Shown here in pieces: positions 1 to 64,000 of a stretch of 64,000 nucleotides of DNA. The notes beneath the pieces are model-generated. The model was not told where the DNA came from. It made no database searches and worked only from the letters and a program-made list of their open reading frames with translations. The DNA is taken from positions 1 through 64,000 of the forward strand of contig CAINDA010000059.1 of assembly GCA_903847205.1 (NCBI GenBank), in the 5' to 3' direction. The first letter of the stretch is position 1; the number at the start of each line of letters is the position of its first letter. Both the position numbers and the translations under genes were made by a program. The stretch comes from an uncultured Bacteroidota bacterium. GTDB lineage: Bacteria; Bacteroidota; Bacteroidia; 2-12-FULL-35-15.

Positions 1-59
1 AAAATCATTCCACCCCATGGCGTAATCTCTTTATTGGTATAGCGTATATCTAATTCCAT
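1..59 (-). CDS. N-terminal fragment of a probable IS1380-like transposase (cut by window edge)
   Basis: Reading leftwards from an ATG at 59, the frame stays open to the window edge and gives MELDIRYTNKEITPWGGMI. The 'ITPWGG' segment after a short charged N-terminus resembles the opening of IS1380-type transposases common in Bacteroidota, where an 'IT-x-(W/F)GG' element precedes the DDE domain. Only 19 residues are visible, so the family call rests on one short motif. If it is right, an insertion sequence lies just outside the window and its end should fall within about 60-140. I could not define a terminal inverted repeat there. Confidence 0.35.
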   Translation of the reverse strand, partial: MELDIRYTNKEITPWGGMI

Positions 60-146
60 TGTGCAATTTTGTCTAACGCTAAGCATTAGAAATTTTAAAC
101 CAAATTAAATATTTTTTTCTATTGCGTAATTTGGGTTAAAAAAAGA

Positions 147-176
147 TTGCCGATTAGTGATACATTTTTATATTTG
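147..176 (+). promoter_or_regulatory. Bacteroidota-type promoter for the T9SS cargo gene
   Basis: TTG at 147-149 and TATATTTG at 169-176 are 19 bp apart, matching the TTG / TAnnTTTG consensus. Transcription would start near 183, about 23 nt before the ATG at 206. Confidence 0.6.
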
Positions 177-205
177 TTATAATTGTTTCCAAAATATTCC
201 AGACT

Positions 206-1279
206 ATGAAAACACTCTTCCAAACTTTTCTATTTTCTTTTACATTTTTTACTGCCACTGTTTTCGGGCAGATCAGCATCAGCCAGTCTGATATATGGGC
301 TGTAGGTGATACCATTCCGCGCGTGGTCGATACAATGTCAGCAAACGGTCCTGGAAGTAAAGGTGCCAATCAGGTTTGGAATTTCAGCAACGCGGTGCCG
401 CGTGTTGTAGAAACAACTAGAATTATCAGTGCCTCTGCCACCCCTTACGCATCAAGTTTTTCATCTTCTAATCAGGCAATGACTCACGATAACGTTTCAT
501 ACCTTTTTGTGAATTCAAGCTCATCAAATGTGCTTATGAAAGGTGTTGTCGGCGACTTACTAGGCAACGGAGGAACCGATGTTGTTCCTTTCAGCCCGAG
601 TATGCTGCTGATGCAATTTCCAGAAAGTTATGGTGTAACATACTCTAGCACTTACGGTTTTGATTTTAATACAAGCGGATCAAGTTATGGTGTGAATCAA
701 ATACGAGTGAAACATTCTGGAATTGTATTCGATTCTGTTGATGCATGGGGTACTATTACCACCCCATCCGGGACATACAACTGTCTGAGAAAAAAAATCA
801 TTGAGCATAAAACAGATTCAACTTGGTATCAGCTTTTTGCTTTCGGACCCTGGACATTTAATACAGCCACTAATGCTGTAGCGACCTCCTATAGCTGGCT
901 TGCTAAGGAAACTAAACTGGCTGTTGCTGAGCTTTCGTTACATCCTAACGGAACTCCGTACAAATTTACTTATTCTCTTGTCCCACCTCATCTCACTACC
1001 GATATTTGGTCAAATTCCGCATCATCTCCAGATTTCGTTATCTATCCGAACCCTTCTTCAGACCAAATACACTTTGTTCCTTCATCCGAATTTGCCAATT
1101 CGGTTTTCGAAATACGAGTGTGTAATTCTTTGGGGCAGGAAGTTTTCAGAACTGAAAGTAACGCTGCAGAAGCCGTGAATATAGACATTAGCCGGTTTGC
1201 CCCCGGCTTATATTTCATTGAGGCTTTATCTCAAAACCAGCAGAAGCAAAACCGGGGAATTTTTTCGGTGGTGCATTAA
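206..1279 (+). CDS. Secreted protein with T9SS type A sorting domain
   Basis: A 357-residue protein with a clear signal peptide ending near 'ATVFGQ' (about residue 22). The central part, roughly residues 25-270, is rich in Ser, Thr, Gly and aromatic residues and looks like an all-beta secreted domain. I do not recognise a catalytic motif in it. The last 78 or so residues, from 'IYPNPSSDQIHF' through 'SLGQEVF' and 'APGLYFI', match the type A C-terminal domain that directs export through the type IX system and surface anchoring. The gene stands alone, with its own promoter upstream and a reverse-strand gene downstream. The surface or secreted location is well supported, but the function is unknown. 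Confidence 0.85.
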   Translation: MKTLFQTFLFSFTFFTATVFGQISISQSDIWAVGDTIPRVVDTMSANGPGSKGANQVWNFSNAVPRVVETTRIISASATPYASSFSSSNQAMTHDNVSYLFVNSSSSNVLMKGVVGDLLGNGGTDVVPFSPSMLLMQFPESYGVTYSSTYGFDFNTSGSSYGVNQIRVKHSGIVFDSVDAWGTITTPSGTYNCLRKKIIEHKTDSTWYQLFAFGPWTFNTATNAVATSYSWLAKETKLAVAELSLHPNGTPYKFTYSLVPPHLTTDIWSNSASSPDFVIYPNPSSDQIHFVPSSEFANSVFEIRVCNSLGQEVFRTESNAAEAVNIDISRFAPGLYFIEALSQNQQKQNRGIFSVVH

Positions 1280-1405
1280 TTCGACAGAACAAATCAGGCC
1301 GGGCTTACGCACAGCTTTATCTAATGGCTTGCCTAAGGATTTAATCAAAGGGATTTGCAGAACGAAAGAATGCTTTCTTAAAAGATTTTTATCCGATATT
1401 GAAGG

Positions 1406-1762
1406 CTATTGGATTTTAATCTGATCTTCCTTACTCACAATTATTTCAGGTTTATCCTTATAGATTTTTACTTTACCTGTGATGCAGATATTTTTATCTT
1501 TCAAAAATTCGGAAGGATTATATTTGAAATTTGCAAGATCACTTTCAGAAATAAAAACGGTGAAAGTATTATCAGGATATGGTTTCCCGAAGTTGAGCGT
1601 GGTGTTCTTTTTATCACCGCTTGATACATGGGTTCCCAGCACTTTAGAACAGACGGTAATTATTTTTCCTTCATATTTTGCAACGCTGTCAAGGGGAACA
1701 GTCTGTGAAAACATAACCTGCGCAAAGCAGATTGAAGCGATTAATAAAAGTGGTTTTTTCAT
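1406..1762 (-). CDS. Small secreted OB-fold-like protein
   Basis: A 118-residue protein with a signal peptide ending near 'VMFSQ' (about residue 20). The mature part reads 'GKIITVCSKVLGTHVS', 'TLNFGKPYPDNTFTVFI', 'KNICITGKVKIYKDKPEI'. This pattern is typical of small OB-fold modules related to tRNA_anti/nuclease-associated OB domains, in which a GK-x-V-C strand, an 'LNFG-x-PYP' turn and a 'GKV-x-x-Y-x-x-KPEI' strand recur. Such proteins are common stand-alone secreted proteins in Bacteroidota with no assigned role. The ATG at 1760-1762 is the only start that leaves the signal peptide intact. Nothing in the neighbourhood points to a partner. Confidence 0.7.
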   Translation of the reverse strand: MKKPLLLIASICFAQVMFSQTVPLDSVAKYEGKIITVCSKVLGTHVSSGDKKNTTLNFGKPYPDNTFTVFISESDLANFKYNPSEFLKDKNICITGKVKIYKDKPEIIVSKEDQIKIQ

Positions 1763-1833
1763 TTGATTAAAATATAAGATTTAAATAATACTAAATTTAT
1801 TCTGGACAGATGCGCCAATAAACATCTCTTTAT

Positions 1834-2820
1834 TTATTTAAAAAAATTTGCTGCAGTAATTATTTTTGCCCCCCTCTTTTGACTTGGGTTTATATCTATT
1901 TCATAAGAAGAAAAAGAGACACATTGTCCAATTTCCTCCTGCTTCATTTTTAAAACTTCTTTGTCCGTATTCAACTGCGCAAAACCTATTTCTTTAGAGA
2001 ATCCGCCTTTTACTTTTTTGTTTAAAAAAGTCACAGCAGTATCCCACTTGGAGCCGTAATATATTTTTAAAAAGTACTCCCCGTCCGGGATGCGGTTCAT
2101 TTTAAAAGACTCCCTGAAATTCACATATTGATTACGAATGGTTTTCATTGTTTTTTTATTTTCTACCAGGCAGACAACCGCTTCAGATTCACTGCTATTA
2201 TGGATGGTGATGCTGTTTTTGCTTTCTTCGCTGACAACTTCTTTACCAAAAAAACCACAGTACGGTGAATCGAAGCTGTTGATAAGAGGCACAGCACTAA
2301 GCTCTTTTTGAGATTCTGTAACGTTTGCTTTGCCTGCGGTTCCGCTTGAATGATTTTTCTCCTCAACTGAAGGCCTTTTATTATCTTTTTTGTTATCTGA
2401 AGAATAGGAAATAATAAAATAAAGCAAAATAAATGCTATGCCGAAACTGACGAGTATTTGATAACTTTCTGTTTTACCACCTTTTTTTGTTTTTGGTTTT
2501 CGGGCAGAGAAATCAGGTGTTTTCTGCTGCGTTTTCTGCTGTGTGTTTTGATTGGCACTCCCAGTATTTTGAGTGTTTTTATTCGGCCGGGTAAATGTGC
2601 GCTCCTGCGAAATTTTTATATCATATTTTTTTCGTTTTTCAGGATTTGATAAAACAGAATAGGCATGCTGGATTTCTTTAAAATATTCCTCTGCTGTTTT
2701 ACTTCCTGGATTTTTATCCGGATGGTGCTTTTTTGCCAGACTCCGGAAAGCTGTTTTTATCTCCTCAAAACCGGCATTATTACTTACTCCAAGTACAGTA
2801 TAAAAATCCCCCTTTTGCAT
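1834..2820 (-). CDS. Membrane-anchored J-domain (DnaJ-like) protein
   Basis: A 328-residue protein. Residues 1-68 form a J domain with the HPD signature at 33-35 (helix II '[15 protein letters not shown]', helix III '[17 protein letters not shown]'), which stimulates the ATPase of an Hsp70 such as the DnaK encoded nearby. A Gln/Lys/Thr-rich linker at about 70-118 leads to one membrane segment at about 121-140. The C-terminal 185 or so residues are unassigned. There is no Gly/Phe region and no zinc finger, so this is a class III J protein and not DnaJ itself. The gene starts 38 bp after the DUF4139 gene on the same strand and is probably cotranscribed with it. A cytosolic J domain implies the C-terminal domain lies on the far side of the inner membrane (inference). 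Confidence 0.8.
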
Positions 2821-2858
2821 TTACTTCTATTAAATAATTGATGCGTTACCGATAAATT

Positions 2859-4556
2859 TTATTTAAAGTCAGGAGCAGCCTGCATTCTTACTTTTTGCAT
2901 TTGGATCGAAGTGTTTTTGGGGTATTTAACCGAATAAGAAAACTCAATTTTTTTAACATCGCCCGGCTGCAGATTATATTTCCAGGTCAGCTTTCCTGTT
3001 TTTGAATCGTATTCTGCTTTAGAAGTTTCAATAGGTTCAACAATTATTTCGCTTTGCGGCGAAATTGGCAGCTGATCATTTACTTCAATCTGCACCGGCG
3101 TTTTTCTGTTGTTTTTTACAACCATTTCGTAAGCGAATGTTTCTTTAGTTGTGCTGCCGAACATTTTTTTGCTGCAGTATTCTTTTACTTTACTGCGTGT
3201 GACTAAAACTTTATTATCGCGCCCCAAAGATAAATCAAGCGTATCATCAACGCTGCGGGTATAAATATAAGACTGTCCTACATAAACGCCGCCATAATAA
3301 ACATTTGCCGGACCTTCTACCAAATCTAAATCTTCCCAGCCGGTAATCCGGGCTAATAAAAACGCATCACGGATTAATTTCGGAACACAGAAATGCTGGA
3401 AAGTGGCCGGCAGCTTATATTCTGTAACTTCTACTATGTAAGGCCGGGAATCAGAAGGAATAGAGTAATTGGTTTTGATATCAAATTCAGCACTCAATTC
3501 CGAAACCTGTATTTCTTCTAATTTTACCGGCTCGGCATTTTTTGAATTACCCGTTTTACCATCCATTGCAACTGAATAAGGCGCAGGAGCTGATACAGCA
3601 TTTTGTATGTAACCTTCAGCTGATTGAGAGTGACCAAAGGTGTTATTCTCATAACTTTTGCTGTTGTATTTGAAATTTGCGGCTGAATTGTAATCAAGAT
3701 TCCAGGGCGATAGAACAGGTTTGGATGCGCTTTGTGAAGGATCAGCCGTTGATAATTTTATTTTAATATCGTTCCAGTCGATTCCTGTATTATTAAAAAC
3801 TTTTGCTCTGTATTTTAATTCAATCGGCTGATTGACATCCTCTGCCCGCAGGTCATAGCTCGGTGCCCAGCCTGCATCAGTAACTATATATTTTAAAACG
3901 ATAGTAACAGTAGCTTTAGCCGGTGAAAAAAGAAGAACAGATATTTCTGAAGTCTGCTGATTATTTTTAGAATTAAATTCCATCAGCTGCTGATTCGATT
4001 TTGAAAACGATTCGTTCAGCTGTTTTAGTTTTTTATCCAGTTTAAAAACTTCCGCATTTATTTCTATTATCCTGCTTCTGTAAAAATCTGCAGCCAGCTT
4101 TAATTCTGCGATAGAAACCCCTTTTTCTTTTCCTCCAATTTCCTGGTTTTTCAAAAGCATTGATTTTTCAGTAACGTAGGCATCCTTATCATTATTAATT
4201 TGAGAAATGGCGTCACTAAAAAAAGAAACCGAATCTTTTAATTGTTTTATTTTACTGCTTTCCTTTTGATTTGCCAGGTAATTAATTGCATCCGAAACAG
4301 CAAGTATTGCTGCATCACCGGTATTGTTTACCTGTATGCTTTTTGAATTCAGCTTCGGCGACAAGCCGGTAAAAATAATTTTATTACGTCCGGCACTCAA
4401 ATTTATCTGCTTGCTGTGCGACACCTCAGCGCCGTATAAATAAACAATTGCAGATTGTACGGGAGTATTTATTTCCTGAACAGATTCAGTGTTTTGACTA
4501 AATAAAACTGCTGTATTTGCAATTACTAAAAATAAAACTGTCTGCAATTTTCTCAT
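2859..4556 (-). CDS. DUF4140/DUF4139 (MuiA-like) secreted protein
   Basis: A 565-residue protein with a signal peptide ending near 'VLFSQ' (about residue 21). The N-terminal part, about 30-130, matches DUF4140: 'INTPVQSAIVYLYGAEVSH', then 'AGRNKIIFTGLSPKL'. A coiled-coil-prone stretch follows at about 130-205. The C-terminal 350 residues match DUF4139, with 'DAGWAPSYDLRAE' and 'RAKVFNNTGIDWNDIKIKLST' as landmarks and a terminal beta-rich region. The family is widespread in Bacteroidota and includes the mucoidy inhibitor A type. The biochemical role is unknown, and an envelope location is inferred. It lies upstream of the membrane J-domain gene on the same strand. Confidence 0.8.
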   Translation of the reverse strand: MRKLQTVLFLVIANTAVLFSQNTESVQEINTPVQSAIVYLYGAEVSHSKQINLSAGRNKIIFTGLSPKLNSKSIQVNNTGDAAILAVSDAINYLANQKESSKIKQLKDSVSFFSDAISQINNDKDAYVTEKSMLLKNQEIGGKEKGVSIAELKLAADFYRSRIIEINAEVFKLDKKLKQLNESFSKSNQQLMEFNSKNNQQTSEISVLLFSPAKATVTIVLKYIVTDAGWAPSYDLRAEDVNQPIELKYRAKVFNNTGIDWNDIKIKLSTADPSQSASKPVLSPWNLDYNSAANFKYNSKSYENNTFGHSQSAEGYIQNAVSAPAPYSVAMDGKTGNSKNAEPVKLEEIQVSELSAEFDIKTNYSIPSDSRPYIVEVTEYKLPATFQHFCVPKLIRDAFLLARITGWEDLDLVEGPANVYYGGVYVGQSYIYTRSVDDTLDLSLGRDNKVLVTRSKVKEYCSKKMFGSTTKETFAYEMVVKNNRKTPVQIEVNDQLPISPQSEIIVEPIETSKAEYDSKTGKLTWKYNLQPGDVKKIEFSYSVKYPKNTSIQMQKVRMQAAPDFK

Positions 4557-4823
4557 TTGATAAATAATTAAAAGAGCGGGGCTTTAACTCTTGGTAAAAA
4601 TGCTGTTGATTTTCCGATACAAATTCTAAGGTTGCAGCTTTAATTTCCCCCTAATATAAGATGATTAACCGGCTTATTCCACAAAGGTATCAGGGGTTAA
4701 AGTTAAAGTTTTTTTCCAAGGCAGCCCAGCCTCTTATAAAAAAAATTGGAACACAACCCAGCGTTTCATTGTATCTAGATTTTAAAAATGGAGAGCTTTT
4801 CGCGTGTTTTTATAAATAAAAAA
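4557..4823. other. Intergenic stretch between dnaK terminator and DUF4139 gene
   Basis: About 270 AT-rich bases with no convincing ORF. The DUF4139 promoter should lie here on the reverse strand, but I see no complete TTG/TAnnTTTG pair. No repeat or RNA-like structure was noticed apart from the dnaK terminator at its right edge. Confidence 0.5.
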
Positions 4824-4846
4824 GCGGGCGTATATAATACGCCCGC
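4824..4846 (-). terminator. Intrinsic terminator of dnaK
   Basis: A perfect 10-bp stem GCGGGCGTAT / ATACGCCCGC (4824-4833 and 4837-4846) with an ATA loop. Read on the reverse strand it is followed by a T-rich tract (the complement of TAAATAAAAAA). It lies 48 bp downstream of the dnaK stop codon. Confidence 0.85.
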
Positions 4847-4893
4847 CATTCTGAACTCAACACTCAAACAAAAAAATGTTTTACAGTTTTAAA

Positions 4894-6804
4894 TTATTTT
4901 TTTTCTTCTTTTACTTCTTCGAAATCAACATCTGTTACTTCGCTTTCCGCTTCCGCTTTTGCACCAGTATCGCCATGAGGTTCACCGTTTGCACCGGCAC
5001 CTTGGCCTGCGTTATACATATCCTGTGAAGCAGCCTGCCATGCAGTATTTAATTTTTCTAAAGCCTTATCAATACCAGCAGTATCGCGTGAAGAGTGAGC
5101 CGTTTTCAATTCAGTGAAAGCGCTTTCGATCACAGATTTTTTTTCTGCCGGGATTTTATCTCCGTATTCTTTCAATTGTTTTTCGGTTTGGAAAATCATT
5201 GAATCAGCTGCGTTGATTTTTTCGATTTCTTCCTTCGCTTTTTTATCTGTTTCTGCATTCGCTTCAGCATCCGCTTTCATACGTTTGATTTCAGCATCAG
5301 TCAAACCTGATTTTGCTTCAATGCGTATATTGTGCGATTTGCCGGTTGCTTTATCTTTTGCAGATACGTTTAATATACCGTTTGCATCAATATCAAAAGT
5401 AACTTCCACTTGAGGAACACCTCTAGGAGCAGGAGGAATACCATCCAAATTAAACTCGCCTAACTTGCGGTTGTCTTTCGCCATTGAGCGTTCGCCTTGA
5501 TATACCACAATCTGAACAGATGGCTGGTTATCGCTGGCTGTTGAAAATGTTTCCGATTTTTTTGTCGGGATAGTTGTATTGGATTCAATAAGTTTGGTCA
5601 TTACACCGCCCATTGTTTCTATACCAAGTGAAAGCGGGGTAACATCAAGAAGCAATACATCTTTTACTTCGCCTGTTAACACACCTCCCTGAATAGCGGC
5701 TCCGATAGCAACAACTTCATCCGGGTTAACCCCTTTTGATGGAGCTTTACCGAAAAACTTTTGTACAGCATCCACAATTGCAGGAATACGTGTTGAACCG
5801 CCTACTAAAATAATTTCATCAATATCAGCTGTGCTCAAACCAGCATTTTTCAAAGCTGTTTTGCATGGTTCGATAGTACGTTTAATTAAATCGTCAACCA
5901 GCTGCTCAAATTTTGCACGGGTCAAGGTGCGTACCAAGTGTTTCGGAATGCCGTCAACCGGCATAATATAAGGCAGATTAATTTCGGTTGATGGAGAGCT
6001 TGATAATTCTATCTTCGCTTTTTCAGCAGCTTCTTTCAAACGCTGCAATGCCATTGGATCTTTTGATAAATCAATGCCATTTTCAGATTTAAATTCAGTA
6101 ACCAGCCAGTCAATAATTTTATGGTCAAAATCGTCTCCGCCAAGGTGAGTGTCGCCGTCAGTTGATTTAACTTCAAAAACGCCGTCGCCAAGCTCAAGCA
6201 CAGATACGTCATGTGTACCTCCGCCGCAGTCGAAAACAACAATTTTCATTTCCTTGCCTCTTTTATCAAGACCGTAAGCCAAAGCCGCAGCAGTTGGTTC
6301 ATTGATAATACGCTTTACTTTTAAACCTGCAATTTCGCCGGCTTCTTTTGTAGCCTGACGCTGTGCATCGTTAAAATATGCCGGAACAGTAATTACAGCA
6401 TCAGTTACTTCGTGCCCAAGATAATCTTCAGCAGTTTTTTTCATTTTTTGAAGAATGATTGCTGAAATTTCCTGAGGAGTATATTTTCTCTCATCAATAA
6501 GTACGCGGGGAGTATTGTTATCACCTTTTACCACCTTATAAGGTACGCGGGGAATTTCTTTTGCAACTTCATCAAAAGTGTGTCCCATAAAACGTTTAAT
6601 TGAATAAACAGTTTTTGTCGGGTTGGTTATTGCCTGACGTTTTGCAGGATCGCCAACTTTACGCTCGCCATTTTCAACAAATGCTACAATAGAAGGTGTT
6701 GTTCTTTTACCTTCACTGTTCGGAATTACAACAGGCTCATTGCCTTCCATCACGGAAACGCAGGAGTTGGTTGTTCCTAAATCGATACCAATAATTTTAC
6801 TCAT
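4894..6804 (-). CDS. dnaK: Molecular chaperone DnaK (Hsp70)
   Basis: A 636-residue full-length Hsp70, the ATP-driven chaperone that binds exposed hydrophobic peptide segments with DnaJ and GrpE. The N-terminal ATPase domain shows phosphate-1 motif 'GIDLGTTNS' at residues 5-13, the '[15 protein letters not shown]' phosphate-2 region and '[11 protein letters not shown]' adenosine motif. The substrate-binding domain begins after the linker '[18 protein letters not shown]'. The C-terminal lid ends in the acidic tail '[15 protein letters not shown]', as usual for DnaK. The phosphate-2 motif has Cys and His (DCGGGTHD) where DLGGGTFD is most frequent, a variation also found in Bacteroidota. grpE and dnaJ are not adjacent, so the gene is monocistronic with its own terminator. 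Confidence 0.97.
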
Positions 6805-6924
6805 ATTATTTAATTTTTAGTTTTCTATTATTTAATTTTAATTAAGCCACAAGCCATTTTCAATGATTGTGCCATTTGTATTTACAGAAAATATGGCATA
6901 TAAAAATGCAGGGATTAAAAAAAA

Positions 6925-6950
6925 GAGGCCTTTGGCTGTGACAAAGAGGC
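6925..6950 (-). terminator. Terminator of the lipoprotein gene
   Basis: On the reverse strand GCCTCTTTG-TCACAGC-CAAAGGCCTC forms a slightly imperfect hairpin followed directly by CTTTTTTTTAAT. It begins 6 bp after the lipoprotein stop codon at 6956. Confidence 0.65.
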
Positions 6951-6955
6951 AGAAA

Positions 6956-7990
6956 TTAAGGGCAGACCAGCCCCAATGAATTCAGAAATTTCAAGCCCCG
7001 GGTATATTGCCCGCAGGCTAAAGAGTCCCACGTTGTTTTGTTCATCGGCTTAGATAAAGGGGCTTTGCTGAAGCGCGACGAAAATATTCCCAACCCGTTT
7101 TTGATATTGGTATATACCGGCTTTTCCTGATTGATGCCGGTAGAAGGTTTATTTACTTCAATAAATGTATTTAAATCATCGCCGCCCGCGGTTAACAGTA
7201 TATCAATGTTTAAGGCTCTGCGTGCGATTAAGCCGGGAGAATTACTTAACTCGCTGCCGATGCGCTGCAAGAACTCCTGCCCCAGAAATTCATTTTTCAT
7301 TTCTTCGCCGCCATTCAAACCCTGCGTGTTCTGTTCAGGAAAAGCCCAATCTATTTTTTGTAAAACATTACCAGTCGAAAGCGAATCAATATAATTTAAT
7401 CGAATCATCATCTGATAGATTTTTGCATTTTTTCCACTGAGCCACTTTACCTGATATTGATATTTATTGTTGCTTGCAAGTATAAAACCAATGAATGGGG
7501 AGCTGGAGGTGGGTGAAGTAAAAATAGCATCACTCAGCAAAGATGTCTGCGAACTCACAGCTGTACCGGTTTCATTATTTTTAATGATTAATTGATAATC
7601 GCTGTCAGTGCTTAATGTGCCGGCAGGAGAAGGGAAAGAATAGATTGCATTTGCCTGATCCATGCTGTAAAATATTCCGGAAGCTTTGGGAATAGTATTA
7701 TCGGGAGCAAGATTATACGTTGCTAGCTCTACTCCGTTTTTTATACGCTTCAAAACCACATTCAAAGAATTTACATACTGTGTGGAATCCCTTACCTGCG
7801 CAAAGCCCAAAGCACTTCCTTCTCCCAAAAAGGCTTTGTTTATTTTAATATACTGCTTCGGCTGCGATTGATCCAACAGGCCGTAAACAACCATTGTTTC
7901 CTTGTATTTTCCAATCACAGTTAAGTCGGTACTGCAGGATGAGAGTAATGCTGCAAGCGCCGACAAGGCATAGGTAATTTTATTTTTCAC
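6956..7990 (-). CDS. Putative outer-membrane lipoprotein, DUF4249-like
   Basis: A 344-residue protein starting at a GTG (7988-7990). The signal sequence ends in the lipobox 'LLSSC', with the acylated Cys at residue 19, so it should be a lipoprotein. The mature part begins with a beta-rich segment 'ETMVVYGLLDQSQPKQYIKINKAFLGEG' (split by the lipobox-proximal loop) and ends with 'YTNIKNGLGIFSSRFS'. The order of these elements recalls DUF4249 lipoproteins that accompany TonB-linked outer-membrane systems in Bacteroidota. The match is from memory of the pattern, so the family call is tentative. There is no SusC-like partner next to it. It could equally be an uncharacterised lipoprotein family. 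Confidence 0.65.
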   Translation of the reverse strand: MKNKITYALSALAALLSSCSTDLTVIGKYKETMVVYGLLDQSQPKQYIKINKAFLGEGSALGFAQVRDSTQYVNSLNVVLKRIKNGVELATYNLAPDNTIPKASGIFYSMDQANAIYSFPSPAGTLSTDSDYQLIIKNNETGTAVSSQTSLLSDAIFTSPTSSSPFIGFILASNNKYQYQVKWLSGKNAKIYQMMIRLNYIDSLSTGNVLQKIDWAFPEQNTQGLNGGEEMKNEFLGQEFLQRIGSELSNSPGLIARRALNIDILLTAGGDDLNTFIEVNKPSTGINQEKPVYTNIKNGLGIFSSRFSKAPLSKPMNKTTWDSLACGQYTRGLKFLNSLGLVCP

Positions 7991-8024
7991 AATATTTTAA
8001 TCTTTTATTTTGAGGGACGAATGA

Positions 8025-8032
8025 CAAATATA
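8025..8032 (-). promoter_or_regulatory. -7 element for the lipoprotein gene
   Basis: CAAATATA on the top strand is TATATTTG on the reverse strand, an exact TAnnTTTG match 34 bp upstream of the GTG start. I see no TTG at the expected -33 position, so support is partial. Confidence 0.35.
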
Positions 8033-8126
8033 TCAAATTATTTTATTCTTCTATTAGAAATCATCTTACGCTCTGATGGTTTAGGAAAGCATATTTTTTC
8101 AAATCTTATTCAATCAAAACAATTTG

Positions 8127-8134
8127 TAGATTTG
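8127..8134 (+). promoter_or_regulatory. -7 element for panB
   Basis: TAGATTTG matches TAnnTTTG and would give a 5' leader of about 120 nt for panB. No clear -33 TTG is present at the usual spacing. Confidence 0.35.
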
Positions 8135-8262
8135 CGGAGTAAGTTTTTTTGATAAAACCGGCTGATTGATTTTATGAAAACAGCATTTTTTAAATCTCTT
8201 GATTATTCGAATCATTAAATCTGCCAGGTTTCCACTGCTATACATATTAAATTGAACAAAAA

Positions 8263-9078
8263 ATGTCGATACACAAAGAAGTAAAAAGAGTTACAACCCA
8301 CGTGCTTCAGGAGATGAAACTCCGGGGGGAAAAAATATCAATGCTGACTGCGTATGATTATACGATGGCAAAAATTGTTGACCATGCAGGTATTGATATA
8401 ATATTGGTAGGTGATTCGGCATCAAATGTAATGGCCGGCCATGAAACTACGCTGCCCATTACACTTGACCAGATGATCTATCACGCATCATCTGTAGTAC
8501 GTGCTATTGAGCGCTCCTTAATAGTGGTTGACCTGCCGTTCGGCTCATACCAAGGCAACTCAAAGGAAGCATTATATTCCGCAATAAAAATAATGAAAGA
8601 AAGCGGTGCGCATGCTGTAAAATTAGAAGGCGGCAGGGAGGTAAAAGAATCTATTGAACGCATATTAACCGCAGGGATTCCCGTTATGGGACATCTTGGA
8701 CTTACGCCGCAGAGCATTTATAAATTCGGAACATACAATGTACGTGCAAAGGAGGAAGAAGAAGCTAAACGCCTGATTGATGATGCACATATACTGGAAG
8801 AATCGGGCTGTTTTGCATTGGTGTTAGAAAAAATTCCGGCTAAATTAGCGGAGCAGGCTGCGAAAGAACTAACAATTCCAATAATCGGCATAGGGGCAGG
8901 AGGCGGTGTTGATGGCCAGGTGCTTGTTTTCCATGATATGGTAGGATTAACTCATGAATTTAATCCCCGTTTTTTAAGACGCTATTTGAATTTGTATGAT
9001 GATATAAAAAGTGCAGTAGGTCAATACATAATTGATGTTAAATCGAAAGATTTTCCGAATGCGAATGAACAGTATTAA
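8263..9078 (+). CDS. panB: 3-methyl-2-oxobutanoate hydroxymethyltransferase
   Basis: A 271-residue protein of normal PanB length. It transfers a hydroxymethyl group from 5,10-methylenetetrahydrofolate to 2-oxoisovalerate to make ketopantoate, the first committed step of pantothenate and CoA synthesis in the cytoplasm. Landmarks are '[19 protein letters not shown]', the metal-binding '[15 protein letters not shown]', 'AVKLEGG', 'GHLGLTPQS' and the C-terminal '[17 protein letters not shown]', all in PanB order. Other pantothenate genes are not in the window. The rluA-like gene follows after 15 bp, so the two may be cotranscribed. Confidence 0.96.
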
Positions 9079-9157
9079 TTTGAAAATCTGCTAATGAAAC
9101 AATTTGAAAATGAAAATCCTCAGCAGCGCATTTTCAAATCTTCAAATTCTCAAATTG
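9078..9157. repeat. Interspersed TTTGAAAAT palindromic repeat
   Basis: The left side contains TTTGAAAAT twice (9079-9087 and 9102-9110) and the right side contains ATTTTCAAATCTTCAAAT followed by CTCAAATTG. CAATTTGAAAAT pairs with ATTTTCAAATC... ending CAAATTG, so the whole segment is an imperfect palindrome with a short GC-richer centre. Repeats built from this word are scattered between genes in many Bacteroidota genomes. This copy begins at the panB stop and runs into the next reading frame. Confidence 0.6.
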
Positions 9158-9831
9158 AAGTTTTGTATGAAGACAATCACATTATAGCCGTTAACAAAAG
9201 GCCTTCTGATATTGTGCAGGGGGATAAGACAGGCGATACTCCCTTAAGCGAGTTTGTAAAACAGTACGTCAAAGAAAAATATAATAAACCAGGTGATGTT
9301 TTTATAGGAACTGTTCACCGCATTGACAGGCCTGTGAGCGGCATAGTACTCTTCGCCAAAACCAGCAAGGCTTTGGCGCGCCTGAATCAGATGTTTCAAA
9401 GCAAAGAAATTCAAAAAACTTATTGGGCTGTAGTAAAAAACAAACCGCAGAATGCCAGCGGAAAACTCATTCATTATTTAAAAAAGAACGAAGAAAAAAA
9501 TATGTCAAAAGCCTTTGACAAAGAGGTGTCCGGCTCACTGCGTTCAGAATTGGATTATGAATTAATCTGCAGCTCGGATAATTATTATCTGCTTGAAATA
9601 AAACCACTGACAGGCCGTCATCATCAAATAAGAGTGCAGCTTTCAAAAATGGGATCGCCTATAAAAGGTGATGTTAAATATGGTTACGACCGAGGAAATA
9701 AAGACGCTTCAATCCATCTGCATGCGCGCAGCATAGAATTTATCCATCCAGTAAAAAAAGAAAAAATTATTATTACCTCCCCGCCGCCAAATGACGTTTT
9801 GTGGAATGAATTCTTAAAAAGAGCAGGGTAA
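9094..9831 (+). CDS. RluA-family pseudouridine synthase
   Basis: A 245-residue protein converting uridine to pseudouridine in rRNA or tRNA. The RluA active-site motif is 'HRIDRPVSGIVLFAK', with the catalytic Asp at residue 78. The family elements 'IIAVNKRPSDIVQGD' and 'LTGRHHQIRVQLS' follow the usual order. There is no S4 domain, which fits the short RluA/RluC-like group found in Bacteroidota. Related proteins usually begin close to 'VLYEDNHIIAVNK'. Here the first 21 or so residues (MKQFENENPQQR...) are encoded by the palindromic repeat at 9078-9157. The ATG at 9094 is the only in-frame standard start near the domain, so I keep it. The target base cannot be told from sequence. Confidence 0.9.
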   Translation: MKQFENENPQQRIFKSSNSQIEVLYEDNHIIAVNKRPSDIVQGDKTGDTPLSEFVKQYVKEKYNKPGDVFIGTVHRIDRPVSGIVLFAKTSKALARLNQMFQSKEIQKTYWAVVKNKPQNASGKLIHYLKKNEEKNMSKAFDKEVSGSLRSELDYELICSSDNYYLLEIKPLTGRHHQIRVQLSKMGSPIKGDVKYGYDRGNKDASIHLHARSIEFIHPVKKEKIIITSPPPNDVLWNEFLKRAG

Positions 9832-9927
9832 TCAGGTCTGGTTTCATTATAATAAATTGGAAACGCAAGTAGCTAATAACAAATAATAGATTTTCTCGAC
9901 TGCCGTAATATCGCTGAAACAGGCCTT

Positions 9928-12900
9928 TTACTTAACCAATGTTACAGTTCCCTTATAGCTGTGTTTGCGCTGATTAAAATCTGTAATCTTTATTGAATAG
10001 ATATACACATCTCTTTGAGCTGATTCTGTTCCGTGATTAGCAGTACCATCCCAGCCTTTGGTGCTGTCATTAGAATAAAATATTAAATTGCCCCAGCGGT
10101 CAAATATCATCATTTCATATTCTGATATAAATATCCCCTTGCCTATAAAGATATCATTTATACCGTCATCATTGGGTGAGAAAGAGTTTGGCACATAAAA
10201 TACAAAGTCTGGTTCAATGAAGACCGTTTGATACGAGGTATCAATACAATTATACTGGGTAGATACAATCTGTCTTATCAGGTAAGCACCCGTATCTGCG
10301 TAGGTATGCGGGTTAGGATAGTGTATTGATGTTGTATCCTGATCACCAAAGTTCCAATGCCAGTAATTGCCTCCAATAGATTTATCTGTTATTGTAATAA
10401 CAGGATTGACTATACTTGCACTGCTTGGCAATGCTGTAAAACCTGCTATCGGCATTGGATACACAGTGATGTAATGATTTTTTGTTTTTGTACTAACACA
10501 TCCGCTGTCCGAAGAAACAGTTAATGTTACATCTAAGAGGTTAGGTGCAAAAACTGAATCATTATGATAGCAGTGAAAAGGGCTCTGACCGCTTCCTGCA
10601 GGACTCTGGTCGCCGTAATTCCACACAAAAGCAGTATTTGTTCCAGGGTTTACAGTAGAAGTATTTTGGAAAGTGACGCATAATGGCTCACAGCCGATAC
10701 TGTCATTCCTTGTGAAACTGACAACTGGATTAGGATTGACGGTTATGGTCCTGATCACTGAATCTAAACAGCCGAAGTTAGAAGTAATAAACAGCTGAAC
10801 CGGATAAACACCTGCGGAAGCATACAAATGAGATGTATTTTGAGTTGTGCTCAAAGCACTGTTGTCGGCATAGTTCCAGCGCCAGCTGTGAATGGTATCG
10901 CTTGGCGCGATGTAAGAAGAGTCTGCAAATTGAACTGCGGCTCCATTACATACATCCAATGCGTATATCCGCGCATGCGGAAGAGGATGAACTACCGTAT
11001 TTTTTACGATTGTATCCTTGCAGCCGTATCCGCTCGTTACTATTAATGTTACAGGGCGTGTGCCCGGATTGGCATAAAGGTGGCTCGGATTCGGATTACC
11101 ATTCGGAGAAGTACCATCGCCGAAGTTCCAGGTATGAACGGCTATACTTCCGCTTGATATTCTTGAACTGTCGTTGAAAAGCATAGGCTGATTTAAACAT
11201 ACATTTCTGAAGCTGTAACCCGCAACAGGCATAGGATACACTGTGATGCTGTCTTTAAGAGTATCAGCACAGCCAAGGTTAGATGAGCGTGTAATCAGAG
11301 CTACCTGATAGTGGCCCGGCAGAAGATAATGATGAAAGGGGCTCCACACCGTTGTGTTAAGTCCGCTGTTATCGCCGTAATTCCAGCACCAGCTAGCTGT
11401 ACTTCCCATTACCGGAGGAATAGTTGTATTAGTGAATAACACGGAATCAAACAGGCAGATATTATTTTTACTGAAGGCCGACTGGGGCGCATCATACGTT
11501 TTCACAGAATGGGTCATTGCATTGGAACAACCTTTTGTTGTTCTGCTTAAGAGTGTTGCATTATATGTGCCTGAAAGGCTGTAGTAATGAGCAGGACTGG
11601 CTGTACTGCCTGTTGGGCCGTTATCTCCAAATACCCATAAATAAGCCGCAAGTGAATCCGGAAGTGTTATTGTGCTGGCATTAGTAAAGTGAAGACTGTC
11701 GCCTAAACAGACATCAATATGGCTGAAATTCGCAACAGGGTTGTAAAATACACGAACAGGTTTGGTTATGGTATCGGCACAGCCGAAATTATTTCCGGCA
11801 ATCAAAGTAACATTATACATACCTCCGCTTGCATACAGGCGGGAAGGGTTTTGAATTGTTCCTAAGGGGCTGGCATCGCCGTAATTCCAGCCCCATGCTG
11901 TGATGCTTCCTAAAGCGGTTGTTGATGTGTCGGTGAACATTGTTGCGAGGCCCTGGCAGACATTGGTGTTCTTAAAACCAGCCACAGGGTTAGGATGTAC
12001 AATTATTGTTTTGTTAATGGAATCGGAACAGCCGAAGTTGGAAACATCAATCAGCTGAACGGTATATGAACCGGGCAATGCATACAAGTGAGAAGTATTG
12101 GTTGTTATTACCGGCACTGTACCGTCGCCGAAGTTCCAGTGCCAGGAATGAATTGTATCCGTTGGAAGGATGTCAGAAAAATCATTAAAATGAACACTGT
12201 TTTGGTCGCAAACATCTGATGTATTAAAATAAACGACAGGGAGAGGATGAACAACGGTGTTTTTTATAATAGTATCTTTACAGCCTCTGTCGGTGGTAAC
12301 AATTAATCTGACACTGTAAGTGCCAGGAGATGTGTATGTATGCGTTGGGCTAGATGAGGTATCAGCCGGACTGCCATCGCCGAAATCCCAGGAATGGAGA
12401 ACAATGCTGCCGGCGGAAACAGTTGATAAATCATGAAAATGTAAAGCGTGAGTTGAACAAACATTGGTGAAACTAAAATCAGCAACGGGAGTCGGAGGGA
12501 CTATAATTGCTGCCTGAAGCGTGTCAGGGCAGCCAAGATTTGAAGAATGAACAGTTAATGTAACTAGGTAGCTTCCGGGATTTGCATAAATATGGTGAGG
12601 ACTCAAAACAGCTGTATTTAAAGGGGAGCCGTCACCAAAGTTCCAGGACCAGGAGGCTGTAGTGCCCATAACAGGGCTGACAGAATTATTTACAAAGTGT
12701 GCTGAATCGTACAAGCAGATTGCATTGAAGATGAATACAGACTGCGGGGGATCAAACGAATTTACCGCTGCGGATGAGGTATCCGCACAGCCGTCAGCAG
12801 AGGTTGTTATCAGAGTAACCGTATCTTTTCCAGCGGCGGCATAATCATGCGCCGGATTTTTTAAACTGCTCAAGGCACTGCCGTCGCCGAACTTCCACGA

Positions 12901-14841
12901 ATAACTTGAAATGGCAGCTGCCGGATCAATGGTGGAGGTATTGACAAAATGCATTGAATCTCTAAAGCAGACATCAAGATGAGTAAAACCCGCAGTAGGA
13001 TTATAATAAACGGGTACAGACTTTGTAATTGTGTCGGCACAGCCGTTACTGTTGCTTACAATTAATCGAACATTATAGTTCCCAGCATTAGTATATAGAT
13101 GTGCAGGATTTATGGAGTTATTCAAAGTGGTACCGTCTCCGAAATTCCATGTTCTTAAGGAAATGGAGCCTGAAGCTATTGTTGAACCATCATGAAATTG
13201 AGTTACAATACCTTTACAGACGTTTGTATTAGTAAATGCCGCAACTGGATAATCATATACATGTATATTAACAGTGCTTGTGTCAGTAGTGTTACCACAG
13301 GATGCAATAAGCTGAATTTTATGGATGCCTGCAGTATTAAATGTAAAAGGCAGGGTGTCTTTATTGCCATTAACAACGGTTCCATTGACATACCAGTTTT
13401 CAAAACAACGGATCCCGACTGTTGTTGTGTTATAAAAAAACATTGATTGACCAACACATATTGTAGTATCGCTGGGAACAAAAGCAGGAACAGTAGTGCA
13501 ATGCCGGCAGATAAAAATATCTGTTGCAGAGTAATTATTTGTAGTAAGTGAAGGACTGCTTTCAACCAGAGTTGGAACCATTTCCTGCAAACCGGTGCCT
13601 ACCGATGGTGAAACATTAGTAACAATTGTAGCACAGGTTGAATCATGACATCCTACCACACCCATGCTGTCAGTTTTCATAAAAATAGGGTCATAATAAT
13701 CAGCACCAAAATTCGCTGTTATAATAGATAAAGCGTAACCGCCGTCAGAGGTTTCTCTCACCATTTCACATTTATCGTAAGCGGGCCCCCCGTATGCTTT
13801 CGACCATAAGAGATTGCCACCGCCGTCTGTCTTTATTAGATATGCGTCCAAATCACCCGGCCCAGTGACCCAGAAAGATCTGGTGAACCCGCAAATGATA
13901 AATCCACCGCTTCGCGTCTGGTGGGCAAAACGGGGCTGGTCATCATTTGTTCCTCCATAGGTTTTAGCCCATTGCAAAGTGCCGGTGCTGTCTGTTTTCA
14001 CAAGCAGCACATCATTACTTCCCGCCCCATAACTGGCGGTATTTCCACAGATCATATACCCGCCGTCGCTGGTTATCTGTCCCGAAATCCCCCAGGAACT
14101 ATTTCCTTCACCTGCAGTACCACCGTATGTTTTATTCCACTGCATTGTTCCAAGGCTATCGACTTTCAATAATACAAGATCTGTACTTCCTGCACCATAA
14201 CTTGAAGTGTAACCTGCTATTATGTACCCCCCATCCTTAGTCTGCTCGACATAATCTCCCCAATCATCGCCGGCCCCTCCATAAATCTTTTTCCAAATTA
14301 AATTACCAGAAGCGTCTGTTTTTATCAAAACAATATCATTCCCCCCAAAACCGCCAGCATTAGAAAATCCCGTTAAGATATATCCGCCATCCTTAGTCTG
14401 CTGAACATAGAGCCCATACCCGCCCTCAAATGTTTTTGACCATTGAAGATTGCCTAAAGCATCTATTTTTAATAACAATATAATATAACTGCTGTTGTAC
14501 AGCCCCGCAACAATGTAACCCCCATCAGAAGTCTGCTGTACATACTTCCCTCCGTCGGCTCCCGCATTACCAAACAGCCTTTCCCACTGAAGAGTTCCGC
14601 ATGCATCAACCTTATATACATATACATCGCAGTTTCCGGCACTGCCAGCTTCCTGCTGGCCAGTTCCAACAAATCCGCCATCGCTTGTTACCGCAAGAGA
14701 CAAACCGCCATTCATCCCCGGAGCAGTTGCCATTCTCATAAAAGTATTGGAATTCTGGGCAAATGAATTTCCTCTAAGGACTGCCCAAAACAGCGCTATT
14801 GAAAAGAAAATTGCTAAATTATGTTTTGTAATACTATTCAT
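9928..14841 (-). CDS. Giant propeller-PKD surface protein, T9SS type B (gliding-motility-type) C-terminus
   Basis: A 1637-residue secreted protein with a signal peptide ending near 'RGNSFAQ'. Residues about 40-410 hold seven repeats of about 50 residues with the core 'TSDGGYI-x-x-G' then '(D/N)-x-x-L-x-KTD-x-x-G-x-LQW', which I read as a seven-bladed beta-propeller. From about 440 to 1530 come at least 12 PKD domains marked by 'WNFGDGS'-type motifs plus one more divergent Ig/PKD unit. The last 95 residues ('VPNSFSPNDDGINDIF', 'MIFDRWGNLIF', 'GWDG') match the gliding motility-associated, type B sorting domain that sends the protein through T9SS. It is probably a cell-surface adhesin or filament. 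Five consecutive PKD domains have been duplicated as a block. It is monocistronic. Confidence 0.92.
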   Translation of the reverse strand: MNSITKHNLAIFFSIALFWAVLRGNSFAQNSNTFMRMATAPGMNGGLSLAVTSDGGFVGTGQQEAGSAGNCDVYVYKVDACGTLQWERLFGNAGADGGKYVQQTSDGGYIVAGLYNSSYIILLLKIDALGNLQWSKTFEGGYGLYVQQTKDGGYILTGFSNAGGFGGNDIVLIKTDASGNLIWKKIYGGAGDDWGDYVEQTKDGGYIIAGYTSSYGAGSTDLVLLKVDSLGTMQWNKTYGGTAGEGNSSWGISGQITSDGGYMICGNTASYGAGSNDVLLVKTDSTGTLQWAKTYGGTNDDQPRFAHQTRSGGFIICGFTRSFWVTGPGDLDAYLIKTDGGGNLLWSKAYGGPAYDKCEMVRETSDGGYALSIITANFGADYYDPIFMKTDSMGVVGCHDSTCATIVTNVSPSVGTGLQEMVPTLVESSPSLTTNNYSATDIFICRHCTTVPAFVPSDTTICVGQSMFFYNTTTVGIRCFENWYVNGTVVNGNKDTLPFTFNTAGIHKIQLIASCGNTTDTSTVNIHVYDYPVAAFTNTNVCKGIVTQFHDGSTIASGSISLRTWNFGDGTTLNNSINPAHLYTNAGNYNVRLIVSNSNGCADTITKSVPVYYNPTAGFTHLDVCFRDSMHFVNTSTIDPAAAISSYSWKFGDGSALSSLKNPAHDYAAAGKDTVTLITTSADGCADTSSAAVNSFDPPQSVFIFNAICLYDSAHFVNNSVSPVMGTTASWSWNFGDGSPLNTAVLSPHHIYANPGSYLVTLTVHSSNLGCPDTLQAAIIVPPTPVADFSFTNVCSTHALHFHDLSTVSAGSIVLHSWDFGDGSPADTSSSPTHTYTSPGTYSVRLIVTTDRGCKDTIIKNTVVHPLPVVYFNTSDVCDQNSVHFNDFSDILPTDTIHSWHWNFGDGTVPVITTNTSHLYALPGSYTVQLIDVSNFGCSDSINKTIIVHPNPVAGFKNTNVCQGLATMFTDTSTTALGSITAWGWNYGDASPLGTIQNPSRLYASGGMYNVTLIAGNNFGCADTITKPVRVFYNPVANFSHIDVCLGDSLHFTNASTITLPDSLAAYLWVFGDNGPTGSTASPAHYYSLSGTYNATLLSRTTKGCSNAMTHSVKTYDAPQSAFSKNNICLFDSVLFTNTTIPPVMGSTASWCWNYGDNSGLNTTVWSPFHHYLLPGHYQVALITRSSNLGCADTLKDSITVYPMPVAGYSFRNVCLNQPMLFNDSSRISSGSIAVHTWNFGDGTSPNGNPNPSHLYANPGTRPVTLIVTSGYGCKDTIVKNTVVHPLPHARIYALDVCNGAAVQFADSSYIAPSDTIHSWRWNYADNSALSTTQNTSHLYASAGVYPVQLFITSNFGCLDSVIRTITVNPNPVVSFTRNDSIGCEPLCVTFQNTSTVNPGTNTAFVWNYGDQSPAGSGQSPFHCYHNDSVFAPNLLDVTLTVSSDSGCVSTKTKNHYITVYPMPIAGFTALPSSASIVNPVITITDKSIGGNYWHWNFGDQDTTSIHYPNPHTYADTGAYLIRQIVSTQYNCIDTSYQTVFIEPDFVFYVPNSFSPNDDGINDIFIGKGIFISEYEMMIFDRWGNLIFYSNDSTKGWDGTANHGTESAQRDVYIYSIKITDFNQRKHSYKGTVTLVK

Positions 14842-14907
14842 TTTAATGTGAATTTCGAGACTTCCGTGAATTTCGAATTTAACGTAACTGTATAATTTTA
14901 TAAATAC

Positions 14908-15294
14908 TTATTTAGGCGTTACTGCTGTTAGAATCGGTATATTATCTAATGTAACAATTACATCGGATGCAGCATAACCCGCATCAATCCCAATTTTTTG
15001 TAATAAATCTAAATTCATTTTTGTATCAGCAGGGAGATTAAAAGTTGCATAGCTGTTCTGTTTGTCAACAAAAAGATTTTGAATACCTTGAATGCTGTCG
15101 AGCCTAGAAATAAATTTGGGACCCAAAAATGGGCAGTGGAGGGCGCCGTGGCCGATTACCATTTTTACATATTTTTTATTTCCAGATGAATTACCTCCGG
15201 CAGTCTGCGCCATGCCCATCTGAAAAAAAAGGAATAAAAAAGCTGCTGTAATTATTATCGGTGAGTTTTTTTTAACTGTTATGAAGTTTTTCAT
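14908..15294 (-). CDS. Secreted HMA-like (ferredoxin-fold) small protein
   Basis: A 128-residue protein; I chose the ATG at 15292-15294, because the upstream start only adds seven residues before a normal signal peptide (hydrophobic core 'IIITAAFLFLFF', cleavage near 'GMAQ'). The mature part, 'KMVIGHGALHCPFLGPKFISRLDSI', then 'YATFNLPADTK', 'LLQKIGIDAGYAASDV', follows the beta-alpha-beta layout of heavy-metal-associated domains. Only one Cys sits in the loop (HCPF) where metal carriers have CxxC, so copper transfer of the usual kind is doubtful. The neighbours give no hint of function. Confidence 0.6.
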   Translation of the reverse strand: MKNFITVKKNSPIIITAAFLFLFFQMGMAQTAGGNSSGNKKYVKMVIGHGALHCPFLGPKFISRLDSIQGIQNLFVDKQNSYATFNLPADTKMNLDLLQKIGIDAGYAASDVIVTLDNIPILTAVTPK

Positions 15295-15512
15295 GATAAG
15301 ATATGTTAAGAACAAATATTTTTTTTAATTCTGAAAATACAAACAAATTTAGCAGTTTTCACGGTAATAAGATAAACAATTTATTAAAAAGGTTGCATAC
15401 TAAATTAACGAAAAAATAATCGGACACCTTAAATTCATATTTATAAATGCCCCAGAAAGGATTGAGGATAAAGGCGAAGAACGGGCCGAAGGATAAAGCT
15501 TGTGAGGAATAA

Positions 15513-16013
15513 TTATTTGGGCTTCTTGTATAATGGAACAGCAGAACAGGCTTCTCCATACATAATGCTTTTTGCAACAGGACGCAGCAACATGGCAATT
15601 TCAACATAAGCCGCTTTGGGTACAGGCAGATGACCGCAGCCTTTTATTACAATACGAGCATCTTTATAGCTATCAATATCTAGCGTTCGGAGGGCTTCGT
15701 TAAATAAAATGGTTTCAAGAACTTCCAGATTTCCATACACTATTTTTTTTGCATAGGGCTCCAAGTGCAAAGCCAGCAACATGTAAGCCCATACGGGAAC
15801 AACGGCATCTGCCGAACAGATGAGAGCGATATACTTGTCCTGATACTCAGCCCAATTTTCGTTTTTGATGAATTCACGAAAATCTTTTTCACGAAGCATC
15901 AATCCTTCAAAAAGCAAATCTTTAATATCAAATAATACACGTTCGCCTTTCGGATAAAAATCTTCAAGGTCGATGGTGATGATGCCGCTTAAGGCAACTT
16001 TATTTATTATCAT
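15513..16013 (-). CDS. DUF2480 family protein
   Basis: A 166-residue cytosolic protein matching DUF2480: 'INKVALSGIITIDLEDFYPKG' at the start, 'LICSADAVVPVWAYMLLA' in the middle, 'VIKGCGHLPVP-x-x-AYVEI' near the end. The family is almost confined to Bacteroidota and often lies beside SUF iron-sulfur genes, as here, downstream of the DUF59 gene on the same strand. Two conserved Cys residues (in LICSAD and KGCGH) are suggestive, but no function is established. Confidence 0.85.
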   Translation of the reverse strand: MIINKVALSGIITIDLEDFYPKGERVLFDIKDLLFEGLMLREKDFREFIKNENWAEYQDKYIALICSADAVVPVWAYMLLALHLEPYAKKIVYGNLEVLETILFNEALRTLDIDSYKDARIVIKGCGHLPVPKAAYVEIAMLLRPVAKSIMYGEACSAVPLYKKPK

Positions 16014-16094
16014 GACTATTATGTACTGAGTACAAAGTATTATGTACTATGAATATCGCGGTTATTGTACTTGGTACTTAATACTTCGTACTTT
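16014..16094. repeat. Palindromic AAGTATTAAGTAC-type repeat
   Basis: AGTACAAAGTATTATGTACT (16029-16048) on the left is mirrored by TACTTGGTACTTAATACTTCG and TACTTT on the right, around a short central ATCGCGGTTATT. The same word family recurs at 57876-58019 and 58375-58489. It looks like a small interspersed palindrome filling the gap between two SUF-region genes. Confidence 0.6.
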
Positions 16095-16424
16095 TTACAT
16101 AAATCCAAGCTCCAGCTGGGCAACCTCGGTCATCATTTCTTTTTCCCAGGGCGGTTCAAAGGTTAATTCTATTTTTGCTGATCTAATGCCTTCTACATCA
16201 CGAAGCTTCTGTTCTACTTCAGGAGGCAGTGTTTCAGCAACAGGACAAGACGGCGAGGTTAAAGTCATTTTCACAAGAAGATTGTTCTCTGCATCAATGT
16301 TGATTTCATAAATCAAGCCCAGCTCCCAAATATCTACAGGTATTTCGGGGTCGTAGCAGGTTTTAATGGTGTCTATTACCCGCTGTGCAAGGGGAGTGTC
16401 GTGAGTATTTATAATTGCCGGCAT
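16095..16424 (-). CDS. DUF59 / MIP18-type Fe-S assembly protein (SufT-like)
   Basis: A 109-residue protein consisting of one DUF59 domain. The signature 'CYDPEIPVDIWELGLIYEI' (residues about 26-44) and the conserved 'TLTSPSCPVAETLP' with its Cys are both present. Members assist iron-sulfur cluster maturation or transfer and are commonly encoded in SUF operons. It follows sufE on the same strand after a palindrome-filled gap. The C-terminal 'FEPPWEKEMM' is typical of the family. Confidence 0.88.
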   Translation of the reverse strand: MPAIINTHDTPLAQRVIDTIKTCYDPEIPVDIWELGLIYEINIDAENNLLVKMTLTSPSCPVAETLPPEVEQKLRDVEGIRSAKIELTFEPPWEKEMMTEVAQLELGFM

Positions 16425-16429
16425 CCTTT

Positions 16430-16521
16430 TTTTAGTTCAAAGTTTGTTAGTTTAAAGCTGGAAGTTTAAAGTTGGAAAGTCATAAACAGCATTTAATACA
16501 GAACCTTCTAACTTTAAACTT
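16430..16521. repeat. Palindromic AGTTTAAAGTT-type repeat
   Basis: Left arm TTTAAAGCTGGAAGTTTAAA and AGTTGGAAAG; right arm CTTCTAACTTTAAACTTTTA then AACTTTAAACTGC. The arms are inverted copies built from AGTTTAAAG. The repeat separates sufE from the DUF59 gene and supplies nearly the entire gap. Confidence 0.55.
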
Positions 16522-16944
16522 TTAAACTTTAAACTGCTTATATGCAACTGCATCAAGCTTCATTTGTTTTATCATGCTCACCAAACCATTGCTGCGGGTA
16601 GGAGAAAGATGTTTTATTAATCCAATTTTTTCAACAAAATCTAATTTCGCATTAATTATTTCTTCCGGCGTATGGCCAGATAATACCCGGACCATCAGGG
16701 CCACCATGCCTTTGGTAATAATGGCATCGCTGTCAGCAGTATAAAAAACGCTGCCGTTTTTTAATTCCGACTGAAGCCAAACCTGTGCCTGACAGCCTTT
16801 TATTAATTTATCCTCGGTTTTATTTTTTTCATCAATTAAAGGGAGCGATCTTCCCAAATCTATCAGGTGTTCATACTTCTGCATCCAGTCGTCAAACATC
16901 TCAAACTCTTCAATTATTTCCTGTTCAGTTTCTTCTATTGACAT
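16522..16944 (-). CDS. sufE: SufE, sulfur acceptor for SufS
   Basis: A 140-residue SufE. It takes persulfide sulfur from the SufS active-site Cys and passes it to the SufBCD scaffold. The conserved Cys lies in 'LIKGCQAQVWLQSEL' (about residue 51), and 'FDDWMQKYEHLIDLGRSLP' and 'LSPTRSNGLVSMI' are family landmarks. It begins 11 bp after the sufS stop codon on the same strand, so the two are cotranscribed. sufB, sufC and sufD are not in the window. Confidence 0.94.
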   Translation of the reverse strand: MSIEETEQEIIEEFEMFDDWMQKYEHLIDLGRSLPLIDEKNKTEDKLIKGCQAQVWLQSELKNGSVFYTADSDAIITKGMVALMVRVLSGHTPEEIINAKLDFVEKIGLIKHLSPTRSNGLVSMIKQMKLDAVAYKQFKV

Positions 16945-16955
16945 AACATGCAGCC

Positions 16956-18203
16956 TTATTTTAACATTGTTATAGTTTTTTTCAGCGCTGTAATAAATTC
17001 ATCAATTTCGTGCTTGGTATTATAAAATGCAAAAGAAGCGCGGACTGTTCCTTTTATGCAGTAACGCTCAGCCAGAGGCTGCGTGCAATGATGGCCTGTG
17101 CGGACTGCTATCCCAAATTGGTCTAATATTGTTCCGATATCAAATGGATGCAGGCCGTCAACAATAAAAGAAATAACACTTGCTTTTTCTTTTGCAGTAC
17201 CAATAATTTTCAATCCTTCAATTTTCTCCAGTTCTCCTGCAGCATGAAGCAACAGCTTATGTTCGTAAGCTGCAATATTATCTAAACCAATTTTATTTAT
17301 GTAATCAATAGCTGCAGCAAGTCCTATTCCTCCTGAAATATCGGGCGTACCGGCTTCGAATTTCAAGGGGAGATCAGCATACTCCGTTTTTTCAAATGTA
17401 ACCGTTTTTATAGTGCCTCCGCCTGTTTGATAAGGAGGCATTTCATTCAGCCATTTTTCTTTTCCGTAAAGGATGCCAACTCCTGTGGGGCCGAATAACT
17501 TATGTCCGCTGAAGCAGTAAAAATCACAATCTAGCGCCTGCATATCCACTTTTATATGAGGCACTGCCTGTGCACCATCAATGAGAACGGGAATATTAAG
17601 TGCATGCGCCGCTTCAATAATTTCTTTAATCGGATTAATAGTTCCAAGGGTATTCGAAATATGTGCAACAGCAACAATTTTGGTTTTATTACTGAGTAAT
17701 TTTTTATACTCATCCATCATTAATTCGCCGGCATCATTTATGGGAATCACCTTTAAAATTGCGCCTTTTTCTTCACATACCACCTGCCAAGGCAAAATGT
17801 TGGAGTGGTGCTCCATAACAGAAATAATAATTTCATCGCCTTTGGAAATAAATTTTTTTCCAAACGAAGATGCTGTTAAATTTATGGAATCAGTTGTGCC
17901 TTTAGTAAAAATAATTTCGTGTGAATGATCTGCATTCAAATGCTTTTGAATAACGGCTCGTGAATTTTCATAGGCAACGGTGATTTCCTGGCTTAACGTG
18001 TGCACACCGCGGTGAATGTTGGCATTATCATGGACATAATAATTATTAAGGGCATCAATTACTGCCTGCGGTTTTTGCGAAGTTGCTCCATTATCAAAAT
18101 AAATCAAAGACCGGCCGTTTACTTTACGCGAAAGTATGGGGAAATCCGCCCGAATCTTTTCGATATCAATACCTATTTTGCTTATGGTTTTTAACTCTGT
18201 CAT
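16956..18203 (-). CDS. sufS: Cysteine desulfurase SufS
   Basis: A 415-residue group II cysteine desulfurase that uses PLP to release sulfur from cysteine as a persulfide for Fe-S assembly. The PLP-binding Lys is in 'FSGHKLFGPTGVG' (residue 235) and the catalytic Cys is in 'RTGHHCTQPLAERY' (residue 373), within the short loop expected for SufS. I chose the ATG at 18201-18203; a GTG four codons upstream is possible but not needed. The gene heads a sufS-sufE-DUF59-DUF2480 row. Confidence 0.95.
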   Translation of the reverse strand: MTELKTISKIGIDIEKIRADFPILSRKVNGRSLIYFDNGATSQKPQAVIDALNNYYVHDNANIHRGVHTLSQEITVAYENSRAVIQKHLNADHSHEIIFTKGTTDSINLTASSFGKKFISKGDEIIISVMEHHSNILPWQVVCEEKGAILKVIPINDAGELMMDEYKKLLSNKTKIVAVAHISNTLGTINPIKEIIEAAHALNIPVLIDGAQAVPHIKVDMQALDCDFYCFSGHKLFGPTGVGILYGKEKWLNEMPPYQTGGGTIKTVTFEKTEYADLPLKFEAGTPDISGGIGLAAAIDYINKIGLDNIAAYEHKLLLHAAGELEKIEGLKIIGTAKEKASVISFIVDGLHPFDIGTILDQFGIAVRTGHHCTQPLAERYCIKGTVRASFAFYNTKHEIDEFITALKKTITMLK

Positions 18204-18434
18204 AAATCTGAACACAAAGTTAAGAATAATTCTAAATAAGAGGCGTTTAACCCGTAAATAATGTATTTGTGAGGCACATGGCTGCTGAACAAAGCAAGTG
18301 CTGTTTTATGATCTGCAAAAATCCAAACTCGTGAAAATATATTTTATTGGGTTTACTTCTATCCCTTTATACCTAGCGCACTATACTTTTCAAAATCTTA
18401 AATTTTAATAGCCGTTTAGTATTCAGAAATTTGG

Positions 18435-18468
18435 TTGTAGGGTTTATTTCGGTATAATATTACTTTTG
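18435..18468 (+). promoter_or_regulatory. Promoter for the IscS-like gene, placed to give a leaderless mRNA
   Basis: TTG at 18435-18437 and TACTTTTG at 18461-18468 are 23 bp apart, at the long end of the Bacteroidota range. The -7 box ends only 4 bp before the GTG start codon at 18473, so the transcript would begin at or within a base or two of that codon. Confidence 0.45.
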
Positions 18469-18472
18469 CTGC

Positions 18473-19615
18473 GTGAAAAAACCGATTTATTTAGATTACA
18501 ATGCCACTACTCCGGTTGATAAACGGATATTAGAAACGATGCTGCCGTACTTTACTGAAAAATTCGGCAACGCATCCAGCCGGACGCATGCTTTTGGCTG
18601 GATTGCTGAAGATGCCGTTAAAACTGCGCGTGAGCAGACTGCGAGACTTATCAATTGCACAGCGCAGGAAATTGTTTTTACTTCCGGCGCAACCGAAGCT
18701 ATTAACCTTGCTATTAAGGGTGTTTGGGAAAACTATCAAACCAAAGGCAGGCACATTATTACTGTTAAAACAGAACACAAAGCAGTGCTTGACACCTGCA
18801 GAGCGCTCGAACGAAAGGGCGCTGAAATCACCTATTTATCAGTAAACCGCGAAGGGCTGATTGATCTGGATGAATTAAAAAATGCGCTGACTCCGCAGAC
18901 AATTCTGACAGCTGTGATGCATGTAAACAATGAAACCGGAGTGATGCAGCCTATCAAACAAATTGCAGAATTGGTTCACAGCAGCAACAGCATTTTTATG
19001 TCGGATGCCACCCAGGCCGTTGGGAAAATAAATTGTGATGTTGAAGAAGATGATATTGACCTAATGTGCATGAGTGCCCACAAAATATATGGGCCAAAAG
19101 GCGCCGGAGCTTTGTATGTAAGAAGAAAAAATCCCCGGGTTACACTATTTGCTCAGATGGATGGCGGAGGGCATGAACGGGGGCTTCGCTCTGGAACCTT
19201 AAATGTTACAGGGATTGTCGGACTTGGAAAAGCATGTGAAATTGCAGATCAGGAAATGTGGGATGATGCGGCGCGTATTTCAAGACTTCGTACAAAGTTA
19301 GAGCAGCACCTCTGTGATTTGGATAATGTTTTTATTAACGGAAGCACCAGGCACCGCTTGTTTAATACTACAAACATTACCTTTCAGGGCATACGTGCTG
19401 AAAATCTTATAACTAAACTTCCGTCTATTGCCATTGCAATGGGCTCTGCCTGTAGCTCTGCTATAGCTGAACCGTCGCATGTTTTAAAGGCAATGGGTTT
19501 GAGTGATGAGGATTCATACAGCTCCATCCGGTTCAGTCTGGGCAAATACACCAGCGATTCTGAAATTAATGAAGTGATTGAAGCTGTCAGCAGAGTGGTT
19601 AAGGAATTGAAATAA
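18473..19615 (+). CDS. IscS/NifS-like cysteine desulfurase
   Basis: A 380-residue group I cysteine desulfurase. The PLP Lys is in 'MSAHKIYGPKGAGALYV' (residue 204), the nucleotide-independent active-site Cys in 'MGSACSSAIAEPSHVLKAMG' (residue 327), and the N-terminal 'PIYLDYNATTPVD' is typical. It may feed sulfur to tRNA thiolation or to a second Fe-S route, since sufS is just upstream in the opposite direction. No iscU, iscA or mnmA neighbour is visible. The start is a GTG; the next in-frame ATG (18539) lies past the conserved YLDYNATTP motif and would remove it. The C-terminal scaffold-docking tail seen in IscS proper is absent, closer to the NifS/Bacillus type. Confidence 0.92.
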   Translation: MKKPIYLDYNATTPVDKRILETMLPYFTEKFGNASSRTHAFGWIAEDAVKTAREQTARLINCTAQEIVFTSGATEAINLAIKGVWENYQTKGRHIITVKTEHKAVLDTCRALERKGAEITYLSVNREGLIDLDELKNALTPQTILTAVMHVNNETGVMQPIKQIAELVHSSNSIFMSDATQAVGKINCDVEEDDIDLMCMSAHKIYGPKGAGALYVRRKNPRVTLFAQMDGGGHERGLRSGTLNVTGIVGLGKACEIADQEMWDDAARISRLRTKLEQHLCDLDNVFINGSTRHRLFNTTNITFQGIRAENLITKLPSIAIAMGSACSSAIAEPSHVLKAMGLSDEDSYSSIRFSLGKYTSDSEINEVIEAVSRVVKELK

Positions 19616-19652
19616 ATATTGAACTTGGGTCTTAACTCAATTATAAAATAAA

Positions 19653-20975
19653 ATGAGATTTATATTTTTTTTGCTTTTTTTTATTTCAATTAACAGCCTC
19701 ACGTTTTCGCAGCAGCGTAAATTAACTGCCGGGCCGATGCCGGGCGATGTAACAGCCAACACCTCTAAAATATGGCTTCTTGTAAAAAAAACAAAAACTG
19801 TCTGCATTTTTTTAACAGAGAATAATGCTGCTCAAAACAAAAAAAGTATAACGATTTCTACCGATACTGTGAAAGCGTATAAAAAATTATTTCCGATTAC
19901 GGTTGACTTCAACAATCTTTCTCCCGACACTGAATACGAAGTAACACTCCTGCTTGACAAGAAAACAATTAAGAAAAAAATTAAATTTAAAACATTAAAA
20001 AAAACGGCTTCGGCAGATTTTTCATTTCTCACCGGTTCCTGCGCTCTGCAGCTGCCGGCCATTTGTAAGCCTTTTCTCCATGCTGGCACTGACAAAATAT
20101 TTAAGAAGATGCAGACTGTTCCCAGCGACTTTATGATATGGCTTGGAGATAATACCTACTATATAAAAAAGCCGTTGGGTCCGCCGGATTTCGCTTCAGC
20201 AAAGGGCATGTGGCGGAGGCAGATCAAATCAAGAAAAATAAAGCGGATGAATAATTTTCTTACTTCGCGCCCGCAGTATGCCATTTGGGATGATCATGAT
20301 TACGGCTCTTACGACGGCGATGAAAGCTTTCCTTTAAAAGACACCTCACTTTATATTTACAGGAGTCTATGGGCTAATCCCTCTTATGGTTTGCCGGGAG
20401 TGAATGGGATTTTTTCAAGTTTCAGAAAATACGACAGCGAGTTTTTTCTTTTGGATGACCGGTTTTACCGCAATGCGCCTAATACAAAAAACGGGACTAT
20501 GCTCGGAAAAGAACAGCTGAGTTGGTTTTTGGCGGGGCTAAAAAAATCTGATGCTGTTTTTAAGTTTATTGTATTAGGAAGCCCTATGCTGAATCCAAAC
20601 TGCAAGGATGAATGTTACAGCCAATTCCCGGAAGAAAAAAAGGCCATTTTTGATTTTATAAAAAACAATAACATAACAGGTATTATTTTTTTAACAGGAG
20701 ACTCACATCATTCGGATCTTCAAAAACAGGTGAGAGAAAACACTTATCCTTTTTATGACTTTACATGCTCCCCCATCAGCAGCTTTCCATCAAAGCCTAC
20801 ACCTAATGATGCGGCCAGTACTGCCCGTGTTCCTAATACACTTACCGTTCTCTGCAACTTTGGCAGAGTGTCTGTTACAGGCGCTGTTGGCAGCCGTATT
20901 TGCACTATAGAACTTTTTAACGATAAGGCAAAATTATTGTGGAAGCATGAAATACCTGAAAAGGAACTGCGGTAA
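19653..20975 (+). CDS. PhoD-like metallophosphatase (alkaline phosphatase D family)
   Basis: A 440-residue protein with a signal peptide ending near 'LTFSQ'. An N-terminal fibronectin-like PhoD domain (about 25-120) precedes the catalytic domain. Metal-binding landmarks are 'SCAL' (start of the domain), 'IWLGDNTYY' (about 163-171), 'AIWDDHDYGSYDGD' (about 210-223), and 'IIFLTGDSHHSDLQ' near 350. These fit PhoD-type phosphodiesterase/alkaline phosphatases, which hydrolyse phosphate esters outside the cytoplasm. The substrate is not predictable. No pho regulatory gene is adjacent. Confidence 0.88.
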   Translation: MRFIFFLLFFISINSLTFSQQRKLTAGPMPGDVTANTSKIWLLVKKTKTVCIFLTENNAAQNKKSITISTDTVKAYKKLFPITVDFNNLSPDTEYEVTLLLDKKTIKKKIKFKTLKKTASADFSFLTGSCALQLPAICKPFLHAGTDKIFKKMQTVPSDFMIWLGDNTYYIKKPLGPPDFASAKGMWRRQIKSRKIKRMNNFLTSRPQYAIWDDHDYGSYDGDESFPLKDTSLYIYRSLWANPSYGLPGVNGIFSSFRKYDSEFFLLDDRFYRNAPNTKNGTMLGKEQLSWFLAGLKKSDAVFKFIVLGSPMLNPNCKDECYSQFPEEKKAIFDFIKNNNITGIIFLTGDSHHSDLQKQVRENTYPFYDFTCSPISSFPSKPTPNDAASTARVPNTLTVLCNFGRVSVTGAVGSRICTIELFNDKAKLLWKHEIPEKELR

Positions 20976-21105
20976 TTATTTTTTGAAGCAATTGTAAACT
21001 CAAATAAAAATTAAAATAATTCATGCAAAGCGGGATAGACGCGAAGTTCGGCGATAATTTTTTTTACTAATAAATAGAACAACTGATACTTTTAAATCTT
21101 TAAAT

Positions 21106-21113
21106 TAACTTTG
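21106..21113 (+). promoter_or_regulatory. -7 element upstream of the polysaccharide locus
   Basis: TAACTTTG matches TAnnTTTG and lies 30 bp upstream of the ABC permease ATG. A -33 TTG is not evident. It is the best promoter candidate for the genes from 21144 on. Confidence 0.4.
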
Positions 21114-21143
21114 CTTTTACATTTTTTATTTTCAATTAGTTGA

Positions 21144-21893
21144 ATGAGTGAACTTTTAAAAATATATGCTTTAACAAAACGGAATATAAAACTTCGTTAT
21201 AAAAACTCGGTGATAGGCTTTTTCTGGGGCTTTCTGAAACCATTTCTATACCTTTTGGTGTTCATTTTAATTTTCAGCACGCAATTTTCTTCTTTAGGAA
21301 ATTATGTTTTATATGTTACTTCCGGTTTAATCATTTGGTTTTATTTTTCAAATGTTGCCGGACAGATTATTCAAAGTATTATTTCTTCAGCGGATTTAAT
21401 AAAATCAATAAAAATACCGCCCATCTACTTTCCAATAGCAGAGCTCACCAGCGAGCTTTTTAATTTATGTTTAATGTTTATTGTTTTTTTATTGGTGATG
21501 TATCCTTTCGGTATAACATACAGTTTTAAACTCTTTCTTTTTTTTCCGGCTGTTATACTTTTCAGCTTGTTTACTTTAGGTTTTTCGCTTATCCTCTCTG
21601 GTATCAATGTTTTTTTACGCGACGTCGGAATCTTATGGAACACTATACTTCCTGCTTTTTTTTATGTCACCCCGGTTGCCTATCCGATGAGCCTGATACC
21701 ATTAAAATATCAGTTCATTGTTAAGATGAACCCCGTTTATTATTTCATTGAACTCTTCAGACACATTGTTTATTATCCTGACGGACCTTCCTATAAACTA
21801 TGGACTGGCGCATTAATCAGCGGTATTATTTCCTTTGCGATAGGATATTTTATTTTTCAAAAACTAAGCAGGTATTTTATTTCATGCATTTAA
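21144..21893 (+). CDS. ABC-2 polysaccharide export permease (Wzm-like)
   Basis: A 249-residue inner-membrane protein with about six hydrophobic segments and no large soluble domain, the layout of ABC-2 permeases for O-antigen or teichoic-acid-type export. The N-terminal amphipathic 'TKRNIKLRYKNSVIGFFWGF' and the C-terminal 'NPVYYFIELFRHIVYYPDGP' are characteristic. It would form the channel for an undecaprenyl-linked glycan, powered by the ATPase encoded next. Its last 10 bp overlap the ATPase start, indicating translational coupling. Confidence 0.9.
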   Translation: MSELLKIYALTKRNIKLRYKNSVIGFFWGFLKPFLYLLVFILIFSTQFSSLGNYVLYVTSGLIIWFYFSNVAGQIIQSIISSADLIKSIKIPPIYFPIAELTSELFNLCLMFIVFLLVMYPFGITYSFKLFLFFPAVILFSLFTLGFSLILSGINVFLRDVGILWNTILPAFFYVTPVAYPMSLIPLKYQFIVKMNPVYYFIELFRHIVYYPDGPSYKLWTGALISGIISFAIGYFIFQKLSRYFISCI

Positions 21894-22639
21894 AAAAAAC
21901 GAATATTAAAGTCCCGCTGATTACTCTCGAAAACATTTCAGTTGATTTTTTGGAGAACAATGTAGGGATACATTCTGTGAAGGATTTTTTTACCATCGGC
22001 AAAAGGCCTTTCAGGAGAAAAACTATTTTAAAGGAAATTAACTTTACCATCAATAAAGGTGAAAGCTGGGCTATTATGGGCAGAAACGGCTCCGGGAAAA
22101 GTACGCTGTTAAGAACCATCAGCGGTATAATTAAACCAAGCGGAGGCAAATTAACTGTCAGCGGAACAATTGCGCCCATATTAGCGCTTAGTGCCGGCAT
22201 GGAGCTTGAATTGACCGGATTTGAAAATATTAATCTCCTGCTTTCTTTAAGCGGGTTAAAGCATAGAGAGATTATTCAGCTTACCCGCGAAATTATTGAT
22301 TTTTCGGAACTTGACACCAACACGCTCCAAATGCCCGTTAAAAGATATTCGTCAGGAATGATTGCACGCTTGGCATTTTCGATAGCCTTGGCAAAGAATT
22401 TTGACATACTAATGATTGACGAAATTTTAGCGGTGGGCGACCAGGGCTTTCAAACCAAATGTGTTCAGAAAATAAATCTGATAAAAGAACAGGGAAAAAC
22501 AATTATTTTTGTTTCACATGCACCAGCCGATGCTGTAAAACTTTGCGAAAATGCGATATTAATTGAAAACGGCAGCATCAAACAATCAGGAAATTCAAAG
22601 AATGTATGCAGACATTACGAAGCGCTGTTTCAGAGTTAG
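21884..22639 (+). CDS. ABC exporter ATPase (Wzt-like)
   Basis: A 251-residue ATPase that drives glycan export with the preceding permease. Walker A 'GRNGSGKST' is at about 66-74, the signature 'YSSGM' near 155, Walker B 'ILMIDEILAVGD' near 174-185, and the H-loop 'FVSHA' near 209. I chose the ATG at 21884, which gives a 10-bp overlap with the permease; a longer frame from 21800 would overlap it by 94 bp and adds unrelated sequence. The protein stops soon after the nucleotide-binding domain, so it lacks the C-terminal carbohydrate-binding domain of long Wzt proteins. Confidence 0.92.
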   Translation: MHLKKTNIKVPLITLENISVDFLENNVGIHSVKDFFTIGKRPFRRKTILKEINFTINKGESWAIMGRNGSGKSTLLRTISGIIKPSGGKLTVSGTIAPILALSAGMELELTGFENINLLLSLSGLKHREIIQLTREIIDFSELDTNTLQMPVKRYSSGMIARLAFSIALAKNFDILMIDEILAVGDQGFQTKCVQKINLIKEQGKTIIFVSHAPADAVKLCENAILIENGSIKQSGNSKNVCRHYEALFQS

Positions 22640-25600
22640 TTTACAAGTTAGGAAAAAACCCTGTCGTTATTATATCGCATGAACCTCATTCTGCTGATAT
22701 CATTTCACAGTTTTTATCAAGGGCAATTATCGACAGCCATGAAATAAAAAACACATATCCGGTAATTCAAAAATCAGATTTGTTTGCTTCCCATTCAATC
22801 AATAATTTATTACAAAAAAACTCGAACGATCCTGAAGAACTCAAATTATTGATTGAGGAAGGCTTAGATTCCAGGAAGCTTTTTGGGCTAAAAATTAATC
22901 CAGAATCATTTTTTAAATATAAAAATCTGACGTTTGAAAATCCGCCATTTTATATTATTCTTTACTCCCTTCCATGGCAGACTGCAAGTCTTTCGAAGCC
23001 TAATGACGATTTTTATAATTCATGGAAAAAACAGCAGACGAAATTATTAAATCTGCATATTTCCAATAAAGCAAACAGCATTTTTATTAACAGCCGGGAT
23101 CTTGCTGTTCAGTGCAGGAATATCATCCAAAAAATAAATAAACAGTACCAGCTCCGTAATACTGCAGTTTATCAAAACTGCTCTATTACAAATCATAATG
23201 ATCCATTCTTTATAGATAAATACTGCGATTCCAGAAAAAAAGAACAGATTGCTAATTTAATTGCAGAGCTTGAAGGTAATAATACTTTTCAGCAGCAGAA
23301 TAAAGAAATCGATAACGGAAAGGAATTATCCATAGTTGTCAAAAAAACAGGCGGAGAGAGAAATGTCGAACAGTTAATTGAAGCCTATTTTTCCGAATTT
23401 TCAATACCCCCCCAGCTTCATTTTATCTGCGAAACTTCGGATGAAGTAAAAAAATTAAATGTAGTTTTTAAATATCTGAAAGATAAACTGCCTGTTTATT
23501 TTAGAGAAAAAAAACAATCCGTCAATCAAACGATCAACGAGTGCCTTTCACTCTGGAATCCAGAATATATTTATATTACTGACGGCATGGTTCACGAATC
23601 AATTTTAAACTTAATTAATACTAAGAGAAGCCGTGACTACCAATTTTTAACCGTACAAAATAACGTTACAGGAGATGGCGAGGTTGTTTACGAGGACTTG
23701 TTTCTTTCGGATATTCTTTCAAAAAGTATAATAGAGAACAATATTTTTTTCGACACATCGCTTTGGAAAAGAGCTGGGGGCTTTGATGAAACACTTGACT
23801 TTGAAGGCTCTTTATGGGATTTTACTATTAGAGTCTTATCTGAAAAAGATGCAGAGGCCTGCATTGTAAACTTCAAACACCTAAATCTGAATACTTTGCC
23901 GGCGTTCAGTGTTTCTTCAGAAACTGCTTTTAAAATTGTAAAAAAGCACGAACGCCTGTTCAAAGAAAATATTGCCTTTTTAATTTCTTCACTGCAGACA
24001 GAAGATTCCAGAACAAAAGAGGAAGCAATTGCGCTGCTTAAAAAAATTGAATCCTTAAATCTGCTTCTGAATAATGCCAGGCAGCAGATTCAATCCGCAA
24101 ATCAACTTAGCAGTTTATTGCAGCAGAAATTAGATTACTTCGAAAACAGATGGTACATCAAACTTGCAGACAAGCTGAAAAAACTGAAACATATTATTTT
24201 CAGCCGAAAAGGCACTAAGAATGGCAGACTCAGAAAATATATCGATTTAATTATTTTTACATTTTCAAAACCTGGACTGAAATTATTAAGAAAGATATTA
24301 AAAAATGTTTTCAGGAAATTATACATGAGGTTGGAAGACCGCCCAATTTCAATTGTTTATTTGGATGAAGAAACGAAAACAATAAGCAAATCATATCATG
24401 ATTGGATTACAGCGAAACTAAATCCGGGAAAGCTCCTGCTCGATATACAAGAAGATAAGGAAAATTTAAAAATGAACCCGAAGATTAGTATTGTGATGCC
24501 GGTTTATAATCCTCCGCTTCAGTATTTAATTGCTGCTATTGACTCTATTCTAGAGCAGCCTTACAAAAACTGGGAGCTTTGCATTGCTGATGACTGCTCG
24601 ACAAATCCGAAAATAATCAACCTGCTTAAATCATATCAAAAAATATATGCAAATATTAAGGTTGTTTTCCGTGAAGTGAACGGGCATATTTCTGAAGCAA
24701 CTAACAGTGCCCTTGCAATTGCTGCCGGCGATTATGTTTTGTTTATGGATCATGACGATTTAATTACTCAAAACTGTTTGCATGAGGTTGTAAAACATAT
24801 CAATGAAAACCCTGAGGTAGATATTATTTATTCAGATGAAGATAAAATAAATGAAACTGGGGTATTTTCAGATCCTCATTTTAAACCAGACTGGTCGCCG
24901 CATAATTTATTATCAAGAAATTATATTCTGCATGTTGTTGTAATAAAAAAACAAATTTTAGATGTAATCGGTGGCTGCCGTATTGGGTTTGAAGGAAGCC
25001 AGGATTATGATTTAATTTTACGTGCAACAGAAATTACAAATAATATTGGGCACATTCCAAAAGTACTGTATCATTGGCGGATTCACAGTCTTTCTGCTGC
25101 TCAAGGTGAAGAGGTAAAACCGTATGCTTACATAGCAGCCAAAAAAGCTATAGAAGAAGCTGTTAAGCGACGAGGCGCAAGTGCTGAGATAAAATTTTTA
25201 GCTGGTTTCCGCGGCTATTCTGTAAGATTTGATGTTGACGATGAAGAAAAAATAAGCATCATTATTCCATCAAAAGACCAAGCCGGGCTGCTGGAGAATT
25301 GTTTGGAAAGCATTTATAATCTTACTCATTATAAAAATTACGAAGTTATTGTTGTCAATAATAACAGCAGCAGTCCTGACTTTTTTCAGTTAATAGAAAA
25401 ATACAAAAAGCTTCATCCTTCAAATTTCAAATCGCTTGATTTGAATATCCCTTTTAATTTTTCTACACTCATTAACAAAGGCGTAGAAATGAGCACGGGC
25501 AAATATGTTTTGTTACTGAATAATGATACAGAGGTTATTCACACCGATTGGCTGTATAATATGGCAGCATACGCGCAACAGAAAAATGTAGGGGCTGTTG

Positions 25601-26082
25601 GTGCAAAATTACTTTACCCGGATGATACTGTTCAGCACGCAGGTGTTATTGTAGGCTTGGGCGGAGTAGCGGGGCACCCATTTGTAAGGCAGCACAAAGA
25701 TGACCCGGGATATTTTAATTATATTCAATTGATAAATAATTACTCTGCGGTCACTGCGGCCTGCCTGATGTGCAGAAAAGAAGTGTTTTTAGAAGTCAAT
25801 GGACTGGAAGAAGACCTGGCAGTGGAATATAATGATGTGGACTTATGTCTGAAAATAGTTGACAAAGGGTATCATAATGTTTATTTGCCGCACGTAGAAC
25901 TTTATCATTTTGAATCGGTATCACGCGGACACCCTCATTTAAGCAAGGAATCATACGAACGGCATATAAAAGAAATAGGCATCTTCAGCAAAAAATGGGT
26001 TAAATATACACAGCACGACCCGTGCTATAATCCTAACCTGAGCTTGGATGTACAGGATTTCAGCATGAACTTTTCTGCCTGA
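22606..26082 (+). CDS. Large bifunctional GT2-type glycosyltransferase
   Basis: A 1158-residue protein. Residues about 625-860 form one GT-A family 2 domain ('ISIVMPVYNPP', 'CIADDCST', 'LFMDHDDLI', 'YSDEDKI'), and about 880-1130 a second ('ISIIIPSKDQ', 'VVNNNSSS', 'LLLNNDTEV', 'YNDVDLCLKI'). Both carry the DxD-like metal/sugar-nucleotide motifs, so it may add two different sugars. The N-terminal 600 or so residues are less clear: residues 240-440 resemble a degenerate GT2 fold, and a coiled-coil-like stretch lies near 470-510. The frame starts inside the end of the ATPase gene (34-bp overlap), which supports coupling. It is probably the main polymer-building enzyme of the locus. Confidence 0.85.
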   Translation: MQTLRSAVSELVYKLGKNPVVIISHEPHSADIISQFLSRAIIDSHEIKNTYPVIQKSDLFASHSINNLLQKNSNDPEELKLLIEEGLDSRKLFGLKINPESFFKYKNLTFENPPFYIILYSLPWQTASLSKPNDDFYNSWKKQQTKLLNLHISNKANSIFINSRDLAVQCRNIIQKINKQYQLRNTAVYQNCSITNHNDPFFIDKYCDSRKKEQIANLIAELEGNNTFQQQNKEIDNGKELSIVVKKTGGERNVEQLIEAYFSEFSIPPQLHFICETSDEVKKLNVVFKYLKDKLPVYFREKKQSVNQTINECLSLWNPEYIYITDGMVHESILNLINTKRSRDYQFLTVQNNVTGDGEVVYEDLFLSDILSKSIIENNIFFDTSLWKRAGGFDETLDFEGSLWDFTIRVLSEKDAEACIVNFKHLNLNTLPAFSVSSETAFKIVKKHERLFKENIAFLISSLQTEDSRTKEEAIALLKKIESLNLLLNNARQQIQSANQLSSLLQQKLDYFENRWYIKLADKLKKLKHIIFSRKGTKNGRLRKYIDLIIFTFSKPGLKLLRKILKNVFRKLYMRLEDRPISIVYLDEETKTISKSYHDWITAKLNPGKLLLDIQEDKENLKMNPKISIVMPVYNPPLQYLIAAIDSILEQPYKNWELCIADDCSTNPKIINLLKSYQKIYANIKVVFREVNGHISEATNSALAIAAGDYVLFMDHDDLITQNCLHEVVKHINENPEVDIIYSDEDKINETGVFSDPHFKPDWSPHNLLSRNYILHVVVIKKQILDVIGGCRIGFEGSQDYDLILRATEITNNIGHIPKVLYHWRIHSLSAAQGEEVKPYAYIAAKKAIEEAVKRRGASAEIKFLAGFRGYSVRFDVDDEEKISIIIPSKDQAGLLENCLESIYNLTHYKNYEVIVVNNNSSSPDFFQLIEKYKKLHPSNFKSLDLNIPFNFSTLINKGVEMSTGKYVLLLNNDTEVIHTDWLYNMAAYAQQKNVGAVGAKLLYPDDTVQHAGVIVGLGGVAGHPFVRQHKDDPGYFNYIQLINNYSAVTAACLMCRKEVFLEVNGLEEDLAVEYNDVDLCLKIVDKGYHNVYLPHVELYHFESVSRGHPHLSKESYERHIKEIGIFSKKWVKYTQHDPCYNPNLSLDVQDFSMNFSA

Positions 26083-26140
26083 TTTTTTTAATGTGTTTAA
26101 CAATCCGCATTCATGAAAATGACAAAACCATGAAGAATTC

Positions 26141-27304
26141 ATGAATCCTTTAAATCCCTTTTTTGCTGTAATTATATACTTAACAGCTTTTATAACCGGT
26201 TATATAATTAAATCGAAATATAAAACAAGCTCTCAAACAGGCCGGTATGAATGTATCGATGGGATGAGAGGCTTTTTAGCTTTGGGTGTTTTTATTCACC
26301 ATGCAAGTATATGGGGTGAATATTTTTTAACAAACAGCTGGCAAAACTGCTTTTTAAAATCGAATCTTTATCCTCAGTTCGGGGAAACCAGCGTTTCATT
26401 GTTTTTTATGATTACCAGTTTTCTATTTATTTCAAAGCTTCTAAACGCTGATGAAAAAGGTTTTGACTGGCGGCAGTTCTTTCTGTCAAGAATATTAAGA
26501 TTAGTACCGATGTACTATTTTTCATTATTATTAATTGTTGTTATAATAATGTATTTAAGCCAATGGCATCTGAATGTTGGATTATCTGAATTTGTTAAAT
26601 CAATAATTAATTGGTGCTTTTTTACTATTTATAAAACTCCGTTAATAAATAACAACGCATCTACAAGCCTTGTAAATTCAGCAGTAGTTTGGTCGCTGCC
26701 TTATGAATGGCTGTTTTATTTCAGTCTGCCTTTAGTTTCGATATTGATATTGAAAATTAAACCTAAAATAAGGTATGTTATTTTAAGTTTGATTTTTATA
26801 ATAGGATTTTATAAAATTCACGGCGTTGTGCAATATCATATTTATTCTTTTATTGGGGGGGCAATTGCTCCTGTATTGTTAAAATTCACTTCTTTTAATA
26901 AAAAAATAAAAGATGCTTATTCAAGTATAATTATTTTGATATGCCTTATTTTGATTGTACAGTTTAACACCGCCTATAATATTTACTGCATACTATTAAT
27001 TACAATTATTTTCACCTTTATCGCAATGGGAACTTCCTTATTCGGGCTGCTTAAAAATTCGACATTAAAATTTTTAAGCGAAATAAGTTACAGTACTTAT
27101 TTGCTGCACGGGATACTTCTTTTTGTACTTTTTAATTTTGGTTTCAATTTCGAAAAGATTAAACTTTTTACTCCTCTTGAATATTGTCTTGTAATATTTT
27201 CGATAACTCCAATACTTGTACTGATAAGCTTTTTAGGATTCAAATATATTGAGAAGCCTTTTATGGATAAGGCAAAAAAAATAATATGGCGGGGGACAAT
27301 ATAA
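26141..27304 (+). CDS. Acyltransferase family 3 membrane protein (OafA-like)
   Basis: A 387-residue polytopic membrane protein with about ten hydrophobic segments. The start region 'YECIDGMRGFLALGVFIHHASIW' contains the conserved Arg and His pair of acyltransferase-3 proteins, and 'SVSLFFMITSFLF' and the C-terminal 'SYSTYLLHGILLF' are family landmarks. Such enzymes carry acyl groups (often acetyl) across the membrane to modify sugars. Its place in the polysaccharide locus suggests O-acetylation of the exported glycan. Confidence 0.88.
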   Translation: MNPLNPFFAVIIYLTAFITGYIIKSKYKTSSQTGRYECIDGMRGFLALGVFIHHASIWGEYFLTNSWQNCFLKSNLYPQFGETSVSLFFMITSFLFISKLLNADEKGFDWRQFFLSRILRLVPMYYFSLLLIVVIIMYLSQWHLNVGLSEFVKSIINWCFFTIYKTPLINNNASTSLVNSAVVWSLPYEWLFYFSLPLVSILILKIKPKIRYVILSLIFIIGFYKIHGVVQYHIYSFIGGAIAPVLLKFTSFNKKIKDAYSSIIILICLILIVQFNTAYNIYCILLITIIFTFIAMGTSLFGLLKNSTLKFLSEISYSTYLLHGILLFVLFNFGFNFEKIKLFTPLEYCLVIFSITPILVLISFLGFKYIEKPFMDKAKKIIWRGTI

Positions 27305-27371
27305 ATTTCACTTTCATTGCGGATGAATTGTCTTCTATGAAAACACAGCGCTAATCTTCGTCATAGCTTCT

Positions 27372-28139
27372 TTATTTCCGGGCACATATAGCCAGAGCTG
27401 CTCCATTGGGATGGTTTTCATCAACAAAATTAAATTGCATTTTAGTAAATCCGTATTTATTTAAGGCTTTTATTAAACTCTCTTTGGTAAGCCAAATACT
27501 TGTTTCGCTGGGACCGCCGCAGAAGCCATTCCATTCTAAAGCTGTTTTATAGGAGTATTCTGAATAATAATATTTCTCCCCTTCAAAATCCATCGATTTA
27601 AGGGCAGAAAATTTATAGGATATATCTTCCCTTTTCTTGATTATTTCGGCATCAAAATAATGCGTCCAGATAAATAATTTATCAGTAACGGCGGCTATCA
27701 ACTTAATTAGTTCAATGGGCTTTAGCTGGTGATATAATACACCACAGGCATAGACTACGTTAAATTTATCGCTGCAGGTTTTTAAATAATTATTAAAGTC
27801 GCCTAAGCGGAAATCTACTTTTAATTTGAATATTTCTTTTATGATCAAACATTTAAGATAGGCCCTGGTGTTTGCTTCTATTGATATAACTTTATTTGTT
27901 TTACTGTTTAACATATATGAATGCCCCCCTTCAAGCGGACCAAGTTCCAATACACTTGAAAAATAAGGATGCCCTAACACTTTTTTTGCCCAGAGAATTC
28001 TGTCGTCTTCAAATAATTTTGCGGTACCGCCTGTTTGCAAATTATATTTTTCCGGTAATATTGATGACCATTCACCTTTGAATATATCAAGTTTATTTTG
28101 GCTGCTTGGCAACGTCAATATATATTCATCTAATATCAT
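27372..28139 (-). CDS. Class I SAM-dependent methyltransferase
   Basis: A 255-residue cytosolic protein. Motif I of the Rossmann methyltransferase fold is 'SVLELGPLEGGHSYML' (about residues 62-77), followed by the acidic end of strand 2 'VISIEAN' and 'FNVVYACGVLYHQ' as motif post-I/IV. It is encoded on the strand opposite to all its neighbours in the polysaccharide locus and converges on the acyltransferase gene. It may methylate a sugar or glycan terminus, but the substrate is not visible in sequence. Confidence 0.8.
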   Translation of the reverse strand: MILDEYILTLPSSQNKLDIFKGEWSSILPEKYNLQTGGTAKLFEDDRILWAKKVLGHPYFSSVLELGPLEGGHSYMLNSKTNKVISIEANTRAYLKCLIIKEIFKLKVDFRLGDFNNYLKTCSDKFNVVYACGVLYHQLKPIELIKLIAAVTDKLFIWTHYFDAEIIKKREDISYKFSALKSMDFEGEKYYYSEYSYKTALEWNGFCGGPSETSIWLTKESLIKALNKYGFTKMQFNFVDENHPNGAALAICARK

Positions 28140-28346
28140 AATCTAATTTAAAATATAATTGCTGCTTTAACCCTTAATTATTTGTCCAGAAAATTATTGA
28201 TTTAAGCTAAAGCGAAAATATAAAAAATTATACAACTATTTATTTTCAAATTATAGATTATTGTCCCATTATTAGTTGTAACAGACTGTTAAAAATCTTT
28301 CTACTTTTACCCACTTGAAATTATATAAGAATCCCAAATAAGATAA

Positions 28347-29756
28347 ATGTTATTCAGCTCACCCATATTTCTTTTTTGGTTTCTGCCAATGGTATTGTTC
28401 TGTTATTATGTGGCTGCCAAACCATATAGAAACTGGATACTGCTATTTTTCAGCTTATTGTTTTACGGCTGGGGCGAAGGCAAAATGTTAACCCTGATGC
28501 TGGTTTCTGTGCTGATCAATTATTTTTCGGGCATGGGCATAGCGGATGCAAAAACGCTGCAATTGAAAAAGCGGATTTTATTTATAGGCATAGCCGCCAA
28601 TCTGCTATTGCTGATCTATTTTAAATATGCCAATTTTTTTATAAGCAATTATAATTTCGCAGCAGCTCAGTTAGATTTTAATCCGATAATCTGGGATAAA
28701 ATAATACTTCCGCTGGGTATATCGTTTTATACATTTCACGGCATGAGCTATATGATTGATGTATTCCGCGGGCATTCGCAGGCGCAGCGGAATCCTTTAA
28801 AACTTGCCTTATACATTTCCTTTTTTCCCCAGCTCATTGCCGGCCCTATTATCAGGTATAAAGATGTTGAACACCAAATTGACGATCGTACCATAGATCT
28901 TGAATTATTTGCCTCCGGTGTTAAACGGTTTATTATCGGCCTTGCAAAAAAAGTATTGATTGCAAACATGGTAGGACGGGTTCCTGATTTTATTTTTAAA
29001 ATGCCGGTAAGCGAATTAAATGCCTACTGGTCGTGGCTGGGAGTGTTTGCTGTGGGAATTCAATTGTATTTCGATTTTTCGGGCTATTCGGATATGGCTA
29101 TAGGGCTGGGTAGAATGTTTGGTTTTAAATTTCTGGAAAATTTTAACTATCCCTTTATTTCACAGTCGATGCGGGAGTTCTGGACACGCTGGCATATCTC
29201 ATTATCCAACTGGTTCAGGGATTATGTATATCTGCCATTGGGAGGAAATAAAAAAGGAAAGCTGCAGACAATTTTAAATCTTTGGATTGTTTTTTTATTA
29301 GTCGGCATCTGGCATGGCGCGAACTGGTCCTTTGTTATTTTCGGAATTTATCATGGGCTTTTACTCACGCTGGAGCGATTCGGACTTTCGAAAATATTAA
29401 ATTGGATACCGCGCCCTATGCGGAGTATATATGTTTTTATTGCCTACGCACTGGGTGATATTTTATATTCGATTGATGATATTCACCATCTTGCTGCATA
29501 CTTTCATTCTCTGTTTATTTTTAACACACCTGATCCATACAGCAGAATACACTTGTATTTGACAAAGGAGTGGTATTTTGTTTTTTTTACCGGCATCCTG
29601 CTTTCAATTCCTACTGCAGAATTTATATTCAATAAAATAAAAAATGAAACTAAAAAACAATGGATTGAAACCGGTGTTGTTTTAATTTTATTTGTGCTTG
29701 CTTCAAGCGAATTAGCAAATTCGAGTTATAACCCATTTATCTATTTTAGATTTTAA
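28347..29756 (+). CDS. MBOAT family O-acyltransferase (AlgI-like)
   Basis: A 469-residue inner-membrane protein with about ten hydrophobic segments. It has the MBOAT catalytic His in 'VGIWHGANWSFVIFGIYHG' (about residue 320) and the AlgI landmarks 'FFPQLIAGPIIRY' and 'SMREFWTRWHISLSNWFRDY'. In alginate and related systems AlgI passes acetyl groups across the membrane to a periplasmic SGNH/AlgJ partner. The next gene overlaps its stop codon by one base (TAATG) and encodes just such a partner. Confidence 0.93.
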   Translation: MLFSSPIFLFWFLPMVLFCYYVAAKPYRNWILLFFSLLFYGWGEGKMLTLMLVSVLINYFSGMGIADAKTLQLKKRILFIGIAANLLLLIYFKYANFFISNYNFAAAQLDFNPIIWDKIILPLGISFYTFHGMSYMIDVFRGHSQAQRNPLKLALYISFFPQLIAGPIIRYKDVEHQIDDRTIDLELFASGVKRFIIGLAKKVLIANMVGRVPDFIFKMPVSELNAYWSWLGVFAVGIQLYFDFSGYSDMAIGLGRMFGFKFLENFNYPFISQSMREFWTRWHISLSNWFRDYVYLPLGGNKKGKLQTILNLWIVFLLVGIWHGANWSFVIFGIYHGLLLTLERFGLSKILNWIPRPMRSIYVFIAYALGDILYSIDDIHHLAAYFHSLFIFNTPDPYSRIHLYLTKEWYFVFFTGILLSIPTAEFIFNKIKNETKKQWIETGVVLILFVLASSELANSSYNPFIYFRF

Positions 29757-31486
29757 TGAAACGCCGCGCATTTATATATTTCATCCCCGCTGTACTTTCA
29801 TTAGCTGCAGGTTATATTTTATATCAATCGCTGCTGCAGACTGATTTTATAAACAGGAAATTAAAACTACAGATTGAATTTGATGCTTCACAGCAAAGTA
29901 AAGTACAGCTGTTTACTGAAGATAAAGATCAATTTAAATCAGATTTTGTTACTACAGTTGATATTGCCGGGCCGGTTAATAACGGCAGCATAGATATTGA
30001 AGTACCCATCCCCGACAAGCCGGGCAGAATTCGGATTGACCCCAGCTTTACCCGCGGCAACTGGGTTTTCAGAAAAATAACGCTGGCAGGCTTAGGCAGC
30101 AATATTGTATTCGGCCCTCAGGAAATTTTCGAAAAATTTAAACCTGCCAAAGACATTAAAACTTATAAATTTGAAAACAACGGGGTATCAATTGAATCAA
30201 ACGGACCCGACTCTAACATCATTAGTACATTTAGTTTAAAGGATTATTTAGATGAAACAAATACAAAACACACGTTTTATTTACTGCTTTTTTTATTAGT
30301 CTCCTGCCTTGGAGTATTTGTGTTTTATATAATCCGAAAAAAATTAAGCCGATACATAGATGTTGAAATAAAAGCGATGCATCTTTTTGTTTTAATTTTC
30401 ACGGCATTTCTGCTGTTTCCGTTTTTATGGATGAATTTGTTTTCAAATAATTCCGACAGCGGTGAAAACCGGAAGCTTCATGAAAAGCCTGTATTCAATT
30501 TTGATAAAATACTGGAATATCCGAAATTATTTAACCAGTATTTTGATGATAATTTTGGATTCAGAAAAGAACTTTCAACTTTAAACAGTTATTATAAACT
30601 TAAAATTTTTGAAACATCATCTAAACCGGATTTGGTGGCTGTGGGAAAAAAAAGCTGGCTGTTTTCAACTGATCCTACAGTTATAAAAGGTTATCAAAAC
30701 GAAACACTATTTACCGATGCTGAACTTAAAATTATACAGCATAATCTGGAAGAAGCTTATGACTGGCATACTGCAAAAAATATTAATTTTTTTGTTATGA
30801 TCCTGCCGATGAAATCAAGTATTTATCCTGAATATCTGCCTGATTGTATGAAGAAAAAAAGTGAACAATCGAAATTATTGCAGCTGAGAGATTACATGAA
30901 AAAAAATAGTTATGTAAAAATAATAGATGTTACAAATGAACTGATTGAAGCAAAAAGCAGAATTGAAGTATATTATCAGCATGATATTCATTGGAACTTC
31001 CAGGGAGGTTACATTGGATATGAAAAACTGATTACTGCTTTAAATGCAGTAAATCCGGTTTTTAGGCCCACTCCGCGTGCAAATTATTGGACAGTAGCCC
31101 GGCATACTCACAGTGCCGACCTTGGCAGGATTCTATCGTTAGAAAACATTCTGCTCAATGACGAATGGCATCTGCAAAACCCATTAAAATTCAAATACGA
31201 AAAAATTAAACCTGTTGAATATGGTTCTGTGGCAACAATGCAGTCAACAGTTCACACGCAGATAAAAAACAGTAATCTTCCTAAAGCGGTTGTTTACAGG
31301 GATTCTTACTTTAATCTGATGATCCCTTATTTCTCTGAGCATTTCAGCGACTGCATTTATCTATGGACAAATGAATTATCATCTGAAGTAATAGAAAAAG
31401 AAAAACCGAGTATTGTTGTTTATGAAATGCTTGAATCTTCAATTGATAAGCTTTTGGAAGATAACCCTACTGGAATCAGAAAATAA
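29756..31486 (+). CDS. AlgJ/AlgX-like SGNH O-acetyltransferase with membrane anchor
   Basis: A 576-residue protein. An N-terminal membrane segment (about 7-25) is followed by an extracytoplasmic beta-rich region to about 165, two further membrane segments near 173-193 and 208-228, and a C-terminal SGNH-like domain from about 250. The catalytic signature is 'YYQHDIHWN' (about 405-413, the Asp-x-x-His pair) with the Ser probably in 'VVYRDSYFNLM' (about residue 515). It would receive acetyl groups from the MBOAT protein and place them on the glycan. The extra membrane pair and N-terminal domain are more than AlgJ usually has. Confidence 0.82.
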   Translation: MKRRAFIYFIPAVLSLAAGYILYQSLLQTDFINRKLKLQIEFDASQQSKVQLFTEDKDQFKSDFVTTVDIAGPVNNGSIDIEVPIPDKPGRIRIDPSFTRGNWVFRKITLAGLGSNIVFGPQEIFEKFKPAKDIKTYKFENNGVSIESNGPDSNIISTFSLKDYLDETNTKHTFYLLLFLLVSCLGVFVFYIIRKKLSRYIDVEIKAMHLFVLIFTAFLLFPFLWMNLFSNNSDSGENRKLHEKPVFNFDKILEYPKLFNQYFDDNFGFRKELSTLNSYYKLKIFETSSKPDLVAVGKKSWLFSTDPTVIKGYQNETLFTDAELKIIQHNLEEAYDWHTAKNINFFVMILPMKSSIYPEYLPDCMKKKSEQSKLLQLRDYMKKNSYVKIIDVTNELIEAKSRIEVYYQHDIHWNFQGGYIGYEKLITALNAVNPVFRPTPRANYWTVARHTHSADLGRILSLENILLNDEWHLQNPLKFKYEKIKPVEYGSVATMQSTVHTQIKNSNLPKAVVYRDSYFNLMIPYFSEHFSDCIYLWTNELSSEVIEKEKPSIVVYEMLESSIDKLLEDNPTGIRK

Positions 31487-31501
31487 TCAGCTATAAACTC
31501 A

Positions 31502-32725
31502 ATGCAGACTAAGTTAGACAGAACGGCATCCATTATATTGTTTATTCTTTGTTTAATAACAATTGTTTTTTCCCTGAGATTTATTCACAATCAAACTAAA
31601 TGGAGCCCGATTGATGAGTATTCTCACATGGATTATATTAATAAATTAAGTTCGGGAAAGCTGCCAAGATCATCGGATCAGATTTCTTTAGAAATGTTTT
31701 TTCACATCACAACCGATACCCTCAGAAATCCGCAAAGGAATATGAAAACATATCAGCAGCTGGGACTTGCGGCCATCTGCTACGAAGCAATTCATCCGCC
31801 ATTGTATTATGCCTTGTTAACTCCCCCCAACATGTTAATGAACAAGATGGGAGTTAAACTTTTTTACAGGCTGAAAATGCTCCGGCTTTTTTCTTATGCG
31901 TTCTTTGTAATAGGAATGTTTATATGCATTCCATTATTCAAATCTCTTAATAAATTAGGTTACTCCATACCTAACTCATACGGATTGGGCTGCACCTTAT
32001 TCGGCCTGCTGCTTGCCACTCACCAGCGTTTCGGTTTGGGCAACAATATGCTGGTACCGCTGATGATAAATTCAGCAGGAATCTTTTTAATTAATTATTA
32101 TCATCATCCTGAAGATCGAACCTTGTATCGTTTTGTTTTATTTGTGCTGCTTTCAATCTTTACGGGATTGAGCACTGTTTTTATTCTGCCGGGACTTTGT
32201 ATTATAATGCTTCTGAAATACCGCTCACATTTTACAGTAAAGAATTTTGCAGTAATTACATCCATGATTATTGCTGCCGCCCTCACATTTATGTTTTGGA
32301 AATCAGCAACGATTCCCGATAAAAATATTGACGGCTATCTGCAGCAGTTTCTTACATTATATATTCCTGCGGGATTTGCTGATTTTAAAACATTTTACGG
32401 CTTATGGCTGCATGATGCATTTACATTAAGTTTTATTAAAAACAATTTTGATATCGGTGTGTATGTTCTTGCAATTACGGGTCTGAGCATTATTATCTGT
32501 ATCGTATACTTCAAAACACTTTTAAAAAAACTGAAATGGCTGATTTCGGCCGGTTTGCTGTTTCTAACTTTCCTAATAGCGGCTTTTCTTGTAAATAATT
32601 ATGTTGCAGGCGTTCACTGGGTAGCATTTAGGCATTATTTAGGATTTATTCCTGTGATGTATGTTATGTGTACTGCATTTTTACTTGTATTAATTGAAAA
32701 GTATTTTAAAAATAGTATTGAGTAA
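31502..32725 (+). CDS. Polytopic membrane protein, probable GT-C-type glycosyltransferase
   Basis: A 407-residue protein with about nine or ten hydrophobic segments. After the first membrane helix comes 'WSPIDEYSHMDYINKLSSG', an acidic loop with the Asp-Glu pair typical of GT-C and DUF2142-like enzymes that use polyprenyl-phosphate sugars, and later 'AIHPPLYYALL', also typical of that group. The sequence gives no exact family. In this locus it would add a side-branch sugar on the periplasmic face. It starts 15 bp after the AlgJ-like gene. Confidence 0.65.
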   Translation: MQTKLDRTASIILFILCLITIVFSLRFIHNQTKWSPIDEYSHMDYINKLSSGKLPRSSDQISLEMFFHITTDTLRNPQRNMKTYQQLGLAAICYEAIHPPLYYALLTPPNMLMNKMGVKLFYRLKMLRLFSYAFFVIGMFICIPLFKSLNKLGYSIPNSYGLGCTLFGLLLATHQRFGLGNNMLVPLMINSAGIFLINYYHHPEDRTLYRFVLFVLLSIFTGLSTVFILPGLCIIMLLKYRSHFTVKNFAVITSMIIAAALTFMFWKSATIPDKNIDGYLQQFLTLYIPAGFADFKTFYGLWLHDAFTLSFIKNNFDIGVYVLAITGLSIIICIVYFKTLLKKLKWLISAGLLFLTFLIAAFLVNNYVAGVHWVAFRHYLGFIPVMYVMCTAFLLVLIEKYFKNSIE

Positions 32726-32812
32726 TTTTGTTTTACTCTTTTGAAAAATAATTTTCAGAAACACAACAAAAGAAATAAAGTAAAATTAACTGCTTACAGA
32801 CTGCCAGTATAA

Positions 32813-33871
32813 ATGAAGTCACCAATGCTTTTTGTAAACGCACGATTTGTAACACAGGAACTAAGCGGTGTACAGCGGTATGCTGCTGAAATTTCTAAAG
32901 AAATTAAAAAGCAATATCCCTCGGCAGTATTTTTATCTCCTAAAAACAGCAGTAATAAAGAACTTTCTGAATTTTTGAATGTGCAGGTAATCGGAACTAA
33001 CAGGGGGCATCTGTGGGAACAGCTCGATTTGTATTTATATTTAAAAAAACTCAAACAGCAAAACCCTGTTCTTCTAAATCTTGCAAATACAGCCCCTCTC
33101 CTATTCACCAACAATTTATTGGTTATCCATGATTTGGCGCCGCTTAAATCTGAAAACTGGAATTCATTCCGCTTCAAAGCCGTTTACCGTTTTCTGCTGC
33201 CCAGATTGGCCCGTAAATCAAGACATCTGTTCACAGTGAGTGAGACAATGAAAAAAGAAATTGTAAAAACTTTAAATATTTCAGCAGGTAAAATTGACAT
33301 TACCTACAACGGTCTTTCCGAATTTTTCTTAAAGGCCGCTACTGTGCAGACTCCAAAACAAAAAATTATTCTTTCTGTAGGCAGTATCAACAAACGTAAA
33401 AATTACGAACAGCTTATTCATTCATTCATCGCATTCGCAAACCCTGATTACAAGTTGATAATAGCAGGGCGGTATAGTACAATTTATAATAGTGATTCTG
33501 GTATTCAAGAACTCGCGGCGGCAAATAAAAATATAGAACTCATAACAACCGCTGATGACAGGGCTTTAATAGAGCTTTACGCAGCCGCCGAAATCTTTGT
33601 CTGTTTATCAAGTTATGAAGGCTTTTGTATTCCAATACTCGAAGCGCTCCACTTCAGGTGTAAGGTCATCTGCTCCGATTTGGAAGTGTTTCACGAAATA
33701 TATGGTGATAATGTCAGTTGCTGCGATCATACTAATTTAAAGGCAATTGCCGACAATTTTAATCTCAGCATTAAAAAAAACGAAAAAGCTTTAAATGAAA
33801 TTTGTACATTAGAAGAAAAATATAATTACAAAAACGGAGCAAAAATAATTTTAGATTATTTAAAATACTAA
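32813..33871 (+). CDS. GT4 family glycosyltransferase
   Basis: A 352-residue GT-B enzyme. The N-terminal half has 'ARFVTQELSGVQRYAAEIS', a common GT4 acceptor-domain start. The C-terminal half has 'KIILSVGSINKRKNYEQLI' and the sugar-nucleotide motif 'LSSYEGFCIPILEAL', in which the two Glu residues form the E-x7-E pair. It probably adds one sugar to the lipid-linked glycan in the cytoplasm. Confidence 0.9.
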   Translation: MKSPMLFVNARFVTQELSGVQRYAAEISKEIKKQYPSAVFLSPKNSSNKELSEFLNVQVIGTNRGHLWEQLDLYLYLKKLKQQNPVLLNLANTAPLLFTNNLLVIHDLAPLKSENWNSFRFKAVYRFLLPRLARKSRHLFTVSETMKKEIVKTLNISAGKIDITYNGLSEFFLKAATVQTPKQKIILSVGSINKRKNYEQLIHSFIAFANPDYKLIIAGRYSTIYNSDSGIQELAAANKNIELITTADDRALIELYAAAEIFVCLSSYEGFCIPILEALHFRCKVICSDLEVFHEIYGDNVSCCDHTNLKAIADNFNLSIKKNEKALNEICTLEEKYNYKNGAKIILDYLKY

Positions 33872-33898
33872 AACTGCTCAACGGCGCCGCTATTAATA

Positions 33899-35017
33899 AT
33901 GAGAATTGCAATTATACATGAATGGCTTGCTGTTAACGGAGGTTCTGAAAAAGTACTGAAAGAAATATTAGCAGTTTATAAAAAGGAACAGCCTGATGTT
34001 TTTACCATTTTTAATTTTCTGGACGAAGAAAACGCAGCTGAAATTTTAGAAAACAAAAAAGTAAAAACTACATTTATACAAAACATTCCTTTTTCACGAA
34101 ACATCTACCGCCTTTTACTTCCCATCTTTCCATTTGCTGTAAAAAGCATTCGTTTAAAAAATTACGAACTCATTATTTCATCCTCACATGCCGTTATTAA
34201 AGGAATAAAAAAAGATAAAGACACAAAACATATCTGTTACTGCCATACACCAATGAGGTATGCCTGGGATTTGTATGACGATTATATGGAACAGTCACCT
34301 TTTTACAAAAAGTCTATTCAGGCTTTTCTAATTTATTTTCTTCGTAAATGGGATTACAAAACAGCGCAGCATGTTGATTTTTTTATTGCAAATTCGAAAC
34401 ACGTAAAAGAGAGAGTCAAAAAAAGTTACAACAGAGAATCGGTTGTTATTTATCCCCCGGTTGACACTGAGAAGTTTTTATTAAACAATGGAAAGCGAAA
34501 AAATTATTACATCTGTTTCGGCAGACTTGTTCCTTACAAAAGAGTGGATTTAATAATTGAAGCATTTAAAGAAATGCCGGATAAGGAGCTGATAATAGTG
34601 GGATCGGGATATGCCGGCAGGCAGTTGATGAAGCAGGCAGAAAAACATACTAACATTAAATTTTTAGGTTATAAAAACACGGATGATTTAATCAAATTAG
34701 TGCAGGGCGCCAAAGCCGGCGTTTTTGCTGCCAAAGAAGATTTCGGTATTACATGTGTTGAATCCCAGTCATGCGGCACTCCTGTAATAGCATTGAATTA
34801 CGGCGGCTATAAAGAAACAGTGGAGGCTGGCATAAGCGGGGTCTTTTTTAATGAGCAGTCAAAAAATCTAATTAAAGAAGCTGTCGAAACATTTGAAAAA
34901 AATCCGCTTTCAAATTATGAGTTGATAAGAAAACATGCTCTCAATTTTTCTGTTGAACAATTTCATAAAGAATTAACCGCCTATATTAGTGCTGTTCACT
35001 CTTTAAAATCAGCATAA
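33899..35017 (+). CDS. GT4 family glycosyltransferase (WbaZ-like)
   Basis: A 372-residue GT-B enzyme with N-terminal 'MRIAIIHEWLAVNGGSEKVL' and the characteristic 'ICYCHTPMRYAWDLYDDYM'. The C-terminal domain has 'YYICFGRLVPYKRVDLIIEA' and 'AAKEDFGITCVESQSCGTPV', with the conserved E-x7-E. This set resembles mannosyltransferases of the WbaZ type, but the donor sugar is not certain. It is 27 bp downstream of the previous GT4 gene. Confidence 0.9.
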   Translation: MRIAIIHEWLAVNGGSEKVLKEILAVYKKEQPDVFTIFNFLDEENAAEILENKKVKTTFIQNIPFSRNIYRLLLPIFPFAVKSIRLKNYELIISSSHAVIKGIKKDKDTKHICYCHTPMRYAWDLYDDYMEQSPFYKKSIQAFLIYFLRKWDYKTAQHVDFFIANSKHVKERVKKSYNRESVVIYPPVDTEKFLLNNGKRKNYYICFGRLVPYKRVDLIIEAFKEMPDKELIIVGSGYAGRQLMKQAEKHTNIKFLGYKNTDDLIKLVQGAKAGVFAAKEDFGITCVESQSCGTPVIALNYGGYKETVEAGISGVFFNEQSKNLIKEAVETFEKNPLSNYELIRKHALNFSVEQFHKELTAYISAVHSLKSA

Positions 35018-35071
35018 ACAAACAAGCTTGAATATTCACAGCAATACTTATTCTGAAATAATTTTTTTCAA

Positions 35072-36310
35072 TTGAAACTATTAAATTTCATAACCCATAA
35101 CGCTTATAAGCTTGCTGCTATTTCGTTTTTTGTTCCTTTAAGACTGCAGGTTCTTCTTTTATTCATCGGCACTGCCGTTCCGCTTGCTTCTATAATTATC
35201 AACAAACAGCGCATCTCAAAAAACGAATATTTAACAGCTGTACTATTGGGTTCTTTTTATTTTTTATACCTCATTTACATTCCATTTGCGGGAGTAAATC
35301 TGCATCCTTTATTGTTTTTATGTGAAAAAAAATTATCATTGATTATTCTACCTTTTACCGTTCTTTTTATAAACAAAGCCAATGAAAACAAGCCTTTCAA
35401 CTGGATGTTTTTTGTTTACGCGTGCGCTGCTGTCTGCTTAACCGCTAATCTGTATATTTTGATTGACTATATAATTCACCAGCCTTCCCTTTTATTTCAG
35501 GTTTATTACAGGCAGACTTTCGAAAGAATAACAGATACTCACCCCACATACATTGGCATTTACATTGCTTTCAGCATCTTGGTTTTAATTTACAGGTTTC
35601 AAAACAAATTGATTTCTCAAAAAAATATTCCTTTCCACATCATACTCTTTTTTTTCCTCTTGGTATTTTTACTTTTACTTTCTCCCAAAATGCCTTTAAT
35701 AGCTTCTCTTTTGATCGGACTTTATGTTTTCCTAAATTTAAAATCCGGTTTCAAAAAATATTTTATTCTAAGCTCACTAATTGCTCTTACCGTTTCCGGA
35801 TATTTTTTAATGCCTTCTTTTCAGCAGCGGTGGCAGGAAACAGGCTGCTTTATTTCCAAAACAGAAAACAGCATTTCATCCTTCGAGAACTCACTTGCAG
35901 TCAGAAAAATTATTTTAGAGATTGATTTGAGTATGCTTGAAGCTTTTTGGATAAAAGGTACTGGTCCCGGCAACCTACAGGCTTACCTTGATAATTATTA
36001 TTATTACATTTCTGTTAATACAAAAACTTCTTTCGGATCTTATAATACGCATAATGAGTATTTAAACGTTTGGCTCTCTTTTGGAATAATCGGCATTTTA
36101 CTCTTTGCGCTCCTTCTCTTTTTCCATTTTTGGAAGGCATACGTAAGCGGCAATTTACTTTACACTTATTTTTTAGTATTAATCTGCTTCTGCTTTTTAA
36201 CTGAAAATCTTTTAGACAGGCAAAGAGGAGTTATTTTCTTCGCTTTGCTGGGAGCCTATTTCTGGAGTGAGAGAGAGGCGATTAAAAAAAACGAAATAGA
36301 TATTTCCTGA
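35072..36310 (+). CDS. O-antigen ligase/polymerase-like membrane protein
   Basis: A 412-residue polytopic protein starting at TTG (35072-35074), giving 'MKLLNFITHNAYKLAAISFF'. About ten hydrophobic segments surround a periplasmic loop. Near the end 'KGTGPGNLQAYLD' followed by 'SFGSYNTHNEYLNVWLSFG' fits the O-antigen ligase / Wzy family (PF04932). It may attach the finished polymer to a lipid acceptor or polymerise repeat units. ATP-driven export earlier in the locus makes the ligase role more likely (inference). Confidence 0.82.
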   Translation: MKLLNFITHNAYKLAAISFFVPLRLQVLLLFIGTAVPLASIIINKQRISKNEYLTAVLLGSFYFLYLIYIPFAGVNLHPLLFLCEKKLSLIILPFTVLFINKANENKPFNWMFFVYACAAVCLTANLYILIDYIIHQPSLLFQVYYRQTFERITDTHPTYIGIYIAFSILVLIYRFQNKLISQKNIPFHIILFFFLLVFLLLLSPKMPLIASLLIGLYVFLNLKSGFKKYFILSSLIALTVSGYFLMPSFQQRWQETGCFISKTENSISSFENSLAVRKIILEIDLSMLEAFWIKGTGPGNLQAYLDNYYYYISVNTKTSFGSYNTHNEYLNVWLSFGIIGILLFALLLFFHFWKAYVSGNLLYTYFLVLICFCFLTENLLDRQRGVIFFALLGAYFWSEREAIKKNEIDIS

Positions 36311-36515
36311 CCATTTTTTATTAAAAAATTCCCTTCATCTTCAATAACCTCTGTAAACCCGCAGGAAGTCTATTTTTTGTTTTTCAATTTTTTTTAATTA
36401 CTTTTATTTTAGTTAAATACCAAGCGGTTTTATTGCAAAAATTTGAATTATTATAATAGACCATTTTTTGCAGGGTACATTTTCGGCTTCAGAAATTCGT
36501 TTGAGAATACAATAT

Positions 36516-36548
36516 GAAACTAGAAGTTTCGTTGTATTGGAAACTTTC
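36516..36548. promoter_or_regulatory. Operator-like palindromes upstream of the TonB receptor
   Basis: GAAACT-AGA-AGTTTC (36516-36530) is a perfect inverted repeat and GGAAACTTTC (36539-36548) repeats half of it. They lie about 25-57 bp before the receptor ATG, where a TetR-type or similar repressor could bind. No regulator gene is adjacent. Confidence 0.4.
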
Positions 36549-36572
36549 ATAAATTTAAAACCTTTATTATTT

Positions 36573-39308
36573 ATGAATAAATATTTAACTCTCCTTTTTT
36601 TATTTATTGCCTTAAATGCTTTTTCACAAAGCATAACTATTGGCGGCAATGTGCAAGACACGGCCGCTAAAGCTCCTTTGCAGTATGCCGTTGCAACAGT
36701 TTTAAAACTCGATGACTCATTACTCGTTTCCTTCGCAAGAGCAGATGCAAAAGGATTTTTCTCAATGAAAAACATCCCAATGGGAAACTACCAGGTAATT
36801 ATTTCTCACCCGAAGTTCGGCGATTTATCATTTTATGTTTTTGGAAGTCCGGCTAATTTCGCTTTTGATTTCGGAAAAATTATACTGCCGCCAAAAAGTC
36901 ATACCCTGAATGAAATCGTTATTTACGCTTACAAAGACCCTGTTTATTATAAAGGCGATACGATGATTTATACTGCTGACTCGTTTAAAGTGAAACCCAA
37001 TGCAACAGTTGAAGACCTATTGAAAAAACTCCCGGGAATAAAGGTTGACAAGGACGGCAAAATAACAGCGCAGGGAACAAAAGTTGACCAGGTTCTCGTT
37101 GACGGCGATGAATTTTTCGGAACCGACCCTACAATGGCTACAAAAAACTTAAATGCTAATACGGTTGAATCTGTTCAGGTTTATGACAAAAAAAATGAAA
37201 ACCCATCCGACAACGGCAGTGATGAGACAATTAAAGTTATGAATTTGAAATTGAAAGAAGATTCAAAGAAGGGTTACTTTGGGAAAACCTCAGGCGCTGG
37301 TGATTTTCAAAAATTTTATGAAGGAGAGCTGCTGCTTAATAAATTCAGAAAAAAACAAAAAATATCCGTTTTTTCTCTTGGCAGCAATACGCCTAACTCC
37401 GGCTTTGGCTGGGGTGACGCATACAAATACGGGTTAGATAATGAAACTCCGCAATGGACACAAGATGATAATGGAACTTGGAATCCTCCACCAGGCGGTC
37501 AAGGTCCCGGAATCCCGCAAACATTTAAGTCGGGCATTTACTATACTGACAAGATCAGCAAAAACACAAAACTTGGATTTAATTATACGTATAACAACAA
37601 TCAGCTGAAATCAAATACAAGCACCCGCTCCCAGTATTTTCAGTCAGATACGAGCTATACAACAACGAACACTAGTGAGTCTCAGCAAAAAAATGAAGGA
37701 CATAATATAAATTTCTCAATTGATCAGACAATTGATTCATTAACAGAATTAACAATTCTGCCTAAGCTTAACTTTAATACCAGAAGTCAGCAGACTTTTG
37801 ATGTTACAGATTTTATTGCAAAAAATGATACGATGACCCGAAAAACAAATGTTGAAAATATTAATACAACAAAGGCCTATGATGTAAATACGAATTTCCG
37901 GCTTTCCAGAAGGTTCAAAAAGAAAGACCGGCTGCTGATTGCAACCTATGATTATGCTGCAAACGGCAGCGAAAGCAGCGGAATACTTAAATCATCCAAT
38001 GTGTTTTATAATGGACTGCCACTAAACGACTCAATCAACCAAAAGAAGCAGAATTCAATAACCAACCAGTCGCAGACAGCTTCGGTTGTATATACTGAAC
38101 CTATTACAAAAAAAATAAAATTAGAATTTGCTTACGATTTTTTCTATAACCTCGGACTGCAGGATAAAAAAACATTGAATTTTTCTAACGGAGATTATAC
38201 CGTAGAAAATAATCTGCTCACAAATAATTTTGAGAACAAACGCTTTACTAACCGCTTAGGAGCTAAATTTATTTATGAAGTAAAAAAACAACGCCTGACT
38301 ATGGGAACCCGTGCCCGGCAGATATTAGTAAGCAATACCAATTTATTAACGAATGAGCGGATTACTCAAAAGACCAATAATGTACTGCCCTATTTAAGTT
38401 ACATGTATAAATTCAGCGATAATAAACGGTTCAATATGGGATATGCAACAAGCTCTGTGCAGCCAACTATAAATCAGCTGCAGCCCATACCTGACAATAC
38501 AAACCCCAACCAGATAAAAATCGGCAACCCCAATTTAATTCCAACTTTTCAGAACAATTTCAACATGTCCTTTAATTCTTATAAAGCTATTACAGGCAAG
38601 TATATTTGGGCAAGTATGAATTTTAATACTATCAATAATGCAATTGTTAATTCAATTGTATATGACAGTATAGGGCGTGGAATTTCACAAGCTGTGAATG
38701 TAAACGGCAATTACAATGGCCGTGCCGGCATTAGCGGCGGAATTCCATTTTTTTCCAAAGTACTTCAACTTGACCCTGATCTAAATTTTAATTATACCAG
38801 CTATTCTAACTTTATCAACAAACAAAAAAACACAACTAAAAATGCTTCTACTGACGCAGGTTTAGATATTGTAATTACTTTAGATACTCTGGACTTCCGG
38901 GTCGGCGGAAGTTATACTTATAATAACCCTTCAACTACTTTAAATCCCCAAAGCAGCAAACCATACTCCACACAGGTCTATAATGCATCCACCGGCATTA
39001 AACTTCCAAAAAAATTCAGACTTGAAAGTGATGTTGTATATACCATTAACAGCAGGCGCACGGCGGGTTTTAATATCAGTTACTTTTTATGGAATGCCTC
39101 TTTAAGCAAAACTTTTTTTAAGAGTGAGGCTCTTATTGTTTCAATTTTGGCTTATGATATTTTAAATCAAAACATCAACACTAACCGAAGTGTTCAGGAC
39201 AATATTATTATAGATACTAAAACAAATATTATTTCACGTTACATTTTATTAAAAGCGGTTTATAAATTTAACAGCAATAAAACCAAAGAAGATGAAGAGG
39301 ACTTTTAA
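36573..39308 (+). CDS. TonB-dependent outer-membrane receptor (GLPGLI-associated type)
   Basis: A 911-residue protein; the ATG at 36573 puts a normal signal peptide (MNKYLTLLFLFIALNAFSQ) at the front. Residues about 25-110 form a carboxypeptidase-regulatory-like domain ('TIGGNVQDTAAKAPLQYAVA'). The plug domain follows, with 'ATVEDLLKKLPGIKVDKDG' and 'QVLVDGDEFFGTDPTMATKN', and about 650 residues of Asn/Thr-rich beta-barrel strands complete it. The ligand is unknown. This subtype is regularly followed by a GLPGLI gene, as here, with a 17-bp overlap. Confidence 0.9.
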   Translation: MNKYLTLLFLFIALNAFSQSITIGGNVQDTAAKAPLQYAVATVLKLDDSLLVSFARADAKGFFSMKNIPMGNYQVIISHPKFGDLSFYVFGSPANFAFDFGKIILPPKSHTLNEIVIYAYKDPVYYKGDTMIYTADSFKVKPNATVEDLLKKLPGIKVDKDGKITAQGTKVDQVLVDGDEFFGTDPTMATKNLNANTVESVQVYDKKNENPSDNGSDETIKVMNLKLKEDSKKGYFGKTSGAGDFQKFYEGELLLNKFRKKQKISVFSLGSNTPNSGFGWGDAYKYGLDNETPQWTQDDNGTWNPPPGGQGPGIPQTFKSGIYYTDKISKNTKLGFNYTYNNNQLKSNTSTRSQYFQSDTSYTTTNTSESQQKNEGHNINFSIDQTIDSLTELTILPKLNFNTRSQQTFDVTDFIAKNDTMTRKTNVENINTTKAYDVNTNFRLSRRFKKKDRLLIATYDYAANGSESSGILKSSNVFYNGLPLNDSINQKKQNSITNQSQTASVVYTEPITKKIKLEFAYDFFYNLGLQDKKTLNFSNGDYTVENNLLTNNFENKRFTNRLGAKFIYEVKKQRLTMGTRARQILVSNTNLLTNERITQKTNNVLPYLSYMYKFSDNKRFNMGYATSSVQPTINQLQPIPDNTNPNQIKIGNPNLIPTFQNNFNMSFNSYKAITGKYIWASMNFNTINNAIVNSIVYDSIGRGISQAVNVNGNYNGRAGISGGIPFFSKVLQLDPDLNFNYTSYSNFINKQKNTTKNASTDAGLDIVITLDTLDFRVGGSYTYNNPSTTLNPQSSKPYSTQVYNASTGIKLPKKFRLESDVVYTINSRRTAGFNISYFLWNASLSKTFFKSEALIVSILAYDILNQNINTNRSVQDNIIIDTKTNIISRYILLKAVYKFNSNKTKEDEEDF

Positions 39309-40029
39309 AAATTATTTACTCCTTGGTGTTTTATGTTTTAATCTATTAGGCGCTGAAGCTCAAATTACTTCAGGCAAAATAGTGTATGAGCGCAAAACCA
39401 ATCTTTATAAAAAGTTTAAGAATGATAAATATGAAGATGTAAAAGATTGGCTGAAAGAAGAAGATAAAAACAAAACAGATTTTTTTGAGCTCTATTTTAA
39501 CGACAGTATGTCGATCTTTAAGCCTCAGGACAGTGACCTTAAAGAGGATATGAGCTGGGCAACCAGCAAAAATACGGTGTATCAAAATTTCAATAAAAAC
39601 AAACGCCTGAGCATTAAAAAAATATGGGGAGAAGAATTATATGTTGAGGATACCTTATATAACCGCAAATGGAAAATTACTGAAAACAAAAGAACCATCT
39701 GCGGATACAACTGCAGGAAAGCAATCTGGAAAGCCAACGATACAACAAAAATTTATGTATGGTACTCTGATGAAATAATACCCAATACAGGCCCTGAAAG
39801 TTTTTACGGCCTGCCGGGAGCCATACTGGGTGTAGCTACTGAAGACGGCGGTGTAATTTATTTTGCAAAAAGTGTTGAAATTACCAAACCTGCCTTAACG
39901 CTGCTTACACCAAAAAAAGGAAAAAATAAAATTTTTACTGCTGAAGAATTAAAAGCAAAACTTAAAAAGGATTTTGGAAAATATCCCTGGGGAAAAGAAA
40001 TGATAAATGAAAATTTCGGACTTTGGTAA
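39292..40029 (+). CDS. GLPGLI family protein
   Basis: A 245-residue secreted protein with a signal peptide ending near 'LGAEAQ' (about residue 24). The family hallmark is 'FYGLPGAILGVATEDGG' (about residues 172-188). Other family marks are 'ITSGKIVYERKTNLYKK' near the start and 'RTICGYNCRKAIWK'. GLPGLI proteins pair with TonB receptors and may act at the outer membrane, but their role is not established. Start codon ATG 39292 lies inside the receptor gene. Confidence 0.9.
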   Translation: MKRTFKNYLLLGVLCFNLLGAEAQITSGKIVYERKTNLYKKFKNDKYEDVKDWLKEEDKNKTDFFELYFNDSMSIFKPQDSDLKEDMSWATSKNTVYQNFNKNKRLSIKKIWGEELYVEDTLYNRKWKITENKRTICGYNCRKAIWKANDTTKIYVWYSDEIIPNTGPESFYGLPGAILGVATEDGGVIYFAKSVEITKPALTLLTPKKGKNKIFTAEELKAKLKKDFGKYPWGKEMINENFGLW

Positions 40030-40065
40030 AATTTTACTTCGTAAAACCCTTCAGCAACAAATGAA

Positions 40066-41115
40066 TTAAAGACTAAGTCCTATCACCAGCATATCATCAA
40101 TCTGCCCCTTATCTCCTTTCCACTCAATAATCACTTTTTCTAATTTCTGGCGCTGCTCCTGCATCGGCAGCTTATGAATTGCAGTGAGAAGATCTCTAAA
40201 CGGCTGATAGAAAAATTTATCATTATTGGATCCGCCTTTCTGATCCGCAAAGCCATCTGAAAAAACATATAAATAATCTCCCTTTTCGAGTTTTATTTTG
40301 TGATTGGTAAATAGAAGTGATTTGGATAATGAAATCCCAATTGACCTCCGGTCAGCCTTTGTTTCATTCAAAATGCCATCTCTGATAAGATATAAGGAAT
40401 TATGCGCTCCTGCGTATTCGAGAGTGTAATTTTGATAGTCAACCATACACAGCGCTATATCCATTCCATCCTTAACAGATGCAAGTTCATTGGTCTGCTT
40501 TAACGACTTTATTACTAATTTACTTAATTCATCCAGTATCAATGCCGGCTGGTAAATATGATTTTCTTTTACCACCTGCTCCAGCAGATGATAGCCCATG
40601 ATACTCATAAAAGCCCCCGGAACGCCATGACCTGTACAATCAACAGCAGCAAATAATATCTGATGTTCATTTACACGGTGTACCCAGAAAAAATCACCGC
40701 TCACAATATTTTTAGGTTTAAAAAAAATAAAAGAATCAGGAAGAAGGCTGTTCACCATTTCATAGGAAGGAAGTATGGCCTGTTGAATTTTTTTTGCATA
40801 ATGAACACTGTCAATTATTTCTTTATGGCGGTATTCAACCTGCGCCTTTAATTGTTCTATTCTTTCCTTTTCATGGTGTATAGCAGTGCTTTGCTCCCAA
40901 AGCATTTTTACTTTTTCTTCATTTTCTTTTTTTTGAATTTCAAGTTGTAATTTCTCCTTCATAATTTCATCCAGCTGCAGCTCAATTTTCTTTTTTTCTT
41001 TATAAACCGTTTCAGACATGTTCCACATCTGCTTGTTCTTTTCTTCAAGCTCCTGCTTGAGAAGATCAAGTTTTTGTTTTTCAATTGCTAATTGTTCCGG
41101 GCTGATGTTTTCCAT
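40066..41115 (-). CDS. SpoIIE/PP2C-type serine phosphatase with N-terminal coiled coil
   Basis: A 349-residue protein. Residues 1-100 are a strongly charged coiled coil. The SpoIIE (PP2C-like) domain spans about 110-349 with the metal-binding 'IVSGDFFWVH', 'FAAVDCTGHGVPGAFMSIMG', 'GMDIALC' and the terminal 'KGDKGQIDDMLVIGL', whose 'DD' pair binds metal. Bacteroidota use such phosphatases in partner-switching or two-component-like signalling. There is no PAS, GAF or receiver domain and no anti-sigma partner nearby, so the signal is unknown. Confidence 0.88.
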   Translation of the reverse strand: MENISPEQLAIEKQKLDLLKQELEEKNKQMWNMSETVYKEKKKIELQLDEIMKEKLQLEIQKKENEEKVKMLWEQSTAIHHEKERIEQLKAQVEYRHKEIIDSVHYAKKIQQAILPSYEMVNSLLPDSFIFFKPKNIVSGDFFWVHRVNEHQILFAAVDCTGHGVPGAFMSIMGYHLLEQVVKENHIYQPALILDELSKLVIKSLKQTNELASVKDGMDIALCMVDYQNYTLEYAGAHNSLYLIRDGILNETKADRRSIGISLSKSLLFTNHKIKLEKGDYLYVFSDGFADQKGGSNNDKFFYQPFRDLLTAIHKLPMQEQRQKLEKVIIEWKGDKGQIDDMLVIGLSL

Positions 41116-41119
41116 AAAG

Positions 41120-41127
41120 CAAAAATA
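41120..41127 (-). promoter_or_regulatory. -7-like element directly before the SpoIIE gene
   Basis: Top-strand CAAAAATA reads TATTTTTG on the coding strand and ends only 4 bp before the ATG. If used, it would give a leaderless or near-leaderless transcript. There is no -33 TTG at normal spacing, so support is weak. Confidence 0.25.
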
Positions 41128-41226
41128 ACCTATTTATAAACTATTTTAAAAATTAAAATTCCGAGGCAATAATAACCGGTATATTTTCAGAATGATTTGA
41201 GCCGCTTAATTAAAACAATTTATAAT

Positions 41227-42519
41227 TTAATTACTTTTCTGTACCACCAGCTGCACAGTATATCTGCTCTTTACTTCAAGCAAAACTTTTTTATCAATAG
41301 TTACTCGGCCAATGGTGGCCTGGTCATAATACCGAATAGTTATCAATTCCAAATTTTCATTATACAAAACTCGATATTCCTTTTGAAGTGTTTTTATCAA
41401 TTCCGGTAATTTACCGGGGTCATTATCAATACAGACAGAAAAGCTGATTGCGGAGTTCTGCATCATGTTTATTTTTACATGCTGCTGGGCAAATAATTTA
41501 AAAATACTGCTGAAGTTTTCTTCTGCAATAAATGAAAAATCTTTTGGTGAAATAGAAAGCAGCACCTGGTTAATCTTGAAAATAAAACAGGGGACTGGCA
41601 GCGGCGACTGGTCTTCATTGATAACAGTCCCAATTTCTTCAGGATTCAAAAATGATTTCACATACAGCGGAATTTTTTTATTCTGCAGAGGTTTAATTGT
41701 TTTGGGATGAATAACCGTTGCACCGTAATAAGCCAATTCTATTGCATCCTGGTAGGAGAGCTGTTCAATTTTTTTTGTTTCATCAAACCATTTTGGATCG
41801 GCATTTAATATTCCCGGCACATCTTTCCAGATAGTTACACTTTCTGCATTGGCAGCAAATGCAAGTATTGCAGCGGTATAGTCAGAACCTTCGCGCCCCA
41901 GCGTTGTTGTAAAATTTTCTGATGTGCCGCCTATAAAACCCTGTGTAACCACAATAGCTCCCTCTTCTGAGGCAAAGACCGGAGAAAGGTGTTTTTTCAC
42001 CAAGCTCTCCGTCAGTTCCAAATCAACCTTTCCTTCACGAAACGTATTATCTGTTTGAATAAAATCACGCACATCTCTCCATTTGCATGGGATTCCGGCT
42101 TCATTCAAGTATGCATTTACAATTTTTGTAGAAACAATTTCGCCGATGCTTACAATCTGATCATACTCGTGATCATAGCTGTGGGCAGGCGCCTCTTCAA
42201 CTGCCCAGTCTAATTCAACAAAGGAGTTATTAATTTCATTATAAATAGGATGGCTTTTATCCGGAAATAATTCTTCAATAATATCAAAATGATATTTTTT
42301 TATTTCATTCAAAATTGCGATGGCTTCCGGCTTTTCAGCTTCTTTGTTATCAGAATAAAAAAAAGCATTTGTTAACCGCTCCAAAGCATTTGTAGTTTTA
42401 CCCATTGCAGAAATCACCACAATTATATTTTCTTTTGGATACTTTTTTAAAATAGCCGCAGCATTTTTTACAGCCCCAGCATCTTTTACCGATGCCCCGC
42501 CGAATTTGAATACTTTCAT
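41227..42519 (-). CDS. Aspartate kinase (monofunctional)
   Basis: A 430-residue enzyme that phosphorylates aspartate, the first step towards lysine, threonine and methionine. The kinase domain shows 'MKVFKFGGASVKDAGAVK', 'TTLGREGSDYTAAILAFA' and 'DVPGILNADP'. The C-terminal 130 or so residues form the ACT-type regulatory region ('VLLSISPKDFSFIAEENF' onwards). The length and arrangement fit a monofunctional aspartokinase and exclude a fused homoserine dehydrogenase. No other lysine or threonine gene is nearby. Confidence 0.93.
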   Translation of the reverse strand: MKVFKFGGASVKDAGAVKNAAAILKKYPKENIIVVISAMGKTTNALERLTNAFFYSDNKEAEKPEAIAILNEIKKYHFDIIEELFPDKSHPIYNEINNSFVELDWAVEEAPAHSYDHEYDQIVSIGEIVSTKIVNAYLNEAGIPCKWRDVRDFIQTDNTFREGKVDLELTESLVKKHLSPVFASEEGAIVVTQGFIGGTSENFTTTLGREGSDYTAAILAFAANAESVTIWKDVPGILNADPKWFDETKKIEQLSYQDAIELAYYGATVIHPKTIKPLQNKKIPLYVKSFLNPEEIGTVINEDQSPLPVPCFIFKINQVLLSISPKDFSFIAEENFSSIFKLFAQQHVKINMMQNSAISFSVCIDNDPGKLPELIKTLQKEYRVLYNENLELITIRYYDQATIGRVTIDKKVLLEVKSRYTVQLVVQKSN

Positions 42520-42614
42520 TTTAAACTTCGTTTTTTACAATTATTCCTTTTTGCACTGCTGATTGTTGTTTGCTGCCAGTTCCCAATTGCCTGTTGCTCT
42601 TTGCCTATTGGCTT

Positions 42615-43097
42615 TTACCTATTTCCTATCCCCCACCCTGCCATCTGCTCCTTAGTTAATTTACAGTTAATCCATTCTGAGTCAAAGCCCGCATTTATTT
42701 TTTCATAAAATTTTATTGCCAGGTCATTCCATTCCAGAACCTGCCATTCTAATCTTGCAGCGTTCAATTCTTTTGATACATTCACAACGGCATCAAATAG
42801 CTGTCTGCCGATGCCGCATTTACGAAACTGTTCTGTAACAATAATATCTTCAAGGAAAACACATTTCCCTTTCCAGGTTGAATATTTAATATAATAGAGT
42901 GATATACCGACAATTTTATCCGCTGCTTCCGCGATAAAAAAATTAAAAATCGGATTGCTGCCGAATCCATCCTGCTCCATTTCTTCAATGGTAACAGTTA
43001 CTTCATCAGGCGCCTTTTCATACAATGCCAGTTCTTTGATTAATTCTAGTGCCTCCGGCAGGTCTGACTTAATACCTTTTCTAATGATAACATTCAT
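42615..43097 (-). CDS. GNAT N-acetyltransferase (SSAT/diamine acetyltransferase-like)
   Basis: A 160-residue GNAT fold protein. Motif A is 'DIIVTEQFRKCGIGRQLFDA' with the acetyl-CoA pyrophosphate loop R-x-x-G-I-G. The start 'IIRKGIKSDLPEALELIKEL' and the end 'LEWNDLAIKFYEKINAGFDSE' are typical of the SSAT/diamine acetyltransferase branch. The amine substrate is not certain. It precedes aspartate kinase on the same strand with a 95-bp gap. Confidence 0.87.
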   Translation of the reverse strand: MNVIIRKGIKSDLPEALELIKELALYEKAPDEVTVTIEEMEQDGFGSNPIFNFFIAEAADKIVGISLYYIKYSTWKGKCVFLEDIIVTEQFRKCGIGRQLFDAVVNVSKELNAARLEWQVLEWNDLAIKFYEKINAGFDSEWINCKLTKEQMAGWGIGNR

Positions 43098-43128
43098 AAA
43101 AAATTAAAATTTATCAGCTTAACCGGCA

Positions 43129-43160
43129 CAAAATTAAAATTAAAATCCGCTCCTGACCAA
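43129..43160 (-). promoter_or_regulatory. Promoter of the GNAT gene
   Basis: On the coding strand TTG (top-strand CAA at 43158-43160) is 21 bp from TAATTTTG (top-strand CAAAATTA at 43129-43136). Both match the Bacteroidota consensus, and transcription would start about 25 nt before the ATG at 43097. Confidence 0.55.
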
Positions 43161-43274
43161 GGCCCAGATACTCACAAAGATATTTATTTCTTTGATTGAA
43201 AAGAGCGGGAAATTATTGATTTCATTATCCAAAAATATTTGCGATATTTGTGTAAATACAAAATAAATAAAACA

Positions 43275-44300
43275 ATGAGCAAGGTAAAAACATTAGGGCA
43301 GTTTATTATTGAAAAACAAGCCGATTTCCCTTTTTCTAAAGGAGAATTATCAAGGCTTTTACGTGACATAGGCATTGCATCAAAAATTGTGAACCGGGAA
43401 GTAAATAAAGCCGGACTGGCTGATATTTTAGGGGATGCGGGAGAAATAAATATTCAGGGCGAGAACGTTAAAAAATTAGATGTATTTGCAAATGAACAGT
43501 TTATTGCGGCATTAAGCGTAGGCGGAGAATGCTGTGCTATCGCTTCTGAAGAAAACGAAGAGCTCATTATTATTAATAATGAAATGTCGAAAAATGCAAA
43601 GTATGTTGTGGCGATGGATCCTTTAGACGGTTCTTCTAATATTGATGTAAATGTTTCTGTCGGCACAATTTTTTCTATCTACCGCAGAACCTCGCTTACT
43701 GGACCGGGCACCAACGAAGATTTTTTTCAAAGAGGCACCGAGCAGGTAGCCGCCGGATATGTAATTTACGGATCTTCCTGCATGCTGGTTTATACAACAG
43801 GCAAGGGAGTTAACGGCTTTACTTTAGACCCGTCTATAGGCGAATTTTGTTTATCGCATCCCGATATGCAGACCCCGAAAATTGCACAGACCTATTCAAT
43901 TAACGAAGGCAATTATGTGCATTTCCCCGATGGCGTTAAAAAATATCTCAAATACTGCCAGGAAGAAGACAACAAAACAAACCGTCCTTATTCATCCCGC
44001 TATATCGGTTCGGGTGTTGCAGATATTCACCGCAATCTGATTAAAGGCGGTATTTACATTTATCCTATAACATCTAAATCACCGAAAGGTAAACTGCGTC
44101 TGCTTTATGAATGCAATCCCTTGGCATTTATCATAGAACAGGCTGGAGGAAAGGCAACAGACGGCTTCAACAGAATTATGGAGTTAGATATTAATGAACT
44201 GCATCAGCGGACTCCTTTGTTTATCGGTTCTGCTGATATGGTGGATATGGCTGGGTCTTTTATGTTAAAATATTCTTCCCTGGAGGCTCTCGTAAAATAA
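43275..44300 (+). CDS. fbp: Fructose-1,6-bisphosphatase, class I
   Basis: A 341-residue enzyme that hydrolyses fructose 1,6-bisphosphate to fructose 6-phosphate in gluconeogenesis. The metal site '[18 protein letters not shown]' lies at about 113-130, and '[19 protein letters not shown]' and '[20 protein letters not shown]' form the sugar-phosphate site. I chose the ATG at 43275 ('[15 protein letters not shown]'), since a longer frame adds 12 residues not seen in the family. It is transcribed alone. Confidence 0.96.
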
Positions 44301-44324
44301 TAAATACCAGGCAAAAAATTATTG

Positions 44325-44428
44325 TCAGCACCCTGCCAGGGCTTTAAGCTCTGTCAGGGGTTTATTTAGATATTTAAACCCTGTTTTCGTCACCTCTAAA
44401 GTGGTTCGAAACCCTGTCAGAGAGCATC
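44325..44428. repeat. Interspersed CCCTGTCAG palindrome cluster
   Basis: ACCCTGCCAGGG (44330-44341), GCTCTGTCAGGGGTTT (about 44348-44363), AAACCCTG (44375-44382) and AAACCCTGTCAGAGAGC (about 44410-44426) are direct and inverted versions of one word. Elements built from AACCCTGNCAGGGTT occur between genes in many Bacteroidota. They fill the gap between fbp and the broken gene that follows. Confidence 0.6.
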
Positions 44429-44436
44429 ATGTAAAA

Positions 44437-44800
44437 ATGGTGAAGTATTTAACTGTGATTTTAATCTTCCTTATCTTCTTTCTTTTCCCGAAAGCCTTTC
44501 AAGCAAAGTTCATTTGTAATAAATAAAAAATTTAATAGCGGGTCCGACACTTTAGTGCTCGAAGGTAAATACAGCGAAAAAAATGTTTATTTAATAAATC
44601 CGACTGATGGACAGGCTATGTGCGCGTTTCATAAAATTTTTGTTAATGGCAAAACACCTAAATGCCCGGAAAAATATGGGACAGCATTCCAGGTTTATCT
44701 CGACTCTTGTAATCTGTCTCTGGGCAATAAGGTGAGAATACAAATTCTATATGAAAAAGGTCAGAGGCCTAAAACTTTAAATCCAGAAGTCATGAAGTAA
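44437..44800 (+). pseudogene. Secreted protein gene split by an apparent frameshift
   Basis: An ATG at 44437 opens with a strong signal peptide (MVKYLTVILIFLIFFLFPKA) but meets a stop at 44524-44526 after 29 codons. In the next frame an uninterrupted stretch running to 44800 reads 'VINKKFNSGSDTLVLEGKYS', 'EKNVYLINPTDGQAMCAFH', 'SLGNKVRIQILYEKGQRPK'. Such 'VLEGKY-x-x-KN-x-Y-x-x-NP' domains are normally secreted in Bacteroidota. One extra or missing base between about 44480 and 44525, for example at TCTTTTCCCG, would join both parts into one protein of about 120 residues. It may be a real pseudogene, a sequencing error or, less likely, programmed frameshifting. A GTG at 44555 alone would yield an 81-residue protein without signal. 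Confidence 0.6.
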
Positions 44801-44818
44801 ATATTGGAATGATTTGTT

Positions 44819-45826
44819 CTAATTTATTATCCCTGCCTTTTTCACTTTCACATCAAAATGATCAACATAGCCGAATTTTAAATGCTGGTAATCGGGTTTG
44901 TCCAAACTGTTCAGCGAGCCCCGCCAATCACCCATCCAATCATCTCTTGAAAGATAATCATGATCGAAAACACCAAAACCTATGCTGTCGTTTTGATAAT
45001 AGTGATATAAATTAAAAGTATCGAGCGCCGTGTACCTGTCGGTTGAAGGCTCAAAAGGCGTTTGAACATACCACGTATATGCCGGATAGGATATTGTCCA
45101 GTAAATATCAGGATAACTGCTGTTCCAAAGAGTGTTGTCCATTGAAGCCGGCGAAAAAGTAGAATCATTTTTTAAAACCAGCCCTTCCCCGTAAACAATG
45201 CTTTTATAAATTGCAGGCATATTTATTTCGAACCTAAACCGAGCAGTTAACAATGGTTTGATCTCATAGAGGCGGATGTAATGACCCAGACTGTCTCTTC
45301 GGGAAACACTTTCATTATTGGTAAATACCGTTTGTGAAACAGATAGTTCAATTGTCTGCTTCCCTCTTTTTAAGGAATGAAAGGCATAGAACGGAATCTG
45401 AAAACTCAGATCTTTCGAGTTCTTCAGGTTTATCGTATCGGATAATAAATGAAGGGTTCCGGCTCTTATTGACGTATCCTTAAAGTAGCGGAATGTGTTT
45501 TGATAAGTTTTATAATCAGATTTAATGATTTTATTATCGCTGTAAAAATCAAAATTAAAAGCTGTTTTACAAAGAGTATCCTTGTATTTTTGATTAATCG
45601 GGAATGGAAGGTCTTTAAATCCGTCGATGTAAATTCTGAGATTTAAAAAATTGCCCAGAGAATCAATGGAAACTGAAAACTTTTTCTCATTAAAATATGC
45701 TGATTTTTCTTTAATGGTATAGGCTACCGGCATAGGCCCTCTTCTTTCACTGAATGGATTGTACAGACAGCCATTAAATAAAACTGTGCAGAATAACAGC
45801 CAGCAAAAAACGCTTTTTGATTTCAT
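44819..45826 (-). CDS. Uncharacterised lipoprotein
   Basis: A 335-residue protein; the ATG at 45824-45826 gives a standard lipoprotein signal with lipobox 'LFNGC', and a longer frame adds only non-signal residues. The mature protein is rich in aromatic and charged residues, with many predicted strands ('FNFDFYSDNKIIKSDYKT', 'IELSVSQTVFTNNESVSR', 'YPDIYWTISYPAYTWYV'). I do not recognise a family. It ends 18 bp from the end of the frameshifted gene on the other strand, so the two converge. Confidence 0.75.
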   Translation of the reverse strand: MKSKSVFCWLLFCTVLFNGCLYNPFSERRGPMPVAYTIKEKSAYFNEKKFSVSIDSLGNFLNLRIYIDGFKDLPFPINQKYKDTLCKTAFNFDFYSDNKIIKSDYKTYQNTFRYFKDTSIRAGTLHLLSDTINLKNSKDLSFQIPFYAFHSLKRGKQTIELSVSQTVFTNNESVSRRDSLGHYIRLYEIKPLLTARFRFEINMPAIYKSIVYGEGLVLKNDSTFSPASMDNTLWNSSYPDIYWTISYPAYTWYVQTPFEPSTDRYTALDTFNLYHYYQNDSIGFGVFDHDYLSRDDWMGDWRGSLNSLDKPDYQHLKFGYVDHFDVKVKKAGIIN

Positions 45827-45841
45827 GTTTTGTATTCTATA

Positions 45842-45849
45842 CAAATATA
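45842..45849 (-). promoter_or_regulatory. -7 element for the lipoprotein gene
   Basis: Top-strand CAAATATA is TATATTTG on the coding strand, 15 bp upstream of the ATG at 45826. The expected -33 TTG is not clear. Confidence 0.4.
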
Positions 45850-46152
45850 TTAATAAAAAGAAGTTTACGAAACCAGCTTCCATCCCGGCATTGAAAACAC
45901 TATTGATAAAGGTTTTTACTCTGAAAGTATCATTAAAACAATGTTAATTCGCCAAAACAAAATTATAAAACAGCGGTGTTCTTTTAAATTTAAGGCTTTA
46001 CACAGGCCTGTGTTAATAAAATCAAAAACTTTATGCCTCCAATTCCGTATCCATATCGCGATTGAGATATGCTTTAAAAACGCAGCGTGCATCCTGCCCG
46101 AAAAACGCCCCGAATAAAGACATTGTAAATAAAAACTGCTATTAATTTTTGA
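45850..46152. other. Intergenic region with a 14-bp perfect palindrome
   Basis: About 300 bases between divergent genes without a plausible ORF. ACACAGGCCTGTGT at 46000-46013 is a perfect palindrome and a possible protein-binding site. The rest is featureless AT-rich sequence, apart from a short GC-richer patch near 46081-46120. Confidence 0.4.
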
Positions 46153-46160
46153 TACTTTTG
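46153..46160 (+). promoter_or_regulatory. -7 element for the PKD giant
   Basis: TACTTTTG matches TAnnTTTG and ends 13 bp before the ATG at 46174, implying a very short leader. The nearest TTG upstream (46123-46125) is 27 bp away, longer than usual. Confidence 0.4.
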
Positions 46161-46173
46161 ACTGAATTATTTT

Positions 46174-49100
46174 ATGAAAAAAAAATTATACATATTAATT
46201 TTTCTTTCGCTCCGGATTTTTTGTGTTCAGGCTCAGTGTCCGAAGTTTATAAACGGCGCCGGCACTGCTTCGTCTAATCCATACTGGGTAGGCTGTTCCG
46301 GCGGTAATTTTACGATTTTTCTTCAGCCTGACATTTCTATAATCGGCGGTTATACCGTTAACTGGGGCGACGGCACGGCTAATTCATCGGGCGTTAATCT
46401 GATTCCCCCTGCTTTTATAAGCCATACCTACGCTGCAGCGATTGATACATTTCCGGTTACTATAACAACTTCATCACCTGCCTGCACAATTTCCGGGGTT
46501 GCAGTAATGGAGCTTACTCCATCAGCATCTATTCAAATTCCTTTAGGGAGCCCTGTTTATGGATGCACACCGGCTTCATTTAATTTTAAAAACTCTTCAA
46601 CAAATGTTTCTAAAACAACCCGCTTTACCTGGAGTTTCGGCGACGGTACTCCTATTCAAACATTTAATTACAGTAATGGCGGAGTGGTTTTAAGCCATGC
46701 CTATCTGCCAGGAACAACAAATTGTAATGTTGCTGTAACACTTACTGCCGAGAACTACTGCAACAGCGGAAACCCCTCAACCAATGTTTATCAGCCCATT
46801 CAGGTATGGGATAAAGACAACCCGAACATTACACCGGATGCCTTGATCAAATGTTTCCCGAGTACAACTTTTCATTTTGATAATACCACCAATTTAAATT
46901 GTTATGCTTTGGGCAATAATCAGCAGCGTTATGAATACTGGGATTTCGGCGATTACTGGGGGCTCGGGCATGATTCAATTATAAACTGGCAGCCCTTTAA
47001 TCCTCCGGGCAGGGCTGGTTATGATCTCACTTATCCCGGCCTCGGCACCTACAGCGTTTTATTAAAAGACAGCAGTTTCTGCGGTATGACCCAGAAAACA
47101 ATTTCTGTGCAGATTACAACACCGCCTACTGCTGCCTTATCATTAAGTAAAGATACCGTCTGCGAAGGGCAGAGCATTACAGCAGCAAACCTGTCGACAG
47201 GCGGTGCCAACCAGTTTATATGGAATTTCGGCGATGGTTCCGGAAACATAATTGTCGGTAATACGGCATCCCAGACAAAAACTTATAATACTGCAGGAAC
47301 ATATACTATTTCATTAACTGCAAATGTGGCGGGCGCCAGCGGATGCACAAGCACTGCATCCAAACAGGTTGTTGTAAAACCAAAACCCGGAGCAGGTTTC
47401 AATCTGGGAGCAAATAATTTCTGCGATACCGGCACTGAAACTTTTGTTAATACTTCGTCCGGTGCAATAGCGGCATATCTATGGAATTTCGGCAATGGCA
47501 ATACCGACGTCGCTGCCAGCCCTGCGGCACAGTCGTACACAGGAGCAGGGACATATAATGTTTCATTGAATGTAACGGGAAGCAATGGATGTACGGCATC
47601 TAAAACAAAGCAGGTTAAAGTATTTCAATCGCCAGATGCGCAGATAAGTGCTTTCAGCGTTTGCAAAGGTGTTTCAGGAACGTTTGCCAACACTTCCACT
47701 TCAGCTGCCGGCGACGCGATTGTATCGTGGCTTTGGAACTTCGGTGATTTGTCCGCAGCAAGTTCTGCGCAAAATCCTTCACATACATTTATCGACACAG
47801 GCACGTATAATGTTAAACTTACAGCCTTCACTGCATTCTGCAGCAATAAAGACAGCATAGCAGCGAGAGTGAACCCCCTTCCGGTTTCACATTATCTGCA
47901 AAGTGCAACTTCGGGATGCACCGCATTAACAATCAGCTTTACCAATCAATCAACGGGTGCTGCCACCTATACCTGGAACTTTGGCGATGGCACAGCTGCA
48001 AGTACCGCCGTAAATCCGATACATGCTTTTGCCAATACCCACACATCTGATACTACCTATCACATATCCTTAATTTCAGTTTCTTCCTTTGGCTGCGCAG
48101 ATACTTTTAAAACAGTAATTACTGTGTTTCATGCTGCACACGCTTCATTCACATCCGACTATTTATTAAACTGCAGCCCGCTTCCTGTACAATTTTCAAA
48201 CACCTCAACCGGTGCGACAGGCTATTCGTGGGATTTCGGCGACGGCACTGCCGCTGATTTAACTGTAAGTCCCAATCATATATTTTTAAATAACAGTTCA
48301 TTTGTACAAACCTATATCACCACCCTCACAATAAGCTCCTCTAACGGCTGTACCAGCGCTGCTGTGCAGAACATCACACTTTATCCTAAACCTGATTTCA
48401 GCTTTACGGCACTGCCTGTTGACAGCGGGTGTACGGCTTTAAACGTGAGTTTCAGCGCTTCTTCAGGGGGCGCGCTTTATCAATGGACTTTCGGCGACGG
48501 CGCTGCAAGTACTGCGCAGTCGCCCAATCACACATTTATTAATAATGGAATAAACGATTCTTTATTTCATGTGGAGCTGATTGCCACAACCCCTTTTTCC
48601 TGTAAAGACACTGTTAATTTAGGCATTCGTGTATATCCTCTTCCTAAAGCCAGCTTCAGCAAATCCTCCGGTTTAGGCTGTTCTCCCTTGATCGTAAGCT
48701 TTACAGATAACTCCGTTTTAGCAGCAGCTTATTTGTGGGACTTCGGTGACGGCACCTCATCAATTGCTGCAAGCCCCATTCACACGTTTATAAATAATAC
48801 GGCCGCAACAAAAATATATTCCGTAATACTCCAGGTAAAAACCGCTTTCGGCTGCATTGATACAATGATTCGGTCGGTAGAAGTATTTCCGAAAGTGACG
48901 GCCGCTTTTGTAACCCCGGCAAATGCTTGCAGCCCGGTAAGCATTGTTATGATTAACAATTCTGTGAACGCTGTAAGTTACAGCTGGGATTTTGGCGATG
49001 GCTCGCTTTCTGCGCAGACTAATCCTTCTCACACGTATGCCAACTTATCGGGTGCAAATAAAAATGATACAATAATTTTATCAGCGCAGTCATCATACGG

Positions 49101-51702
49101 CTGTACCGATACTGTCGCTTCACCGATTACTCTTTTTTACAAACCCAGTGCAGGATTTAGTTTGAGCAGCAATGCAGGCTGTCCGCCCTTTCTTGCAACC
49201 TTCACAAATCTATCCACCGGTGCAGCCTATAATAACTGGACTTTCGGCGACGGAAGCTCCGCTGGCAGCATTGCTGATACCAGCCACACTTATTTAAATT
49301 CATCAGGAAGTTCAGTTCCTGAAAATGTTCGGTTAATAGTTACAACAGCAAATGCATGTGCAGATACCGCAGCGAAAACATTAACTGTTTACCCTAAAGC
49401 AACTGCCGGCTTTAATGGGCAGTCCTCCGGCTGCAGCCCATTAGGCGTAGCGCTGACGAATCAATCAACAAATACAAATACCTACAACTGGGATTTAGGC
49501 GACGGAACTTTATCAACGCAGACTAATCCAACACATACCTATCTAAATAATTCAGGAGTGGCAATAAATTACACGATTCTGCTGACGGCTTCTTCCTCTT
49601 TTGGGTGCGTGGATACACAGACTGCGGTAGTGAATGTAAAATTTAAACCTCATGCCGCTTTCAGTTTAAATACGAATACCGGCTGCAGCCCTTTGTCTGC
49701 AGTATTTACAAACCAGAGTTTAAATGCAGCGCACTATCAATGGAATTTCGGTGACGGCTCAGTGCTTGATACCCTGCAAAGCCCTCTTCATACTTATTCC
49801 AATATAACCGGCATTACCGCTGCTTATACTGCAAAATTAATTGTGAGCGCAGGCGATGCCTGCCGCGACACAACTTCGCAGCCTATAAATGTTTACCCGC
49901 AGGCAGCTGCAGCCTTTACAGGCTTTGCATCGGGCTGCAGTCCTTTAACAATTTCAGTTTCGAATCAATCGGTAAATACAAACAGCTATACCTGGGATTT
50001 CGGTGACGGCACGCTTTCAACCCAGACCAGCTTAACACATACATATATCAACAATTCAGCAGCTTCAGTAAACTACACTATTCTTTTAACATCATCATCT
50101 TCTTTCGGATGTGTGGATACTCAGACGGCGGTTGTGAATGTAAAATTTAAACCTAATGCCGCATTCAGCTTAAGTACCAATGCCGCCTGCAGCCCATATA
50201 CAGCGTACTTTACAAACCAGTCGGTAAATGCGCAGCGTTATCATTGGAATTTTGGCGACGGCTCCCCGTTTGATACTATCCCCAGCCCTTCGCATGTTTA
50301 CACCAACGGTTCCGGGGTTTCTATTACAAATAACATTACTTTTATCGTTACAGCTGCCGACGGATGTAAAGATACTGCTGTAAATGCTGCCGCTGTTTAT
50401 CCAAAAGTTACTGCGGTGTTTACCTTTCCTGCTTTGGGATGCAGTCCATTCACAGTAAATTTTATTAATCACTCCATTAATGCATCAACATACCTTTGGG
50501 ACTTTGGCAACGGAAATTCTTCTGGTCAGGCAAACCCTGTTAACACCTATATTAATTCAACTGCCGTCAATCAGGTTTATACTGTGCGGTTAATTGCATC
50601 TTCTGCTTTAGGCTGTGCCGATACTGTTACTGGGACAACTACCGCCGCTTCACAGCCGAATGCAGGCTTTTCAGCTTCACCGCTTTCGCAGCTATATCCG
50701 TCGGCCTCTGTAAGTGTTATTAATACTACTAATGCCGGAACGTGGAATTATTCATGGGTCTGGGGCGATTCTCATACTTCCGTACTTCAAAGTCCAAACC
50801 CTAATGTTTACAGCACCTGGGGAACTTATGTCATCAGCCTGATTGTTAGCAGTGCCGACTGTGCTGATACTGTTTCACATTCAATTACCATCATTCCTCC
50901 CTTACCGCTGGCTTCATTTACTATACCTTCCGACAGTGGCTGCGAGCCGGTTAAGGTATGCTTTACAAATACCTCTCAATACGATGTTTCAAGCACTTGG
51001 GATTTCGGCGACGGCAACAGTTCAAATGCTCAAAGCCCTTGCTATACGTATTTCAGCGCGGGAACGTTTAATGTAAAATTAACAGTGACCGGACCCGGCG
51101 GACAAACGAATATTGCAAATACTTCTGTTTTTATTTACCCTACACCGAAAGCGATTTTTTCAGCGGATCCGCTTGTAGTGCAGATTCCCAACACCGCTGC
51201 TAATTTTCTTAATTTATCAATTGATGCAGACAGCTATTCATGGCGGTTTGGAGATGGCGGCACATCCAATGCTGAAAGTCCTAAATACGCTTATACACAG
51301 CCGGGACAGTATGATGTTACCTTGATTGCTTCAAACTATCATGGATGCAGGGATTCGCTGACCAAGCCAAAATATATCCTGGCGGAACAAATCAATGACA
51401 TTGTATTGCCGAATGCCTTTACTCCCAATTTATCCGGGCCTAGCGGCGGAGCGTATGACCCCTCAAGTTATAATAACGATGTATTTTTCCCTTTCACAAT
51501 AAACGGGATTGATCAATACAGCTTAACAATATTCAACAGATGGGGCGAACTGCTTTTTGAAAGCACAGATCTTAAGAAAGGCTGGGACGGTTATTATAAG
51601 GGGGTTTTGTGCAAGAACGATGTTTATATCTGGAAAGCTGAAGGAAAATTTATTGACGGCACTCCTTATAAAAAAGCAGGCGATGTTACTTTGATAAGGT
51701 AA
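46174..51702 (+). CDS. Giant PKD-repeat surface protein, T9SS type B C-terminus
   Basis: An 1842-residue secreted protein with a signal peptide ending near 'FCVQAQ' (about residue 21). About twenty PKD-like domains follow one another, each marked by a 'W-x-FGDG' or close variant (for example WSFGDGTPIQ, WNFGNGNTDV, WTFGDGAAST, WRFGDGGTSN) and usually a 'C(S/T)PL' start and an 'FGC-x-DT' end. The last 100 residues ('VLPNAFTPNLSGPSG', 'LTIFNRWGELLFE', 'KKGWDGYYKG') form the gliding motility-associated type B sorting domain. It is likely a long extended surface adhesin or filament. Two neighbouring PKD pairs near 49400-50400 are almost identical, showing recent internal duplication. Unlike the other giant in this window it has no N-terminal propeller. 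Confidence 0.93.
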   Translation: MKKKLYILIFLSLRIFCVQAQCPKFINGAGTASSNPYWVGCSGGNFTIFLQPDISIIGGYTVNWGDGTANSSGVNLIPPAFISHTYAAAIDTFPVTITTSSPACTISGVAVMELTPSASIQIPLGSPVYGCTPASFNFKNSSTNVSKTTRFTWSFGDGTPIQTFNYSNGGVVLSHAYLPGTTNCNVAVTLTAENYCNSGNPSTNVYQPIQVWDKDNPNITPDALIKCFPSTTFHFDNTTNLNCYALGNNQQRYEYWDFGDYWGLGHDSIINWQPFNPPGRAGYDLTYPGLGTYSVLLKDSSFCGMTQKTISVQITTPPTAALSLSKDTVCEGQSITAANLSTGGANQFIWNFGDGSGNIIVGNTASQTKTYNTAGTYTISLTANVAGASGCTSTASKQVVVKPKPGAGFNLGANNFCDTGTETFVNTSSGAIAAYLWNFGNGNTDVAASPAAQSYTGAGTYNVSLNVTGSNGCTASKTKQVKVFQSPDAQISAFSVCKGVSGTFANTSTSAAGDAIVSWLWNFGDLSAASSAQNPSHTFIDTGTYNVKLTAFTAFCSNKDSIAARVNPLPVSHYLQSATSGCTALTISFTNQSTGAATYTWNFGDGTAASTAVNPIHAFANTHTSDTTYHISLISVSSFGCADTFKTVITVFHAAHASFTSDYLLNCSPLPVQFSNTSTGATGYSWDFGDGTAADLTVSPNHIFLNNSSFVQTYITTLTISSSNGCTSAAVQNITLYPKPDFSFTALPVDSGCTALNVSFSASSGGALYQWTFGDGAASTAQSPNHTFINNGINDSLFHVELIATTPFSCKDTVNLGIRVYPLPKASFSKSSGLGCSPLIVSFTDNSVLAAAYLWDFGDGTSSIAASPIHTFINNTAATKIYSVILQVKTAFGCIDTMIRSVEVFPKVTAAFVTPANACSPVSIVMINNSVNAVSYSWDFGDGSLSAQTNPSHTYANLSGANKNDTIILSAQSSYGCTDTVASPITLFYKPSAGFSLSSNAGCPPFLATFTNLSTGAAYNNWTFGDGSSAGSIADTSHTYLNSSGSSVPENVRLIVTTANACADTAAKTLTVYPKATAGFNGQSSGCSPLGVALTNQSTNTNTYNWDLGDGTLSTQTNPTHTYLNNSGVAINYTILLTASSSFGCVDTQTAVVNVKFKPHAAFSLNTNTGCSPLSAVFTNQSLNAAHYQWNFGDGSVLDTLQSPLHTYSNITGITAAYTAKLIVSAGDACRDTTSQPINVYPQAAAAFTGFASGCSPLTISVSNQSVNTNSYTWDFGDGTLSTQTSLTHTYINNSAASVNYTILLTSSSSFGCVDTQTAVVNVKFKPNAAFSLSTNAACSPYTAYFTNQSVNAQRYHWNFGDGSPFDTIPSPSHVYTNGSGVSITNNITFIVTAADGCKDTAVNAAAVYPKVTAVFTFPALGCSPFTVNFINHSINASTYLWDFGNGNSSGQANPVNTYINSTAVNQVYTVRLIASSALGCADTVTGTTTAASQPNAGFSASPLSQLYPSASVSVINTTNAGTWNYSWVWGDSHTSVLQSPNPNVYSTWGTYVISLIVSSADCADTVSHSITIIPPLPLASFTIPSDSGCEPVKVCFTNTSQYDVSSTWDFGDGNSSNAQSPCYTYFSAGTFNVKLTVTGPGGQTNIANTSVFIYPTPKAIFSADPLVVQIPNTAANFLNLSIDADSYSWRFGDGGTSNAESPKYAYTQPGQYDVTLIASNYHGCRDSLTKPKYILAEQINDIVLPNAFTPNLSGPSGGAYDPSSYNNDVFFPFTINGIDQYSLTIFNRWGELLFESTDLKKGWDGYYKGVLCKNDVYIWKAEGKFIDGTPYKKAGDVTLIR

Positions 51703-51736
51703 GCTGCAAGGGAGGTTAACTAGAAGTAAATAAAAA

Positions 51737-51763
51737 AGCCCCATCACATTAAATGATGGGGCT
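51737..51763 (-). terminator. Terminator for the small gene at 51771
   Basis: A perfect 10-bp stem AGCCCCATCA / TGATGGGGCT with a 7-nt loop. On the reverse strand it is followed by TTTTTTATTTAC, and it starts 7 bp after the stop codon of the 76-residue ORF. It may also end plus-strand transcripts of the PKD gene, but the downstream T-run is lacking in that direction. Confidence 0.8.
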
Positions 51764-51770
51764 GAAAAAA

Positions 51771-52001
51771 TTAATTCATTTTCTTGGCATTAAAACCAAG
51801 GGATACTCCAGCCTTGATTCCTTTTTTTGCTCCTGTTAAAAAGGAATAGAACTCAACGGTTTCCTTACTGTACTTCTCAAATAAATTTAGATTAAGAAAA
51901 GAAAATAGATTTTCATCTTCAATCGATTCTTCTTTTGAAACAAAATCTGATGTCATTCTTATCGACGAAAAATTTTTCAAACACTGAATTGACGTTTTCA
52001 T
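51771..52001 (-). CDS. Small protein of unknown function, N-terminus shared with next gene
   Basis: A 76-residue protein with no signal peptide. It starts 'MKTSIQCLKNFSSIRM', close to 'MKTSIESLKKNSNQRIFK' of the outer-membrane protein encoded just upstream on the same strand, but lacks the hydrophobic segment that follows there. The C-terminus 'GIKAGVSLGFNAKK' looks like a terminal barrel strand. A good terminator directly downstream suggests it is expressed. It may be a barrel gene shortened by internal deletion or a small protein of its own. Confidence 0.55.
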   Translation of the reverse strand: MKTSIQCLKNFSSIRMTSDFVSKEESIEDENLFSFLNLNLFEKYSKETVEFYSFLTGAKKGIKAGVSLGFNAKKMN

Positions 52002-52079
52002 GGTCGTTGGTTTTTGGTTTGTTTTTGTAACGATTAATATGAATGATAAAAACGGATGCTGTATTTGCGTTATGCAAGC

Positions 52080-52652
52080 TTATTGAACCTTTGCAATTTT
52101 TACACTTATTCCGAGCGAATAAGTATATGGGAATCCGAAAGCAATTTCAGAATTAAGCCCAACCCTACCAGATGACAAGTATCTTATACCTGCTAGAGTC
52201 TGAACTGTCGGGATAACAGATCCTCCGGGCTGGATAACGTGAATTGAGAATTCTCCCCCATCGTTTTCATGTCCTGAACCGGCCCAAAAGCTGGCTCCTA
52301 ACCTAAACCCTGTATAAAAATCCCAATTCGGATTATTTCCAAAGTGAAAAAGAGGGCGCAGACCTATATTTGTTCTGGTTAAAGTGCCTGCCGAATTAAT
52401 CTGATCAGTGCAATCGGTATAAGTTAATCCTAAACCGAGGCTGAATTTATTTGCGACAGCAAAATCATAGGCGGTATTAAATGATGGTTCAGTTATAATA
52501 AGCCCCCTGCTTACTCCAACAGTTAAAACAGCATCACCGGTATTTTTTTGTGAAAAAGCGGAAACCTGCACCAGGAGTAAAACAATTACCGCAATTATTT
52601 TAAAGATTCTTTGATTTGAATTTTTCTTCAGAGATTCAATTGATGTTTTCAT
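52080..52652 (-). CDS. Outer-membrane beta-barrel protein
   Basis: A 190-residue protein with signal peptide (hydrophobic 'IIAVIVLLLVQVSAFSQ', preceded by an unusually long charged N-region of about 18 residues). Alternating hydrophobic strands such as 'FSLGLGLTYTD', 'IGLRPLFHFG', 'FYTGFRLGASFWAG' and 'YTYSLGISVKIAK' indicate a small eight-strand-type barrel. The function is unknown. It sits between the small orphan gene and another barrel gene on the same strand, but the gaps make a single operon uncertain. Confidence 0.75.
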   Translation of the reverse strand: MKTSIESLKKNSNQRIFKIIAVIVLLLVQVSAFSQKNTGDAVLTVGVSRGLIITEPSFNTAYDFAVANKFSLGLGLTYTDCTDQINSAGTLTRTNIGLRPLFHFGNNPNWDFYTGFRLGASFWAGSGHENDGGEFSIHVIQPGGSVIPTVQTLAGIRYLSSGRVGLNSEIAFGFPYTYSLGISVKIAKVQ

Positions 52653-52713
52653 GTTTTTTGTTTTTAATTATTTTAAATTAATTACTCTAAATATCACTGC
52701 TGCGTCAAAAGCC

Positions 52714-53349
52714 TTATAGTGTTTTCACTGCCAAAACCAGCATCAGGCCTTGAAAAGAATTTTCAGAATTTATATCTGCAAAATATTCTGCTCCGATACC
52801 GATATGCTTTTTAGGATAAAAAACACATTTGCTTTCGATTGGAAATCCTATTGCAGTATAGGATATTTGTTCATAATCAGCTGCAAATAGATTCTTGTTT
52901 GGTATTACAAATCCTTTTTTTACTCCATTAACATAAGACAGTCCGCCGGATAAAGAAAAAACAAAACGATTTTTTTCTACAGTTCTTCCATAGAGTAATG
53001 CAAAATCAGAAACATGTTCGGAAAAATTAGAGAAAAGCTCAAGTCCTGTAATTCCGGTATATCTGGCAGAAAATAAGTTTTTATTATATTTATATGACAC
53101 ATTCAATTCTGCGGCTCCTCCGGAACCAAGATAATTGCTGATTACATTATAATTAGGCTGAACGCCGCCGCCATTATATTCAGGAACAGCTGCGCTGCTA
53201 TTCACTTGGTGAAATTGACCCGCTCCAAGGCCTCCTGAAAATATAAAACCATCTTTAGAAATATCATTCTGCGAATAAACATTAGCAATGCCTGCAATTA
53301 TTACCATCAATGTTAAACCGATTGTAATTTTCATTGTTTTTGTTTTCAT
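52714..53349 (-). CDS. Outer-membrane beta-barrel protein
   Basis: A 211-residue protein with a signal peptide ending near 'IANVYSQ'. Beta strands such as 'FIFSGGLGAGQFHQ', 'AAELNVSYKYNKNLFSARY', 'FVFSLSGGLSYVNG' and 'HIGIGAEYFADI' with a C-terminal 'QGLMLVLAVKTL' suggest a small outer-membrane barrel. No specific family is recognised. It may precede the next barrel gene in one transcript. Confidence 0.75.
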   Translation of the reverse strand: MKTKTMKITIGLTLMVIIAGIANVYSQNDISKDGFIFSGGLGAGQFHQVNSSAAVPEYNGGGVQPNYNVISNYLGSGGAAELNVSYKYNKNLFSARYTGITGLELFSNFSEHVSDFALLYGRTVEKNRFVFSLSGGLSYVNGVKKGFVIPNKNLFAADYEQISYTAIGFPIESKCVFYPKKHIGIGAEYFADINSENSFQGLMLVLAVKTL

Positions 53350-53400
53350 GGCTTTTATTATTTGTGTTTGTTTGATAATTTCATTAATGATTTAACGATA

Positions 53401-53408
53401 CAAAACTA
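53401..53408 (-). promoter_or_regulatory. -7 element for the barrel gene at 52714-53349
   Basis: Top-strand CAAAACTA is TAGTTTTG on the coding strand, about 52 bp before the ATG. I see no -33 TTG at normal spacing. Confidence 0.35.
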
Positions 53409-53519
53409 CATCCGCCTGCGAAGCTGAAGAAACGGTTATCCGCTGTTAATAAGTTATCTGAATTAGAATCTGCAAAATAAGAGGAGGCTTATCATTGCGG
53501 ATTTCCCCATTTGCATTTT

Positions 53520-53567
53520 TTGCAAAAAAGTTTTGTACATTTATTGATAATTGCAAAACATTGTACA
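53520..53567. promoter_or_regulatory. Direct-repeat operator candidate before the HTH gene
   Basis: TTGCAAAAAAGTTTTGTACA (53520-53539) and TTGCAAAACATTGTACA (53551-53567) share TTGCAAAA...TTGTACA and are 31 bp apart, about three helical turns. They lie 28-76 bp upstream of the regulator ATG, fitting autoregulation by the encoded HTH protein. Confidence 0.4.
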
Positions 53568-53595
53568 CCCGATTTTCAATTAATGCGGAATTATT

Positions 53596-54612
53596 ATGAC
53601 AAAAATTAAGCAAGAATCTGCTCAAATGGTATTGATGCAGCGTTTAAAAGATGCGCTGCCTTCAAATCTTTCGTTAGTTGATGAACTGGCGGACCTGCTA
53701 AAGGTGAGCAATGACAGCGCTTACAGAAGAATGCGGGGCGAAACGGCTTTAAGTATTGAGGACATAGCTGCCATCTGCAAACATTTTAAGTTATCATTTG
53801 ATGCTTTTTTAAACAGCCACGACAATGGTTTGGTCACCTTCTCTTATCACCAGCTGAACAGCCACGTTAATTCATACAAAGAATATCTGCTCAACATCAG
53901 CAATGATTTGGATAAAATCATGCATTATGAGGATAAACAGATAATCTATGCTGCAGAAGACATTCCCGTTTTTCATCATTTTTATCATCCCGAGCTTACT
54001 GCCTTTAAAATATTTTATTGGAATAAATCTATTTTAAACTCGAAAGGCTTTGAAGATATTAAGTTTGATAAAAGCCTTGTAAGTGATGAGCTGATTGAAA
54101 TTGCAAACGGAATTCTTGACCGTTATTCCAAAATCCCTTCCATAGAAATATGGAGCGATGATACTGTAACCAGTACCGCAAAGCAGATTGAATTTTATTG
54201 GGATGCCGGGATTTTTTCAAATAAAGAAGACGCGCTGCTGATCTGCGACCAGGTTTCGCTAATGATTGAACGCATTAAGAAGCAGGCTGAGCTAAACATG
54301 AAACTTGACAGGGAAAATAAACCTGCCGGCGCCGAAAATAATTACGCTCTTTATCACAGCGACGTGATGATAGGCAACAATTGTATTTTAGTAAACATGG
54401 GCGGAATAAAAGCTACCTACATCTCCTACCATACTTTTAATATAATGCTTACTACCAATGCAAATTTTTCTAACGAAACTGATTTGTGGCTGAAAAACCT
54501 TATCCGAAAATCTAACCTTATCAGCGGTGTTGCTGAAAAACAGCGTTATCAATACTTTAAACGCGTTGAAGGTGTTATGAAAAAGCTGAGAGATAAAATT
54601 GAGGCAGGGTAA
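53596..54612 (+). CDS. HTH-domain transcriptional regulator, Bacteroidota type
   Basis: A 338-residue protein. Residues about 10-62 form a Cro/C1-like helix-turn-helix ('LVDELADLLKVSNDSAYRR', then 'GETALSIEDIAAICKHFKL'). The remaining 275 residues are mostly helical with several aromatic residues and no known ligand domain. Proteins with this layout are frequent in Bacteroidota as stand-alone regulators. A paired direct repeat upstream could be its own operator. A perfect inverted-repeat terminator follows the stop codon. Target genes are unknown, though the nearby divergent barrel genes are candidates. Confidence 0.8.
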   Translation: MTKIKQESAQMVLMQRLKDALPSNLSLVDELADLLKVSNDSAYRRMRGETALSIEDIAAICKHFKLSFDAFLNSHDNGLVTFSYHQLNSHVNSYKEYLLNISNDLDKIMHYEDKQIIYAAEDIPVFHHFYHPELTAFKIFYWNKSILNSKGFEDIKFDKSLVSDELIEIANGILDRYSKIPSIEIWSDDTVTSTAKQIEFYWDAGIFSNKEDALLICDQVSLMIERIKKQAELNMKLDRENKPAGAENNYALYHSDVMIGNNCILVNMGGIKATYISYHTFNIMLTTNANFSNETDLWLKNLIRKSNLISGVAEKQRYQYFKRVEGVMKKLRDKIEAG

Positions 54613-54625
54613 AATTGGGTTCAAA

Positions 54626-54654
54626 CAAACCTTTTTCAGGCTGAAAAAGGTTTG
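54626..54654 (+). terminator. Perfect inverted repeat after the HTH gene
   Basis: CAAACCTTTTTCAG (54626-54639), a single G, then CTGAAAAAGGTTTG (54641-54654): 14-bp arms with no mismatch, 13 bp after the stop codon. The position suggests a terminator or an attenuating hairpin, although a U-run does not follow. Its right arm is the first unit of the tandem array that follows. Confidence 0.6.
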
Positions 54655-54929
54655 CATTGCTCTAAAAAGGTTTGCATCGCTCTGAAAAAGGTTTGCATCG
54701 GTCTGAAAAAGGTTTGCATTCCTCTAAAAAGGTTTGCATCGGTCTGAAAAAGGTTTGCATTGCTCTGAAAAGGTTTGCATCGCTCTGAAAAAGGTTTGCA
54801 TCGCTCTAAAAAGGTTTGCAACGCTCTGAAAAAGGTTTGCATTGCTCTGAAAAAGGTTTCCATTGCTCTAAAAAGGTTTGCATCGCTCTGAAAAAGGTTT
54901 GAATTGCTCTGAAAAAGGTTTGCGTACGC
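54641..54929. repeat. 14-unit 20/21-bp tandem array derived from the hairpin arm
   Basis: Fourteen consecutive copies of TCTGAAAAAGGTTTGCATYGC, each 20 to 22 bp (for example units at 54661-54680, 54681-54701 and 54784-54804). A few vary at TCTA/TCTG and ATC/ATT, and there are no spacers. The repeat core CTGAAAAAGGTTTG equals the right arm of the preceding hairpin, so every unit could in principle pair with the left arm. Unit lengths of 20 and 21 change the reading frame, so encoded peptides are not maintained. Confidence 0.9.
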
Positions 54930-55091
54930 TTAAAATTCATTGAAGACTGACTAATTGTTACGGCAAGATGCCGGTTAAACCAAGCGGAGCGGGACGCACC
55001 GCTTAACAAATTATTTTTTTTGTGAAAGCTTCCGCTCAACGCGGGAAGTCGCCAATAATAAACAATAGATTGTTCAAATCATTTCAGTTTT

Positions 55092-55125
55092 TTTGCGGAA
55101 AGCTGTATTAATTGAAATATATTTG
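55092..55125 (+). promoter_or_regulatory. Promoter of the candidate RNA
   Basis: TTTG at 55092-55095 and TATATTTG at 55118-55125 are 22 bp apart and match the Bacteroidota consensus. The inferred start is near 55132. No coding frame follows with a sensible start. Confidence 0.5.
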
Positions 55126-55131
55126 ATGCAT

Positions 55132-55296
55132 CATAATAAATGACAAAACCGTATAAAAAAGTTGATGAACTTAAATTATACGGCTTGCCTTCGAGGTGGT
55201 TCCCAGAACGAGGTTAGCTAATGAGACTAACTTTGTCCCTCATCTCTTAAGATCTCACAAAAGCATGGCACTAAAATGTTATGCTTTTGTTTATTT
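55132..55296 (+). ncRNA. Candidate structured RNA of about 165 nt
   Basis: Three hairpins follow the promoter. The first is CCGTATAA (55149-55156) / TTATACGG (55176-55183), closing an inner AAGTT (55159-55163) / AACTT (55168-55172) with loop GATG. The second is GTTAG (55213-55217) / CTAAC (55227-55231). The third is CAAAAGCAT (55258-55266) / ATGCTTTTG (55281-55289), followed by TTTATTT as a terminator. The DNA between 54613 and 55418 carries no convincing ORF. I do not recognise a known RNA family; a 6S-like or regulatory RNA are possibilities only. The call rests on promoter, stems and terminator together. Confidence 0.4.
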
Positions 55297-55368
55297 ACAA
55301 AGGTCTTTCAAAATTGTATATTCTAAACTATCTAACAATATTAGTTTCAACCGACTTTTTAACATAAA

Positions 55369-55393
55369 AAAACCCCGCCATCAGCGGGGTTTT
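55369..55393 (-). terminator. Terminator of nrdA
   Basis: AAAACCCCGC (55369-55378) and GCGGGGTTTT (55384-55393) with a 5-nt loop CATCA form a perfect stem, and the reverse strand continues with a T-run. It starts 26 bp after the nrdA stop codon. Because A- and T-runs flank both sides, it may work in both directions. Confidence 0.85.
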
Positions 55394-55418
55394 AAATTTA
55401 TTATTTCGTTCTAATAAA

Positions 55419-57869
55419 CTAACTCCCGCAAGCCTCGCAGGCATCCGGATTATCCAATGAACAAGTCAGCTGTGAAGCAATTTCAGCCGCTCTTTTTGCT
55501 TCTGTTTCTGCTTCTAATATTGCCTGGCGCTCGGCGCTGATCTGCTGCTGGCGTTCCATGATCAATACATCTTCGTTGCCTAATACTTCCGGTGTTTCTT
55601 TTGCTGCTGCAGCATCGGCAGTAAATTTAATTGCATCTGCTGCGGCTTTGGTGCGTAAATAATACATTCCGGTTTTTAATCCTGCTTTCCAGCCGTAGAA
55701 GTGCATCGATGAAAGTTTTGCAAAGTTGGCATCCTGTACAAATAAATTCAACGACTGAGACTGGCAGATATACGCACCGCGGTCAGCAGCCATATTGATG
55801 ATTACCTTCTGAGAAATTTCCCAAACGGTTTTGTACAAGGCTTTAATGTTTGCAGGGATGGCATCGATATTCTGAACAGAGCCGTTTGCAATTATAATTT
55901 TATTTTTCAGGCTGTCGTTCCAGATGCCCAGTTTAACCAAGTCTTTCAAGAGGTGTTTGTTTACAATCACAAACTCGCCTGATAATACACGTCTTGAATA
56001 AATGTTGGAAGTATATGGTTCGAAACATTCGTTGTTTCCTAAAATCTGCGACGTGCTTGCTGTCGGCATCGGCGCTAACAGCAATGAATTGCGGACACCG
56101 TGTTTTTTTACTTCTTCTTTCAGAACATCCCACTCCCAGCGAGGCGAAGGTGTTACATTCCACATATCGTATTGAAAAATTCCTTTTGAAACGGGTGATC
56201 CAGCGTACGTTTCGTAAGCGCCTTCAGCTTTAGCTAAATCTTTAGACGCTGTCATAGCAGCATAATAAATTGTTTCGTGAATCTCTTTGTTCAGTTTCAC
56301 TGCTTCGTGAGAATCGAAAGGGAAACGCATTAAAATAAATGCATCCGCCAATCCCTGAACGCCTATGCCGATAGGGCGGTGACGAAGGTTAGAGTTGCGT
56401 GCTTCAGCAACCGGGTAATAATTGCGGTCGATTACTTTATTTAAATTTTTAGTGATTACATACGTAATGTCAAATAATTTCTGGTGATCGAATTGTCCGC
56501 CTTCTACAAAACGCGGAAGTGCGATAGATGCAAGGTTACATACTGCAATTTCATCAGGAGCAGTATATTCTAAAATTTCGGTACACAAGTTTGAAGACTT
56601 GATAGTACCCAGGTTTTGCTGGTTGCTCTTGGCATTGCAGGCATCTTTGTATAGCATATACGGGTTGCCTGTTTCAATCTGAGAATCAATGATGGCAGTC
56701 CAAAGTTCGCGAGCTTTAATTGTTTTGCGGGCGCGGCCTTCTTTCTCGTATTTAGTATATAATTTTTCAAATGCTTCGCCCCAGCAGTCTGCCAAGCCTG
56801 GCGCTTCATTCGGACAGAACAATGACCAATTGCCATTTGCTTCAACGCGCTTCATAAACAAATCGGGAGTCCACATGGCAGTAAACAAATCGCGGGCACG
56901 GGCTTCTTCTTTACCTGTGTTTTTGCGGATGTCTAAAAACTCATAAATATCAGCATGCCAAGGCTCCAGATAAATTGCAAATGAACCTTTGCGTTTTCCT
57001 CCGCCTTGATCGACATAACGCGCTGTATCATTGAACACACGCAGCATTGGAATAATACCATTTGAAGTACCGTTGGTACCGCGGATGTAAGAGCCTGTTG
57101 CACGTACATTGTGAATGCTGAGTCCGATACCGCCTGCACTCTGTGAAATTTTAGCGCAGTTTTTTAAGGTGTCATAAATGCCGTCAATGCTGTCGTCTTT
57201 CATGGTTAACAGAAAGCAGGACGACATCTGCGGTTTCGGAGTACCTGCATTAAACAAGGTAGGAGTAGCGTGTGTGAACCAGCGTTCGCTCATCAGGTTA
57301 TAAGTTTCAATCGCGGAAGCAATATCTTCTTTGTGAATACCCACAGCCACACGCATAATCATGTGCTGCGGACGTTCAGCAACCTGACCGTTTAATTTTA
57401 AAAGGTATGAACGCTCCAATGTTTTAAATCCGAAATAATCATAACCGAAATCGCGGTCGTAAATGATAGTAGAATCAAGCTCCTGAGCATTTGCCTGGAT
57501 GATTTCATGAACATCATCAGCAATCAGCGGGGCTGTTTTACCGGTTTTAGGATCAACAAATTTATAAAGCGCTTCCATTGTTTTTGAAAACGATTTATTT
57601 GTGTTTTTATGAAGATTAGAAACTGCTATCCGTGATGCTAACAGCGCATAGTCGGGGTGTTTGGTAGTTAATGAAGCGGCAGTTTCTGCTGCAAGGTTGT
57701 CCAGCTCACTAGTACTTACACCTTCGTAAATACCTTCAATCACTTTCATAGCAACGTTGATTGCTGTTACGTGCGTTGGATCCAGGCCGTAACAAAGCTT
57801 TTGGATACGTGCAGTGATCTTGTCAAATTTTACCGACTCGCGGTTACCGTCTCTTTTTATTACGTACAT
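55419..57869 (-). CDS. nrdA: Ribonucleoside-diphosphate reductase alpha subunit, class Ia
   Basis: An 816-residue catalytic subunit that reduces ribonucleotides to deoxyribonucleotides together with NrdB. An ATP-cone (residues about 1-90, '[18 protein letters not shown]') gives allosteric control. The active site has 'SSCFLLT', 'SNLCTEI' (about residue 427, with the Asn, Cys and Glu of the radical site) and 'VCNLASIAL'. The C-terminal 'DACEACGS' holds the CxxC pair that is reduced by thioredoxin-type proteins. The sequence is closer to the eukaryote-like branch than to E. coli NrdA. It is third in the row nrdB, S23-like gene, nrdA. Confidence 0.96.
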
Positions 57870-57875
57870 ATATTA

Positions 57876-58019
57876 TTAAAGTATTAAGTATTATGTATAA
57901 AGTATTATGATTGAAGTATTATGATATTAGTGTTTCGTTTTATTTATTGTAAGCATTATGTCATTGTATTCCATGCTTAATACTTTGTACATAATACTTA
58001 GTACTCTCTACTTTGTACT
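57876..58019. repeat. Palindromic AAGTATTAAGTA repeat, nrdA side of the S23-like gene
   Basis: Left part: AAGTATTAAGTATTATGTAT, AAAGTATTATGA and GAAGTATTATGA. Right part: GCTTAATACTTTGTACATAA, TACTTAGTACTC and TACTTTGTACTCC, which are inverted forms of the same word. The right end runs into the last codons of the S23-like gene ('LRSTK'). Confidence 0.6.
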
Positions 58020-58367
58020 CCTTAATGATTTCTGCAATCCGAATGTCATATTCTGAACATCGTTTATTTTTTTTATTGCCGCATCAAGTGCCTCCGGCTC
58101 AATGTATCCAAGTTTATTAGCGATAATAAGCTGTGTCTCTAATTCAAATGACGAACCATTAGATATTCCTAAAAAGTGATTAAATTCTCCATCGTTATTT
58201 CTTCCCGCTCCTTCTGCTATATTTGAAGGAATTGAAATTCCGCATCTATTTATTTGTGAGACAAGTCCGAATTTTTCTTCTCCTGGAAACACTTTTGTTA
58301 TTTTGTAAATATCTACTGCTAAGTCCACCGCTTTCTGCCAAACCAACAACTCTTTGAATTTGTGCAT
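58008..58367 (-). CDS. Four-helix-bundle protein (S23/TIGR02436 type)
   Basis: A 119-residue protein of the four-helix-bundle group known from intervening sequences inside 23S rRNA genes and, as Avd, from diversity-generating retroelements. The family pattern is complete: 'FKELLVWQKAVDLAVDIYKI', 'FGLVSQINRCGISIPSNIAE', 'GAGRNNDGEFNHFLGISNGS', 'ELETQLIIANKLGYI'. It lies between nrdB and nrdA on their strand, and both flanks are palindromic repeats of one family. No reverse transcriptase, target or template repeat is present, so a retroelement role is not supported. The molecular function of stand-alone copies is unknown. Confidence 0.9.
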   Translation of the reverse strand: MHKFKELLVWQKAVDLAVDIYKITKVFPGEEKFGLVSQINRCGISIPSNIAEGAGRNNDGEFNHFLGISNGSSFELETQLIIANKLGYIEPEALDAAIKKINDVQNMTFGLQKSLRSTK

Positions 58368-58374
58368 GGTTTAT

Positions 58375-58489
58375 TAGTATAAAGTATTAAGTATTATGAA
58401 TGTTAGTATGAAAAATTGCTGAGTTTAATGCTAATCGAATTACAAAATCTTAATACTTAATACATTGTACTCAATACCTAATACTCCCT
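58375..58489. repeat. Palindromic AAGTATTAAGTA repeat, nrdB side of the S23-like gene
   Basis: TAAAGTATTAAGTATTATGA on the left is mirrored by CTTAATACTTAATACATTGT then ACTCAATACCTAATACTC on the right. It matches the repeat on the other side of the gene and the one at 16014-16094. Confidence 0.6.
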
Positions 58490-59458
58490 TTAAAAGTCCT
58501 CGTCCAGTGAGAAAACATTGTCTTCTTTTTTTCCCATCACTCCGGATTTTTGATATTCGGCAACGCGCTTTTCAAAGAAATTTGTTTTGCCCTGTAAGGA
58601 AATCAACTCCATAAAGTCGAAAGGGTTAACTGCATTGTAAGCTTTTGGACAGCCGAGAGAAATAAGCAGCCTGTCAGCTACAAACTCAATGTATTGGCAC
58701 ATCATATCGGCATTCATGCCTATCAGGCGGACAGGAATAGCATCCGAAACAAATTCCTTTTCAATTGCAACTGCATTTGTAATGATAGCAGTTACTTTTT
58801 CCTGAGGGAGTTTGTTTTCAAGCTGCGAATAAAGCAGGCATGCAAAATCGCAGTGCAGGCCTTCGTCGCGCGAAATTAGTTCGTTTGAAAAAGTTAAGCC
58901 AGGCATCAATCCGCGTTTTTTTAACCAGAAGATAGAGCAGAAACTTCCTGAAAAGAATATACCTTCTACTGCAGCGAAAGCAATTAACCGTTCAGCGAAG
59001 GATCCGTTACCTATCCATTTAAGAGCCCACTCGGCTTTCTTCCCAACACATGGCAGTGTATCTATAGAATGAAAAAGCCTGTCTTTTTCTATCGGGTCTT
59101 TAATATAACTGTCTATTAATAAAGAGTATGTTTCGGAATGAATGTTTTCCATCATAATCTGAAAGCCGTAAAAGCAGCGAGCTTCCGGATACTGCACTTC
59201 ATTCATAAAGTTAACAGCCAGATTTTCATTAACAATACCGTCGCTTGCTGCAAAAAATGCAAGCACATGCTTTATAAAATGTTTCTCATCATTATTTAAC
59301 TTGTTTTCCCAATCCTGTAAATCCGGATTCAGGTCAATTTCTTCTGCAGTCCAAAAGCTTGCTTCGGCTTTTTTATACATCTCCCAAATATCATGGTGCT
59401 TGATCGGGAAAAGTACAAATCTGTCTTTGTTTTCTTTTAGAATTGGTTCTTCTGACAT
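58490..59458 (-). CDS. nrdB: Ribonucleoside-diphosphate reductase beta subunit, class Ia
   Basis: A 322-residue radical-generating subunit. The di-iron ligands and radical Tyr are placed as in class Ia: Asp42 in 'TAEEIDL', Glu104 and His107 in 'MENIHSETY' with the radical Tyr at 111 (E-x2-H-x3-Y). The segment '[13 protein letters not shown]' and 'EARCFYGFQ' is strikingly eukaryote-like. The C-terminal '[11 protein letters not shown]' would dock into NrdA. The gene is first in the nrdB, S23-like, nrdA row. No NrdR box was seen upstream. Confidence 0.96.
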
Positions 59459-60001
59459 TGATCTATTTTATATTTTTTAATAATTCTCTAACAATCATGG
59501 GCCTTAACAGCTTTTCTTTCATTTAAAAATAAAGGGTTGAAATCCCCTGAAGCCTAAATGCCTTCTTTTTGAGCGTATTAAATGAAAAATTGGTGATTGA
59601 ATTAAGAGCTACAAAAATTGACAAAAAAAAATGCTAAGTCAAGGGGATTGAATTAACATTTGATTGAAGTTATAAACATGAGAAATTAACCTCTCAATGT
59701 TCTCAATTCACTAACGTATTTAAAAACACGGCTTTAAGGAATGCTGAAAAATATCTCAAAAATAAAGCTGAAAAAAATTGGAGTAATCAAAAAAAAGTTC
59801 CAATGGAAACACTGGCGCTTCGGGAGGGAGGGAGGTTAAACATCAATGGAATGTACATATTCAGAGGGCTGCATTTATACATGTTCAGCAAATTTTTGAA
59901 TCTCTGGATCAAAAAATATATTTCTGACTTCCGCTTTATACAGAAGCTGGATTAATTTTTCAATGGAGCAGCCTTAGTTAAGGCAGAGTACATAACAGTG
60001 C
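59459..60001. other. Intergenic region upstream of nrdB
   Basis: About 540 AT-rich bases. A short inverted repeat AAGGGTTGAAATCCCCT lies near 59532-59550. One open frame of 50 codons (ATG 59803 to stop 59955) has no ribosome-binding or promoter support and is not called. No tRNA, repeat or NrdR-type palindrome was found. Confidence 0.5.
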
Positions 60002-61039
60002 TTATTTATTTTCAGAGTCTTTTACTAATTTTGAGTAGTCTTCAAAGTGTTTTTTCTTTATTTCATGATCTCCCCCTGAAAACCCGGCAAGTTTTACTCC
60101 TCCGCCTGCATATCCAAGCATACTGCCGTCCTTAGCATCTATTACGTATTGAAAAAATGTTAATGAAGATTTAGTAACTGAAATACCGCCATGCATTGCT
60201 TCACCGTGGCTTCTTCTGCCGGCTGTACTTGCACCAATTGCCACTACTTGTACATAAGCATATTTATCATCTCTATTTATAATTGCCTGATCTATTTCTG
60301 CCCTGTCGGTAATTTTAAAAAGGTATGGGTAAACAGTTTTGATTTCTTTTTCCGTCAGGCCATTTTGTAATAATGCTTTATCAACAAGCAATGTTTTTTC
60401 TTTAAGTTTTACGGCATTTTGAAGGTATTCGGCTTTTGCTTCTTTTCTTGACTTCTCAGCTTTAGTCAGCCTGAAATCAAAGTACGTTTTTATTTGCTGG
60501 ATTCCATATATAAAATCTGCTTCCGAAGGATCAACAAAAGGCAATTTTGTTCCACCAACCGGTACACTTTTATCTCCAAAACCAACAACAAGGTCACTTA
60601 ATTTCAGACCGGTAACATCTCTATGATAAAATTCCATATCATAAGTTCCAAAAGAATAGTTTGATGCTGTCTGCATAATATATGCGTAATCCTTTTCCTT
60701 TGAATTCAGCTCCTTTTCTAATTCTTTTTTTGCATTGCGATCCCATCTATCATAAGGAAGTTCAACATACTTAAGTTCCTGTTTATAAAACCAGAAGGAA
60801 TCCATAGCGAGTTTGAACTCTTTATTATACTTTTCAATGTTTAATCGGTAGTTCTTTAATTCGTTGGGTTTCTTACTAAGGGACTTTACAGTACTTGGGT
60901 TTTCTTTTCTTAACACCACGACTAACGTCATTGTTTGCAGTTTTTTTATGTCTTCGACTTTACCCATTCCCAGCTGAGCGTTTGATTTTTCTTTGAGAAA
61001 TAAAAGTGACATTAACAAGAGTAGTGCTTTTGTTTTCAT
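60002..61039 (-). CDS. Uncharacterised secreted protein
   Basis: A 345-residue protein with a signal peptide ending near 'KSNAQ' (about residue 21). The mature part is highly charged and largely helical, with a Lys/Glu-rich stretch near 190-230. Later 'AYVQVVAIGASTAGRRSHGE' and 'FFQYVIDAKDGSMLGYAGGG' look like a beta domain. I recognise no family. It is transcribed alone, with long gaps on both sides. Confidence 0.75.
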   Translation of the reverse strand: MKTKALLLLMSLLFLKEKSNAQLGMGKVEDIKKLQTMTLVVVLRKENPSTVKSLSKKPNELKNYRLNIEKYNKEFKLAMDSFWFYKQELKYVELPYDRWDRNAKKELEKELNSKEKDYAYIMQTASNYSFGTYDMEFYHRDVTGLKLSDLVVGFGDKSVPVGGTKLPFVDPSEADFIYGIQQIKTYFDFRLTKAEKSRKEAKAEYLQNAVKLKEKTLLVDKALLQNGLTEKEIKTVYPYLFKITDRAEIDQAIINRDDKYAYVQVVAIGASTAGRRSHGEAMHGGISVTKSSLTFFQYVIDAKDGSMLGYAGGGVKLAGFSGGDHEIKKKHFEDYSKLVKDSENK

Positions 61040-61281
61040 AATTTTTTGATTTATAGTTAAAAAAAATTGTGGAGGGAGATTTCCGCGAAGCTAATAAAAA
61101 AAAGAGAAGTACAAGTTTTTCACATAGAATCTTTTTATGATTCCATCTGCCGTTCTTTTAATTGAAAATAAACGATTCTAACCGTTTTCGAATATTGATT
61201 GGGCTTACTTTTCTAATGAGCTGATTATTATCAATCTGGAGAGTCTCTTTTATTTGTCTTCAGCGGTTAAATCCTTCAACA

Positions 61282-61443
61282 TCAATGGTCTTTTTGGTTG
61301 ACGAAACTTATGATATTAAGGCGGGTTTTTATTTTTGTGATGTCCCAATCAGTTGCTAAGCTTACTGCAAGCCAAGGGATCAAAAAGCATAAAACATATA
61401 GAAGTCCTCTTGCAACATCTCCTCCTCTTTTCTTGTTTGCCTG
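61282..61443 (-). pseudogene. Fragment resembling a YqaE/Pmp3-type membrane protein
   Basis: Between in-frame stop codons the reverse strand encodes 53 residues containing 'KKRGGDVARGLLYVLCFLI' and 'PWLAVSLATDWDITKI'. A basic segment followed by 'P-x-LAV-x-LATDWD' is what I expect from the membrane part of Bacteroidota YqaE/Pmp3-like proteins. The second membrane helix is missing, no normal start codon is available, and no signal or N-terminal domain precedes it, so it looks like a decayed remnant. The match is short and could be misleading. Confidence 0.35.
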
Positions 61444-61602
61444 TTACTGTTTTTACTATATCTTTTGAATAAATGCAGATTATTTTAAACAATGATTTGC
61501 TTAGGATTTCACAAAATATCTGCATCTACTGGGTCTTTATAATAGAAGGAGTTTTCAAATCTCCTTTAAAATTAAATACGGCTTATATTTCATTTATGTT
61601 TT

Positions 61603-61610
61603 TATATTTG
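61603..61610 (+). promoter_or_regulatory. -7 element for the barrel gene at 61639
   Basis: TATATTTG matches TAnnTTTG and ends 28 bp before the ATG. A TTG at -33 is not evident. The rest of the 600-bp gap before this gene shows only the fragment at 61282-61443. Confidence 0.4.
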
Positions 61611-61638
61611 CCTAAATTAAAAAACCAAACCCATTCAC

Positions 61639-62220
61639 ATGAAAAAAATTAAAATTATTCTGATTACAGTTACAGCAGTATTAATTGTCTCTTCAAATTC
61701 TTTTGCACAAAGAGGCCAATCAGGCAACTGCATATCACAAGGTGCAGTTGCTTTTGATGCTTTTTATGGTTATCCATACATTAACGGTGCGTTGCTTAAA
61801 GCCCTAAGTTCAGCACCTGTGCATAATACCAATCACTTGGGAGCAAAAGTTGAATACATGGTAAGTGATAATGTAGGGCTTGGAGTAGAATTCACATATG
61901 CCGATGCTTCAGTAATGTATTCAGACAGCACAGGAAATCACACTGCCGGGATTAGGAAATACCGGATTTTAGGAAAAATGAATTATCACTTTGCAACCAC
62001 TTCAAACGTTGACCCTTATTTTACTGTAGGAGCAGGCGTAAAGAATACTACTGTTTATGACAATGGAACTAAAGGGGCTAGTATTTCCATTAACTTACTC
62101 CCTGTTGCTATTAGATTTGGTGTTGGAGTGCGTTACTTCTTTACTGATTTTATTGGAATAAATGGAGAAGTTGGTCTGGGAGGACCAATGATGCAGGGAG
62201 GTTTATCATTTAAATTTTAA
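61639..62220 (+). CDS. Outer-membrane beta-barrel protein
   Basis: A 193-residue protein with a signal peptide ending near 'SNSFAQ'. Barrel strands include 'NHLGAKVEYMVSDNVGLG', 'IRKYRILGKMNYHF', 'DPYFTVGAGVKNT', 'AIRFGVGVRYFFTDF' and the terminal 'GGLSFKF' ending in Phe, as usual for assembly by the BAM machinery. It resembles small OmpW/OmpA-barrel-like proteins without a periplasmic domain. The following gene starts 41 bp downstream and may be in the same transcript. Confidence 0.8.
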   Translation: MKKIKIILITVTAVLIVSSNSFAQRGQSGNCISQGAVAFDAFYGYPYINGALLKALSSAPVHNTNHLGAKVEYMVSDNVGLGVEFTYADASVMYSDSTGNHTAGIRKYRILGKMNYHFATTSNVDPYFTVGAGVKNTTVYDNGTKGASISINLLPVAIRFGVGVRYFFTDFIGINGEVGLGGPMMQGGLSFKF

Positions 62221-62261
62221 TCTGCCCTATATTGAAACTTAAAAAATACTCGAGCAAAAAA

Positions 62262-63284
62262 ATGAAAAAAACAATCAACTTCTTTGTCTTCGTTTTTCTA
62301 ATATGTTCCGCCATATTAAAAACTGATTTTATTTCAGCTCAAGATTTGATAGTTAAAAAAAACAACGAAACCATTAAGGCCAAAATTCTTGAAATTGGAA
62401 GCACAGAAATAAAGTATAAGTTATTCGATGCCCCTGACGGTCCCATAATTGTTATTAACAAAAGGGAAATAAAGACATTAAAAATACATGAGGAAAACGG
62501 GAAAGGAGACAAAGTAATGAACATTTCTGAAGACCCGATGAGTGTAGGCAATGGTATTATTTTAGACAAAACCAGTTCGATAAAATTTGATTTTTTTTCG
62601 CCGCTTAACCACCACCTTGGTTTTGATTATGAATGGATGATTAAACCTGGTTTTAATTGGGAAGCTGGAGTGGGTATAGTTGGGCCGGGTACAGGTCTTT
62701 TAAGTAATACTTCGTCCTCTTACAATACTCACCCTAAGGGTTTTTTTATCAGGACAGGTCCTAAATTTTTATTAGGAAACTCTTCTGATATTGAAATAGA
62801 TGGTGCAAGATATGCCCACCCTCTGAAAGGCAGATATTTTAAAGTGGAAGCCATTTTATACAGCCTTTCCAAAACTTATCAAATTGATGATTATTTTTAT
62901 AACACCACTAATATTAATACACCTATTGATGTTCAAAGAAGCTATTTAGGCACTGCGTTGAACCTGATTTACGGAAGGCAGTATATTTTTGGAAACTCAA
63001 TAACAGTTGGATGGTATGTTGGTTTAGGTTATGCTGCTGAAAGTAAAACTACAACAAACACCGATCCCGGCATTAATCCTGTTGATTTAGCCGCAATTAT
63101 GGACTTGGATAATGCATTAGACTGGAAAAGGTACAGCCACAATTATTTCGGTTCAAACTTTCCAATAACTTATACTGCTGGTTTTAATGTAGGCTATATA
63201 TTTAAAACCCCTGAATGGATAAGCGATATTGGTAAAGGGAAAGGAAATCGCAGCAAACCACCTTCACGTCATTCAATGGAATAG
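62262..63284 (+). CDS. Uncharacterised secreted, probable outer-membrane protein
   Basis: A 340-residue protein; the ATG at 62262 gives a clean signal peptide ending near 'FISAQ', while an upstream TTG would add ten basic residues. Residues about 25-75 ('LIVKKNNETIKAKILEIG', 'EIKYKLFDAPDGPIIVINK') match the short beta domain often found at the start of Bacteroidota outer-membrane proteins that begins 'D-x-(I/L)-x-K-x-(D/N)-G'. The remainder contains aromatic-rich strands consistent with a barrel ('YFKVEAILYSLSKTYQ', 'NSITVGWYVGLGYA'). A strong terminator follows. Confidence 0.75.
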   Translation: MKKTINFFVFVFLICSAILKTDFISAQDLIVKKNNETIKAKILEIGSTEIKYKLFDAPDGPIIVINKREIKTLKIHEENGKGDKVMNISEDPMSVGNGIILDKTSSIKFDFFSPLNHHLGFDYEWMIKPGFNWEAGVGIVGPGTGLLSNTSSSYNTHPKGFFIRTGPKFLLGNSSDIEIDGARYAHPLKGRYFKVEAILYSLSKTYQIDDYFYNTTNINTPIDVQRSYLGTALNLIYGRQYIFGNSITVGWYVGLGYAAESKTTTNTDPGINPVDLAAIMDLDNALDWKRYSHNYFGSNFPITYTAGFNVGYIFKTPEWISDIGKGKGNRSKPPSRHSME

Positions 63285-63310
63285 TCAGATCTTTCAAATC
63301 TGAAAAGTTT

Positions 63311-63349
63311 AAATTCCTTCATGTCTTAATGCGTGAAGGAATTTTTTTT
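63311..63349 (+). terminator. Intrinsic terminator after the 62262-63284 gene
   Basis: AAATTCCTTCA (63311-63321) and TGAAGGAATTT (63334-63344) form a perfect 11-bp stem followed by a run of T. It begins 26 bp after the stop codon. Confidence 0.85.
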
Positions 63350-63367
63350 GAATTTAAATTGGCTGTA

Positions 63368-63398
63368 TTTGCATCACCTCCTTTGTTCATTATCTTTG
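63368..63398 (+). promoter_or_regulatory. Promoter for the terminal gene
   Basis: TTTG at 63368-63371 and TATCTTTG at 63391-63398 are 19 bp apart, an exact match to the Bacteroidota consensus. Transcription would start near 63405, leaving a leader of about 85 nt before the ATG at 63491. Confidence 0.6.
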
Positions 63399-63490
63399 TA
63401 TTATACCAGCAATTTATGAAACATAATACGCAGTGGCGACACGAAGAGTGCTGCTTAAACATTCAGAATTGTAAAATCGAAAAAACTATT

Positions 63491-64000
63491 ATGAGAATCC
63501 GGTGTTTAATTTTATTTTTTATCGCCTGCTGTTTTTCTGTTTTTTCGCAGCAGCCGGCAAATACTACTGCCATTAAGAGTGACAGCACCCAGTCAAAACA
63601 AAGCAGTTCAAAAAACTCAGAATCCCCTAAGGGCAGAAATAATAAAGCAGTAAATTTAAAGGACTCCACAGCAGGTAATTCAAAATTAAAATCGAAACTC
63701 AGCAATGTTTACAAGAAGCTTGATAACTCACCGATAACTCATAAATATGTTAAGCAGTTAGATGATTTAAAAGGAAGAGCCGTTAATAAATATAAAAAGA
63801 TAGACAGTACTGTCCGTTCTGATACTGCTGGTGATGTAGCCAGAGTGATTGCAATAGGACAGCGCACAGCAAAAACGATAAAATCAAAAAAGGAAGAACG
63901 CGACAGCATAAACATTTATAAATTAACTTTATCGGCTGCCGGCAAAAAAGCTGATACACTGCCGCCCGCTGCACTGCCGCCTGAAATAAAAACGATAGAA
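63491..64000 (+). CDS. Secreted protein, 3' end outside the window
   Basis: An ATG at 63491 opens a frame that is still open at the window end (170 codons visible). The signal peptide is 'MRIRCLILFFIACCFSVFSQ'. The visible mature part is hydrophilic, rich in Ser, Lys, Asp and Asn, and resembles a spacer or coiled region ('YKKLDNSPITHKYVKQLDD', 'GRAVNKYKKIDSTVRSDTA'), ending in a Pro-rich 'TLPPAALPPEI'. No domain can be named from this part. A good promoter upstream supports it as a real gene. Confidence 0.75.
   Translation, partial: MRIRCLILFFIACCFSVFSQQPANTTAIKSDSTQSKQSSSKNSESPKGRNNKAVNLKDSTAGNSKLKSKLSNVYKKLDNSPITHKYVKQLDDLKGRAVNKYKKIDSTVRSDTAGDVARVIAIGQRTAKTIKSKKEERDSINIYKLTLSAAGKKADTLPPAALPPEIKTIE

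Follow-up and report, generated by a model that had tools for sequence, protein, structure and literature searches.

What is an S23 gene doing between the two subunit genes of a ribonucleotide reductase? That S23 genes ride as passengers in 23S rRNA has been known for decades, and we know of no function for them. Heptamer repeats of cyanobacteria and Bacteroidota are unexplained as well, and some of them serve as fingerprinting markers. Both meet in the stretch of DNA analysed here, a window of 64,000 nucleotides (contig CAINDA010000059.1) from an uncultured Bacteroidota bacterium, referred to below as the source genome. The first-pass annotation of the window had suggested that the S23 gene and the repeats on its two sides might form a small mobile cassette.

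An S23 gene between inverted heptamer arrays

The nrdB, S23 and nrdA genes of the window lie on the minus strand, co-directional and transcribed in this order, and the gene assignments of the first-pass annotation were borne out by profile matches. The upstream host gene nrdB (58490..59458), encoding the small subunit of a class I ribonucleotide reductase, matches PF00268 (1.9e-119), and the downstream host gene nrdA (55419..57869), encoding the large subunit, matches PF02867 (1.1e-218). The gene between them (58008..58367) encodes an S23 / four-helix-bundle protein of 119 aa, which lies above the curated cut-offs of both PF05635 (1.1e-38; 132.1 vs 33.8 bits) and TIGR02436 (7.1e-36; 122.8 vs 24 bits) and has relatives with solved structures (2gsc, 2rld).

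Both intergenic gaps are filled by a degenerate heptamer, AAGTA followed by two variable letters (AAGTATT type). Palindromes had been described at these positions; the inverted arrangement holds, but the repeats are not simple palindromes, being tandem heptamers of five fixed and two variable letters laid out as inverted arrays. On the nrdB side, the outer 5' arm (58448..58486, minus strand; AGTATTAGGTATTGAGTACAATGTATTAAGTATTAAGA in transcript sense, repeat finder and TRF, period 7) and the inner 5' arm (58376..58402, minus strand), its inverse complement, make up the left palindrome, in which the inverted-repeat finder paired 58376-58399 with 58448-58471 (24 nt, 88% complementary). On the nrdA side, the inner 3' arm (57976..58019, minus strand; sequence and repeat finder) is followed by the outer 3' arm (57878..57927, minus strand; sequence, repeat finder and TRF), which ends 8 nt 5' of the nrdA start codon; here 57880-57927 and 57958-58005 are 79% complementary over 48 nt. 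The inner 3' arm overlaps the end of the S23 gene, whose last codons, AGT ACA AAG TAG, fall within the array, as had been noticed earlier. In the RNA fold predicted for the complete unit (z = -5.0, 20 shuffles) the outer 5' arm finds its partner in 57878-57927, so that the outermost arms pair with each other across the unit and the S23 ORF lies inside.

S23 is the sole ORF of this unit, which encodes no nuclease, transposase or reverse transcriptase and so does not fit an insertion sequence or MITE with a transposase. No reverse transcriptase was found within the nrd cluster of the window by ORF and profile search, and an Rfam search of window positions 55-60 kb returned no match. Adjoining the nrd cluster, at 54641-54923, lies an intergenic array of a 21-mer (3 x 7), CTGAAAAAGGTTTGCATCGCT, with 13.7 copies at 88% match.

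Inverted arrays accompany nearly all S23 genes sampled

Nine S23 genes were found in the source genome, and all nine lie between inverted arrays as judged by eye. AAGTATT is absent from the other eight, each of which has a 7- or 8-letter word of its own, the word differing between paralogues. For a quantitative comparison we used an arm score, the match of the 5' flank to the reverse complement of the 3' flank, for which the window unit (35) is at the top of its set. Among 123 S23 genes, taken from the source genome, its relatives and 80 loci of other genomes, mostly Bacteroidota, the mean score was 20.3 for own arms and 11.4 for mismatched arms, and 0 of 10,000 permutations reached the observed mean. 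A score of at least 14, a threshold set after the distributions were known, was attained by about 89% of the 123 S23 genes and by 6% of 49 control genes, which were other genes at the same loci (mean score 11.4); the degraded S23 genes L007 and L009 of the source genome fall below it, and their arrays were assigned by eye. The collection had been scanned with an alignment of six close S23 proteins, an alignment of 16 diverse ones being too variable. Since such a query biases the sample to relatives of the window protein, a less selected set of 20 weaker S23 matches from relatives was added, in which own arms scored 23.5, mismatched arms 11.2, and 19 of the 20 genes at least 14. Own arms also matched best when the comparison was confined to single junctions (20.9 vs 13.1 and 20.5 vs 10.4; 0/5000), which implies that at each locus the two arms have a word in common.

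The cyanobacterial evidence comes from plasmids only. Inverted arrays flank 15 of 18 plasmid S23 genes, mostly cyanobacterial (own-arm match reached in 0 of 20,000 permutations), with words such as AGTAGGG, AACAGGG and TGTAGGG, while the arrays at two plasmid loci, L247 and L253, are direct and not inverted. Three cyanobacterial S23 units are located in CRISPR-Cas operons (L247, L260 and L255), twice as cas6-S23-cas4 and once as cas10-S23-cmr3. Phage records gave no S23 match. At one fadB-fadA-type S23 unit (L046, genome G019) the 5' array is strongly expanded to about ten GAGATGT copies, which shows how fast the arrays change in length.

The word follows the S23 protein and not the site

Across 124 S23 genes, the more alike two S23 proteins are, the more alike are their words, and to the same degree at shared and at different junctions: word similarity amounts to 0.51 (same junction) and 0.45 (different junctions) at S23 identities of at least 70%, and to 0.19 and 0.22, respectively, at 30-40%. 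For pairs at different sites the Mantel rho was 0.37 (0 of 500 permutations), with sites assigned from rough ORF calls and at least one pair scored as different (L068/L126) being the same site. A pair whose sites were checked as truly different is formed by the units of Pedobacter fadB-fadA and Mucilaginibacter sdhA-sdhB, whose S23 proteins are 78% identical and which both carry GAGATTT. Occurrence of the same unit elsewhere, which had been proposed as support for mobility, is thus seen as similar S23 proteins with the same word at unrelated sites. Word and S23 lineage belong together, the gene travels with both of its arrays, and because the word tracks the protein across unrelated sites, we infer that the units move, or have moved, whole. 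A correlation of word and protein would also be expected if the flanks merely hitchhiked, and this would count against the mobile-element reading.

Occupied and empty sites

Empty sites lacking gene and repeats, likewise anticipated for a mobile cassette, were encountered in two settings, as presence or absence at the window site and as exact pairs of occupied and empty sites in collinear DNA on plasmids. Among 56 readable nrdB-nrdA junctions from the genus and class of the source genome, the unit is present at four, those of the source genome, G034, G033 and G093, the last belonging to another family; all four carry AAGTATT. The other 52 junctions are without S23 and most hold unrelated sequence, while a few (for example L160 and L174) retain a relic piece of one arm. 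This presence and absence suggests that the window copy itself may have moved. In a Nostoc edaphicum plasmid an S23 unit with the word AGTAGGG lies antisense between nrdB and nrdA, whereas the corresponding junction of Calothrix NIES-4105 is empty; the Nostoc unit is most likely an independent insertion.

The best-resolved case is that of plasmid C of Trichormus variabilis ATCC 29413. Over about 25 kb of alignment this plasmid is collinear with, and 94-98% identical to, one of Tolypothrix PCC 7601. In the aligned part, which leaves out about 5.0-11.9 kb of L274 where gene content differs, four differences of more than 50 bp separate adjoining blocks. All four are insertions in Trichormus, namely two TnpB-type elements, a group II intron and a 420-bp S23 unit. 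The empty site of Tolypothrix reads AAAAAGTAATTAAC, the occupied one of Trichormus AAAAAGTAAT-AAATCAG...TTCTTCTTT-GTAATTAAC, and the S23 unit is flanked by a 5-bp duplication, GTAAT, which includes the stop codon of the upstream gene. The site appears to be empty also in several other 98%-identical plasmids, of which Tolypothrix alone was read, and in Nostoc C052 it holds a truncated relic that has kept the left arm and the start of S23. In Nostoc ATCC 53789, the plasmids pNsp_a and pNsp_c carry different S23 genes with different words at neighbouring junctions, each plasmid being empty where the other is full, and the first of these junctions has a target duplication of 4-5 bp, TTCT(A). A duplication is therefore legible at two of three resolvable plasmid sites (GTAAT and TTCT(A)), and is not clear at the third, L263.

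Orientation, selection and the role of the host

As many as 114 of about 119 Bacteroidota S23 genes run in the same direction as both neighbours. Among three apparent antisense cases in this phylum one looks real, and another, at L126, was discarded as an ORF-calling error; antisense units do occur among the annotated cyanobacterial plasmid loci. For seven S23 genes of the fadB-fadA type, dN/dS was about 0.06, dS being close to saturation. Purifying selection acts on S23 at this site, where the elements look long-lived and could have a host function. With a median pI of 7.9, the S23 proteins are not markedly basic.

The sense orientation in Bacteroidota, the purifying selection on S23, the recurrence of the same junctions such as fadB-fadA and a weak avoidance of divergent regions by the arrays (0/20) would all fit a host regulatory cassette, in which S23 is an RNA-binding regulator of the operon, the arrays are binding or processing sites on the mRNA and the pattern of presence and absence results from gene loss. 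Exact insertions with target duplication in backbones of 94-98% identity speak against such a cassette, as do the occurrence of one S23 lineage with its word at unrelated operons and the antisense insertions between co-directional genes in Nostoc (nrdB-nrdA) and Calothrix, so that we regard it as quite improbable.

The sense bias might also point to mobility through RNA, by which the stem-enclosed S23 RNA would be excised and reverse-transcribed by a cellular enzyme of a diversity-generating retroelement (DGR) or group II intron, with S23 acting as a chaperone similar to Avd. Avd of DGRs is a distant four-helix-bundle relative of S23, as judged by weak matches of the window protein to the Avd models (bAvd 3.9e-5, Avd 1.8e-4; 21.8 vs a cut-off of 80 bits), and the Trichormus plasmid holds the reverse transcriptase of a group II intron. 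Unlike Avd, the S23 protein stays below the Avd cut-off, and no DGR reverse transcriptase stands beside the S23 genes inspected. Antisense copies exist, and a PF00078 reverse transcriptase was not found in the S23-rich, nearly complete genomes G035, G026, G027, G032, G034 and G004, of which G035 has 19 S23 matches in 3.1 Mb and no detected RVT_1 reverse transcriptase. Although not all of the assemblies are complete, such genomes speak against a need of the unit for an RVT_1 enzyme resident in the genome, and we consider the RNA route unlikely.

Arrays without S23 genes

The word of the nrd unit had also been noted at 16014-16094 without an S23 gene, and the intergenic array screen bore this out: the region 16014..16094 (no strand assigned) holds AAGTATT words and folds as a single RNA hairpin (z = -5.9 for 16005-16105). 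A second S23-free hairpin, with the word AAAGTTT, lies at 16425..16521 (no strand assigned; period 7, inverted-repeat score 28). A period-7 array of the TTGCCTATTGGCTTTTACC type was seen between co-directional genes at 42520-42614, its inverted partner not being clear. The screen covered 443 intergenic regions in an 864-kb sample of the source genome and was loose, some of the passing regions being plain AT-rich DNA; 31 regions passed at period 7 and 30 at period 8, with 3-9 at other periods and about 4 in shuffles. The words of the S23-free arrays include AAGTATT, AAAGTTT, GGAGATTT and GATGTGCT and, by eye, are mostly those of S23 units in the source genome or its relatives. In 81 of 88 S23 units the arm that precedes is the G-rich one, and 24 of 29 intergenic inverted arrays show this order; both arrays of the window unit, and two or three more that lie at S23 genes, belong to the latter set.

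Two words vary strongly in number among congeners, the reversed pattern being near zero. GAGA arrays were commoner in genomes assigned a GAGA-type S23 (p = 0.001, unadjusted, for one of two words tried and with genomes grouped from reading a few loci). A simple rule by which genomes rich in AAGTA arrays always hold an nrd-type S23 was not supported, since these arrays abound in G014 and G005, which are without one. An S23-free octamer array in L220, GTGTTTGA, shares its word with the S23 gene L003 at a distance of about 1.3 kb (12857-12965 and 14109-14768) and is possibly a local copy of the L003 array.

Repeats at positions unrelated to S23 genes, which the first-pass annotation had held to count against a mobile unit, were thus found in part: most arrays are S23-free, but their period, polarity and vocabulary are common to the S23 units, and for this reason we read them as derivatives. 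That such arrays are common, about 13% of the 443 sampled regions passing the loose screen, might instead suggest that they are a general feature of slippage or DNA structure in intergenic DNA among which S23 genes lie by chance. This is very hard to reconcile with arrays at nine of nine S23 genes of the source genome and at 19 of 20 in the less selected sample, with arms that share a locus-specific word even within one site, with a word that follows the protein and with units that insert whole, and we attach hardly any weight to it.

Comparison with known systems

Intervening elements that encode S23 are already known. The S23-encoding intervening sequences of 23S rRNA are regarded as selfish, and they resemble the array units in belonging to PF05635, in carrying the ORF inside stem-forming terminal inverted repeats and in their length of about 0.4 kb (PMC4990558). 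They sit in rRNA, whereas the window unit lies between the protein genes nrdB and nrdA; unlike them, the S23 units end in tandem heptamer arrays with lineage-specific words, occur as DNA insertions with target duplication and have many S23-free copies. Removal by RNase III has been demonstrated for the intervening sequence of Coxiella burnetii (PMC4990558), while the S23 array units are known from sequence and predicted fold. In the open-access literature we found no description of intercistronic S23 sites, heptamer-array ends, DNA insertions with duplication or genome-wide gene-free arrays, an earlier description elsewhere being possible.

REP/RAYT systems share with the S23 units a lone gene with inverted repeats on its two sides, and the many copies of such repeats that lie elsewhere in the genome without the gene. 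Unlike them, S23 is without a Y1 (HUH) tyrosine transposase domain, having only PF05635 and the weak bAvd matches, and its repeats are tandem 7-8-mers and not REPs.

Cyanobacterial STRRs are 7-bp tandem repeats without a known function that form hairpins between genes of an operon, hupS-hupL for example (PMC2670836); the tRNA-Leu intron contains degenerate heptanucleotide hairpins (PMC3488679). The period-7 intergenic tandem arrays of the window and of the cyanobacterial S23 units resemble STRRs in form only, while AGTAGGG, AACAGGG and TGTAGGG at the cyanobacterial S23 genes are words of the STRR type. No S23 gene has been linked to STRRs in the open-access literature; STRRs may derive from S23 units. 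TAACTGA direct repeats are found in Beggiatoaceae, cyanobacteria and some Bacteroidetes, and their author speculated that the mobile element might be a protein that binds the repeats (PMC4679880). Both these and the S23 arrays are intergenic heptamers in overlapping phyla; the TAACTGA repeats, unlike the S23 arrays, are mostly direct, use one word and lie near start codons, and S23 is unmentioned in the searched text of PMC4679880.

A probable small mobile element of protein operons

Taken together, the empty sites and the occurrence of the unit at other loci support the cassette proposed for the window, and we put at roughly 0.8 the probability that a small mobile element of about 0.4-0.6 kb, apparently of an undescribed kind, is formed by an S23 gene and the inverted arrays of a 7- or 8-letter word that bound it on either side. 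Such an element would insert between operon genes, as a rule at a stop/start junction and, among Bacteroidota, nearly always in sense, and would make a 5-bp target-site duplication, as judged from the best-resolved insertion. Points that weigh against this reading are the lack of a nuclease, transposase or reverse transcriptase in the unit, the host function that S23 could have at fadB-fadA, the unclear duplication at L263, the abundance of AAGTA arrays in G014 and G005, the direct arrays at L247 and L253 and the moderate pI of the S23 proteins. An S23 oligomer might recognise the array of its own unit in the form of structured RNA or of single-stranded DNA, and a host enzyme encoded outside the element might cut and join, acting on the S23-bound array structures. 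In the transcript the arrays would pair and enclose the S23 ORF in a stem, as happens in the intervening sequences of 23S rRNA; the stem may act as it does there, and a polycistronic mRNA could thus accommodate the element at little cost. Arrays without S23, such as that at 16014-16094, would be remnants or non-autonomous copies. That S23 elements form a nuclease-less class, in which S23 recognises a lineage-specific tandem heptamer code and relies for movement on a borrowed host enzyme, and from which the S23-free, STRR-like hairpins of Bacteroidota and cyanobacteria derive, is a tentative proposal, to which we give slightly less than even odds.

The finding raises the question of how an element encoding only a small non-enzymatic helical protein moves, which the occupied and empty plasmid pairs and the word-per-lineage code make directly testable, and G035, with its 19 S23 matches and no RVT_1 reverse transcriptase detected, is a good place for studying the element. 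Should units of S23 and arrays prove to be mobile elements of protein operons, the S23 family would gain a natural habitat, and the heptamer repeats of cyanobacteria and Bacteroidota would gain a candidate source.
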